A stretch of DNA of 43,336 bases from a virus. A program made the position numbers and the translations under genes. Within the stretch, counting starts at the first letter, position 1. Every line of letters begins with the position of its first letter. The stretch lies in IMG/VR virus record IMGVR_UViG_3300049893_000329, positions 1 through 43,336 of that record; one strand, written 5' to 3'. This document shows positions 1-43,336 of this stretch, piece after piece. The notes beneath the pieces are model-generated. The model had not been told where the DNA came from and searched no databases. It was given only the letters and a program-made list of their open reading frames with translations.

Positions 1-175
1 CCCCAGGAATTAGCACGACTGGTGAGCCAGACTTCATCTCCGAAGATAGTGCCCGTCAACTTGGTTTGCTGCACAGTCCCGAAGATATGGCACGTTATGC
101 CGAGCATGAAAGTAAGTTGCAGCAGGAAAGAATGTTGGCTGCGAAAATTGCCTTTACTCAGGGCTTGGATGACTT
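1..175. repeat. terminal redundancy, copy 1 (circular-contig overlap)
   Basis: These 175 bases are repeated at the other end of the window (43162-43336). The copies differ at one base that I can see: G at 49 against C at 43210, which makes codon AGT (Ser) against ACT (Thr) in the same gene. The gene reading frame is continuous through the join. The simplest reading is a circularly assembled genome of about 43,161 bp with the overlap left in. It may instead reflect terminal redundancy of the packaged DNA. Confidence 0.93.
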
Positions 176-464
176 CTACTTGCAAGTAGTTCAGAACTCT
201 TCTCGTATTAAAGACTGCATGAAAACTTTCAGCCAACTTGCAACTGAGTTCAACGCAATGGTTGCCGGTGCCCAAGCTTTGGGTATGGAAGATTTTCTGG
301 ATTATATCAACACAAACCAAACTTCCGTGCATTTCATCCAGTTATCTGAAGCACAAGCTACTTGTCGTGCACAACTTGCAGCTATGCGCGCTATTTATAT
401 GGACATTCTTAGCATGGAGTCTGTAGATAAACTCCGCGCTGAAGAGCGTGCACCACAGTCGTAA
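1..464 (+). CDS. hypothetical phage protein, 3' part (5' part lies at 43104-43161)
   Basis: The reading frame is open from base 3 and ends at the stop at 462-464. Through the circular junction it joins the ATG at 43104, giving a 173-residue protein. A start at the internal ATG (base 66) would lose the N-terminal part that the junction shows to be in frame. The protein has an acidic, Thr/Glu-rich N-terminus and a mostly helical remainder with no motif I recognise. It lies between terminators at 43052-43087 and 488-522, so it behaves as its own small transcription unit between the SSB-like gene and the DNA polymerase operon. A replication or early role is inferred from position only. Confidence 0.8.
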   Translation, partial: PGISTTGEPDFISEDSARQLGLLHSPEDMARYAEHESKLQQERMLAAKIAFTQGLDDFYLQVVQNSSRIKDCMKTFSQLATEFNAMVAGAQALGMEDFLDYINTNQTSVHFIQLSEAQATCRAQLAAMRAIYMDILSMESVDKLRAEERAPQS

Positions 465-487
465 CATTTCAATCCAAGCAATCTCCG

Positions 488-522
488 AAAACCAGTCTAG
501 GAAAATCTTAGACTGGTTTTTT
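488..522 (+). terminator. intrinsic terminator
   Basis: A perfect 12-bp stem (AAAACCAGTCTA at 488-499 with TAGACTGGTTTT at 509-520) encloses a 9-base loop and runs into six T residues. It lies 24 bases after the stop of the preceding gene. Its sequence is clear evidence for rho-independent termination, although the DNA polymerase operon downstream then needs read-through or a promoter I could not find. Confidence 0.9.
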
Positions 523-557
523 GGGTAGAAGATATACCAAAAACCCCGGAGCTGAAT

Positions 558-935
558 ATGCAACATATAGAACCAAACACTCGTCTGATAGAATTCATGG
601 CGGACAACTTATTCTGTGACGTTCACACGTTGAAGCAAACTCTTTGGCGTGGTGTTCAAGTTATGACTGCACAAAAGTTTCTGCAAGAAAGTATCAAAGT
701 TCATGGCAGTCGTGTTGTTCCAGCAATTGCAAGCTTCTACAAAGATGCATTAGGTATGTATCCAGAAGTTTCCGTATCTGATGATGGTTCGAGACTGCGT
801 TTCTTTATGCCAACTATTGATGGTCTTGAAGGCATAGAACTTGTGGTGTACGAAGATTACGCACGAAGCTTTCTGCTGTCCACAGTGTTCGGGGCTTTAC
901 AAGTTACTCCCAAAAAAGTCTATTCATATATTTAA
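558..935 (+). CDS. hypothetical protein (125 aa)
   Basis: This is the first gene after the 488-522 terminator and sits directly before the DNA polymerase gene. The ATG has CCGGAG about eight bases upstream as ribosome binding site. The protein looks like a small mixed alpha/beta domain: the N-terminal half is helical and the C-terminal half has alternating hydrophobic strands (around residues 70-100). I see no catalytic motif, signal peptide or membrane segment. Its stop is ten bases before the polymerase ATG, so the two are probably co-transcribed. A role in replication is inferred from context only. Confidence 0.75.
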   Translation: MQHIEPNTRLIEFMADNLFCDVHTLKQTLWRGVQVMTAQKFLQESIKVHGSRVVPAIASFYKDALGMYPEVSVSDDGSRLRFFMPTIDGLEGIELVVYEDYARSFLLSTVFGALQVTPKKVYSYI

Positions 936-944
936 GGTGCTAGT

Positions 945-3191
945 ATGCTGAAACTTAGCCTGAACCCTCAAATAAATTCTAAGCCCAGATCAGGCAAGTT
1001 ATTGCTGTCTGTACCAAACAAAGATATTTCCTACACAAAATCCGTAGCGAGTATCATTAATCAAGTCTTTGAAACTTTCACCCCCGACTCCAACAAATAC
1101 GCAAGCGCTGAGTACTTGATAAATGCAGCAATTGCAAAACGTTGCACCCACATCGGCACTACAGACTTTGCAACATTCAAACTTTTCGACCCACTATTAG
1201 AAGGTACATCAAATGAGAATATCGGATCAGTCATTACTGTCAAACTTAATTCGGGTAATAAACTCAGAGTTTGCCTCTTACCACCGCTCTGGTACTGCTA
1301 CGCAAAGAATGAAGGAAACTTCCTTATCGAGCGTTTCGTTCGGAAGTTACATTCAGGAACGCAAGTTACAGCAGACAGTTTTAATTGGGAATTCTGCACA
1401 CCCGGTAATATAGATCATATCGCAGGCAGGCTAGATGCATCAACTCTAACTGCCGTAGATATTGAAACTTCTAAAGTTGATCGGAAGATTACTTCCGTGT
1501 CGTACACAGGTTGCTGGCCTGATCCAAGCGGGGCATTAAGATCCTACACTTGGGTTGTGCCTTGCAACTCTACCACATATCCATGGTGCATAACTGCCAT
1601 GCGTAGATTCAACCAGACTGCCAGTCCCAAAGTTATGCAAAATGGGCAGTATGATTGTGTCTATTTCCTCCGCTTTAATGCGCCAGTTCACAACTATCTG
1701 TACGACACCTATCATTTATTCCATGCGATATTCCCAGAGTTGCCGAAAGACCTAGCGTTTATTTCCTCTTTCTATCTTGATAGTTTCAGATTTTGGAAGG
1801 ATGAAGGAAGTCGCAATCTGTATGAGTACAACGGCAAAGATACTCACAACACTCTTTGGACTTTCTTGGCCATGGTTGCAGAAATGCCAGACTATGCGCC
1901 CAAGAATTACGCAACTAAATTCAAGTTAGTCTTTCCCTGCATCTCCTGCGAGTTAGATGGTTTTAACATTGACGAAAAGGAGCAAGCTAAGAACTGGAGC
2001 ATCGAAGATGAAAAAGCAAAAAACTCTGCGGCTCGGCTACAAAAGTTACTCTCAGTGCCAAACTTCAATCCGGGTTCGCCCAAGCAAGTCATGCAGATGT
2101 TTCAAGCCCTTGGATATACCGAGGCTAAAGATACTTCTGATTTATCGATCATCAAATTTGGTGAGAAAGATCCGCTGTTCTTACGTATTGCGGAACTTAT
2201 TCAAACTTACCGCGGAGCAACCAAGGCACGTAGCACGTACTTTGAAATCGAACTTTTCGCGGGCAGACTCTTTTACAAACTTGACCCGTCAGGAACTGAA
2301 ACAGGTAGAATGTCTAGCAAGTCTGGTAGTTTCTGGTGCGGAACTCAGATCCAAAACATTCCGCCATATGCACGTGGAATGGTCGTTTCTCTCCCGGGAT
2401 GGAGTCTTGCTGGCATCGATAAGTCTCAGTCCGAAAGTTACTGTACGGCATATATATCTCAAGACCTGCAACTTATTAAGAACGTAACAACAAGTCCAGA
2501 CTTCCACTGCTCTAATGCAAGTATGTTCTTTGGTATGGCATTCGAAACTTTGTACGATGTGAAGTTGAAGAAAGTCTTAAATAAGCTGATTCGTAAGTTA
2601 GCTAAACCTATCAATCATGGAGCTAACTACAACATGGGAGCTAAGACTCTGGTCGATACGATTATATCGCAGATGGGAAGTTCGGCATTGATAGAAATTC
2701 GTAGACTCCTTAAGTTGCCAGCGACCATGTCTTACCAAAGAGTTGCACAAAAAGCTCTGGATAGATTTGATACAGTGTACCCAAGACTTCGGTCAATTTG
2801 GTACAATGAAATTGTTATGGAAGTTTTACGTACCGGCAAGTTAGTAACACCTGTAGGTTATGTTCGTAGAACTTTCATGAATCCCAGAAAGTCTGCGTCA
2901 GATTTAAACGCATGTGTTGCGCACAAACCACAATCAACATCTGTGCATCTAGTCAATGAAGCATTTTACAAAATCTGGCGAGAGCTGCAACTGAAGAAAT
3001 ATCGTGGCAGCTTTAGACTTAAAGCGCAGGTTCACGATGAAATTATTCCAATGATAAAAGATTGGTGCGTAGAAATAGCTGCGAAAGAAGTTGCGGATAT
3101 GATGGTTATTCCAACCGTTATTAACGGACGCACCATGACTATACCTTCAACCGTTGCAATTGGCAAAACTTGGGCTGATTGTAAAGATTAA
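945..3191 (+). CDS. family A DNA polymerase with 3'-5' exonuclease domain
   Basis: This is the replicative DNA polymerase, 748 residues, close to the size of T7 gp5. The exonuclease part shows Exo I as VDIET (Asp172, Glu174), Exo II around NGQYDCVYF and Exo III as YNGKDTHNT. Polymerase motif A is GIDKSQSES with catalytic Asp492 and the conserved Glu. Motif B has Arg550 and Lys554 as expected. Motif C is VHDE with Asp698. The O-helix is unusual: His558 stands where Klenow has Phe762 and T7 has Tyr526, and the usual YG pair is Tyr-Asn. In motif A, Lys replaces the usual Tyr after the catalytic Asp. All catalytic residues are present, so it should be active. The ATG follows AAGG with good spacing. 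Confidence 0.97.
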   Translation: MLKLSLNPQINSKPRSGKLLLSVPNKDISYTKSVASIINQVFETFTPDSNKYASAEYLINAAIAKRCTHIGTTDFATFKLFDPLLEGTSNENIGSVITVKLNSGNKLRVCLLPPLWYCYAKNEGNFLIERFVRKLHSGTQVTADSFNWEFCTPGNIDHIAGRLDASTLTAVDIETSKVDRKITSVSYTGCWPDPSGALRSYTWVVPCNSTTYPWCITAMRRFNQTASPKVMQNGQYDCVYFLRFNAPVHNYLYDTYHLFHAIFPELPKDLAFISSFYLDSFRFWKDEGSRNLYEYNGKDTHNTLWTFLAMVAEMPDYAPKNYATKFKLVFPCISCELDGFNIDEKEQAKNWSIEDEKAKNSAARLQKLLSVPNFNPGSPKQVMQMFQALGYTEAKDTSDLSIIKFGEKDPLFLRIAELIQTYRGATKARSTYFEIELFAGRLFYKLDPSGTETGRMSSKSGSFWCGTQIQNIPPYARGMVVSLPGWSLAGIDKSQSESYCTAYISQDLQLIKNVTTSPDFHCSNASMFFGMAFETLYDVKLKKVLNKLIRKLAKPINHGANYNMGAKTLVDTIISQMGSSALIEIRRLLKLPATMSYQRVAQKALDRFDTVYPRLRSIWYNEIVMEVLRTGKLVTPVGYVRRTFMNPRKSASDLNACVAHKPQSTSVHLVNEAFYKIWRELQLKKYRGSFRLKAQVHDEIIPMIKDWCVEIAAKEVADMMVIPTVINGRTMTIPSTVAIGKTWADCKD

Positions 3192-3203
3192 TTAGGGGTC
3201 GCT

Positions 3204-3398
3204 ATGTATGTTGTAATAGGTATAACTCCAGAAGAACCCTTGCTTAAAGGTTTAACTTCGTTCTTCTCAGGTATTCAGATTGAGGATATACTAAATATTA
3301 ACGGAGTGCATTACACTGTGATAAGTCGCAAGTGGATGTTGTTGTGTGATGAACCAAACTACTTGTTTATTCGTGTGATGCCGTGTCCGGAGAATTAA
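3204..3398 (+). CDS. small hypothetical protein (64 aa)
   Basis: A short gene sits between the DNA polymerase and the DUF3987-type gene, with AGGGG upstream of the ATG and tight spacing on both sides (12 and 4 bases). The protein alternates hydrophobic and polar residues as a small beta-rich domain would. It has no transmembrane stretch and no motif I recognise. Position suggests a small accessory factor of the replication operon, but nothing in the sequence shows a function. Confidence 0.7.
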   Translation: MYVVIGITPEEPLLKGLTSFFSGIQIEDILNINGVHYTVISRKWMLLCDEPNYLFIRVMPCPEN

Positions 3399-3402
3399 AA
3401 TT

Positions 3403-4713
3403 ATGTCTGAGTTCATAAGTTTATATAGAAAATTCACCGAGAATACTGAGAGTGATACTAGGTTTCATGTGTTCTGTGCACTATCCGCAGTTGGAACTAT
3501 CCTGTCCAGAAAAGTGCATTTCGATTTTGGCCACAGCATTCTGTATCCGAATTTGTATGTATTGTTAGTTGGTACACCTGCATCCAGAAAGTCTTCCGCA
3601 ATTATGATTGCCAAGAATCTTTTGCAGGCTCAAGGTTACAAATACTTTGCTCAGGACAAAAGTTCTAGAGAAAAGTTTTTACTTGACTTTGAGGAAGGTT
3701 TGGATATAATCACAAACTATGAAGAAGTCAATCTCAACAAATTATTAGACCAGCAGATAACGCCAAAAATATCTGTTGCTGATTTATCCAACATGTTTAT
3801 AACTCCAGAAGAACAAAAAATATCTCAGGCATATCTGGCACTGAGCGAGTTTGCAAACTTCATTGGCCAAAACAATACCGGATTTGCAACAACTTTAACT
3901 GACATCTATGATAACCCACCAGTTTACGGTGAGCGTTTGAAAAATTCTAAGTCAGTCAAGATTGTACGTCCTTGTGTGAATATCTTGGGAGGTGTAACTC
4001 CGATACATTTTGTAACTCACCTGCCTCCGGAACTTGTAGGGCAAGGTTTCATGAGTAGAGTTTTATTGGTATATGGAGTTCAGGCTGAAACTAAAATTCC
4101 ATTTCCTCCCAAGAAAGACACAGTCTTGGAAGCTAAGTTGTGCAGCGTGTTGGAATCGATCAACAAGTTACGAGGCGAAATGAAATTTTCAGCTCAAGCA
4201 AAACATGCAGTGAGCCAAATCTATAACAACTACAATCCAATTCCGGATGCAAGATTTGCATACTACACAGGACGCAGACATACGCATCTGATAAAACTCT
4301 GCATGATTGTTGCAGCTACATATCTGAAACGTGAGATAACTGTGGATCATGTGATCGAAGCAAACACTTATCTAGTAGGAATTGAATCTTCCATGCCAGA
4401 TGCTCTCGGAGAATACGGAGAAGGAAGACTTGCAGCAGCAATGCAGAAGTTAGTAGAAGTTCTGAAGGAATCTCCCGGCGGTGCATTACGCACAGATCAG
4501 GTGTATGCAAGTGTTCGACAAGAGTTAAACTCCTTTCGTGATGTACAGGAATTGATTCTTAACTTGCAGGCTGCAAATAAAATTGTTATTTCCAACGACA
4601 CTGGGAGTATAATGTTAAATCCCTTGAGTGATATCAAGAATACTATCTTCGTGGATTTAGCCAAATATTTTCCAGAAGTTAATAAACCCAGAAAAGGTAT
4701 ACTAAAGATATGA
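3403..4713 (+). CDS. DUF3987-like P-loop protein, probable replicative helicase or primase-helicase-related
   Basis: The 436-residue protein carries a Walker A loop, GTPASRKSS, at residues 57-65. It also has the two family signatures I associate with DUF3987 proteins: NILGGVTP at 193-200 and GQGFMSRVL at 213-221. A SEFANFIG segment near residue 150 resembles the acidic Walker B-side motif of this group. DUF3987 proteins are common in phage and plasmid replication modules and are often fused to or paired with a primase. No zinc-finger or TOPRIM primase domain is visible here, so if priming is phage-encoded it is by another protein. The C-terminal third is helical and may be a winged-helix region. 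The gene overlaps its follower by the ATGA quartet. Confidence 0.75.
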   Translation: MSEFISLYRKFTENTESDTRFHVFCALSAVGTILSRKVHFDFGHSILYPNLYVLLVGTPASRKSSAIMIAKNLLQAQGYKYFAQDKSSREKFLLDFEEGLDIITNYEEVNLNKLLDQQITPKISVADLSNMFITPEEQKISQAYLALSEFANFIGQNNTGFATTLTDIYDNPPVYGERLKNSKSVKIVRPCVNILGGVTPIHFVTHLPPELVGQGFMSRVLLVYGVQAETKIPFPPKKDTVLEAKLCSVLESINKLRGEMKFSAQAKHAVSQIYNNYNPIPDARFAYYTGRRHTHLIKLCMIVAATYLKREITVDHVIEANTYLVGIESSMPDALGEYGEGRLAAAMQKLVEVLKESPGGALRTDQVYASVRQELNSFRDVQELILNLQAANKIVISNDTGSIMLNPLSDIKNTIFVDLAKYFPEVNKPRKGILKI

Positions 4714-5171
4714 GTCATATGTATCCAAAAGTAGCGCAGCAACGAGAATCCTTGGATGCTTTGCAGGCAAGATTATTCATAGTTTGCAGTAACCTGTATC
4801 AGCTATCCATGCAATCTGGTGTAAATCTATCCGAGCATATTAATGAGTTAGCAGCGATCGCGGTGGTATTACCATATCAACCTGCCGCGGAATTCCTTGG
4901 GTCTTTCTGGCAAGACAACAATACTAAGAAAGTTTTCCTGTGCTCACAAGACCCGAACACTCTGGGTATTTCTGCCAACTATCTAGACTATGCTCTGTAT
5001 ATGACACTAAGACTGGGAAATACTCCACCACAAATGGAACTTCCCAAACCTGCAATCTTTACACGTGGCGCTACAGAATTGCAAGAAAATCTGCAACAAG
5101 CAAACCAAGCAGTTTTGGATAAGTTCTGGGACACAAATCCGTATTATCCACACCACAAGTATATACCCTAA
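4710..5171 (+). CDS. hypothetical protein (153 aa)
   Basis: The start overlaps the stop of the DUF3987-type gene as ATGA, a sign of translational coupling. The protein is mainly helical, with a Gln-rich first third, a hydrophobic segment near residues 45-60 that is too broken by charge for a membrane span, and a Tyr/His/Pro-rich tail. I recognise no family. Coupling to the helicase-like gene suggests a partner or accessory replication protein, which is inference only. Confidence 0.75.
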   Translation: MSHMYPKVAQQRESLDALQARLFIVCSNLYQLSMQSGVNLSEHINELAAIAVVLPYQPAAEFLGSFWQDNNTKKVFLCSQDPNTLGISANYLDYALYMTLRLGNTPPQMELPKPAIFTRGATELQENLQQANQAVLDKFWDTNPYYPHHKYIP

Positions 5172-5189
5172 CCACCGGAGATTACCGCC

Positions 5190-5864
5190 ATGAAAGTTAT
5201 GCAGTCTAGTGATACCCAAATTGAACTTATGTATCAAGTGCAAGATAGACTTAATTGTCTAACTATTGGTCCTGGCTGGGAAGTAGGAAATCAAGATTGG
5301 AAAATTGCGCTATCTGCGGCAGTTCATGAGGTGTTGGAACATTGGGGTTGGGCATGGGACAAAGTTCAGTCACGTAATGTTCAGGAATGCAAGACAAACT
5401 TAATTGATTGTTTTTCCTTTCTAGTCTCTTATGCAGTTACGCAAAATACACAACTTTCTGCCAAAGAATTCTGTCTGGAATCCCGTAGCCTTAAATATTT
5501 TTATATCAAAACTATGCGAGATATCTGGGGTACTGCACAGGTCGAGCAGTTACAAGAAGTTTTGTTGGGTATAGCTAGCATACTCGGCATGAGTCCTACA
5601 GATATATTTTATTGGTTTGTAGGCAAGCAGCAACTTAATATCTTACGCCAGCATAAAGGCTATAAACAAGGAACCTATTCAAAGCTCTGGTTCGGCGAAG
5701 AAGATAATGTTCATCTGGCCCGCATACTAGACGAGGCCAAAGATACCTACAGTCACATAGAGCCAGAAGTTTTCGAGAGCTGGATCTATCGGGAATTAGA
5801 AGGTTTGTATAATTCCTGGAATTTTGCACCCGCAGAAACCCCCTTTAACCAAAACCCCAACTAA
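5190..5864 (+). CDS. dimeric all-alpha dUTPase (dUTP/dUDP pyrophosphatase)
   Basis: This enzyme would hydrolyse dUTP to dUMP and pyrophosphate, keeping uracil out of phage DNA and feeding thymidylate synthesis. The dimeric dUTPase family is recognised by HEVLEHWGW (Glu47, Glu50), the segment TNLIDCFSF (Asp73), and the C-terminal nucleotide-binding block KQQLN..RQ, GYKQGTYSKLW and GEEDN (residues 146-173). The length of 224 residues fits the family. One oddity is Asn70 in the place where I expect the third metal-binding Glu of the ExxD motif. The gene sits among replication genes, with CCGGAG as ribosome binding site before the ATG. Confidence 0.88.
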   Translation: MKVMQSSDTQIELMYQVQDRLNCLTIGPGWEVGNQDWKIALSAAVHEVLEHWGWAWDKVQSRNVQECKTNLIDCFSFLVSYAVTQNTQLSAKEFCLESRSLKYFYIKTMRDIWGTAQVEQLQEVLLGIASILGMSPTDIFYWFVGKQQLNILRQHKGYKQGTYSKLWFGEEDNVHLARILDEAKDTYSHIEPEVFESWIYRELEGLYNSWNFAPAETPFNQNPN

Positions 5865-5875
5865 GAGGAAATACC

Positions 5876-6295
5876 ATGAAAAAGTTAACTGCCGCTGAAC
5901 AAGTTACACTGAGCAAGTTAGTGTCTCGTGCAAAAGCTAACTCCCAGTGTGCTGAAATTCTGGAGCCTCAGACAGCACCTGAAACTCCTGATGCAATCAA
6001 AGCTGTACTGAATGAGCGTGGCGCTCGTTACGGAGATTTCAGCAATCATGCACGTTTGGCCCAAAGACTGATCAGAAGTTTGACTCTGTTCAGTTACCCT
6101 ATTGACAATGGCCCTGAGTATCCTCCAAGCATAATGGTTCCGTGGGATAACATGCCAGCAGTTAATCGTCAGGCACTGACTGTTATCTGTGATAAACTTG
6201 CACGAATCATGTCTGGCGATTGCAACTATGCGGATAACTGGGTGGACATTCAAGGCTACGCAAGACTGGTAGAAGAACGCCTGCCTAAAAACTAG
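5876..6295 (+). CDS. DUF6378-like phage protein
   Basis: The 139-residue protein has the pattern I know from the DUF6378 group of phage proteins: ERGARYGDF at residues 47-55, a central helix with QALTVICDKLARI (99-111), and GDCNYADNWVDIQGYA (114-129). The regular spacing of Lys, Asp and Asp around a short helical bundle recalls MazG-type all-alpha pyrophosphatases, but I cannot show catalysis. It follows the dUTPase by 11 bases with AGAGGAAA as ribosome binding site, consistent with a nucleotide-pool role, which remains inferred. Confidence 0.7.
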   Translation: MKKLTAAEQVTLSKLVSRAKANSQCAEILEPQTAPETPDAIKAVLNERGARYGDFSNHARLAQRLIRSLTLFSYPIDNGPEYPPSIMVPWDNMPAVNRQALTVICDKLARIMSGDCNYADNWVDIQGYARLVEERLPKN

Positions 6296-6307
6296 GAGTG
6301 CTCACAC

Positions 6308-6637
6308 ATGCATACTTCAGTAGTATTGCACAGTTTATTAACTTCCAAAGTTATGCCAGTGCCCAATACTCCGGTAGTCTGCCTATTCTGTGAATATAAT
6401 GCAGAGCATGTCAAGGTGATAAGATTCAAGCTCTGCACTTATATTCAACTGCCTGATCCGGAAACTAATACATTTTCCTACAAGTGGATTCTACATAATT
6501 ACGTGGGGAATCCACAAGTTTATCCATTAGCCTGGGTAGAGTTTGTGGGAAATGAGAAACCGGCGGAAACAGTTCCGTGGTTAGAAATCTTACACCGCTG
6601 GGGAAAGGTAGATTTTAAATTCAACTTTGATATTTAG
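6308..6637 (+). CDS. hypothetical protein (109 aa)
   Basis: The ATG is preceded by TAGGAG at good spacing. The product is beta-rich with many aromatic and Pro residues. Three Cys residues lie in the first half (around residues 25, 28 and 43); the CLFC pair could bind metal, but there is no matching second pair. No signal peptide or membrane segment is visible. I do not recognise a family. It is the second-last gene of the leftward plus-strand operon. Confidence 0.7.
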   Translation: MHTSVVLHSLLTSKVMPVPNTPVVCLFCEYNAEHVKVIRFKLCTYIQLPDPETNTFSYKWILHNYVGNPQVYPLAWVEFVGNEKPAETVPWLEILHRWGKVDFKFNFDI

Positions 6638-6646
6638 GAATTTGTT

Positions 6647-7243
6647 ATGAAACCAACAATTGGTAGAAGACTGTGGTTCTTCATGAGCATAAATCAGGCA
6701 TTAGCGCACGGGTTGTCAAAACTTTCAGAGCAACCATTTGATGCTGGTGTTATTTACGTCAACGAAACTGGAACTGTTAATTTACAAGTCACCGATCATA
6801 TGGGAGCTGTAAGAAACTTTCTTGCAGTACCTATAGTCACAGAGCCAGAAGATCATGGGCATCCTTATTGGGCAGAATGGATGCCGTATCAAAAAGAACA
6901 AGCTGCAAAACAGGAGACTACACCTAAGTTTAACATAGATAGTCAAGCTCAGCAGGCTGCTGCGTGGCTGAAAGTTGTGGGAGTTCTGGATGATATTGCC
7001 CCTAATTGGATGGAATTAGGGCCTATGCCTATGGATGCAGCTTGTGCACAAATACAACAGTTTGCCTACAATGAGGCAAAAAGCAAATCTTTGTTGCATA
7101 ATTTACCACAAACTGCTTTAAGTCCAGTACAACTTAAATTCTTTTTATCTAACTTGGAAACTAAGCCAGGTTGGGGTAAAAATGAATTGAAAGATATGTT
7201 GTTGAATATCATTGTGCAGTCAGATCAACAATTGACTGGCTAA
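6647..7243 (+). CDS. hypothetical protein (198 aa), last gene of the polymerase operon
   Basis: TAGGAA precedes the ATG. The N-terminal half has alternating strands, a Gln/Ala-rich linker lies around residues 85-105, and the C-terminal half is predicted helical. There is no recognised domain. The gene ends 32 bases before the terminator at 7276-7309, so it closes the plus-strand replication operon that begins at 558. A function cannot be assigned. Confidence 0.75.
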   Translation: MKPTIGRRLWFFMSINQALAHGLSKLSEQPFDAGVIYVNETGTVNLQVTDHMGAVRNFLAVPIVTEPEDHGHPYWAEWMPYQKEQAAKQETTPKFNIDSQAQQAAAWLKVVGVLDDIAPNWMELGPMPMDAACAQIQQFAYNEAKSKSLLHNLPQTALSPVQLKFFLSNLETKPGWGKNELKDMLLNIIVQSDQQLTG

Positions 7244-7275
7244 GCAAAAATTTAATTAAAACTTTAAATCTCTCG

Positions 7276-7309
7276 AAGCCCTGCTTGAGGAAACTCTTGC
7301 GGGGTTTTT
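7276..7309 (+). terminator. intrinsic terminator
   Basis: AAGCCCTGC (7276-7284) pairs with GCGGGGTTT (7299-7307), including two G-U pairs. Inside it, GAG and CTC close a GAAA loop. The stem runs into five T residues at 7305-7309. It lies just after the last gene of the polymerase operon. Confidence 0.85.
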
Positions 7310-7312
7310 GGG

Positions 7313-7482
7313 TGCCAGTAACATCCGTTTTAGACGTAACGGCAATGACTCTGGCAAGTGGATGACTGCGCATCGTAACCACTATAATCTAGAAGATAAG
7401 AGACCAGCGTTTGGTATGTCTCAAGCACGGATCGTACCGTGGAGCGGTTGGCTGCAAAGGGGTAATAGCCGGAGCCTTAACC
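7313..7482 (+). ncRNA. candidate structured RNA, five consecutive stem-loops
   Basis: This gene-poor stretch, between the 7276 terminator and the small membrane-protein gene, can form five adjacent hairpins by direct base pairing. SL1 is TGCCAG/CTGGCA (7313-7318 with 7351-7356) enclosing CAT/ATG and CCGTT/AACGG (7325-7329 with 7338-7342). SL2 is AGTGGATG with CATC (7371-7374) and CACT (7380-7383). SL3 is GAGAC/GTCTC (7400-7404 with 7418-7422). SL4 is CACGG/CCGTG (7426-7430 with 7437-7441). SL5 is GGTT/AACC around GGCT/AGCC (7446-7482). I match it to no known RNA family. It could be a small RNA, or a structured leader of the 7530 gene. One frame is also open through it, so an extended coding region is not fully excluded. 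Confidence 0.5.
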
Positions 7483-7529
7483 TACTGCTAAAAACTCTAA
7501 AATTAAATTCTAACTTTGAGGAAATTAAA

Positions 7530-7718
7530 ATGAGCAAATACTTTGTTTACTCAGTAATTTTTATTGTGATTGTTATTGTTATTGGTGTACTAAGTTATGG
7601 ATCAAGATTACTTAATAACAAGGTAACTCCGATAGCAGTGACGGAAGTAGAAAAGGGCATCAAGTGCGCTTCAATGGTTACACAAGATGGCGCAGCTATA
7701 AGCTGTTGGAAAATGTAA
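7530..7718 (+). CDS. small membrane protein (62 aa)
   Basis: I place the start at the ATG at 7530 because GAGGAA lies seven bases upstream; a longer start at 7308 falls inside the preceding terminator. Residues 5-22 are almost purely Ile/Val/Phe and form one transmembrane helix. The rest is a short polar tail with two Cys residues (around 50 and 59) that could lie outside the membrane. It is isolated from the polymerase operon by a terminator and faces the end of the late operon. Possible roles in lysis, spanin-like action or superinfection exclusion are guesses. Confidence 0.65.
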   Translation: MSKYFVYSVIFIVIVIVIGVLSYGSRLLNNKVTPIAVTEVEKGIKCASMVTQDGAAISCWKM

Positions 7719-7736
7719 CGCTGATATTTGCGGTGC

Positions 7737-7754
7737 TAAGACTTCCATGTCTTA
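7737..7754. terminator. hairpin between converging genes, possible bidirectional terminator
   Basis: TAAGAC (7737-7742) and GTCTTA (7749-7754) form a perfect 6-bp stem with a six-base loop. It lies seven bases downstream of the end of the minus-strand late operon and 18 bases after the plus-strand gene. There is no clear T-run on either side, so termination is only suggested by position. Confidence 0.35.
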
Positions 7755-7761
7755 TGAGTTC

Positions 7762-10700
7762 TTAATAGTCCGTATCCCAGGGAGTTAGAGTACTTTGCTT
7801 TAGCTCCATTCTTTTTACTGCCCGTCCTAAGCTACTGTACTTATCCGCAAGTAATTCATCCTGAAATTTATTCATAACTCCATCTCCAGCTTGCTTCAAT
7901 TGTCTTCCCCAGTACGCATTGAAACTCTGAATCTCCCCGCCAGCTCTTTCATACCTCAGTGCAAAGTCTCCCATGTCAGCAGTTGATAACTGGCCTACAG
8001 AATAATCCAACTGCAACTGGCTGGAAATATCGGCAATGTTCTTTTTGTAGTTTGCCTTGTATGCAGCATCCCGGAAATATGCACTCTGAACAATAGTCTC
8101 ATTCAGCGGTCTAGTTCCAATAGCTCTGGCGAACATCGCACCAAAGTTCCAGTCATTAGTAACATTATATCCAACATAGTTGGAATTGATCCAGTTGATT
8201 TGTCCTTCCTTAGTATACACATCTCCCAAGATAATGCTAGCTACACCTTGCAGCGGACGGTTAAGTCCATTGTGTGCCATGCCATGCAGCATTACTTGTT
8301 TAGCTTGGGAAATAGTATCAACTTCTGACAATGCGGAAACAGTCTGACTCAGGTTTTCATAAACTTTAGCTAGTGTCCCAACAATCGGCAAGTCTTGAAA
8401 GGTTGTTGGAATAACTAACATGTTGCGAGCTGACAAACTACCACGAGTTGTGAAGTCAATCGGTGTTCCAAACATGTGACTAGCTAACCCGTACATAGCA
8501 TACTTACTCCAGGATTCTGGATCATCTGCATTTGATACGGAGTACAAGTCTGTATTGTTTCTGTTTGTATTACCAATTGCCTCATTCAAAGTCTGGAATC
8601 CCGGTAAAGATTGAATCCCAAAGATTGAACTCTGCATTGCCAACATAGTTGTAGCTTGCTTTTTATTTCCATCAGCCACAAACTTCAGCATGTTCTGAAC
8701 AAAGTTGAAGAAGTAAGTTTGGTACAATCCAACACTTTGACCCAGAACTCCTTGGAATAATTGTGGCCGTTGCGCACCAGAATAAACTCCGTGAACTTTA
8801 TCTACTGCACCACTGATCAAACTCCAAGCTTCTTCTTTAGGAAGTCCACGAATCTCCGCAATATCTTTAACTGCGTGAGCAACTAAGAATCTACTAAATT
8901 GTTCCGCATAGTTAAATCCAGATACCTTACTTCCGTAGTAAGCTAGCGCCTCGATCTTATCGTTGACTTGCTTCATTGCATGTCTTCCGTTGATCTGACT
9001 GAAGTCTGTGACCTGTAAGTATTGGCTCAGGTGGTCATTGATAATATTTCTAGCCTGCATTTCCTGAATAAATTGCTTACCTTCAGGAGACCAGAAAGCT
9101 CGCACTGCGTTAAACATCAACTTCATGTTGCTGGGTTCATACTGCCCAGTTGCAGGATTCAAGACTGTTGTAGCTTCCTTAAGTCTCAAACCTGCCGGAG
9201 TATCACGTAACGCAAGTTTAGCTTCCTGCAAAACTGGCAATGTCAGAATCGGAGAGCTGATCACAGACAAGATGCTATGGGCAAAGTCAAGTCTCAGCAT
9301 TGTGGTACTAATCAGGTTACTCAGAGTTTTAACTGCACTCGGGAAAATAGAACTTTTAGAAGTATCCGGACTTGCCAACGCAACCTGCATCACGGAGTCA
9401 AAAGGACTTTTATATCCAGCCTCTGCAAGTTTGGCATTGAAGACATTCAAATCTTCCTGAGTAAGTCTGCCGTTTATTCTGGCTTTAGATAATCCAGCCA
9501 GAGTACTCTCCACTAACTTACTGCCTTTCTCTCCAAGGAAATCGTTAACTCTTACCCACATGTTTTCCAGATTAGACCCACGAGCACGAGTGTTCAGCAT
9601 TGTGCTGAGTGTATCTTGCCAAATAGTCGCAGGCTCTCTCCAAGTTTTATCCATGGAGGAAGCTTCAACTTTTCCGAAGAAATCATCCATACGTTTGAGT
9701 CCCTGCACAATTCCATTGTACTTTAGCTCCACTCCGGATTTTAGCAGTCTGTCTTCTTGCTTAATGTGGTATACCCGGTATCTGTCCAGAGTTGCACTGA
9801 AGTTAGTATCCGTGTTCGGCAGCAACTCAGAACTTCTACCTTTATTAAACAGGTTGGAGTCAAATTCAATTTCATCAAATACAGAACCATCAGCATATTC
9901 GCCTAATGCATCTTGGTATTCTTTAGCATCTTTCTTGGTTAGCAGTCGATAATCTGCTCCGTACTTCTGCTCAATGCCAAGACGTTTACTTTCAAACTCC
10001 GCCTCAGTCTCAGCATAAATCATAAATCTTCTAGGATCGGATTCAGCTTTGAATGTTTTAGGAATAACAAATCCTACGTATTTACTTCCACGTAAGTCTC
10101 GGCTAGGCGCGTAAAGAATATTAGGATCACGCGTGGAAGTTTTTCCTTTAGTAATCGCCAAAGATCTTACACGGTCATTCAATGAAAAATTTCTTTTAGC
10201 GTGTACGCTGTAGAACTCTGCAACTTCTGGAGATAGTTTAACTACTCCCGGAGCATAAGCATCATCCACGCCGCGAAGTGCATCCAAGAATTCATCCGGC
10301 AGAGAATTTAAATACTCCACATCGAATTTAACTCCGGCAGCTTTAGCAGCTTCAATAACTTTATCCTTCCGAATGATACTAGGACCATCAGAAGTTTGCG
10401 CTAGATAGTAGTGTTCTCTGCGCAGAATGTTATCAATGTTAGCCAGCTCAAATCTTAAGCCAACATTGTCAGCTCGGTTGAAGATACTAGCATGTTTAGC
10501 AAAAGCCGAATCTACTTCTTGAGCTAAATTCAGACTTTTCTGTCCTACAAGTTTTCCGATGTAGGCAGCTTTTTCCCTCAGAGTATTAAACTCTGCCCGC
10601 AAGTTGTTCAGCAAACCTGCTCTACTGGCAAACGGGCTAATAGTTCCAAGCAGCTCTGTAGGCAGAGTAGGTAAGTTATGGAACAAGTCTCCTGTAAGTT

Positions 10701-13416
10701 CCGCAGCAGTTGCCAGAATCTGGGAATTCACAGCATCATCATGCATTGCAACTCCTGCGATATTAGCCACAGCGCCGTCATAATCTTGGATAGATTTATG
10801 ATCATAACGCATAGCAAATATTTCAGGCTTTGTGTAGTCCTTAATTCCCAGCAGTTTCCAGCCAGTATCTTTAGCTGCTACTTCTCCCATAGCATTAGGC
10901 AAATCAATATTCAGAATCTTGGCGATCTGGTGCTCATTGTATCCGACTTTAGAAGTTGCCAGAATATCTCTAAGATCCATCTTACGTTGTTTTAGCAACT
11001 CGTCCAGACCTTCTTTGAATGCCACAGATTCTCCAATGAAAACTTTCCCCGCGTCAAACGCAGCTACAATTGCTGCATCTTTTTTGTCTGCCATGTCTAG
11101 CAGCTTTTCAATTCTGGGCAAGTCGTCACTAGCAATGCGGACAAAACCATTCTCATCCACAAAGTTTCTAGCTGTCATAGAATCCGCAATATTCCACATC
11201 GCGTCGTATTCTTGAAAGTCTAGTCTCTGAGTGAGAGCTTCGGATATTTTAGCCGGACTAAATTTAGCGATGTCATAAGAGAAAGTCTTATTGAGAACGT
11301 CGCTACGAATGGTTGTGCCTAACGCAGAATGTGTTATCTTCAGATTAGGATCGACGTCTCGGAGTCCGGGTAAATAGGAACTCATAATCTCCCGAGTTCT
11401 GGAATTGTAGTAAGCTTTAGTTGGTTCCCAAGCTTTAGCTAACGCACCTTGCGCATTGAAGAACTTAGCAGCCAATGGATACCTTTTAGCAAACATCTCC
11501 CGAGTTTTGGGATTAACCATCTGCGCAGCACCGTCGGCTAGTAACTCTGCGGGACTGCCAAAATATCCAAGCACCTCAGAATTCTGCCAACCTGGAGTTG
11601 TAAGTTTCTCCATGATTATATCTATCTGACCTTCCCTGGGAAGCTTTTCAACTCCGGGCCCAAAGTTTCTAGCCCAAGCCTCATATCTAGCATCAAAGCT
11701 AGCACCGATCAAATCTCTGAACAGCTGATATTTTTTACTCAGCTTATCTCTGGTGCTAAATTGTACGTCTCCAATGAATTCAGATTTCTTTGCTTTGTGC
11801 AACTGAATTAACGAGTTGGTTAAAAAGTCTTTAGCTGCTTCAGAGTTATTTTTAATGTGACTCAACTCATGCATGATTGCGTACTGGTGAAAATCTTCTA
11901 ACGACATATCAAACTTTCTGCCAGACCTAGTAGCTGCGGCTTTAGAAATTTCCCAAGTTGCCTCCAATGTAGCTTCATTGAATCCTACAAAATCTGGGAT
12001 AAATGCTAATGTGCCCTCCTTCATTCTTACGCTTTTCACGTTGAAAGAAGTTAAGCCTGCATTGGTTAATGAATTTCCAACGAATGCGAAAGCTGCAGCG
12101 TCTTCAATATCTTTACCAACAATAACTTGGAATCGCTCAAACTCAAATGCAAATTTTCCCTCACCGGCGTCGGGAGAGATTCGATTAATCAACTCTGAAA
12201 GTTCTTCTTGCTTAACCGCCAATTCATCCACTACATCCATGGGAGAATTTCCTCGGGATATAATGGTAGTGGTTTTAGTCATGTCGTAGAACTTAGCCAA
12301 ATCTTGGAAGTCTTTAACTCCCACATTTTCAATTCGGGTAAGTCCAGACAGCACTGTGCCTAGAGATTCCAGACGTTCTGGAGTCACAGTCTCAACTAGA
12401 TTTGTCAGAATCTCGATGCCTTCTTTTCCTGCAACGTTCATGTCAGAGAAAACTTTGAGCATCGAGGATTTTAGCTGTTCCTGTCCAGCGTTAAATTGCT
12501 TTAATGCAAACCAGTCTTTGCTGTCAATTGTTTGCAACAGTTTAGCTCTGCTGGCTGCGGCCCTGCCTAAATCTAACAGTTTGCTACCGCCAATCAGATT
12601 ATCATGGTTAGGACTCAAAAACATCTGCAAGTTTGAAAGTTCCGCAGTTCTACTCCACTCCTCATTGCCAAACTTACGCACAGCTCCAACAACTCGGAAT
12701 GCATCGATAGTACCACCAATAGCTCCGCCTAAAGCTGCGAACTTAGTTGCATCCCACCACTGATCTTTGATGGCATCCAGATATCCCAAATCATCTGGAT
12801 TGAGAGTTGCGTTTTGGTTCATGGTTACAAGAACCCCAGCCTCGAATGCAAGACTTTCAGCAAGTTGCTGTTTAGCACCCTGCGCATAGGCCTTAATCAT
12901 ATGAGGCGCAAACCAGTTGGGAGCTGCGGTAGTTTGTTCTAATGCCGCACGTTTAGCCGCTGCAACTACTGTAGAGTCTAGTAGAATATCTGGATTACGA
13001 AGACCTGTAAGTGCTTCCAAAGGAGAACTAACTTTACCTGCAACTTGCAAAGCTCTCAGTCCCCGAATAGCTGCCAGTCCTGGAACTAAAGAACCTGCAA
13101 CAAACCCCAAAGCGTCAATTCCTTCTTTGTGCCTGTCGTAGAAACTTTGTGCGTCAGCCCCCAGCAAGTTATTCACACTGGCGCTTTCATCGAAATAGTT
13201 GCTAGAATCTGCAACACCTATCATCTCTCCGAAGGCTACGGCAGTATTCATTATGCCAACTCCCGCAGATACCACGGCAGAAGATAGGCCAAACTTTAGA
13301 TAGTCATCCCAAGAATCTTCCATGGATGCATTACCTGCGGAAACTTCTTGAGTATCTAAAGTTCTGAATAATCTGGAGTTATTCCCAAAGGTCAAACTTG
13401 CAGTAGTTGTATCCAT
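7762..13416 (-). CDS. giant internal virion (ejection) protein with HExxH metalloprotease motif
   Basis: At 1,884 residues this is the largest gene in the genome and the last of three internal virion proteins, matching the order of T7 genes 14, 15 and 16. Such proteins leave the capsid first and form the channel that carries DNA across the envelope. T7 gp16 has an N-terminal lytic transglycosylase; I see none here. Instead HELSH (residues 516-520), in a helix context followed by KNNSE, matches a zinc metallopeptidase HExxH site. Long helical regions follow, and the C-terminal part contains segments such as GLYQTYFFNFVQN, of a type I associate with large podovirus virion proteins. The ATG has AAGG upstream. 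A peptidase acting on peptidoglycan or on virion proteins is inference. Confidence 0.8.
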   Translation of the reverse strand: MDTTTASLTFGNNSRLFRTLDTQEVSAGNASMEDSWDDYLKFGLSSAVVSAGVGIMNTAVAFGEMIGVADSSNYFDESASVNNLLGADAQSFYDRHKEGIDALGFVAGSLVPGLAAIRGLRALQVAGKVSSPLEALTGLRNPDILLDSTVVAAAKRAALEQTTAAPNWFAPHMIKAYAQGAKQQLAESLAFEAGVLVTMNQNATLNPDDLGYLDAIKDQWWDATKFAALGGAIGGTIDAFRVVGAVRKFGNEEWSRTAELSNLQMFLSPNHDNLIGGSKLLDLGRAAASRAKLLQTIDSKDWFALKQFNAGQEQLKSSMLKVFSDMNVAGKEGIEILTNLVETVTPERLESLGTVLSGLTRIENVGVKDFQDLAKFYDMTKTTTIISRGNSPMDVVDELAVKQEELSELINRISPDAGEGKFAFEFERFQVIVGKDIEDAAAFAFVGNSLTNAGLTSFNVKSVRMKEGTLAFIPDFVGFNEATLEATWEISKAAATRSGRKFDMSLEDFHQYAIMHELSHIKNNSEAAKDFLTNSLIQLHKAKKSEFIGDVQFSTRDKLSKKYQLFRDLIGASFDARYEAWARNFGPGVEKLPREGQIDIIMEKLTTPGWQNSEVLGYFGSPAELLADGAAQMVNPKTREMFAKRYPLAAKFFNAQGALAKAWEPTKAYYNSRTREIMSSYLPGLRDVDPNLKITHSALGTTIRSDVLNKTFSYDIAKFSPAKISEALTQRLDFQEYDAMWNIADSMTARNFVDENGFVRIASDDLPRIEKLLDMADKKDAAIVAAFDAGKVFIGESVAFKEGLDELLKQRKMDLRDILATSKVGYNEHQIAKILNIDLPNAMGEVAAKDTGWKLLGIKDYTKPEIFAMRYDHKSIQDYDGAVANIAGVAMHDDAVNSQILATAAELTGDLFHNLPTLPTELLGTISPFASRAGLLNNLRAEFNTLREKAAYIGKLVGQKSLNLAQEVDSAFAKHASIFNRADNVGLRFELANIDNILRREHYYLAQTSDGPSIIRKDKVIEAAKAAGVKFDVEYLNSLPDEFLDALRGVDDAYAPGVVKLSPEVAEFYSVHAKRNFSLNDRVRSLAITKGKTSTRDPNILYAPSRDLRGSKYVGFVIPKTFKAESDPRRFMIYAETEAEFESKRLGIEQKYGADYRLLTKKDAKEYQDALGEYADGSVFDEIEFDSNLFNKGRSSELLPNTDTNFSATLDRYRVYHIKQEDRLLKSGVELKYNGIVQGLKRMDDFFGKVEASSMDKTWREPATIWQDTLSTMLNTRARGSNLENMWVRVNDFLGEKGSKLVESTLAGLSKARINGRLTQEDLNVFNAKLAEAGYKSPFDSVMQVALASPDTSKSSIFPSAVKTLSNLISTTMLRLDFAHSILSVISSPILTLPVLQEAKLALRDTPAGLRLKEATTVLNPATGQYEPSNMKLMFNAVRAFWSPEGKQFIQEMQARNIINDHLSQYLQVTDFSQINGRHAMKQVNDKIEALAYYGSKVSGFNYAEQFSRFLVAHAVKDIAEIRGLPKEEAWSLISGAVDKVHGVYSGAQRPQLFQGVLGQSVGLYQTYFFNFVQNMLKFVADGNKKQATTMLAMQSSIFGIQSLPGFQTLNEAIGNTNRNNTDLYSVSNADDPESWSKYAMYGLASHMFGTPIDFTTRGSLSARNMLVIPTTFQDLPIVGTLAKVYENLSQTVSALSEVDTISQAKQVMLHGMAHNGLNRPLQGVASIILGDVYTKEGQINWINSNYVGYNVTNDWNFGAMFARAIGTRPLNETIVQSAYFRDAAYKANYKKNIADISSQLQLDYSVGQLSTADMGDFALRYERAGGEIQSFNAYWGRQLKQAGDGVMNKFQDELLADKYSSLGRAVKRMELKQSTLTPWDTDY

Positions 13417-13443
13417 GATAATACCTTATTGTGGAGGAGTCAA
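13415..13443 (-). promoter_or_regulatory. possible promoter overlapping the start of the giant virion gene
   Basis: On the minus strand TTGACT (13438-13443) is followed after 17 bases by TATCAT (13415-13420). Both are five of six matches to the sigma70 consensus. The -10 overlaps the start codon at 13414-13416, so a transcript would begin inside the gene. The sequence is also partly fixed by the coding end of the upstream gene. It may be chance. Confidence 0.2.
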
Positions 13444-15153
13444 ACGTACGCCGCGATCGATCATTGACTGCATAGTATCTTGCTGCAGTTTCTTAATAGT
13501 TTCTTGCTTGCGAACATACGTGTAAAGATTTAGTACATCTGTCGGATCAGCGAGATTGTAGCTTTGCGCCTTTCCTGCAAGTTGTACTGGAATTTGGAAC
13601 TGTAAAGTCATGCCGGGTTTAAGTCTATACAACTCTTTCAGAGTGTCAGAACTTCCAGAATTAAGCATGTAGTCAGCTAAGTATGATTGCTTCAAATACT
13701 TGCTAACTACTTCAGCTCTCTGGGCATCAGTTAGAGGTTTGCCAGAACTGGTTGGAACATCTTTGAGATTTTCAAATAAGTTCAAAGCTACATCAGATGC
13801 TTGTTTAAATGTACGTTTAATTGGCAGATCAATCGCAGCTTTAGATTCCTCGGAATCAAACCAATCAGCTATAGATGGATCAATGTTAGCAGATCGCATA
13901 AGTTCCGACGCGCCTGCATGAGCCAAAGGTGGAATACTGGAGTTAGCTGCTCTAGTTGTAATTTCATTCCCAAAGCTTAATTCCGCCAGTCTTAACTTGT
14001 CGTCTACTGTAAAACCTTGATACATGGCAGCAGCTTTTTGCTGGTCAGCTTTCAACGTTGCGGAATCTTTAGGAACTACCTTGCCACGATTGTCTACAGT
14101 AGTAGGACTAAACTGACTTGTAACAGCCTCTTTAGCTGCGGTGTCTGCAAACGACAGCAGATTATTAAAACTGCTAGAGCCTAATTTAGCAACCAACTCT
14201 GCAGCATTAGTCCCCACAGTATTGCTGAGGATAGAAATATCAGTATCCAACTTTCTTTGCTGGAATTCTGCAGGAGTCTCATTTGGCAAAGGAGTTAGCT
14301 CTGGAGCATTAGCAAGTCGGCTAACAGCCAAAGTCAAATTACGTTGCTCCGGCGGTGTGAGATTCTGGAAAACATTTGACTGTAACTTAGCGCTCTCTGC
14401 ATTGTATGTACTGTCATCTCCGTTGTTAGCGAATCTATGCATAAAGCGGAATAGACTGCTTTCCACAAACTCCCTGTCCCGAGAATCTTTTGACTTCGCA
14501 GAAGGGTCTTCGTAACCTCTTTGCTTGAGTAATGCATTCTCCGCGATGCTGAGTTTCTTCATTGCAGCTTCGGTGTCGATGGTCTGTGCTTCCGCATTGG
14601 CAGATAGTGTATTCTGTTTTTGCTGTAACTCTGCAAAACTCAGGTTACGCACAGTAGCTTCGTAGACTCGCAACTTCTCATTGGCTTCTGCGTACACAGA
14701 TCCCTGATGAATTTTAGCTGCCTGGTTAGCTCTCACCAAAGCCAGCAAGTCTCCCCGCTGATCTGATGCACGAACTGACCCACGAATAAAAGCTACAGGA
14801 TTCCGCCAGAAGCTGGTCTCATTCAGAGTTCTGGTAGTCTCGGAAAATTCTGCGGACTTTTTAGCGTAAGCTGCTTGGTTAGCATCTATGACTTGCTGAG
14901 TTCCTGCAAGTTCCTGTTGAGTTTCTCGAGTCAGATTCGCAATGAACTCTCGATAAACTTGTTCATTTTGAATTTGCTCAGAAGCTAGCGCCGTTTTTTG
15001 CTGCAAAATTTCCTTGGCCTGAGATGCAGTAGAATCTACCACTTCTTCCCGGGCTTGCGCAATTTTAATTACCCCAGAATTTTGCGCCTCGATTACTTGC
15101 TGAGGGTTAGTACTCTTGGGCATAAGATCAAGCATATTAACTGTGGTAGCCAT
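13426..15153 (-). CDS. internal virion protein, T7 gp15-like by position (575 aa)
   Basis: This is the second of three successive internal virion proteins. It is Ala/Gln/Glu-rich and almost wholly helical, with long coiled-coil stretches in the first 200 residues and no membrane segment. That fits a structural ejection-tube protein like T7 gp15, which it resembles in position and size class rather than by a sequence motif I can name. The C-terminus ends nine bases before the giant virion gene, so the two are co-transcribed. GGGG upstream of the ATG serves as ribosome binding site. Confidence 0.7.
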   Translation of the reverse strand: MATTVNMLDLMPKSTNPQQVIEAQNSGVIKIAQAREEVVDSTASQAKEILQQKTALASEQIQNEQVYREFIANLTRETQQELAGTQQVIDANQAAYAKKSAEFSETTRTLNETSFWRNPVAFIRGSVRASDQRGDLLALVRANQAAKIHQGSVYAEANEKLRVYEATVRNLSFAELQQKQNTLSANAEAQTIDTEAAMKKLSIAENALLKQRGYEDPSAKSKDSRDREFVESSLFRFMHRFANNGDDSTYNAESAKLQSNVFQNLTPPEQRNLTLAVSRLANAPELTPLPNETPAEFQQRKLDTDISILSNTVGTNAAELVAKLGSSSFNNLLSFADTAAKEAVTSQFSPTTVDNRGKVVPKDSATLKADQQKAAAMYQGFTVDDKLRLAELSFGNEITTRAANSSIPPLAHAGASELMRSANIDPSIADWFDSEESKAAIDLPIKRTFKQASDVALNLFENLKDVPTSSGKPLTDAQRAEVVSKYLKQSYLADYMLNSGSSDTLKELYRLKPGMTLQFQIPVQLAGKAQSYNLADPTDVLNLYTYVRKQETIKKLQQDTMQSMIDRGVRLTPPQ

Positions 15154-15159
15154 GATGTA

Positions 15160-15693
15160 TTAACCCCATCCACCAGAAATTGAAGTTGCGGCAGTAGTAG
15201 AACTTGACTTGGTTTTAAAGCTGTTGTCAACTTGACTGGTTTGCTGAGCTTGCAGTAATGCAGCCAAGCTAGTTTGAAATCCTTGCAGGGCTTGAGCAGA
15301 CTTAGCCAACGCAGTATTTTCATACTTTGTAATTGTGTCAGTCATTAAAGCCTGGCCCTGCGCAACAGTCCTAGCAAATGCATCATTAGATAGCAACTGC
15401 CCCGTGGTGCTGTTATATCCACCGGCTCGATTTTGTTTTGATAAAATCTGCGGCAAGAAAGATTCTCGATTTTGCTTAAACAAATTCTCGATACTACCCT
15501 GCACATCTCGAATAGCTTGTGCTCTAGCTCCAGCGGTATCAGCTGTAGAGTTACTTGCAAATTGACGAGTTAGACTCTTGACAAGTTCTTCATCCGCAGC
15601 ACTTAATCTACGGAGACTGCTAGTTTCTGATCCAGACCCTGAGGCTGAAGAAGTTGTATAAGATGCCGAACCTGAGCCACTAAAGTTCCACAT
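15160..15693 (-). CDS. internal virion protein, T7 gp14-like by position (177 aa)
   Basis: The N-terminus is a low-complexity Ser/Gly/Thr/Tyr stretch (about residues 4-27). A helical, Ala/Gln-rich middle and a Ser/Thr-rich tail ending in Gly-Trp-Gly follow. It is the smallest and first of the three internal virion proteins, as T7 gp14 is. In T7 the small protein goes to the outer membrane during ejection; that role is inferred here. AAAGG sits upstream of the ATG. Assignment rests on gene order and composition. Confidence 0.6.
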   Translation of the reverse strand: MWNFSGSGSASYTTSSASGSGSETSSLRRLSAADEELVKSLTRQFASNSTADTAGARAQAIRDVQGSIENLFKQNRESFLPQILSKQNRAGGYNSTTGQLLSNDAFARTVAQGQALMTDTITKYENTALAKSAQALQGFQTSLAALLQAQQTSQVDNSFKTKSSSTTAATSISGGWG

Positions 15694-15705
15694 AATTAAT
15701 TACCT

Positions 15706-16230
15706 TTATTTACCGAGCTGAGATCTAGCCCCAAACCACCAAGCCAGAGCTAGGTTGGCACCAACAAGCAAACATTCCAAGATTCTGGTTATCAGGCTGG
15801 CAGCTTCTCCAGGAGTTAAATCCATGCCGAATTTCACAACTAACCAAATTTCAAACACCATCATAAACAAAACCAGCAATCCAGTCAAAGCGGGTCGCAT
15901 TGTTCCGCGAACAACATCCACAAAAACTAGCCACTTAGATTTGCTCTGATAGGAATACGAAGCTTTGTCCGATTCAATGGAGCTAACTAGCGCCTCGTAA
16001 GATTTGTTTGTTTCATTTATTTCCTGCTGTGCAGCAAGTTCCTGCATTTGATACACATGCTGTTTTTCGGCCATAGACAATTCATGGTTCTGCATGAGTT
16101 CTAATTTCCGTAAATCCATTTCAGCTTCTTTCAGCTTTTGCTTACCTTCTTGCCAGCGAGTTACCATTGCGCCAACAGTTCCTAAAACTGATCCGCCAAG
16201 ACCTGACATGAGTAGGGATGTTAGAGACAT
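15706..16230 (-). CDS. holin-like membrane protein (3-TM holin family)
   Basis: The 174-residue protein resembles the three-helix holins first described in gene transfer agents. It has a Gly-rich hydrophobic N-terminus (residues 3-24), then a long charged coiled-coil region (26-95), then DVVRGTMRPALTG leading into a transmembrane helix at 114-133 and a final helix at 150-167. The motif with Arg and Pro before the second helix is typical of that group. It would permeabilise the inner membrane and release or activate the endolysin. It lies one base after the DUF5675-like gene, making a lysis cassette. GGAG precedes the ATG. Confidence 0.75.
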   Translation of the reverse strand: MSLTSLLMSGLGGSVLGTVGAMVTRWQEGKQKLKEAEMDLRKLELMQNHELSMAEKQHVYQMQELAAQQEINETNKSYEALVSSIESDKASYSYQSKSKWLVFVDVVRGTMRPALTGLLVLFMMVFEIWLVVKFGMDLTPGEAASLITRILECLLVGANLALAWWFGARSQLGK

Positions 16231-16231
16231 A

Positions 16232-16627
16232 TCAACTCCACTTAATGATTAGTTTAAAATTTTTCTGGTTCATGAGACTTTCAAACTCCCTAACTGCATA
16301 GGCCGAGTTCAATATCGCCGGAACTGAACCTAAGATTCCTCGAGTTTTTCCTAAGCCAATACAACCAAGAAACGCCTTATGCGTATTACCTGCATGTATT
16401 CGTATGCCAGATCTATTAGGAACATCCAGCACACAATACATATTGCGTTTGTATCTAGGACTATATGTCCACGCAACAACATACTCTCCTGCAGGAATAC
16501 AACTAATGTTGTTCAAGTTATCCTGCCAAGGTAATTCCAGAGTTTCAAAAGTGGAAGTATCTACCATTAACTGTCCAAATGTCCCGTGGGGGGTAGACTT
16601 CTGACGGAGTAAAATTACTTGCTTCAT
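16232..16627 (-). CDS. DUF5675-like protein, probable lysis-associated enzyme
   Basis: The 131-residue product matches DUF5675 in the block TLELPWQDN, SCIPAGEY, YSPRY and RSGIRIHAGN, followed by LGCIGLG. These domains are found beside phage holins and in place of an endolysin, and I expect them to act on the cell wall, though the chemistry is not known to me. I chose the ATG at 16627; a TTG start at 16669 would add 14 residues with no family similarity. The start lies inside the upstream gene (83-base overlap), which may couple their translation. No other endolysin is visible in the genome, which makes this the best candidate. Confidence 0.75.
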   Translation of the reverse strand: MKQVILLRQKSTPHGTFGQLMVDTSTFETLELPWQDNLNNISCIPAGEYVVAWTYSPRYKRNMYCVLDVPNRSGIRIHAGNTHKAFLGCIGLGKTRGILGSVPAILNSAYAVREFESLMNQKNFKLIIKWS

Positions 16628-17009
16628 AGGATTTTTCCAGTTGCTGAATCTTGATTGCTTGAACTTCAACCTTTGTTGCTAGCTGAGTCAACTGATCAGT
16701 TATGTAAACTGCCCAAGCTAAAATACTTGGGAAGATTAGAACTAAAATACCTGATAGGATTTTTATTAAAAATCTGTGCTGGTTAAGTTGGTTTTGCTGC
16801 TCGGCTATGGACTCAAAGTCAGCTTTACGTAAATCAAATTCTGTGACCAACTTATCTATTGATTTATTTATTGTAGCCAAGTCTCGTAACTGACTACGTA
16901 TCTCTTCGATTTTCTGGTCCTGACTGTTCAATTTCAACACAATCTCCAACAGTGAGATTTCACCCCCAGAGATTTGATCAGATAATCTGCGGTTTTCTAC
17001 AGAACTCAT
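16545..17009 (-). CDS. coiled-coil protein with one membrane helix, lysis-cassette neighbour (154 aa)
   Basis: Residues 20-75 form a charged coiled coil, residues 80-104 a clear transmembrane helix (ILSGILVLIFPSILAWAVYI), and a second heptad-like helix follows to about 130. The last 20 residues are aromatic and Pro-rich, and their DNA overlaps the start of the DUF5675-like gene in another frame. The layout could serve as an i-spanin or holin accessory, but no o-spanin lipoprotein is seen nearby. It begins with an ATGA overlap with the gene before it. Function is uncertain. Confidence 0.7.
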   Translation of the reverse strand: MSSVENRRLSDQISGGEISLLEIVLKLNSQDQKIEEIRSQLRDLATINKSIDKLVTEFDLRKADFESIAEQQNQLNQHRFLIKILSGILVLIFPSILAWAVYITDQLTQLATKVEVQAIKIQQLEKSYEASNFTPSEVYPPRDIWTVNGRYFHF

Positions 17010-17368
17010 GAGTAATCTCCGTTCATGACATTATTATAGAAGACTGTTGCATAGCCCCGCTCTTGCTCGGGTAACATATTCAACAGAGATACCTGTCCTT
17101 CAGGACTCACAGGAGTTTGCAATTGTTGCATTCTCTGATTGAATTTATTCTGCAAGTTTCCTTCAGAGGTAGCCTTGAGGAATTGTTCCTTTTCCGCATC
17201 CGCATCTTGTGCAGCTTGGGCTAACTCTCTTTCCTCAGCACGAGTCCTAGCTTGAGCTTCACGTAAAGCCTGTTGTGAGTCCCCTGTTACAGAACTTACA
17301 GCCCTTTGAGATTCATTAGCTGCTTGATTCATGAGACTCATGATTGATCCAAGAGTTAGCCCAGACAT
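17006..17368 (-). CDS. hypothetical helical protein (120 aa)
   Basis: GGGGGAT stands just before the ATG, one of the strongest ribosome binding sites in the genome. The product is strongly helical, with an Ala/Glu/Arg-rich coiled coil from residues 25-75 and no membrane segment. It sits between the tail-fibre genes and the lysis cassette. It may be a virion or tail-assembly protein; I recognise no family. Confidence 0.7.
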   Translation of the reverse strand: MSGLTLGSIMSLMNQAANESQRAVSSVTGDSQQALREAQARTRAEERELAQAAQDADAEKEQFLKATSEGNLQNKFNQRMQQLQTPVSPEGQVSLLNMLPEQERGYATVFYNNVMNGDYS

Positions 17369-17380
17369 ACATCCCCCAGA

Positions 17381-17674
17381 TTAATTTAAGCCTTCAGGCT
17401 GTGGGTTTGAAATTGTTTTTACAGTTTGAACAAAGTACTGATCACGAGCTTCCTGAGCTGCAATTTCTTGGAAACTCTGACATACAGGATCGGCATCATC
17501 TGCCCAATCGAATTCCTGTAAAAGTTCTGTGCCTTTCATCACATTTACTTTTACATCATACGCCGTGATAACTCCAGGTTTGGATTGACGCATAGTATTC
17601 AACACATCAAAACTTGCGTCTTCTACATCTCCGGAGCCATCAGTAAAAACCAAACGATATAACTTTCTTGACAT
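17381..17674 (-). CDS. hypothetical protein (97 aa), possible tail-fibre assembly factor
   Basis: I use the ATG at 17674 (MSRKLYRLVFTDG), preceded by GAGG at good spacing. Longer starts would run 50 residues into the tail-fibre gene in another frame. The N-terminal half is beta-rich and the C-terminal part helical and acidic. Directly following a tail-fibre gene by one base is the usual place for a fibre chaperone, but this is inference. Confidence 0.7.
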   Translation of the reverse strand: MSRKLYRLVFTDGSGDVEDASFDVLNTMRQSKPGVITAYDVKVNVMKGTELLQEFDWADDADPVCQSFQEIAAQEARDQYFVQTVKTISNPQPEGLN

Positions 17675-17675
17675 A

Positions 17676-19373
17676 TTAACCTCGCACTCGTGAAGGGAAA
17701 TAAATGTCCATGTAATCGGCTCTGCAAATATCATTGACAGCCGTTCCAGTATTCCAGCAAACCAATCCATGCCCAGTAACCCGAGCAGAATCTGTTGGAA
17801 TATTCGTTGTAATGGTTTGAGTTTCAACAAGAGTCCCAGCCATTAAATAAACCGAAAATACTACAGCACTGGTAGATTCCACGCGAATGTTGAATCTGTA
17901 CCAGAGTGTTTTATCTATATTTGCGAAGGATACGTTAGTTACAGATCCATTGTTCCAACAACTAGCTATTAATGTGTTGTCGCTACCTGCCAGAAATACA
18001 GCACCATCTGTAGGATCAGTAGGTGTGAAGCTATCCTGAAATCCCATGCGAGTTTTGCTCGCAACACTTGAACTATTCAAGTTGAGGATAAAATTTGTCT
18101 CTTCTCCGCCACCAAAGTTTATGGCATAGCTGTTGGTAGCAAGTCTAAAACCACTACTAGCTGTTGTACCACTGCGAATATATACAACTCCTGGATGGTG
18201 AGGACTAACGTCGCCCGTAGTTGGGGAAGTACTCCAGCCACCCCCAGAAATTGCAGCTGCTTGCCAAGGACCTAAAGTTAGGTTGTTGTTGTTGAAAAAA
18301 TCTTCTGCGTAATACGCATGCTTGTAAAAATTTGAAGCCCCCAGCGTAGCTAACTTAGTCTTTTCTGCTGGAGCAAATAATCCAGAGTTTGTGGAATCTG
18401 CCAATGGAATAGTTGCATCATCACCAGTATCACTGACGACAACTCCAGTGGTAGGTGAAGCTGTATAACTTAAATTAGTTGCACCTCCCCCGCCACCACC
18501 AGTTGCAGCAATTGTAACATCTACTGCATTGGTAGCCGCATTATCCGAGACTGTTAATGTAACATTAGCGCCTTGAATGAAGTTAAGATTATTTCTGGTT
18601 CCAACCAAAGTTCCAGCGAGTTGAATCGGTAAACCAATTGTGTGCTCTTTCCAAGGACCCCAAGTTATAGAACCGGTGCCAACTCTAGACCACAGTCTGC
18701 CCCCGAATCTAAACTCTGCGCACATATTACCAGAACTTGGTACGGAAAAATATGTTAAATTTCCGATGCTGCCCACAGCTAATCCCGGAACAGCCAGCGC
18801 ATTTCCATCTATATAGCCAGAAATAAATCCGGCATCTCGCAAATGACTCTGGTAATGTTGAGTAATAGCTCCACCAGACACAGCGGCTAAATCTGTCAAA
18901 TCTAATGGCCATGTTATCCCGTTGGTGCCACCGCCTAGTACAGGTGTTGTACTTGCCAAGAGTCTATTAGTGTTCCGATCTGTGGTTCTTAGTACCCGAG
19001 TCCAAAGTCCCCAAGCAGTGTCTGTGCTAGCACTCTGATACCAGAAATATAACTGATCTATAAAGATTCTTTTAACGGTATTCTGGTAATTTACACCATC
19101 GTATTGTCCGTAATAAATAAGAACTCCAGTAGTTCCTGAACCTCCGGATACTCCCAGACTAGATGCAGTTGCATAGCCTACAACAACTCCCACAGTTGCA
19201 TTGTTTGCAGGAGTTCCAGTAGCCAGAGTTGTAGCAGTTAGAGATAGGGGAGCTCCGTTTCCATGCCAAGCAGTGTCCGGAATCCTACCAGCTGTAGAAT
19301 CCAGATTTGTTGTGGTGCCCAATACTTCCTGAACTTGGCCAGAAAGTATTTGCAGTAGTTTATGCCCAGGCAT
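17676..19373 (-). CDS. tail fibre protein with knob-like repeats (565 aa)
   Basis: This is a likely receptor-binding fibre. Two segments resemble pyocin-knob repeats: residues 100-128 (YFWYQSASTDTAWGLWTRV) and 220-246 (LWSRVGTGSITWGPWKE). A six-Gly linker near 292-297 is followed by TNLSYTASPTTGVVVSDTG and the segment GLFAPAEKTKLATL (331-344), a pattern common to many podovirus fibres. From about 350 the sequence becomes a beta-sandwich-like, aromatic and Gly-rich C-terminal domain that probably contacts the host surface. GGGG lies ahead of the ATG. Confidence 0.82.
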   Translation of the reverse strand: MPGHKLLQILSGQVQEVLGTTTNLDSTAGRIPDTAWHGNGAPLSLTATTLATGTPANNATVGVVVGYATASSLGVSGGSGTTGVLIYYGQYDGVNYQNTVKRIFIDQLYFWYQSASTDTAWGLWTRVLRTTDRNTNRLLASTTPVLGGGTNGITWPLDLTDLAAVSGGAITQHYQSHLRDAGFISGYIDGNALAVPGLAVGSIGNLTYFSVPSSGNMCAEFRFGGRLWSRVGTGSITWGPWKEHTIGLPIQLAGTLVGTRNNLNFIQGANVTLTVSDNAATNAVDVTIAATGGGGGGATNLSYTASPTTGVVVSDTGDDATIPLADSTNSGLFAPAEKTKLATLGASNFYKHAYYAEDFFNNNNLTLGPWQAAAISGGGWSTSPTTGDVSPHHPGVVYIRSGTTASSGFRLATNSYAINFGGGEETNFILNLNSSSVASKTRMGFQDSFTPTDPTDGAVFLAGSDNTLIASCWNNGSVTNVSFANIDKTLWYRFNIRVESTSAVVFSVYLMAGTLVETQTITTNIPTDSARVTGHGLVCWNTGTAVNDICRADYMDIYFPSRVRG

Positions 19374-19384
19374 AGCAACCCCAC

Positions 19385-19891
19385 TTACGCCAATTTAATT
19401 GGAGTACCAATTTCCACATTCACAGCAGTAGCTTGAGTTGCAACACCCAAGCGCTGCACCAAGTTGCCTGCACCTGAAGGAGCCGTATTAGTTCCAATAC
19501 CTGGGGTAGATGCGCTAAGATACACAGTACCAGCAGTCATACCAGTTACTTGACCGTTGGAACCTTCGAAGTATACGGTAGCAGCAGCTCCTGAAGTTAC
19601 GGAAGCAATAACAAAACCATGCGCAGGCTTGTCACTTGCAGCATCAGCTTTACGAACTCGGAAGTTACCCGCAGAATCCCAGACATTTACGTAGTCGCCA
19701 GCCGCCAAGTTCTCACTAGCTTGAATAGATGCAGTATCTGCACCGATACCAGTTGGCATAACTGACGAATCCAGACGACCTGTACTATCTAATGCCACGC
19801 CGCGTCCAGCAGAACCTGCACCTGCAGAAGTAACCAATAACTCACGCTCGGTGAGGGTTCCGCCATTATTGTAAATATATTTATCTGCCAT
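19385..19891 (-). CDS. virion decoration or fibre-associated protein (168 aa)
   Basis: The middle and C-terminal part (about residues 55-168) match a common small beta-rich domain of phage virion proteins: AAGDYVNVWDSAGNFRVRKA, then AHGFVIASVTSGAAATVYFE, then GTVYLSAS. Such domains decorate capsids or form part of fibre stalks. The N-terminus has the LTERELLVTSAG segment and a Gly-rich linker. It lies between two tail-fibre genes, so a fibre or appendage role is more likely than head decoration. GAGG precedes the ATG. Confidence 0.7.
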   Translation of the reverse strand: MADKYIYNNGGTLTERELLVTSAGAGSAGRGVALDSTGRLDSSVMPTGIGADTASIQASENLAAGDYVNVWDSAGNFRVRKADAASDKPAHGFVIASVTSGAAATVYFEGSNGQVTGMTAGTVYLSASTPGIGTNTAPSGAGNLVQRLGVATQATAVNVEIGTPIKLA

Positions 19892-19901
19892 TTAAATCAC
19901 C

Positions 19902-20825
19902 TCAACTAAGTTGAATAATTGAATCAAAACTGGAAGTAAGCACCAGTGTATTAGGGTTTACAGCATAACCAATCGTTACGAGAAATCCGGATGTTGGAAC
20001 AACCTGAGTTAGCTGGCCGGCTGAACCTAGGAAGACAGGGCCTACAGCTAATCCCCAACCTGCATTGTAGTAAGTTCCGGAAACCTGAATATTTATGGGA
20101 TCGCCAACTATGGATGCTGCGGTAGTTGTAAGACCCAGAATAGTTTTGACACTCGCAGCATCTGCAGGATCGGTAAGACCCACGGAAGTATCGCTAATGG
20201 CAGACACAACTCGTATAGAAGATATTGCACTACCAACTAACTTTGTGATTATATTAGTAGTTGCTTTTGCTCCAGGTTCTATGCCCTGCAATTTACTCCA
20301 GTCAGCTGAACTCATAAATCCAGAAGCTGAGGCAGATGCAGTGCTGTGAGTATGCGAAGCTGTTGCTGCATCCACAATCCCATAACCCTCCAGAGTGCTA
20401 GGTTTGCCGGATACATAGGGCCAAGAAATTCTGAGATTTGGGCTAACAGCAAAGTTAACTGCACCGTCGATATTCTGAGTTATGACTATCTGGTCTGCCG
20501 TCCCAGTTACAGCTCTGACTTGTAGATTAACTCCTACTTTTGCTCCGACTAAAGATTGCCCTGCACCTAGAGTTACTAATGTATTAGCCTCTCCGGAAGC
20601 TGCAGGACTAGAACATAATTCCCAGACCGGAGTGAAATCTGGATTAATACTTTTCAGTATATAATACTTTTCAGTCTGTGCATCATAGCACATCTTATCC
20701 AGATCACGGAAAGTGAAATTATTGGTGACGTCATTGCGTGCAGCAGTATCTACAAACCTCCAGTTTGTAAGTCCGTGCACGTGACCTCTACTTATGTTTT
20801 TGTGTTCGAAGAGCTCTTGGCCCAT
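19902..20825 (-). CDS. tail fibre protein (307 aa)
   Basis: I choose the ATG at 20825, with GGGGAA eight bases upstream; a GTG at 20840 would add five residues. The start lies 34 bases inside the preceding gene. Features are HVHGLTNW near the N-terminus, a Thr/Ala-rich segment with SHTHSTASASASGFMSSADW and KLQGIEPGAKAT, typical of tail fibres, and a beta-rich C-terminus. The segment GYGIVDAATASHTH is also common in fibre repeats. It is probably one subunit of the branched fibre set encoded from 17.7 to 22.4 kb. Confidence 0.75.
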   Translation of the reverse strand: MGQELFEHKNISRGHVHGLTNWRFVDTAARNDVTNNFTFRDLDKMCYDAQTEKYYILKSINPDFTPVWELCSSPAASGEANTLVTLGAGQSLVGAKVGVNLQVRAVTGTADQIVITQNIDGAVNFAVSPNLRISWPYVSGKPSTLEGYGIVDAATASHTHSTASASASGFMSSADWSKLQGIEPGAKATTNIITKLVGSAISSIRVVSAISDTSVGLTDPADAASVKTILGLTTTAASIVGDPINIQVSGTYYNAGWGLAVGPVFLGSAGQLTQVVPTSGFLVTIGYAVNPNTLVLTSSFDSIIQLS

Positions 20826-21466
20826 GGTATTGTTCCCCACTCAAATCCTACAGTATCACCTTCAATCATAACTGGATTATTCTCAACAGTTACAATTACT
20901 GCATCAATGGAATATATTCTCAAAACAAACCGCCAGTTGGTGCCAAATCCGCAAGTATCCAATACTATATCCTGCAAATTATGCGGGACTTCATATTCAG
21001 TATTGAACCGATCTCTTTGTCTGCGATATTTTACAATGTCTCCTTGCTGGTAAAATACCAAGATATCCGATAATGGAAGATATTTTATGGTGTAATTATC
21101 TACTTGACAACATGGGTTTATAGCATTAGCCAGCTTAGTTGTAACATACCCAGGTATTGTAGGATCATACCAATACAGATATATTTCATCCAAATCGTTT
21201 TGCCAAGTTAGGCACACTCGATCTAACTGGTCAAAGCATAAATCAATCTTACTGGCAGGCCTAGGAATAGTAAGTTCAAATTGCATAACATCCGCAGAAT
21301 CAAATACCTGTATCTTGGATATGCCTAACTTAGCATACCAAACCTCAGGAACTAAGCACTTTCTGCTGTACGCCAGAGTTCTGTTAACTTGAGCTTGACG
21401 GGGAGCCAGCAGAATGCAACTAATATCTTCCGTTGCCCACCCAGAATCTCCACCTGCCGGAATCAT
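20792..21466 (-). CDS. probable tail protein (224 aa)
   Basis: The ATG overlaps the stop of the previous gene (ATGA). The sequence alternates short strands with a repeated pattern around Asp-Arg-Val and Tyr-Trp-Tyr (LDRVCLTWQNDLDEIYLYWY near residues 84-103), suggesting beta-propeller-like blades. It has Cys residues but no metal pattern I recognise. Its place within the tail operon, translationally coupled to the 313-residue tail protein, supports a tail-structural role. Confidence 0.65.
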   Translation of the reverse strand: MIPAGGDSGWATEDISCILLAPRQAQVNRTLAYSRKCLVPEVWYAKLGISKIQVFDSADVMQFELTIPRPASKIDLCFDQLDRVCLTWQNDLDEIYLYWYDPTIPGYVTTKLANAINPCCQVDNYTIKYLPLSDILVFYQQGDIVKYRRQRDRFNTEYEVPHNLQDIVLDTCGFGTNWRFVLRIYSIDAVIVTVENNPVMIEGDTVGFEWGTIPWAKSSSNTKT

Positions 21467-22404
21467 GAAGGATATCTCCCAACTGACAATCTGTGAACCA
21501 GCGTTAAACTTTGCAAGTTATTCTTGGGAATCTTTGGCGTGAATGCGATTTGATATCCACCGTTCAAACTGCTGGTGATAAGATATTTTCCCAGAAGCAT
21601 AGAGCCAATACCTGTAGAAAAATTACCTGTGGTAGGCCCAGCGATAACAGTCTCATCTCGGTAGAATGAACCAGTAGCATAGGTAGCTAAAGCATAACTA
21701 TCGAAATCTTGCGGAGTCCCAGAAATACTAGCAAATTGTGTAGGCAAAACAGAAGTCTCATACATCTTTCCTATATTGTTACTATTCACGTGTGTAACAA
21801 CTGGAAATGCAAGACCCACACCAACTTGGCCTGATATCTGGGCAGATTGTTTGGTATAATTGTAGGTTACTCCGGAGATTACAACTGTACCAGTCTGCTG
21901 GCCAATAATCGGGTAATACCGAATTTCATACACAACAGATAAAGTCTCGTTAGAAAATACCGAGAATGTTGTCGGATTACCAGAACTATCTTTAATGAGC
22001 GCACGAGTCCACAAACCACTGCCATTTGCTGCTGTACCCATTCCCAATTCCGCAACGTTTCCAACTACTGCGCCTTGGGCAAATGTAAAAGTCTTGTATG
22101 TATAGGAATACCAAGGATCGACACCTATGTTAGCTGAGGTAGCTGAACCTCCTGTGGTAGTTGCCAGTCTGTTGACCAACGCAACGTTAGTTGCCACAGG
22201 AGTTGTGGAACCAGTACCGACAGAAAGATACGAGCATGCAGAAAAAATGTCTTGCCCGGTAGTGCATAAACCATCCAGGCAGCTATTTAGGATTAAGTTA
22301 CCAATCCAATCAGTTTCCCCGGTAATAATACCATTGCAAGTTTTGGTTAGTTTAAAGCGTCCAGATACTTGGGCACTGCTAGCTATAATATTTGCATGAC
22401 TCAT
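21463..22404 (-). CDS. tail structural or fibre protein (313 aa)
   Basis: It starts by ATGA overlap with the nozzle-like gene. The N-terminal part has TGETDWIGNLILNSCLDGL followed by YLSVGTGSTTPVAT, a combination I know from phage tail-fibre and base-plate-associated proteins that make a beta-sandwich domain. The remainder is Gly/Thr/Ser-rich and beta in character, with no membrane segment. Probably part of the tail appendage connected to the nozzle. Confidence 0.7.
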   Translation of the reverse strand: MSHANIIASSAQVSGRFKLTKTCNGIITGETDWIGNLILNSCLDGLCTTGQDIFSACSYLSVGTGSTTPVATNVALVNRLATTTGGSATSANIGVDPWYSYTYKTFTFAQGAVVGNVAELGMGTAANGSGLWTRALIKDSSGNPTTFSVFSNETLSVVYEIRYYPIIGQQTGTVVISGVTYNYTKQSAQISGQVGVGLAFPVVTHVNSNNIGKMYETSVLPTQFASISGTPQDFDSYALATYATGSFYRDETVIAGPTTGNFSTGIGSMLLGKYLITSSLNGGYQIAFTPKIPKNNLQSLTLVHRLSVGRYPS

Positions 22405-22757
22405 GACAAAGTTCCTGATAGAATAGAATAAGATGCAGTTATAAAGTCATCAGGATAAGCTGTATGACTTAATGGGAAATAAGTTTGAACTAATGTTCCT
22501 GACAGTGGATTATAATCTGTGCTAAGCCGATCGTCTACATATTGAGTAAAATTTACAGGGAAATAAGTCTGGACAATTGTTCCGGACAATAACTCATAGC
22601 CAGACGCCATGAAATCATCTGGTGCGGGTGATTGGTTATTTACCATATTCCGCACGTCTATAGACAAAACTTCATATGCGGAAGTCATCTCAGACGCCTG
22701 TCTAGCAGGCATTAGCTTAGCAGAAGTTACACTGTAAGAACTTGTGATCTCTTCAAC
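22401..22757 (-). repeat. C-terminal tandem peptide repeats of the nozzle-like protein
   Basis: Residues 580-697 contain five units: 580-599, 600-625, 626-653, 654-681 and a partial 682-697. The two full 28-residue units share DD at the start, Tyr at position 8, LSGT at 11-14 and VQTYFP at 16-21. The last unit keeps DDF and LSGT. The number of units could vary between relatives by slipped or recombinational copying. Confidence 0.85.
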
Positions 22758-24494
22758 TACATCGACTGGATAAGGAACAGTAGCGATGTAGTTATAAAAC
22801 TTTTTTCGTTGAGGCACCCCAAACTGGAAATTTCCGCCAGCAGATATTGCCTGCATTAGGATGTCAGTAACTGTAAATGTACCATTGATTTCTAGAGACA
22901 CAGAATCTGCAGAACTAATTAGGTTCCAGAAATTTGGTTGCTCTAGAACTTCATAGGCAGTATCGTCTTTTCCTGCATAAGCACCAGAGTACAAATGTCT
23001 GTGCGCTACTAACCTACCGTTATGCAATTTATTCAGAATCACGCCAGTCAGCTGCATCCCTAAATCTCGGGTCAACTTATACTTACCAAAAAATATTCTT
23101 GGCAGTGCGGCATTTATCCCTGTAAGATTTCCCTCAAAGTTTCGACTCTCAGAAAGTGCAGCATTGAATAGGGCTCCAACACTGGTTACGATTCCAAGGC
23201 TAGTTCCAGTCTGAGCAGAGCCCAAAGTTACCTTGGATTCTATATCAAAATAAATCTTTGCAGGAACTGCTTCATCTATTGCACCGTAAGTTGGATAATC
23301 TCCTTCTAAATCTCCGTAAGTGTAAATCCCGGAAACTGGAACAATTGGATTATCGATGATAAAGTTGTGATCAACTACCAGTCTGCCCCAACGCTGGAGA
23401 GTCCTGTCGTAAACATAGGCTTGTTTGAATGTAGTATCTGCAGGAGTTCTAAGGGATACACACATGAAGTTATTAGTGCAGAATTGCAGGCGTAAATCAA
23501 ACGACGCAATGTACCCAACTTCCGGTTGTTCAGTCAGCGCATTAAGCTTTATATCTAACCCCCGAGAAATTCCATCCCGTAATTCTGGCCAAATGTACTG
23601 AGCTTGTTCTACTGTAACTTGCTGGAAAGCTTTACCGGTCCAACAAATATGAACTCCTGCATTTGTATCATACGCAATATGGTCACGCTTCACAATTCCG
23701 TCGGAGGCAATAATTTCAGAAAACACAAACGGAAATTGAATGTCACCCGTTGACCGTGCTGCCACTGCGTTATTTCGAGTGTAGATTATAAATGAATCTC
23801 CGAGAGACTCAGCAGTTACTATCTCCGTGGTTATTGCGGTAACTTTTAATGATCCAGCACCAGTAGCTAAATCCGGCACAAAATCCAGTGAATCTAGCGA
23901 GGACGAGTTGAATACAGTACCAAAGTCATCCCAGAGAATTACGTAGTTTCCTACTCCCAACATCCCTGCAATGTTACCAATGTCGATACCTTTGGCAGTA
24001 ACTTCGATAATACTTTTCGTTCCGTAATCATATTGATACAAAGCTCCCTTACTTACCAGAATGTAAGTGTTGCCTTGCACATTGGCTACGAATATTTCAC
24101 TGTATGGATTATCCACCAGCATCAGCTCAGACCAAACTTGTGTGGCTGCATCGTATAAATACTGGGAATATTCTGTCAGAACTAGCCACGCAATTCCCAG
24201 ACCACTACCTATCAGAGTGTACTGTTTTTGGATTGTTCCATTAATGTCAGGAATTTCAGGTATTGCGGGAGAAAAATGTACGGAACTATAACCCCGTGCA
24301 ATAGGTAAAACATTCTCCATGTAGTAAGCTTGGCAGACTGCTGCCTGTTGCTCAGCTTCTTGACCTGAGAATCCTGGAGGCGTGGATCTTGCTAATTCCC
24401 GCGAATCAGCCAAAATCACTGTGCTGGATAATTCAGCAAAATTAAATGGAAACTTTGCCGAAGTTACATCTGCGTGAAATCTTTGCAAAGTCAT
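22401..24494 (-). CDS. tail tubular protein B-like (tail nozzle)
   Basis: The 697-residue size, the beta-propeller-like sequence and the position two genes after the adaptor fit the podovirus nozzle protein, T7 gp12-like, which closes the tail tube. The N-terminus (QRFHADVTSAKFPFNFAEL) and a region of repeated strands with Tyr/Asp pairs support a propeller fold. The last 118 residues are different: short tandem repeats around the motif Tyr-x-x-Leu-Ser-Gly-Thr with VQTYFP in two of them. GAGG lies ahead of the ATG. It overlaps the following gene by ATGA. Confidence 0.78.
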   Translation of the reverse strand: MTLQRFHADVTSAKFPFNFAELSSTVILADSRELARSTPPGFSGQEAEQQAAVCQAYYMENVLPIARGYSSVHFSPAIPEIPDINGTIQKQYTLIGSGLGIAWLVLTEYSQYLYDAATQVWSELMLVDNPYSEIFVANVQGNTYILVSKGALYQYDYGTKSIIEVTAKGIDIGNIAGMLGVGNYVILWDDFGTVFNSSSLDSLDFVPDLATGAGSLKVTAITTEIVTAESLGDSFIIYTRNNAVAARSTGDIQFPFVFSEIIASDGIVKRDHIAYDTNAGVHICWTGKAFQQVTVEQAQYIWPELRDGISRGLDIKLNALTEQPEVGYIASFDLRLQFCTNNFMCVSLRTPADTTFKQAYVYDRTLQRWGRLVVDHNFIIDNPIVPVSGIYTYGDLEGDYPTYGAIDEAVPAKIYFDIESKVTLGSAQTGTSLGIVTSVGALFNAALSESRNFEGNLTGINAALPRIFFGKYKLTRDLGMQLTGVILNKLHNGRLVAHRHLYSGAYAGKDDTAYEVLEQPNFWNLISSADSVSLEINGTFTVTDILMQAISAGGNFQFGVPQRKKFYNYIATVPYPVDVVEEITSSYSVTSAKLMPARQASEMTSAYEVLSIDVRNMVNNQSPAPDDFMASGYELLSGTIVQTYFPVNFTQYVDDRLSTDYNPLSGTLVQTYFPLSHTAYPDDFITASYSILSGTLS

Positions 24495-24502
24495 AAAAAC
24501 CT

Positions 24503-25096
24503 CTACATTCCGATAGCAATGATCGTAACAGTCCTGTTGCCGCTGCCACTATGATCTACCGTACATCCATTAACTGTGGCATTTTCAACTTTAACTTCCG
24601 CAGAACTTTGGCTTGTGGAAGAGAACGGACTTGCTACTGCTCCCCAAACTGCTGTATTGTATGGAGCCGGCCAACCCAAAGATGTAGTACCATCGCCAGA
24701 TACAACAACTGTGAGTACATTAATTTTTATTCCGCCGGGTAGATTTATTCCATAGATAGTAGAAGTAGTTCCGCCGCTAGTTACCAACGCGGTAGTTACT
24801 TGCGGAATTGGATTGATTACTCCCAGAGCCGCAGCTAATGCTACAAACGATGGAACTTCTCGGATTTGTTTACCTACTTCAGTGAACCCCAAAACATCGC
24901 ACATTTCGGAGTCTGTACCTTTTGAAACTAATGTAGCTCCCAGAGTTGACAAAGCCGCCAATTTTAAAATAACCGGATCAGCGGTATCTATCCAGTCATC
25001 ATGACCTTTAAGTACTCCTTTTATGCCACGAAATTCCGCCGATACTTCCGCAGCAGATGTACTAACTGGTAAAGCTGGATTTAGAGGTTCTACCAC
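24503..25096 (-). CDS. tail-associated protein with gp53-like C-terminal domain (197 aa)
   Basis: Translation starts at GTG (25094-25096), with GGAG eight bases upstream; the start overlaps the stop of the adaptor gene. The C-terminal 80 residues (INLPGGIKIN, LGWPAPYNTAVWG, VENATVNGCTV, GNRTVTIIAIG) resemble the gp53-like end domain of phage fibres. The N-terminal part is helical and Ala-rich. Its location between adaptor and nozzle suggests a short fibre or plug at the tail. Confidence 0.65.
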   Translation of the reverse strand: MVEPLNPALPVSTSAAEVSAEFRGIKGVLKGHDDWIDTADPVILKLAALSTLGATLVSKGTDSEMCDVLGFTEVGKQIREVPSFVALAAALGVINPIPQVTTALVTSGGTTSTIYGINLPGGIKINVLTVVVSGDGTTSLGWPAPYNTAVWGAVASPFSSTSQSSAEVKVENATVNGCTVDHSGSGNRTVTIIAIGM

Positions 25097-25743
25097 GGCA
25101 GTATCTCCTGTTTATTTGCGTCAATAAAGTTTTCAAGTTGTTGTTGGTAATAAATTTCAGCCGCATTCATCATCTTAGGATCTGCGACTATGCCAGCAAT
25201 GAATCTTCTGACCATTGATTGAATCACACCGGGGTGCTGCTCCAGAATCCAGGAGTCTGACTCCCACTCTCCCGTAAGGAGATTTCTGCCATAATAAGGC
25301 CTGACTATTCCAGTCACTTCAATGCAGACACAATTTTCCGGAACCTCTCTGAAATTAAGATAGTTCCCTGCAATGTAATAAGTGTTCAGTATTTTATTGG
25401 AATAGTAGTTAAATTGATTTTCACCCTGAGCTTCTGTGTATTCAGGGTTTGAGATAATTTCGGTTCCAGGAGTTACTACAGTGCCTACAACACTATAACT
25501 GGAATACAATTTGACCCCTCGTATAACTCTGATTGCCCTGAATTCCGAGGACATATCAACGGCAACTTTGCCCGAATTTATGCTGGGATTGAGTATGTAC
25601 AGCTTACGTAGGTCTCTACGAAAGATATTTATAGAATGTGCAGTATTCAGGATATTACTGAAATCGTAAGTTAAAATCTTATCCGTCATATCATAGCGGG
25701 CAAGATACGAAGTCTGTGAAGTTACTAAATTTAAAGGAGTCAT
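25090..25743 (-). CDS. tail tubular protein A-like head-tail adaptor (217 aa)
   Basis: Position directly after the capsid block and before the nozzle, plus a size near T7 gp11 (about 196 residues), suggests the adaptor ring that binds the portal. The C-terminal third (QSMVRRFIAGIVADPKMMNA and the YYQQQLENFIDANKQEI segment) has the long helix expected of this family. The middle is beta-rich. No sequence motif is decisive. The ATG lies 17 bases after the upstream stop. Confidence 0.65.
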   Translation of the reverse strand: MTPLNLVTSQTSYLARYDMTDKILTYDFSNILNTAHSINIFRRDLRKLYILNPSINSGKVAVDMSSEFRAIRVIRGVKLYSSYSVVGTVVTPGTEIISNPEYTEAQGENQFNYYSNKILNTYYIAGNYLNFREVPENCVCIEVTGIVRPYYGRNLLTGEWESDSWILEQHPGVIQSMVRRFIAGIVADPKMMNAAEIYYQQQLENFIDANKQEILPW

Positions 25744-25760
25744 ATCTTGCCCGCCTGATA

Positions 25761-26108
25761 TTAATTAACTTTGTTTGGGTCCAAAGGCTCTGGAGCTTGC
25801 ATCTGAGGTGTGAATTCCTCAGCCATCAATGCAGCAGCAGGCCAGATAGTTCCAGCTCTCACCATTGCATCTAACTCCCGGAGTTCATCGGGGTCTTCAG
25901 TTGTGTGAACACCATCAGGCACAACAATACGACGGCCGTCTGGCATAATAAAGTTGGTTGGAGCAGAAGGAAATTGGTAGGACTTACCAGGTTTCTTTGC
26001 TGGAACAATTGCAGTAGTTGGAGTTTCTGCAGTTGCGGCAGCGGCAGCTTTAGCCTGTTCAAGTTTAGCGGCTTCAATTGCTGCTTGCAAGTTGTTTGGA
26101 GTATTCAT
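25761..26108 (-). CDS. hypothetical capsid-region protein (115 aa)
   Basis: The N-terminal 45 residues are Ala/Gln/Lys-rich and helical. The second half has a compact segment, MPDGRRIVVPDGVHTTEDPDELRELDAMV in composition, which resembles small proteins encoded next to major capsid genes. It could be a head-completion or decoration protein. It begins a new section after the minus-strand terminator at 26141-26173; the -10-like bases at 26112-26117 end just ahead of its ATG. Confidence 0.65.
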   Translation of the reverse strand: MNTPNNLQAAIEAAKLEQAKAAAAATAETPTTAIVPAKKPGKSYQFPSAPTNFIMPDGRRIVVPDGVHTTEDPDELRELDAMVRAGTIWPAAALMAEEFTPQMQAPEPLDPNKVN

Positions 26109-26111
26109 GTT

Positions 26112-26141
26112 AATATCTCACAGTTAATTGAACGTTGTAAA
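26112..26141 (-). promoter_or_regulatory. possible weak promoter after the capsid terminator
   Basis: On the minus strand TTTACA (26136-26141) is followed after 18 bases by GATATT (26112-26117), with TGA immediately ahead of the -10 as an extended -10 element. The start point would fall at about the ATG at 26108, giving a leaderless message. The matches are modest. Confidence 0.25.
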
Positions 26142-26173
26142 AATAAAAAAGGGGAGGTATTTTAACTCCTCCC
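26141..26173 (-). terminator. intrinsic terminator after the major capsid gene
   Basis: Read on the minus strand, GGGAGG (26168-26173) pairs with CCTCCC (26152-26157) and is followed by C and a T-rich run of TTTTTTATTT (26150-26141). It lies 20 bases after the capsid stop. It would raise capsid over tail expression if leaky. Confidence 0.8.
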
Positions 26174-26192
26174 AAAGGTCACCCCCAGATAC

Positions 26193-27392
26193 TTAGCCTG
26201 CAGCGGCCGCAGTAAATCCGTACAACACGCAGTGGGCTGAAGGGTTCAAATTTTCCAGAGTTAACTCAGTGGTGAGAGTTCCACCGATTGCGTCAATTCC
26301 GTTGTCCACGGGTACGTTAGTTGCGCCGTACTCCATGTGGCTGGTCTTACTCAGGTAGCAAATTTTCAGACTTCCCAAATGTACAGAGATAGCCATAGCC
26401 GCCCAAGCTGTGTTGGTGTTAAGCAACGGATGCTCGATCATGCGGAAAACTCCGCGAGCTGTGCGGAATTGAGTAAACTTCAATCCGAAGCTAGTTGCAC
26501 CTTCCACAATTTGGTACTGACCAGACAAACGACCGATATCATTCACCACAGTTACAGCTTTTCCACCAGCCAAGAATACGCGCTCGTTGGTATTTGAACC
26601 CATTACGACAGTGTTAAATCCTGGGTCCAGCGCAGCCTGCAACTGGGTGTAGTTGGTAGTAGAACCCATAGTTGTAGTGTTTGCAGCGGGTGCAAGTCTA
26701 CGAACAGTTTCAACAACTCCATCCATTGCGGTCATGTACTGACCATCAACTACTGCGCCGTATTTTTGGCCCCAGATTAATGCCTTCTCAATATCCGCAG
26801 CATGGAAGAAAAAGCAATCTTCCTTAGATTCACTCGGCAATGATCCGCCGACTGTTGGAGTAATGGCAGCAACAGTACGAGGCAATTGCCAGGAGTTACG
26901 GAAAATTTGAGTATGGTTAAGTACGCGAACTGGGTTCATCAGACGAGATGCAGGACGCAAAGATCCTTGCTCATGCGCGTTACCAACTGCGTACAAAACC
27001 ACACCAGAGGAGATTGCGGCTGCTGCAATTTGGCCAACTCCGCGCAGTACAGTTACCGAAGTACCACTTACGATACTTGAAACACGTACAATTTCGCCGG
27101 TGGATTGCACACGGAACATATCACCTTTGAGTACGTTGGCAGTTGAGCCTACGGTAAAGGTAGTAACTGTACCATCAGCAACTGCTGCACCCAAAGTCAT
27201 GGATGGAAATACCAGAGTTTTGGTCATGTAACCATGTTCAACACTTACACATTTACCTTCGCCGGTCATTGCAGTAAGTTGGAACAGTGGAGACATCCCA
27301 CCTGGGCTGTATTTGATAAGTTGTCCTACATAGGACTTTGGCAAGTAGTCAGGGTTGACACCTGCGTAAAAGTTATAATCTTGCATTGGCAT
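26193..27392 (-). CDS. major capsid protein (399 aa)
   Basis: The gene lies between scaffold and tail-adaptor genes, as T7 gene 10 does, and has the strongest expression signals of the block: GGAGAAAAC ahead of the ATG and a terminator right after the stop. The sequence is beta-rich with an N-terminal helical arm and a long central helix, consistent with an HK97-fold capsid subunit. Segments such as KYGAVVDGQYMTAMDGVVE and SNTNERVFLAGGK resemble capsid proteins of other podoviruses. I assign it by context and composition rather than by a catalytic motif. Confidence 0.85.
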   Translation of the reverse strand: MPMQDYNFYAGVNPDYLPKSYVGQLIKYSPGGMSPLFQLTAMTGEGKCVSVEHGYMTKTLVFPSMTLGAAVADGTVTTFTVGSTANVLKGDMFRVQSTGEIVRVSSIVSGTSVTVLRGVGQIAAAAISSGVVLYAVGNAHEQGSLRPASRLMNPVRVLNHTQIFRNSWQLPRTVAAITPTVGGSLPSESKEDCFFFHAADIEKALIWGQKYGAVVDGQYMTAMDGVVETVRRLAPAANTTTMGSTTNYTQLQAALDPGFNTVVMGSNTNERVFLAGGKAVTVVNDIGRLSGQYQIVEGATSFGLKFTQFRTARGVFRMIEHPLLNTNTAWAAMAISVHLGSLKICYLSKTSHMEYGATNVPVDNGIDAIGGTLTTELTLENLNPSAHCVLYGFTAAAAG

Positions 27393-27437
27393 GATGTTTT
27401 CTCCATCAAAAATAAAAATTAATGTGAGCGCATCAAG

Positions 27438-28226
27438 TTAGTTAAAGAAGTTACTAAAATCTTGATTGCCCGTAAATGGTTGCGAATTTTGTCCAGAGTT
27501 ACGTGGGTCGATACTAGGTTGTGGTGCATTGCCGCGTAGACCTCCAAAGAAGTTTTGCGCTGCTTGCGAGATTTGCTCAGCGCTATAATTTGGATTCTTT
27601 TGTGCAATTTGTTTTATCACATTTGTTGCATAGTTAGAATATGCAGGATGTGAGAGTTCTGGCATAACTTTCAGAAGCGCGGCTTCCGCAGTTGTTGTTC
27701 TTACTTGAGTTGGTGCAGTTGCACGCATACGCTCCATGGCAATTCTTGCAGACGTGTCAGTCATGCGAGCAGTCATGCCCATAGATTCAGAAAATGCATT
27801 TCTTGCAACCATGTTTAAAACTTGGGCAAAAGCATTCATATCGCCCTTAAGTGCATTCTGCACCAGCTCTTGATTTCCTGCAACCGAGGAATCAAAGAAA
27901 TTCATCTCACCAATAGCTTTCTGCATTGCAGCAGACTTTACGTTTACTTGCTCATCCCAAATTGGAGCAGAGTACAAATCTGCAGTTTCTGCATTTGGGT
28001 TTGGTGCCCACAAGTCTTTGAACGCATCAACTCCATTAGTCTGGGCAGGAGTAGATGTATTAACCGGTTGTTGTGGGTCCAGACTTGGAGAAGTCTGAAA
28101 TGGGTCTGGATTAGCAGGATTTGCCATCCCCGGAGTCTGCGGCTGAGGTGCAGGCTGTTGTTGCGGTTGTTGTGATTGTTGCTGAGGTTGTTGCGGAGCA
28201 AGACTTGCAAAAGGATTCCAGTTCAT
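27438..28226 (-). CDS. scaffold (capsid assembly) protein (262 aa)
   Basis: It precedes the capsid gene, where podoviruses keep the scaffold. The first 70 residues are a Gln/Pro-rich, low-complexity region (QQPQQQSQQPQQQPAPQPQ) and the remainder is helical and Ala/Met/Asn-rich with no beta domain, typical of scaffolds that leave the procapsid. It ends in an aromatic NQDFSNFFN tail that may bind the capsid. The ATG has AGG upstream. Confidence 0.8.
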   Translation of the reverse strand: MNWNPFASLAPQQPQQQSQQPQQQPAPQPQTPGMANPANPDPFQTSPSLDPQQPVNTSTPAQTNGVDAFKDLWAPNPNAETADLYSAPIWDEQVNVKSAAMQKAIGEMNFFDSSVAGNQELVQNALKGDMNAFAQVLNMVARNAFSESMGMTARMTDTSARIAMERMRATAPTQVRTTTAEAALLKVMPELSHPAYSNYATNVIKQIAQKNPNYSAEQISQAAQNFFGGLRGNAPQPSIDPRNSGQNSQPFTGNQDFSNFFN

Positions 28227-28266
28227 GATAATACCTATAAGTTAGTTGGTTGGTTGGGGTGAAACA

Positions 28267-28515
28267 TTATTTAGGGATACGAAAAGCTGAATTTATGATC
28301 AGGTCAATCAAATGCAACTTACCTCGAGAGAATGCATCTGCAGCAGCAACTACAGCTAAGTTTGTAGCTTCCCACTCCAGAACTTGGTATGCTCTCTCTT
28401 CTATAATGCTATCTTTCAGTTGCTGCAAGAAATTAAATTGAAACTCGTCCAAATAAAACTTAATTTCTTTCTCAGGATATTCTTCCGAATCTAGTGTTAA
28501 ATCTTCATCTTCCAT
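28267..28515 (-). CDS. small acidic protein between portal and scaffold (82 aa)
   Basis: The product starts with a run of Asp and Glu (MEDEDLTLDSEEYPEKE) and continues as a helical domain. GGAG lies well placed ahead of the ATG, and the gene follows the portal stop by two bases. Small acidic genes at this position occur in many podoviruses. A role as head-assembly helper is inferred from location only. Confidence 0.75.
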   Translation of the reverse strand: MEDEDLTLDSEEYPEKEIKFYLDEFQFNFLQQLKDSIIEERAYQVLEWEATNLAVVAAADAFSRGKLHLIDLIINSAFRIPK

Positions 28516-28517
28516 CT

Positions 28518-30380
28518 TTATGCTCCGGGGTTACTGGGTTTATTTGGCAAAGTAGGATTCATACCTTGCATCAAAGCCATATATTTCTGCTGATCTTCTT
28601 CGGATCTTTCATATTGGTCAATGTTATCAAATCCTTGTTGTGACAGGACACTAAGAATTATAGCGTCTGTGTCATATTTAACTCCCATCAATGGAGAATT
28701 CTGCATAACGGCGAGAGCTTGCAGCAACACTTCAGTGTTACCAATTTTCGTTGTTGGCATTAACCCATCTGCCATACGATACTCTGGCGCTTGAGTTCTC
28801 AGAAGTTCGGGATCAATCTGTGTTGTAGTATTAGTTTGGCGATCTGTCACAGATTCAGCTGTTGCATTAATAAGATAACCAATCTTTAGAATTTCCTTGA
28901 TTGGATTTAAAAATGACGCACCTAAAACTACTGCACCTAACTGCAATCTGGCCCGAGAATTATTCTGTAAGTCTTGGTACTCCGTGACGGTTTTATTTCC
29001 AGGAGTGAAATTACCCTGAGTTGACGAAGTTACACCATTGGTAAGTTCTGCCAGTCGAATTGACAGATTCATCATGTTCTGCATGTTACCAGAAATATTA
29101 TCCACATAGGGAATCTGATAATATGCCTCAGCCAAACCTTTGGAAAATAGATTGCCCGAAACCGGAATCTTAGATGTCGGGTTAGGACTTTCAATGTGTT
29201 CCTTCTTGATACGACTTGGATCATACAGCGCTCTGTCAGCTACGGCTCTGCGCATAGAATTCATAGATGCAGTCATGAAAGCTGTAGCAAGATCCTGGTT
29301 ATCCAGAATATATTCTACGAAAGATTTTTTATTCTCATCTCCCAGAGATAGTTGGCCAAGAATAATTGGGAAATACTCATGTCCCAGACTCTTGGGTTCT
29401 GCATAAACTAAGTATCCGTTAACGAAGATTAGTTCAAAGATATGAACATTATCCGCATTAGGCATTTTGATTTTGTACTGCGAAGGAATTATACGACGGT
29501 AACATTTAAACCATTCCAGCGCTTTACCTGCCTGCGGATTATTGTTCCCTAACTCCGGACCGAAAAAGTTGGAAAAATCATACGGGTCTTGCTTAGTGCG
29601 TAACATGTGAACCTGTGGAACTTGATACAACCTTGTGTAGTTGGCAGCCATAGGACTTTCTTCGGATTCACCCAGTATTTTATTTAAGTTTGCCCGATAT
29701 ATGTAAGTTGTGTTAAGTTCAGACTGTCTGCGGCGTAGAGTTATAAGATCTATAATCTCCACGTAACCAACCATGTTACCGTCAGTGTGAACTTTGTGAG
29801 GTTCAACAAGTCTGTCATATATAATGTTGTATGGATCCAATCTTTCAATTGCCATACCTTCGTAAATAATTGGAGCTGCTGCGCCCGTTTTATCAACTCC
29901 AGCAACTATACTGGTTACAACTTGTGTACCCTTTTTAGATTTCCAGGTAACTTCAGCCGCACAGATATTGAACTTCAGAACATCTGAGAAACAGTACAAC
30001 AGATTTCCTACCCAGTTCATCCGCTGCTGGTCTCTAGCAGTTAGCATGTTCAACATTCTTCCGCCAGACTCAAGGTCTCTAACTTTGGTGGAGCAAGCAA
30101 AAATTGGATATCCAGATAAGAAAGTTCCAGCTAAGTCAGCCAAAGCAGTTTGGTGCTGAATGAACACGATAGGAATTTCATTGTTGGCTAACTTTTTATT
30201 TCCATTACGATTAGCAACTCTGCCCTGCAAGGTTTCAGAAGTTGAATCACTTTCCTTCTCCATGTATTTATCGATATTTTCATACCGACTAAAGTTACGA
30301 TTCAGCTGAGTTTTACCAACTTGGGTAATCCCTGAAATCATACCTTGGAGGTTTTTATAATCGTCGCCTTTGAGTAGCAT
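28518..30380 (-). CDS. portal protein (620 aa)
   Basis: The portal forms the dodecameric ring through which DNA enters and leaves the head. Evidence is the order terminase, portal, small acidic gene, scaffold and capsid, the 620-residue length (T7 gp8 is 536), and a C-terminal part with LAELTNGVTSS and QNNSRARLQLGAVVLG, which suits the portal stem and crown helices. I start at the ATG at 30380 (MLLKGDDYKN), with GAG nine bases upstream. The longer frame to 30443 would run into the terminase gene. It lies 13 bases after the terminase stop. Confidence 0.85.
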   Translation of the reverse strand: MLLKGDDYKNLQGMISGITQVGKTQLNRNFSRYENIDKYMEKESDSTSETLQGRVANRNGNKKLANNEIPIVFIQHQTALADLAGTFLSGYPIFACSTKVRDLESGGRMLNMLTARDQQRMNWVGNLLYCFSDVLKFNICAAEVTWKSKKGTQVVTSIVAGVDKTGAAAPIIYEGMAIERLDPYNIIYDRLVEPHKVHTDGNMVGYVEIIDLITLRRRQSELNTTYIYRANLNKILGESEESPMAANYTRLYQVPQVHMLRTKQDPYDFSNFFGPELGNNNPQAGKALEWFKCYRRIIPSQYKIKMPNADNVHIFELIFVNGYLVYAEPKSLGHEYFPIILGQLSLGDENKKSFVEYILDNQDLATAFMTASMNSMRRAVADRALYDPSRIKKEHIESPNPTSKIPVSGNLFSKGLAEAYYQIPYVDNISGNMQNMMNLSIRLAELTNGVTSSTQGNFTPGNKTVTEYQDLQNNSRARLQLGAVVLGASFLNPIKEILKIGYLINATAESVTDRQTNTTTQIDPELLRTQAPEYRMADGLMPTTKIGNTEVLLQALAVMQNSPLMGVKYDTDAIILSVLSQQGFDNIDQYERSEEDQQKYMALMQGMNPTLPNKPSNPGA

Positions 30381-30393
30381 AATGATAATCTCG

Positions 30394-31935
30394 TTAAAAT
30401 CCAGCAGATGGTGTATGATAGTCTTGGCTTGACTGGTTAGCAATCAGGGATTGTGTACCTTCTGCCAAATCTCCAGGTATGTGCATTAAATGCCTAAATT
30501 CTAGAGCAGCTCGTTCTGCAATAGTTAAATTATCCAGGATATCATCTAAGTTATTAACTTTAGTTGGGTCGAAATTTATAGCTTGATGCTCGACTTGAGC
30601 TTTTGTCTCCGGAGTAAGTCTTATTTCGTCAGCCATCAAACTCTGGAATATCTTCAAGATTCTTCCATTCTTGTTTGAGGAGGAACTAAGACCTACAACT
30701 TGTATGCCTATAATCTTTTGCTGTTCTATGACAAAGTCAAACCAGTTGCACAGGGAATGTTGATATGCGTTATCTTCTACAACTATCAATGAGCATTGAT
30801 TCCTAACTGCCATCTCCAGACCAGCTGCAACAGACTGAGGACCTGAGAACTTCTCAGCTTTGATTTCTGCACAAGTTGGCCTGTTGTCGTAAATCTCATA
30901 ATACATAATAGACATCATGTCTGGGGTTTGTTTGTTTGTTGCCGGATCAATAACTATGAAATTCCCTTGGTGTGGGAACTCGTGACGATTCCGCATTACG
31001 ACAAACTTCTCAGTATCCACATAATGGGATTTTGAACCTGACGGATTGTTTAAAACTTCCGCCATAAAGGTAGCTTCTTGTTGCAACAACTTATCGTCTT
31101 CATATTCTTGCAGAAGTTGAGCTATCGGAAAGAGTTCCTCCCACAAAGCTGTACCATCATTCAGAATGGCACCAACTATGAAAGTTATCCAGGATGGAGA
31201 TTTCTGCAACATGCGCAACAAACAGGTATAATTTCCTGTACCCTGCACCATTTCCATATCTCGGTACATGTTGCCAATATAAATAAATGTGCAGCCTTTC
31301 GGAGACTTAGCTTTCATAGCAGTACCGCTGAACCAACTGTGATACGCTTTAGCTTCAGTTAAAGATTCTGCACATTTAGCAGTTTGGCTATCATCGAAAA
31401 CCATAAGATCTGGACGAGCCTGACCTCGGTTAGTACCGCGAATAGAAGTTCCGGTACCTGCAGCTTGTAGAATTACCTTTCTGCCTTGGAATGAAAAAGC
31501 TTTAAGATCAGCCCGGTCAATCTCCAGATCATAGCGCCAATTGCCAAACAAAGTCTGCACGTTCTCTGAATCTAGCATTGCTGCAACATCAGATAGAATC
31601 GCTTCAGCTTTTTCCAGAGTTGCGCCAATTATAAGAATGTAGCGCTTGGGAGAAAATAGAATGCAGAAGACTATGAATAACTTAACAACTTGCGTCTTTC
31701 CATGTCCCCGCGGCAATCCTAGAGCTAACTTGGTGAAGTCCCTTTCCAGAAAGATTATGCTAATCAGCTGCATCCAGATCCAACGATACTCGGCAGGGAA
31801 ACTTAACGTGCAATCTAAAGGCAGAATTGTCCCAGCAAAGAAATCCATATCTTCCCGCATTGCAGAAATTACTTGCGTGGAAGAATATGCAAACTCTACT
31901 TCTTGCCCAGTTGTTGCAACTTCTGTTGTTGACAT
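30394..31935 (-). CDS. terminase large subunit (TerL)
   Basis: This is the ATP-driven packaging motor. LPRGHGKT at residues 74-81 is the Walker A-like motif, and LMVFDDSQ (Asp181-Asp182) is the Walker B. FIYIGNMYRDMEM resembles the coupling motif. The nuclease domain shows FIVIDPATNKQTPD and a later LIVVEDNAYQHS, the acidic residues that bind metal for cutting the concatemer. The 513-residue length is slightly below T7 gp19 (586). GGAGATTTACC precedes the ATG. Confidence 0.92.
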   Translation of the reverse strand: MSTTEVATTGQEVEFAYSSTQVISAMREDMDFFAGTILPLDCTLSFPAEYRWIWMQLISIIFLERDFTKLALGLPRGHGKTQVVKLFIVFCILFSPKRYILIIGATLEKAEAILSDVAAMLDSENVQTLFGNWRYDLEIDRADLKAFSFQGRKVILQAAGTGTSIRGTNRGQARPDLMVFDDSQTAKCAESLTEAKAYHSWFSGTAMKAKSPKGCTFIYIGNMYRDMEMVQGTGNYTCLLRMLQKSPSWITFIVGAILNDGTALWEELFPIAQLLQEYEDDKLLQQEATFMAEVLNNPSGSKSHYVDTEKFVVMRNRHEFPHQGNFIVIDPATNKQTPDMMSIMYYEIYDNRPTCAEIKAEKFSGPQSVAAGLEMAVRNQCSLIVVEDNAYQHSLCNWFDFVIEQQKIIGIQVVGLSSSSNKNGRILKIFQSLMADEIRLTPETKAQVEHQAINFDPTKVNNLDDILDNLTIAERAALEFRHLMHIPGDLAEGTQSLIANQSSQDYHTPSAGF

Positions 31936-32013
31936 GAGTTGGTAAATCTCCGCAGGGTGGATTCGATTTTCTTGATTTTATCTTCTGTGTTTCTAGCAAG
32001 CAGCTGGGGATTA

Positions 32014-32529
32014 CTAGATGAGTTGTTGGAGTAAGTTTTCACGATTCCTCTCCTTCTGAGCTGCTGACATTGCGTCGATCTTTCCAGCTTCTATTGTTGC
32101 AATAGTTCTGCCGTCAATCTCCACAACTTCAGAGTTTGCATTTAAGGTTGCCTTAACTTTAACATGCTCAGGCAAATGAATATTCACAAGTCTGGTGTTA
32201 CTCACATTTATAGTGGGCACACCCTCACTGAGACTTCTACGCTTCGCTGTGTTGATAGTCTTGATGACTGCGCAGAGTTTCAGCGGATCAAGAACTGCCA
32301 ACTTTAGCGTATTCTGCAACTTCTTCACTGCCACAAGTTCCAACTCATTGTACAATCCATCCAGCTCTTCAAACTGTTTCTTACCCGCCCGGTACTCTGA
32401 AAGATTCTGAGCTTCTATGAATTGGCAGATCGCCGACTGTGTAACTCCATTTACTCTTGCAATTTCCGCATCTGTAAATCCATGTTGCAGAGCTGCAATA
32501 ATATCATCACGTTGCAAGACAGCAGCCAT
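32014..32529 (-). CDS. terminase small subunit (TerS)
   Basis: The protein recognises the packaging start site and recruits TerL. The N-terminal 13-45 residues form a helix-turn-helix (HGFTDAEIARVNGVTQSAIC). The middle is a helical oligomerisation segment, and the tail ends in NRENLLQQLI. It is the first gene of the late operon, 78 bases ahead of TerL, and directly borders the divergent control region. GAGGTGATTT lies ahead of the ATG. Confidence 0.82.
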   Translation of the reverse strand: MAAVLQRDDIIAALQHGFTDAEIARVNGVTQSAICQFIEAQNLSEYRAGKKQFEELDGLYNELELVAVKKLQNTLKLAVLDPLKLCAVIKTINTAKRRSLSEGVPTINVSNTRLVNIHLPEHVKVKATLNANSEVVEIDGRTIATIEAGKIDAMSAAQKERNRENLLQQLI

Positions 32530-32649
32530 AAATCACCTCGAATTTTTCATACATTGTTTGTGTCCAGTTTCTAGTTTCTTATATATAGAAAGAAGAATCA
32601 ATTGGGGTTTAGCAGGTAGTTTAAAATTTTAGAAAATTTTTTCAGGTGC

Positions 32650-32678
32650 AGTATTGGATAGCGCGCGGCAGGGGTCAA
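32650..32678 (-). promoter_or_regulatory. candidate late promoter for the virion operon
   Basis: On the minus strand TTGACC (32673-32678) is followed after 17 bases by AATACT (32650-32655), four of six matches to the -10 consensus. A transcript would start near 32643, about 114 bases ahead of TerS. It is the best -35/-10 pair I find upstream of the late operon, but it lies inside the possible packaging site and is not strong. Confidence 0.35.
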
Positions 32679-32714
32679 AAGGCCGACATGGGGGGAGTCC
32701 ACCTTAACTTTTCT

Positions 32715-32753
32715 TTACACATACTTACATAACTTTACATAACTTAACACACA
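32715..32753 (+). repeat. 10-bp direct repeats, TTACATAACT type
   Basis: Two exact copies of TTACATAACT lie back to back (32725-32734, 32735-32744). A degenerate copy, TTACACATAC, lies before them (32715-32724) and TAACACACA after. The 10-base period puts all copies on one face of the helix, which fits a binding site for a phage regulator or a bend. Confidence 0.6.
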
Positions 32754-32788
32754 TTGACTCTTCCCGATGATCCCGACTCGCAAATCTT

Positions 32789-32797
32789 TGGTACTAT
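32789..32797 (+). promoter_or_regulatory. possible extended -10 for the first rightward gene
   Basis: TGGTACTAT fits an extended -10 element (TG, one base, then TACTAT). No good -35 is found at 16-18 bases. The next gene begins at 32860. A promoter for the 32.9-33.7 kb genes must exist somewhere between here and the terminase, and this is the best candidate I see. Confidence 0.25.
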
Positions 32798-32859
32798 TGG
32801 AACTCGTAACATTCATTTGGGCATAAGTTCCCATTCAATTAATTCTAGGAGTTTCAATC

Positions 32860-33102
32860 ATGGCAAAGTCACAAGTTAACGTAGGCGTACAAATTCCACG
32901 TTCGCAAGTTCCTGAAAGTTTCTACTCTTTTCATAATGATATTGAGCGAGGCAGAGCGGCAGGATTTGCAGCGCGTTATGGTGTGTGGTTCCTTGCAACT
33001 TATGACGGTAAGAACTGGATGAATTGCAGTTCCGTTGCTCATGGCGCACAGTTTTCAGCTAGATTTAGTCCGGGTGCTAAGGTTGAGTTTGTGAAGTATT
33101 AA
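32860..33102 (+). CDS. small hypothetical protein, likely early gene (80 aa)
   Basis: This is the first rightward gene after the control region, with TAGGAG ahead of the ATG. The product is basic, with many Ser, Phe and Tyr residues and no membrane segment or metal pattern. Small genes in this position in phages are often made first and act on the host, but nothing in the sequence shows what this one does. Confidence 0.7.
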   Translation: MAKSQVNVGVQIPRSQVPESFYSFHNDIERGRAAGFAARYGVWFLATYDGKNWMNCSSVAHGAQFSARFSPGAKVEFVKY

Positions 33103-33107
33103 TTCTT

Positions 33108-33140
33108 TTGTCTGTTGGTTGTCTGTTGGTTGTCTGTTGT
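33108..33140 (+). repeat. three tandem 11-bp repeats
   Basis: TTGTCTGTTGG occurs at 33108-33118 and 33119-33129, and TTGTCTGTTGT at 33130-33140. They begin five bases after the stop of the 80-residue gene. The period of 11 is near one turn of DNA. They may bind a protein or result from slippage. Confidence 0.85.
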
Positions 33141-33175
33141 TTCTATTAATCATGTAATAACTAGGAGTGTATAAA

Positions 33176-33475
33176 ATGCCAAATTCCAATAATTGGATGA
33201 ATAAATCAGCCCGTAGCAATATCGCCTACACAACTACTGATCTAGTGTCGCGGCAACTGCTTTCGATTCTTTCGCCTGCTGAGTTATCTAGACTTGGCAA
33301 TCGTGCGTTGTTCAATGAGGAGGCAAGACTAGAACTTTTGCTGACTGCGTACAACAATCACCTAGAATCTGAGGAGTTTGCAGCTTTGCGGGATTCTTTG
33401 GAGTATTGCCGCTCCAAGGTTGAAACTCGCTTACAAGAAATTCGTTGGTATATCCGCACTGGCCGCCAAGTTTAG
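33176..33475 (+). CDS. small hypothetical protein (99 aa)
   Basis: I start at the ATG at 33176, with AGGAG at 33163-33167; a GTG at 33167 has no better site. The product has an N-terminal polar stretch and then two or three helices, with Glu/Leu/Arg pairing typical of a small helical bundle (residues 40-90). There is no recognised family. It lies between the 11-bp repeats and the small membrane-protein gene. Confidence 0.7.
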   Translation: MPNSNNWMNKSARSNIAYTTTDLVSRQLLSILSPAELSRLGNRALFNEEARLELLLTAYNNHLESEEFAALRDSLEYCRSKVETRLQEIRWYIRTGRQV

Positions 33476-33486
33476 GAGCACAGAAC

Positions 33487-33660
33487 ATGAAGACATTAGC
33501 GGCTTGTTTATTCGTTGTAGTCTATGGTGCATTGCTAGTCTGGACTGTTGAGCATTACAAAGTTTGCAAGGCTAGAAACTGCGTTACAGTTGAATTCCTG
33601 TGCGCTTGCCTAGTTCTTGGGGGTGTAGGTGCTATAGTTCTAGCTCTGCTATTTCCCTGA
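33487..33660 (+). CDS. small membrane protein with two helices (57 aa)
   Basis: The ATG at 33487 follows TAGGAG; a longer frame beginning at 33445 would run into the preceding gene. Residues 4-19 and 35-56 are hydrophobic and form two transmembrane helices joined by a short basic, Cys-containing loop (VCKARNC). Such tiny early membrane proteins often change host envelope functions or exclude other phages. That role is inferred. Confidence 0.65.
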   Translation: MKTLAACLFVVVYGALLVWTVEHYKVCKARNCVTVEFLCACLVLGGVGAIVLALLFP

Positions 33661-33707
33661 TATTGCATGGACAAGGAAGTCTGGCGCATACACTAAAACC
33701 CTTTTTG

Positions 33708-33770
33708 TCCGGTTCTTTCTACTTTTCCGCTAATTCCGCATAGTCCGCAAAATCCTATTTTTCGCAACTT
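33708..33770 (-). repeat. left 9-bp array (TCCGC-type, minus orientation)
   Basis: Seven nine-base units run from 33708 to 33770. The clearest are TCCGCTAAT, TCCGCATAG, TCCGCAAAA and TCCTATTTT at 33726, 33735, 33744 and 33753. Read on the minus strand these end in GCGGA or TAGGA. Confidence 0.7.
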
Positions 33771-33990
33771 TGCCCACGTTGTACCCTTCTGATATAACTC
33801 TCCCAAATCCTGCAACTCTCGTAAGTTATCTATCTATCTATTCTATCCCATAACTCTATCTAGTCATCTCTATATATAAGTTATATTATTTTTTAAACAC
33901 CCTATAACAGAAGAAAAAGGTATTATAGAATCAAAACTTACAGCAGTTGCAAGGAGCTAGGAGTTATAGAGAAATAGGGCGACTCGGCCA

Positions 33991-34088
33991 ACGAGCGGAA
34001 AATAGGAAAAATAGGAATTTGCGAAAACTCCGAACAAATAGGAAAATTAGGACAAACAGGGTTTTGCAGACTTGGCTGGAACTTGCAG
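33991..34088 (+). repeat. right 9-bp array (TAGGA/GCGGA-type, plus orientation)
   Basis: Units in phase include AAAATAGGA (34008-34016), CAAATAGGA (34035-34043), AAATTAGGA (34044-34052), CAAACAGGG (34053-34061) and TTTTGCAGA (34062-34070), with two weaker units between. One unit near 34000 is eight bases long, so the phase slips once. It is in opposite orientation to the left array. Confidence 0.7.
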
Positions 34089-34126
34089 AAAAAACAAAGT
34101 TTCGGAAGTTGGACAACAAATAGCGC

Positions 34127-34154
34127 TTGACATAGGGCAAATAGGATGTATAGT
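34127..34154 (+). promoter_or_regulatory. strong sigma70-type promoter (P1)
   Basis: TTGACA (34127-34132) is a perfect -35. After 16 bases comes TATAGT (34149-34154), five of six matches. The spacer ends in TG and contains a copy of AAATAGG (34139-34145). It drives the 257-residue protein gene at 34240 and is likely an early promoter. Confidence 0.8.
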
Positions 34155-34239
34155 TGTGACTCTTCCACGGAATTTTTCGAGATTGGAAGTTGAATTTCTA
34201 AATCTGTTTTATAACTTAACCCCAAAGAGGTTTTTTACC

Positions 34240-35013
34240 ATGGCACAATTCAAAGCTAAGTTTTCATTCAAAACTATTTCAATTGCACTGTTTTCTGGCT
34301 TGTTCGCGGAATACGCAGGAGACAACGAGACCAAGGAACAATTCTACACTCGTATTTCTGACCAGTTTGATTTGTCTTCTGACAAGTTGCAGATTGATAA
34401 GGTAGAAGGCACGGTTGTTGCGTTGGAAGGTTACACAGAGAAGTTAACCCCAGATTCCAAGGTGCTGAAACGTAAGCCAATCGAAGTTGAACTGGCCGCG
34501 CCTGACTTCCTGCAAAACATCGCAGCAGTTGTGAAGGAATCTGAGGTAAACTTTGCGCGTGATTTGATCGAGCGCTCAATTTCAGAATACGTGAAGTTGC
34601 AGTTTATCGACACGTTCCAGACTATCGGTGATTACAGTCTGGAAACTATCATTGCATTCCGTGCGGCAACTGGCGGACGTGGAGCTTCTGCGTTGGATGA
34701 GAAGTTGTTGGAGGCGGCAGTTAAATCCTTTGGCGATGCAATGGCGGTTGCTTTGTCAAATGTTCAAGGTGGTGCAATGATGGCAAATGCTGCAAAAGGC
34801 CGTTTCGCACAATCTGCCGTTATTCGCGTAGGTTTGCAACCAACCAAAGATACAGCAGAGCGTTTGCTTGCGCGTGTTGACCAATGGGCAATGCAACTGG
34901 CTAAAACCGATCCAGAAAAAGCCGAAGAGTTTGCGCCTGTGCATGGTCTTTGGACTAAGGCGTTGGAGAAGTTGGCAAACACCAAACCACTGGATTTGAA
35001 TTCTATTCTCTAA
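34240..35013 (+). CDS. abundant-type early protein of unknown function (257 aa)
   Basis: I start at the ATG at 34240, with AGAGG ten bases upstream; the longer frame from 34072 would cover the promoter. The gene stands alone between a strong promoter and a strong terminator, as a highly expressed gene would. The N-terminal 100 residues are beta-rich (FKAKFSFKTISIALF), the rest helical with Ala/Glu/Lys patterns. The size and charge could suit a DNA-binding or host-takeover protein, but I recognise no family. Confidence 0.8.
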   Translation: MAQFKAKFSFKTISIALFSGLFAEYAGDNETKEQFYTRISDQFDLSSDKLQIDKVEGTVVALEGYTEKLTPDSKVLKRKPIEVELAAPDFLQNIAAVVKESEVNFARDLIERSISEYVKLQFIDTFQTIGDYSLETIIAFRAATGGRGASALDEKLLEAAVKSFGDAMAVALSNVQGGAMMANAAKGRFAQSAVIRVGLQPTKDTAERLLARVDQWAMQLAKTDPEKAEEFAPVHGLWTKALEKLANTKPLDLNSIL

Positions 35014-35036
35014 TTCTGCCAGCGGTAGTTAAAACT

Positions 35037-35068
35037 AAAAAACCCAGTCTTAGGATTGGGTTTTTTTT
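35037..35068 (+). terminator. intrinsic terminator
   Basis: AAAAAACCCAGTC (35037-35049) pairs with GATTGGGTTTTTT (35054-35066) around a TTAG loop, with one G-U pair, and runs into a tract of eight T residues. It closes the 34240 gene. Confidence 0.92.
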
Positions 35069-35117
35069 ATGTCTGCAATATCTGTGCCAATTTGTAAATC
35101 TGGCCGCGAAATAATGC

Positions 35118-35146
35118 TTGACAGCTTGTAAAAAGTGTGTAATGAT
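35118..35146 (+). promoter_or_regulatory. sigma70-type promoter (P2)
   Basis: TTGACA (35118-35123) is perfect. The -10 is TAATGA at a 16-base spacing, or AATGAT at 17 with TG and one base before it as an extended -10. It lies between a terminator and the 339-residue gene, and starts the operon that includes the helicase. Confidence 0.65.
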
Positions 35147-35182
35147 CGCAGCTCCACAAAGACAAAAGAGGATTTGTCACAA

Positions 35183-36202
35183 ATGCTGCTTTCAACTTGT
35201 CCGATAACTGGGATTAATTTCCCAATCTTAACAGGCTATGGAAAAGTCAAAGTTAAACAACCGCATCCGGTGCTAGGTTGTTCTTTGAAAGAATTGTTAT
35301 CTATTCATTGCGAGAGTGAACAAGACTCTCAACTCGTCTTTGCAGCGCTATTACTGCATCTTTCTGATTTAAAGTTGATCCACATCTCTAGCCAAATTCC
35401 TAAAATTTCCAAGTCATCACTGGATCGAGAGTTGCCATTTTTGTTCCCTTTTGTTTCATGGGCCATGAATGCGCAAAACTGTCCTCAATTCAAATATTTG
35501 CCAGAGTTTCGCATAACTTCTGAGTTGGATATTTCGCAATTCAATAGCTGGCGTAGAGCTGTCCAAACTGAGGCGAGCGGCTGGGATACAATGTTAGACG
35601 CAATCCAAGCTAGGGAATTGCAACGCCAGCGAGAAGCTGCAATAAGAATGCTAGAACGTCCGCTTAAACCTAATACGGTGAAACCTGCTAGAGTCTCTAG
35701 AATTCAAGCCCGAGCGGATTATCTGCGTGCGGCGCTAACTGCTACTCATAGTCCGGCAATCGTGGAATATTACGTCAAATTATACATGGCGCCCGCGACG
35801 TTTGAACTTGTAGCGCTTGAACAAGCTAAATCTTTCTTTCTGGAATATCTGCCAGATACAACGCTAAACGATTACACGGACAAGGGCGAGATTCTAAAAA
35901 TTCTCGACGTTACAATTGTTGAGAAAGTTGGTCTGTCAAATCTGCTAGGGATTCAAGTCAATCCTGAATCATTGGAAATAGTGCGCCAAATCAGAAAGGA
36001 AAATTCACTATTCCGAGATGATAAGGAGTTCATAACTTCAACGAATAGAAAGTTGGAACAATGGCTTGCACCTACATCTGATAAAGTTTCACTTCCTGAA
36101 ATTCCAATCCACGAAGCGGAGCCGAAAAGAGAAAACTTTGCAACACAGATTGAATTCAATATTGCACACAGACAATGGAGAGCGCAGGAGCGTACAAAAT
36201 GA
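35183..36202 (+). CDS. hypothetical protein, first gene of the helicase operon (339 aa)
   Basis: The ATG at 35183 has AGAGGA ten bases upstream; a GTG frame from 35135 would lie inside promoter P2. The N-terminus has CPITG and GYGKVKVKQPHPVLGC, with four scattered Cys residues in the first 100 that could bind metal but are not paired in a usual way. The centre is helical and Arg/Gln-rich (residues 140-190), a plausible nucleic-acid-binding stretch, and the tail is charged. I do not recognise the family. Coupling to the helicase operon suggests replication initiation or recombination; this is inference. Confidence 0.75.
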   Translation: MLLSTCPITGINFPILTGYGKVKVKQPHPVLGCSLKELLSIHCESEQDSQLVFAALLLHLSDLKLIHISSQIPKISKSSLDRELPFLFPFVSWAMNAQNCPQFKYLPEFRITSELDISQFNSWRRAVQTEASGWDTMLDAIQARELQRQREAAIRMLERPLKPNTVKPARVSRIQARADYLRAALTATHSPAIVEYYVKLYMAPATFELVALEQAKSFFLEYLPDTTLNDYTDKGEILKILDVTIVEKVGLSNLLGIQVNPESLEIVRQIRKENSLFRDDKEFITSTNRKLEQWLAPTSDKVSLPEIPIHEAEPKRENFATQIEFNIAHRQWRAQERTK

Positions 36203-36447
36203 AAGACTATTACGAGATGCGAGAAATAAACAAACGCAATACGCAAGAAATTTCAGCAATATTGGACAAGTTAAACGCCGCAAAGTCTGCCAAAGATACA
36301 AAAGCATTTTATGTCGGATTGCGGGAGTTATATCCGCACAGAACTTGCAGAGTTTTTGCAAAATTAGTTCCTTTGGATTGGCAAGTTGCCTGCATAGTTG
36401 CCAATAAATACCCGTATTCACAACTTGAAATAGAGCCGCAATCATGA
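36199..36447 (+). CDS. small hypothetical protein (82 aa)
   Basis: The ATG overlaps the stop of the previous gene (ATGA), with AGGAG at 36187-36191. An ATG at 36175 would lie upstream of that site. The first half is a charged helix (residues 5-40) and the second half has the segment RELYPHRTCRVFAKLVPLDW. It ends in ATGA overlap with the helicase gene. It may help load or regulate the helicase, on position alone. Confidence 0.7.
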   Translation: MKDYYEMREINKRNTQEISAILDKLNAAKSAKDTKAFYVGLRELYPHRTCRVFAKLVPLDWQVACIVANKYPYSQLEIEPQS

Positions 36448-38246
36448 GTATTCAAATCACCCAATCCGCAAAAGATAAAATGCTTGAAGCAATAAGACTG
36501 CGTGCAGAGCGCAGAGCCGCAGAACAAGCCGCAGCGGGACAAGTTCAACAAGTGCAAATGGCTGGAATAAAACTTGCCGCGAAAGTTCCCGAAGTTATGC
36601 CAGCCACATCTGCTAGTCCTACAGTTGTTGCAGAAATCATCTACAACGCACAACAGCAATCCGCAATAGATTTTGCTAGCAGTGGTCAAGAATTTTGTCT
36701 AATTGGTGCCGCGGGTACTGGTAAAACTACAACAGTAAAAGAGATTGTCCGGCGCAGTGTTGAGAGAATCTGTAAAGAAACGGGAAAGAAACTTGCAGAT
36801 TTGGGTATTGAAATTGCATTGTTGGCATTTACGCGCAGAGCTGTCCGAAATATTGCAAAAGCTGTAAAGTCTATAAATTGTGAACATCTGTGTAATACTG
36901 CCCACGCATTCTTAGAATATCAGCCAGTTGAAGAGTCTTACATAGATGAAAATGGCTTGTATAAGATGCGCAAAGTTTTCCGCCCAATGGTTACAGAAGA
37001 TGCGCCAAACAGGGAAACTCGGCTTATTATAATTGATGAATCTTCTATGCTGGGATATTCCACACTTTACAAAGAGCTGGTCTTAGGTTGTCCAAATGCG
37101 AAGTTTATCTTCATTGGCGACTTGAACCAGTTACCGCCTGTTTTTGGCGACGCAGTTCTAGGTTATAAATTGGCCCAACTTCCTGTAGTTGAATTAAATG
37201 AAGTTTACCGCCAAGCCATGGATAGTCCTATCATTTGGTTTCAGCACAACTACACACTTAAAGGAAACTTGGTGCCTGATACGGTTCTTGAAAAACTATC
37301 CAAAGAAGCAACGCCAGATTCCGGTGTAGAGTTTATTCCATTCAAACAGAAAGCCGATTGGGACGTGCTAAGTCAAGCAGTTGCAAACTATATGTTACGG
37401 GAATACAACGAAGGGAGATATTCTTACAAAGATCATACCTTTCTAATCCCGTTCAACAAGAAGTTTGGAACTAAGGCAATTAACGAAAACTTTGTTGATA
37501 TGCTAACCGAACAAGAACAACGCACAGTTTTTGAAGTTATAGCAGGATTTGAAAAGAAATATCTAGCAGTTGGTGATTACATAATGCACGAAAAACAGGA
37601 GTGGTTTATTTCTGACATAACACCCAATCCTGTGTACATGGGCAAAAAATGTCTGGAGGAATCTGTAAATCTAAATCGCTGGGGCGTTTATCGTGGCAAA
37701 GGTTTGACTTTGGAAGAACAAAACTCTCACATCCACGATAGCTTCGACGCCGAAAAGTTTCTAAAAATGACAAGTGCGGATTCAGAAGAGTCTGCAAAAA
37801 TGAAAGCTAGCCACATAGTCAAACTTATATCTCCAGACGGCAGCTTTAGTCGAGAGTTATCAGCAGCCGGAGCAATCAAAAACTTAGAGTTTGCGTATTG
37901 TACAACGATTCATAAGTCGCAGGGTTCGGAGTGGGAAAAAGTCTGGCTGATTGTGCATAAAGACCATGCGTCAATGTTAAGTCGTGAACTTTTGTACACA
38001 GGAATGACTCGTGCGAAAAGCAAGTTGACAGTTTTATACAGTCCTGCAAGCCGCGCAGGTGCGAAAGATTCAAGTATTAATAAGGCTCTGAAACGTGGAG
38101 TTTTGTCTGGTGTAGGTTGGCAAGCTAAAGTTGAGGCATTCAAAGGAAAATTAGAAGCTGGAACGTCCGGTTGGATAGAGCCGGGATATGAAGGCGGAGC
38201 TTTCCCAGAATGCGAAACTACAACTGACGACTATGAGGAAAATTAA
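36444..38246 (+). CDS. RecD/Dda-like SF1B DNA helicase (600 aa)
   Basis: The helicase motifs are clear: Walker A GAAGTGKT at residues 88-95 (Lys94), Walker B IIIDESSM with Asp198-Glu199, motif III GDLNQLPPV at 225-233, motif V TIHKSQGSEW around 488-497, and motif VI LYTGMTRAK with Arg523. This set fits the 5'-3' SF1B group of RecD2 and T4 Dda. The first 75 residues are an Ala/Gln/Glu-rich, low-complexity tail. It probably unwinds DNA in replication or recombination. It is translationally coupled to the 82-residue protein before it. Confidence 0.93.
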   Translation: MSIQITQSAKDKMLEAIRLRAERRAAEQAAAGQVQQVQMAGIKLAAKVPEVMPATSASPTVVAEIIYNAQQQSAIDFASSGQEFCLIGAAGTGKTTTVKEIVRRSVERICKETGKKLADLGIEIALLAFTRRAVRNIAKAVKSINCEHLCNTAHAFLEYQPVEESYIDENGLYKMRKVFRPMVTEDAPNRETRLIIIDESSMLGYSTLYKELVLGCPNAKFIFIGDLNQLPPVFGDAVLGYKLAQLPVVELNEVYRQAMDSPIIWFQHNYTLKGNLVPDTVLEKLSKEATPDSGVEFIPFKQKADWDVLSQAVANYMLREYNEGRYSYKDHTFLIPFNKKFGTKAINENFVDMLTEQEQRTVFEVIAGFEKKYLAVGDYIMHEKQEWFISDITPNPVYMGKKCLEESVNLNRWGVYRGKGLTLEEQNSHIHDSFDAEKFLKMTSADSEESAKMKASHIVKLISPDGSFSRELSAAGAIKNLEFAYCTTIHKSQGSEWEKVWLIVHKDHASMLSRELLYTGMTRAKSKLTVLYSPASRAGAKDSSINKALKRGVLSGVGWQAKVEAFKGKLEAGTSGWIEPGYEGGAFPECETTTDDYEEN

Positions 38247-38248
38247 TC

Positions 38249-38506
38249 ATGGCCAAGAAAGTAAACCAAAAGAAAACACGGTTGGAAGTTGCCACAGATT
38301 CAATAAATACAATACTACAATCCAATGCTAACTTCCAATTCGAGGCATACTTAGATTTGTTGAGTAGCGTGGATGTTTACAAGTTGCGTTATGCAGGAGT
38401 TGTGCCAGCCGGAAATGGCGATCATGTAGCATTCCTAGATTTGAATGACTTGATAAAACTCAGAACTTACATTGACATAATCATTAAGGAATCAAAATGC
38501 CTCTAG
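38249..38506 (+). CDS. small hypothetical protein (85 aa)
   Basis: GAGGAAAA precedes the ATG, two bases after the helicase stop. The N-terminus is basic (KKVNQKKTR) and the rest is a small mixed helix-strand domain. The last ten bases overlap the zinc-ribbon gene. I see no motif. Confidence 0.7.
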   Translation: MAKKVNQKKTRLEVATDSINTILQSNANFQFEAYLDLLSSVDVYKLRYAGVVPAGNGDHVAFLDLNDLIKLRTYIDIIIKESKCL

Positions 38507-38982
38507 TATTCAAATCACTGGAACGTTCCCCAGGATTGCTAGAGAAACTAATGGCTGAGGATTCTGCCAGAGCTGCGCACAAGGAAGTTGCACAAAATCC
38601 TGTTGTGGAAATTCCTGAAAATCCCCGAATTATTCCAACTAAAGAATTGTGGATTCGTTGTTTTTTCCGACTTATCAATACCGACGAGTTCTATAAAAAC
38701 AACTACAACGGATTATTTTTTACGATGTATTATCCGACAGGTTACAGCAGACAAAACGCCTCAAGTCTTGCTGGAACTTTTACCCTGTGTTACTGCGTGC
38801 AATGCAGCAGATTGTCAGAAGGATTTTTTCCAGAGTTTGCAGTTGCAAGTTGTACAAAATGTAAAAGATTGAAAACTCCAGAGTCTAAAGCTAAACGCAA
38901 TCGTATAAATTTCTGGACTGACATCTTTACGCCAGAATTTGCAGATATTGTTTGCGCAGAGTTGAAAAAATTAATGACTTGA
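38497..38982 (+). CDS. zinc-ribbon protein (161 aa)
   Basis: Two CxxC knuckles, Cys100-x2-Cys103 and Cys119-x2-Cys122, make a zinc ribbon with basic residues after the second. The N-terminal 60 residues are helical. Such proteins bind DNA or RNA or a protein partner, and a regulatory or recombination role is likely, though unproved. AAGGAA precedes the ATG. The stop lies inside the -35 of promoter P3. Confidence 0.75.
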   Translation: MPLVFKSLERSPGLLEKLMAEDSARAAHKEVAQNPVVEIPENPRIIPTKELWIRCFFRLINTDEFYKNNYNGLFFTMYYPTGYSRQNASSLAGTFTLCYCVQCSRLSEGFFPEFAVASCTKCKRLKTPESKAKRNRINFWTDIFTPEFADIVCAELKKLMT

Positions 38983-39006
38983 CTAACCGACGAAACAGTG
39001 TATAGT
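38979..39006 (+). promoter_or_regulatory. sigma70-type promoter (P3), gives near-leaderless message
   Basis: TTGACT (38979-38984), a 16-base spacer ending in GTG, then TATAGT (39001-39006). The next ATG is at 39015, so a start about seven bases after the -10 would fall at the initiation codon with no room for a ribosome binding site. Confidence 0.65.
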
Positions 39007-39014
39007 AATTATCT

Positions 39015-39257
39015 ATGGCAAATTCAATGTATGATCTAGTTCTAGATGCGCTAATTTCCGGGCAAACTGTTGCTATTCCGGTTGAGTCTTTTATTCCGCT
39101 AAGATCTGCCTTCTACAGACTAAAAGAACAGCCCGGCATGGATTTCTTAGTTGCCAACAAAGTGGTAACTTCAACCATAGCAGAAAATGGTGAGTGCCTA
39201 GTTACGCTGAAAGAGAAGACTAAAAAATCTATAGCCTTTCGGGTGGTTCCAAAATGA
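39015..39257 (+). CDS. small hypothetical protein, probably leaderless (80 aa)
   Basis: The ATG lies nine bases after the -10 of P3, and no Shine-Dalgarno sequence is present. The product has an N-terminal helix, a segment VAIPVESFIPLRSAFYRLKE and a beta-rich tail with KEKTKKSIAF. It is the first of four genes joined by ATGA overlaps. Its layout resembles the next gene (39254), with which it may be paralogous. Confidence 0.7.
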   Translation: MANSMYDLVLDALISGQTVAIPVESFIPLRSAFYRLKEQPGMDFLVANKVVTSTIAENGECLVTLKEKTKKSIAFRVVPK

Positions 39258-39541
39258 ATGTTGGCAGACAATACACAGATTTGTGGCTACAAATTATAGA
39301 AGCTGCAAAGAACAAACAAGATGTAGTTATGGAAAACGTGCCAGAGGCCCGAGTGAGATACTGGCGCAAAGCAATATCTCGGGAGAAAAACTTGGACAAA
39401 ATTCCTGAGCACGAAATAATTCAACAGTTCTATAAATTGAAATTTACTTATAGTAGTGAACTGCGAGAACTTAGAATATCCTTAGTCGCAAAAACTGGCA
39501 AAGGTTCTTTAATGGGCCTTATTATAGGTAACATTTTATGA
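39254..39541 (+). CDS. small hypothetical protein (95 aa)
   Basis: It starts by ATGA overlap. Like the previous product it has an N-terminal amphipathic helix, then a short strand and Pro, then an Arg/aromatic helix (ARVRYWRKAISREKN) and a strand-rich end. The similarity to 39015-39257 is in pattern, not strong identity. No family is recognised. It is tightly coupled to the following gene. Confidence 0.7.
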   Translation: MNVGRQYTDLWLQIIEAAKNKQDVVMENVPEARVRYWRKAISREKNLDKIPEHEIIQQFYKLKFTYSSELRELRISLVAKTGKGSLMGLIIGNIL

Positions 39542-39885
39542 CACACCTACATAGAACTGCGGATAATTTTTTACGGAAATTTCTGGAATCTGGAAAGCCT
39601 GTAAAAATTGTGTATTGTTTGGGCAACAAAGTTCTAGGTGAGTATCTGATTGAAAGTGTGTTGCAAAACACAGTGTTAGTTACTCCCAGCTGTAAGTTTC
39701 AACTACCCTTGTTTCTACCAAATCCTGCAAATGAATCTGTGGACATTGGACAGTCGGTAACTTCCTCTGATTTGCTAATTACTATCTATGAGCAAAACAG
39801 TCTAGGCGATCGAATTCCTGTGTACGAAATTTATTTTGCAATTTCGGGAGAATCTACCGACCCCAACTTATCGGAGTTAATATGA
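39538..39885 (+). CDS. hypothetical protein (115 aa)
   Basis: It starts by ATGA overlap and is mostly beta-rich after an N-terminal helix, with NPANESVDIGQSV and an acidic, Ser-rich end. No motif is seen. It is the third member of the overlapping four-gene set. Confidence 0.7.
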   Translation: MTHLHRTADNFLRKFLESGKPVKIVYCLGNKVLGEYLIESVLQNTVLVTPSCKFQLPLFLPNPANESVDIGQSVTSSDLLITIYEQNSLGDRIPVYEIYFAISGESTDPNLSELI

Positions 39886-40202
39886 CTGAGATTATCACAA
39901 CTGACGTGCAAGCGGACACAGAAGCAGAAAATGCGTTAATGATTTCTGTGATTTTGCCAAAGATAAACATCTTGCGCGAAGCATTACTTGCACAGGCTCC
40001 TGAGATTGCCAACCACCTGAAAGAAATTAATGAAGACTTGCGCCAGTATCCAGACTTGGTGCACCTGCTAAGTGACGATGATATTGCTCCAATATATTCC
40101 GCAATCATGGAGCAATCAAATGTTGAGATTACTGCAAAAGCTGCCAAGAAGAAAACTACATTCTCTGACAGCGATAAAAATCTCCTGAACAGCTTACTCT
40201 AA
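39882..40202 (+). CDS. hypothetical helical protein (106 aa)
   Basis: It starts by ATGA overlap. The protein is acidic and helical, with a basic end (KAAKKKTTFSDSDKNLLNSLL). It closes the four-gene set and ends 13 bases before the nuclease ATG. It could be a nuclease-associated or DNA-end-binding partner, which is inference from position. Confidence 0.7.
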   Translation: MTEIITTDVQADTEAENALMISVILPKINILREALLAQAPEIANHLKEINEDLRQYPDLVHLLSDDDIAPIYSAIMEQSNVEITAKAAKKKTTFSDSDKNLLNSLL

Positions 40203-40215
40203 GTTGGTACATATC

Positions 40216-41292
40216 ATGGCTAACAAAAATAGTCCTTTCACCGGAGCTTTATGTTCTGATGATTTGTACAAGTTGATGACTCAGCCCATCAATCAGAGCC
40301 AAGTTATCGGCTTGCCTGGAACCAAACAAAGTTCTGGCCGCAAACTTGGATATGTCTACGATCCAAATAAACTTGCACTCTCCTACTCCCGCCGCCAAAC
40401 ATTAAATCGTTGTGCTCGCTTGTTCCAACTTCGTGAATTGCAGCAACAAAAAAGTCAAAGTCCCAGCATTCATATGAGTTTCGGTTCTGCCGTAGGTGCT
40501 GGCATTCAAGAATACTGGCGTTCAGAATCCCTACCTCGTGCAGTTGTTGCAGCTCTTGCAGCTTGGGACTATCCAGAGTTTACAGACATCTGGGGAAAAG
40601 CTGATAAGAAATCTTTTGCAATTGTTGCAGAAACTCTCAACTCCTACGTGAACAATATTCACCCATCTCTAGCAGCAGATTACAAATTGGCTGAGATTGA
40701 TGGAAAGTCTGGCATCGAATTGTTCTGTTACTTGCACGTCAATGAACATGTGAACTACCAAATTCACATAGATTTGATTCTGCAAAACATACAGACTAAT
40801 GCATTGGCAGTTGTGGAAATTAAAACTAGCGGCATGAGCACAGACGAAGCTAAGTGGGGCAACAGTGACCAAACTCTTGGATACTATGCCTTCATGGAAT
40901 CTATAAGTGCCAAGTTAAATCTGCCACTGGAACCGATTGTTTACTACCTGTGCATCGAAGCAGGAAAAATGCATGATCCTAGCTGTATGTATGGATTCCA
41001 AATCTTGCCATTTGTCAAAACTCCCAACGCTATCTTAGATTTTGTTATGGGACTTATGGCCGATGTTAACCACATAGATTTCTGCATGGATATGGATCAT
41101 TTTCCAAAGAATGGTTCTGGCTGTTTAATGTTTCGCACGCGCTGTGAATTCTACGGAAGTTGCGATATGTTAGTTGGTATGCAGTCTCAAGCTGGCAATG
41201 TTTATCAGAGTCTTACAATGGACGATGTTGATTTTGTCTTGGATATTTCAGAGCTTGTAACTAGCATAAAAAATAAATTGTTGACAAACTGA
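40216..41292 (+). CDS. RecB/Cas4-like PD-(D/E)xK nuclease with possible 4Fe-4S cluster (358 aa)
   Basis: The ATG at 40216 is preferred over a TTG at 40204. The nuclease core has Asp186 in HIDLIL, then Glu201 and Lys203 in VVEIKTSG, and the RecB-type QTLGYY (Gln219, Tyr223). Cys66 in the N-terminal SRRQTLNRCARL and Cys303, Cys310 and Cys316 near the C-terminus match the four-cysteine pattern of AddB and Cas4 nucleases, which hold an iron-sulfur cluster. This enzyme would resect DNA ends or process recombination intermediates, working with the Sak4-like ATPase and helicase. It belongs to the replication and recombination block. Confidence 0.85.
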   Translation: MANKNSPFTGALCSDDLYKLMTQPINQSQVIGLPGTKQSSGRKLGYVYDPNKLALSYSRRQTLNRCARLFQLRELQQQKSQSPSIHMSFGSAVGAGIQEYWRSESLPRAVVAALAAWDYPEFTDIWGKADKKSFAIVAETLNSYVNNIHPSLAADYKLAEIDGKSGIELFCYLHVNEHVNYQIHIDLILQNIQTNALAVVEIKTSGMSTDEAKWGNSDQTLGYYAFMESISAKLNLPLEPIVYYLCIEAGKMHDPSCMYGFQILPFVKTPNAILDFVMGLMADVNHIDFCMDMDHFPKNGSGCLMFRTRCEFYGSCDMLVGMQSQAGNVYQSLTMDDVDFVLDISELVTSIKNKLLTN

Positions 41293-41308
41293 AAAGGTTG
41301 TGTAATAT
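41281..41308 (+). promoter_or_regulatory. sigma70-type promoter-like motif (P4), overlaps a start codon
   Basis: TTGACA (41281-41286), a 16-base spacer ending in GTG, then TAATAT (41303-41308). The -10 overlaps the ATG at 41307. A transcript would start near 41315, inside the small gene, and would then mainly serve the Sak4-like gene at 41516. It resembles P2 closely (both have GTGTAAT). Confidence 0.5.
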
Positions 41309-41519
41309 GGCACTTTCTCTTCCAAGCCAAAAAGCTCCGATTCCAAAGGGGCAAATATCTGGCGGTGCAGGAACATCTAGTAGCAATGCTAGAAAAGATC
41401 TTGCAATAGGTGATGGAGTTCTAACTCCCAAACAAGCACAAGATTTGCGTGAAGAAGTTTACAGTCTGCGCAAAGATTTAAATCAACTACTTGCCTATCT
41501 AGCTGAGGTGTTATCATGA
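41307..41519 (+). CDS. small hypothetical protein (70 aa)
   Basis: I use the ATG at 41307; a TTG at 41298 would only add three residues. AAGG lies upstream. The N-terminal half is Ser/Gly/Pro/Lys-rich and the second half is a heptad-like helix (LREEVYSLRKDLNQLLAYLAEVL). It could be a small DNA- or protein-binding helper. It ends in ATGA overlap with the Sak4-like gene. Confidence 0.65.
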   Translation: MALSLPSQKAPIPKGQISGGAGTSSSNARKDLAIGDGVLTPKQAQDLREEVYSLRKDLNQLLAYLAEVLS

Positions 41520-42433
41520 AACTGGATGCAGTCGCAGAAAAGTTAACGGCCTCGGGGGTTATGGAAAAACCTCAGTCAGTTTTAATCTACGGCCCGCCAA
41601 AATCTGGAAAGTCTACGCTCGCTGCACAACTTTCCCAGAAATACAACTTGATCTGGATTGATATTGACAAAGGTGGCCAAGTTTTATTTACGGCAGTTCC
41701 TAAAGAATACTGGGGAAAGATTGAGTTGATTGAAACAATCGACACGAATGCAAATCCCAGAGCAATCAAAGCATTAATTACATTCTTCAAGCAAGGCATG
41801 ATGCACCAAGGTACTGTACCTCTAGCATTCTGCGAGCGTCACGGAGATATAAATTGTGCAGAATGCCGAGCCATTCCACCAACCTTTAAAGTTGATCCTG
41901 CAAAGTTAACTACTGATACTGTTCTGGTAGTTGACACGCTTGGAAGACTGGGAGATTCTGCAATTGCCCATGCGTTAGGTTCTGCTGGTGACATGGTATT
42001 CAAGAAGAAAGAATACAGTCACTACGACAACCAAGGTTTATTGTTGCGCACAATCCTAACTATGCAGCAGCACCAAAAATATCACCGTGTATTTATCTCG
42101 CACGAAGAAGAGTTGGATCACGAAGATGGTAGTAAGAAGTTAACACCTCGTGCGGGTACTCGTAACTTCTCTCGCCATGTTGCAGGATACTTCGATCATG
42201 TAGTGTATTGTAATGTCCGCAACCGTAAGCACACTATTTCAAGTCTTACAACTTCTGATATTAAAGTTCAAGCTGGCAACCGCAATAACTTGGATATCAA
42301 AAATGTAAGCGACTTCCTCAATATCTTTAGCGTTAAACATATTGTGGATGGCAAGGCTTCAAACTTCAATTTCAGCCATGAAGCTACTGAGATTGAAGCG
42401 GAAGAAAATCAGAAAGCAGCTGTTTCTGAGTAA
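41516..42433 (+). CDS. Sak4-like RecA-fold ATPase (single-strand annealing family)
   Basis: Walker A is GPPKSGKST with Lys32, Walker B LVVDTLG with Asp140. The size (305 residues) and the fold order fit Sak4-type phage recombinases, RecA-like proteins that help anneal single-stranded DNA together with a phage SSB. An insertion at residues 106-117 (Cys-x2-His-x4-Cys-x2-Cys) could bind zinc. The order nuclease, ATPase, SSB-like gene supports recombination. ATGA overlap with the gene before it. Confidence 0.82.
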   Translation: MKLDAVAEKLTASGVMEKPQSVLIYGPPKSGKSTLAAQLSQKYNLIWIDIDKGGQVLFTAVPKEYWGKIELIETIDTNANPRAIKALITFFKQGMMHQGTVPLAFCERHGDINCAECRAIPPTFKVDPAKLTTDTVLVVDTLGRLGDSAIAHALGSAGDMVFKKKEYSHYDNQGLLLRTILTMQQHQKYHRVFISHEEELDHEDGSKKLTPRAGTRNFSRHVAGYFDHVVYCNVRNRKHTISSLTTSDIKVQAGNRNNLDIKNVSDFLNIFSVKHIVDGKASNFNFSHEATEIEAEENQKAAVSE

Positions 42434-42494
42434 CCCCGGGAATTTTTGCAAGAGTTCCTAAAATTAATCGTTCCAAAACATAAAGGTAATTACC

Positions 42495-43040
42495 ATGTCT
42501 GAGTTATTAAAGAGTATCCGTGGCGCTGATGCAGCAGTAAACGCAGAAATCGCAAGACAAATGATGAACACTGCGGTTTCCAACATCGAAACCCTGCCAG
42601 ATTTCACCAAACTTTTGCCCGGTAAGTGGTTGGTAGGTGAAGTAATTTCTTGTTCTTCGGAAGATCATGAAGAGCACGGAGTTAAAATCTCTCTGCAATG
42701 TACTATTGATGCGTGTATTGAACTGGCACAATATCCAAATGTTCCAGTAGCTGATTTGCCTCAAGAGTTGTTGCCAGCTCCTGGCAGTTTGGTAAGTTTC
42801 AGCTGGACTGGTGCCTTGGGTGTCCAACAATTCATCAAAGTTTGCGGCGAGCTGATCGCTCAAATTGGTGAAGCAGTATCGGTGCCGGAAGTTATTGAGC
42901 GTTTGAGCTACAATCAGTTTGCCGGTATGGCGTTGGTAACTGGCCAGCGTAAGGACAAAGAGAAGACGGAGCTGGACTTGGCTACCGGCAAAGAAGTTCC
43001 AGTGCTGTACACAACTCTGCAAAAAATCTTTGTAGTGTAA
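42495..43040 (+). CDS. probable single-stranded DNA-binding protein (OB-fold, 181 aa)
   Basis: The protein has alternating strands between residues 40 and 180 (GKWLVGEVISCS, VKISLQCTI, GSLVSFSW, FAGMALVTGQRKDK, VLYTTLQKIF) in the pattern of an OB fold, and follows a Sak4-like gene as phage SSB genes commonly do. There is no acidic SSB tail and no motif that settles the matter, so the call rests on context. AAGG stands ahead of the ATG, and a strong terminator follows. Confidence 0.6.
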   Translation: MSELLKSIRGADAAVNAEIARQMMNTAVSNIETLPDFTKLLPGKWLVGEVISCSSEDHEEHGVKISLQCTIDACIELAQYPNVPVADLPQELLPAPGSLVSFSWTGALGVQQFIKVCGELIAQIGEAVSVPEVIERLSYNQFAGMALVTGQRKDKEKTELDLATGKEVPVLYTTLQKIFVV

Positions 43041-43051
43041 GCAATCCGCCA

Positions 43052-43087
43052 AGGGCTAGTGTAAGTTATAGCTAGCCCTAATTTTTT
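43052..43087 (+). terminator. intrinsic terminator
   Basis: AGGGCTAG (43052-43059) pairs with CTAGCCCT (43072-43079) and runs, after two bases, into TTTTTT. It is 11 bases after the SSB-like stop and ends the rightward operon. Confidence 0.9.
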
Positions 43088-43103
43088 ATTCCGAGGATAA
43101 ATC

Positions 43104-43336
43104 ATGACTGAAGAAACTCCACAAGTAGAGAACACCGAAGAAACTTCTCAAACAGTGAACACCCCAGGAATTAGCACGACTGGTGAGCCAGACTTCATCT
43201 CCGAAGATACTGCCCGTCAACTTGGTTTGCTGCACAGTCCCGAAGATATGGCACGTTATGCCGAGCATGAAAGTAAGTTGCAGCAGGAAAGAATGTTGGC
43301 TGCGAAAATTGCCTTTACTCAGGGCTTGGATGACTT
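43104..43336 (+). CDS. hypothetical phage protein, 5' part (3' part lies at 1-464)
   Basis: The ATG at 43104 lies 16 bases after the terminator T-run, with GAGG upstream. It encodes MTEETPQVENTEETSQTVN and continues in frame through the junction into the window start, for a total of 173 residues. The first 20 residues are acidic. See the entry at 1-464 for the remainder. Confidence 0.85.
   Translation, partial: MTEETPQVENTEETSQTVNTPGISTTGEPDFISEDTARQLGLLHSPEDMARYAEHESKLQQERMLAAKIAFTQGLDD
43162..43336. repeat. terminal redundancy, copy 2
   Basis: These bases repeat 1-175 with one visible difference, C at 43210 where base 49 is G. See the entry for copy 1. Confidence 0.93.

Follow-up and report, generated by a model that had tools for sequence, protein, structure and literature searches.

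The sequence analyzed here, called the window throughout, is a virus record of 43,336 bases whose positions 1–175 and 43162–43336 form a near-identical 175-bp repeat (99.4%), and because this repeat stands at both ends the window probably represents the complete genome of a phage, the repeat being either terminal or the overlap of a circular sequence. Its gene content includes a PolA-type DNA polymerase, primase, helicase, exonuclease, a Sak4-like protein, terminase, portal, and capsid, and among isolates it is closest to Aeromonas phage P5, Polaromonas phage Tiera, and EBPR podovirus 3, with 31–37% polymerase identity. At 7243–7762 early and replication genes of the plus strand converge with structural genes of the minus strand, and inside this convergence, on the plus strand and oriented like the early/replication operon, lies the RNA element that is the subject of this study. 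An earlier note on this DNA had drawn five adjacent hairpins at 7313–7482, following a terminator and preceding a small membrane-protein gene with its own ribosome binding site, and had proposed a candidate new phage RNA there. Both flanking features were confirmed. The strong intrinsic terminator of the early/replication operon (AAGCCCTGCTTGAGGAAACTCTTGCGGGGTTTTT, plus strand, 7275–7308) lies just upstream and was identified by folding and also by a terminator script; the fold of 7265–7312 amounts to −22.3 kcal/mol, with a long GC-rich stem, a GAAA tetraloop, and then a U tract. The downstream gene (plus strand, 7530–7718) lies outside the RNA, starts at ATG 7530 with its own ribosome binding site, and encodes a small membrane-type protein of 62 aa.

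Comparison of folding energy with shuffled sequence, proposed in the earlier note as a check, did not single out the stretch. The minimum free energy of 7313–7482 was −48 kcal/mol (z −0.51), dinucleotide shuffles giving −46.1 ± 3.8 kcal/mol; a z this low or lower was seen in about 47% of the 170-nt windows across the genome, and the folding energy of the reverse strand was also unremarkable. By folding energy alone the stretch would have been dismissed, and as a test this measure is uninformative; single-sequence folding energy is ordinary and the support for the RNA is comparative, the lesson being that comparison reveals a real RNA that in-genome folding energy can miss. The strongest folding signal of the genome is found on both strands of 25671–25840 (z about −5), near the gap between two minus-strand ORFs (25743/25761).

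Homologues, parts, and covariation of the element

An IMG/VR scan with the exact 16-mer of the P4 hairpin (7426–7441) returned eight contigs. In six of them (L012, L013, L014, L015, L017, and L018) local BLAST extended the similarity far past the 16-mer, while L016 and L019 proved to be chance matches. The element is identical in L012 and L013 and likewise in L015 and L018, and L017 has 91% identity with the window over 57 nt. A pattern in which the stem was left free added L020, and one in which stem and loop were both left free recovered these seven loci again and no others. The 16-mer, the looser patterns, and local BLAST together define a core of six distinct sequences, i.e. the window and five IMG/VR phage lineages. 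Over the segment from TAAG to P5 the window has 76–90% base identity with the other five members, and its helicase has 33–39% amino-acid identity with those of the L012, L015, L017, and L020 phages. A match in Luminiphilus (L039) lay inside a GGDEF gene and was due to chance. BLAST of the window element against phages and plasmids yielded nothing convincing, with a weak match to Vibrio phage 150E35-1; a search via the neighboring proteins found only relatives with about 36% polymerase identity, from which the RNA is absent; scans for close relatives using the overlapping ORF found none; and 369 gammaproteobacterial genomes gave no match in a scan that had no positive control and so carries little weight. 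No description of the RNA was found in a literature search of open-licence papers.

Folding of 7313–7482 returned adjacent hairpins, one of them TGCCAG/CTGGCA with CAT/ATG and CCGTT/AACGG as inner pairs, much as they had been drawn by eye, and comparison with the homologues amended the list. Hairpin 1 (7313–7356, pair probabilities 0.72–0.99) folds as described but is a 5′ domain specific to the window lineage, with no sequence counterpart in the homologues, whose 5′ hairpins differ. The hairpins named here P2, P3, and P4 were among the five, the third of the five (7387–7397) is unpaired in homologues, and the last had been cut short, the conserved helix joining 7443–7447 with 7485–7489 and being followed by a tail at 7490–7499. 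With the hairpins thus corrected and the conserved tail included, the element covers about 190 nt, at about 7313–7502, with a core at about 7357–7499.

All of its parts are on the plus strand. P2 (7357–7383) is a hairpin of AGUGG/CCACU with a palindromic UGCGCA in its loop (7367–7372). Each of the six closest members carries TGCGCA in this position, closed by one of four stems, which are AGUGG/CCACU in the window, UUCCAG/CUGGAA in L012, L017, and L020, UAGCGGUG/CAUCGCUA in L014, and a weak CUAG/CUAG in L015. An A-rich linker without consensus pairs (7384–7399) ends in UAAG, invariant as TAAG in nine members, and leads into P3 (7400–7422, GAGAC/GUCUC), in which all pairs are formed in the nine members, then P4 (7426–7441, CACGG-AUCGUA-CCGUG), compensated in L020 and in Vibrio phage 1.031.O, and then P5 (7443–7489), in which AGCGG (7443–7447) and CUGCU (7485–7489) enclose a variable insert and are paired in six members. 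The conserved 3′ tail AAAAACUCUAAA (7490–7502), also defined by comparison of homologues, contains a motif that is AAAAACTC without variation in six members and GAAAACTCTAAA in Vibrio phage 1.031.O. The most conserved parts are the unpaired ones, namely UAAG before P3, CAAG between P3 and P4, AUCGUA in the P4 loop, and AAAAACUC after P5.

Some further structure is confined to particular members. In L012, L017, and L020 the RNA extends in the 5′ direction as a long stem CUUAUAUAGU..., whose inner part is altered in concert when L012 is compared with the other two. The P5 insert of L012 and L017 holds GGTTCACTG...TTAGAGAA, absent from other members, which resembles the start of type I-F CRISPR repeats, a likeness that is probably due to chance. 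Pairing of the 3′ tail with sequence farther upstream into a closing helix was rejected, as it was strong in the window only, where it would use the U tract of the terminator, and was inconsistent. In the window the end of P5 and the tail, CUAAAAACUCU (7488–7500), can pair with GGGGUUUUUGGG of the terminator (7301–7311) in a duplex of about −12 kcal/mol that was reached in 0 of 300 shuffles and is not seen in other members.

Compensating changes, to which the earlier note had looked for evidence of a real RNA, are present among the homologues in P3, P4, and P5, with no broken pair, and RNAalifold applied to the six sequences found these three helices unguided. All 90 cells of the 15 pairs in the six members hold standard pairs (90/90) and four pairs are changed on both sides; in controls, 0 of 500 shuffles reached the observed values and pairing collapsed when partners were slid. 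Double changes convert GAGAC/GUCUC of P3 into GAGUC/GACUC and into GACAC/GUGUC, CACGG/CCGUG of P4 into CAAGG/CCUUG (L020) and CUAGG/CCUAG (Vibrio phage 1.031.O), and AGCGG/CUGCU of P5 into AGGGG/CUCCU. Across nine members P3 is paired in 45/45 cells, with double changes at three pairs in five cells. The third pair of P5 is C-G, U-G, or G-C, and one G.U pair is fixed in all six members; with this G.U and the change from C-G to U-G, the pairing can form only as RNA of the plus strand. The order UAAG, P3, CUCAA, P4, P5, and AAAA(C/U)UC tail, with its covarying helices, is complete in six members, and there is one copy per record.

Members in Vibrio phages and their tRNA setting

A covariance model was built from the six members with Vibrio sequences excluded, and its E-values are rough. 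The only further match in the scan with this model was 150E35-1 (L021, E 0.011), from which BLAST led to Vibrio phages 1.031.O and Va2. The same model gave 32.7 bits for 1.031.O (E 2.1e-5 for the whole 153-kb record), a phage isolated on V. lentus that has P3, P4, and the tail, and 22.6 bits for Va2 (L054, E 0.005). Two of the Vibrio members score weakly and differ around P4 and P5. Both Va2 and 150E35-1 have GAGAG/CUCUC as P3 and a variant tail, and an insert follows P3, so that the hairpin beyond it is assigned to P4 presumptively.

The Vibrio members lie among tRNA genes, and such neighbors were found by ARAGORN in these phages only, with none in the window or the IMG/VR homologues. In 1.031.O tRNA-Gly and tRNA-Met are located upstream of the RNA on the same strand, the model match ends ...CUC at 1843, UAAA continues to 1847, and tRNA-Thr starts at 1848; because the RNA directly adjoins the tRNA-Thr gene, its 3′ end is probably made by RNase P. 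Two tRNAs directly follow the RNA in Va2. One call there, at 1629–1703 directly after the RNA, is a tRNA with anticodon TTA that would read the stop codon UAA, possibly a suppressor tRNA or a misfolded call. In 150E35-1 the 3′ half of a tRNA (2840–2876) precedes the RNA, at the site of the complete tRNA-Met of the related 1.031.O, and just before it is a 223-aa ORF of unassigned family.

Alternative explanations and known RNAs

Conserved sequence and three covarying helices link nine distinct sequences from phages that belong to different groups, and from this comparison the element is probably an independent, trans-acting phage RNA rather than a leader of the next gene. The earlier note had admitted either, and the lack of a shared kind of downstream gene favors the former. 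A cis-acting structured leader of the membrane-protein gene at 7530–7718, whether riboswitch-like, an attenuator, or a translational control, would account for the position of the element, after a terminator and about 30 nt ahead of a gene that has its own ribosome binding site, and a short gene follows the RNA in several members, but these genes are unrelated, encoding 62 aa of membrane type in the window, 60 aa in L014, 109 aa in L015, and 84 aa in L012, L017, and L020. The 84-aa proteins are related to one another, and the 62-aa protein has no relative at any homologous locus. Moreover, the next feature in the Vibrio phages is a tRNA, which is untranslated, and the core showed neither an alternative terminator nor pairing against the RBS, so that a leader seems unlikely. 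A function at the level of DNA, as a replication origin, primer site, or protein-binding palindrome, is suggested by the location of the element among replication genes in podoviruses and by the hairpins and palindromes that are also typical of origins; in L012, L015, L017, and L020 its neighborhood includes the helicase and exonuclease genes, and in the window and L014 it occupies another place. Nevertheless, the U-G and fixed G.U pairs of P5 exist only in plus-strand RNA, the strand is constant relative to transcription, always that of neighboring early genes or tRNAs, and the element sits inside a tRNA array in the Vibrio phages, all of which makes a DNA element highly improbable. The chance that the stretch codes for protein, the reading that the earlier note had set against its own, is close to nil. 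The plus-strand frame at 7308–7718 is open for 136 codons, and the 73 codons before ATG 7530 stay open in only about 1.6% of shuffles, yet its codon score is within the range of wrong-frame open stretches and no protein match was found for this frame in phages, Pfam, NCBIfam, or PDB. Homologues differ by many nucleotides in P5 and by 1 nt in the P3 loop, which has 12 or 13 nt depending on the member and so shifts the reading frame in the most conserved part; coding fails on these frame-breaking indels and on the unrelated downstream genes.

The independent RNA might also be a very diverged member of a known family such as GOLLD, ROOL, tmRNA, or another in Rfam, which we regard as improbable, somewhat more so than a leader. 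The first reading had recognized no known family, and the Rfam 15 covariance search agreed, with no match to a catalogued RNA. At gathering thresholds nothing was found in the window and the IMG/VR homologues, and 150E35-1 had tRNAs only; at permissive thresholds the window, L017, Va2, and 1.031.O gave only chance or tRNA-related matches. Apart from the tRNAs themselves, the Vibrio loci had no Rfam match either. The packaging RNA (pRNA) of phi29 type is a small phage RNA that multimerizes by loop contacts; it belongs to another phage group, the window having a PolA-type DNA polymerase, and there was no Rfam match. Like tmRNA, a stable RNA, the new RNA has a tRNA connection, adjoining tRNA genes in Vibrio phages, but an acceptor/T-arm and tag frame were not found in the window, the homologues, or the Vibrio loci with ARAGORN and Rfam, and ARAGORN called no tmRNA in any of these. 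Membership in a known family is favored by the placement of the RNA inside tRNA clusters in Vibrio phages, a setting described for ROOL and GOLLD (PMC12286853). GOLLD, found in phages and prophages and often beside tRNA islands, is a structured non-coding RNA (PMC12286853), and the new RNA shares with it the property of being a structured phage RNA and, in the Vibrio members only, the tRNA setting. However, GOLLD exceeds 800 nt in many members and is unlike the new RNA in sequence and structure, and its covariance model gave no match. ROOL, a structured RNA that phages encode near tRNA islands and that self-assembles by RNA–RNA contacts (PMC12286853), is about 600 nt or more, and its model also failed to match; in contrast to ROOL multimers, self-assembly here is suggested by one palindromic UGCGCA loop, in six members. 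The core of the new RNA, 77–143 nt, is far shorter than either. Given the lack of an Rfam 15 match and the setting shared with GOLLD and ROOL, it is called a new family among structured phage RNAs, like these two in setting and not in sequence or size, and the candidate of the earlier note is supported by homologues with covarying helices.

Proposed role and significance

An independent RNA of this kind would be transcribed with the early genes and cut out of a longer transcript, with RNase P at the adjoining tRNA forming the 3′ end in Vibrio phages. It would then fold into the P2 hairpin, a P3-P4-P5 cluster, and a free A-rich tail, and may bind a host or phage partner in trans early in infection. 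The palindrome UGCGCA in the P2 loop suggests that the RNA may self-associate through kissing loops, as do other ornate phage RNAs. The Vibrio members lack this loop, so that dimerization through it would not be family-wide, if these are true members. Any single function is proposed with much less confidence than the independence of the RNA. It is a tentative possibility that these sequences, from podoviruses, L014 (another phage type), and Vibrio phages of 128–161 kb, are the first known representatives of a new phage RNA class, unrelated to described RNAs, that acts at an early step of host takeover, possibly as a multimer joined by the UGCGCA loop.

Structured phage RNAs without an assigned job, such as GOLLD and ROOL, pose an unsolved problem, and only a few of those known are small; the new family combines a small core of about 80–145 nt with strong conservation across distant phages. 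Since its carriers include isolated Vibrio phages whose hosts can be grown in culture, direct tests are feasible of how it is expressed and processed, of its partners, and of whether it is needed.
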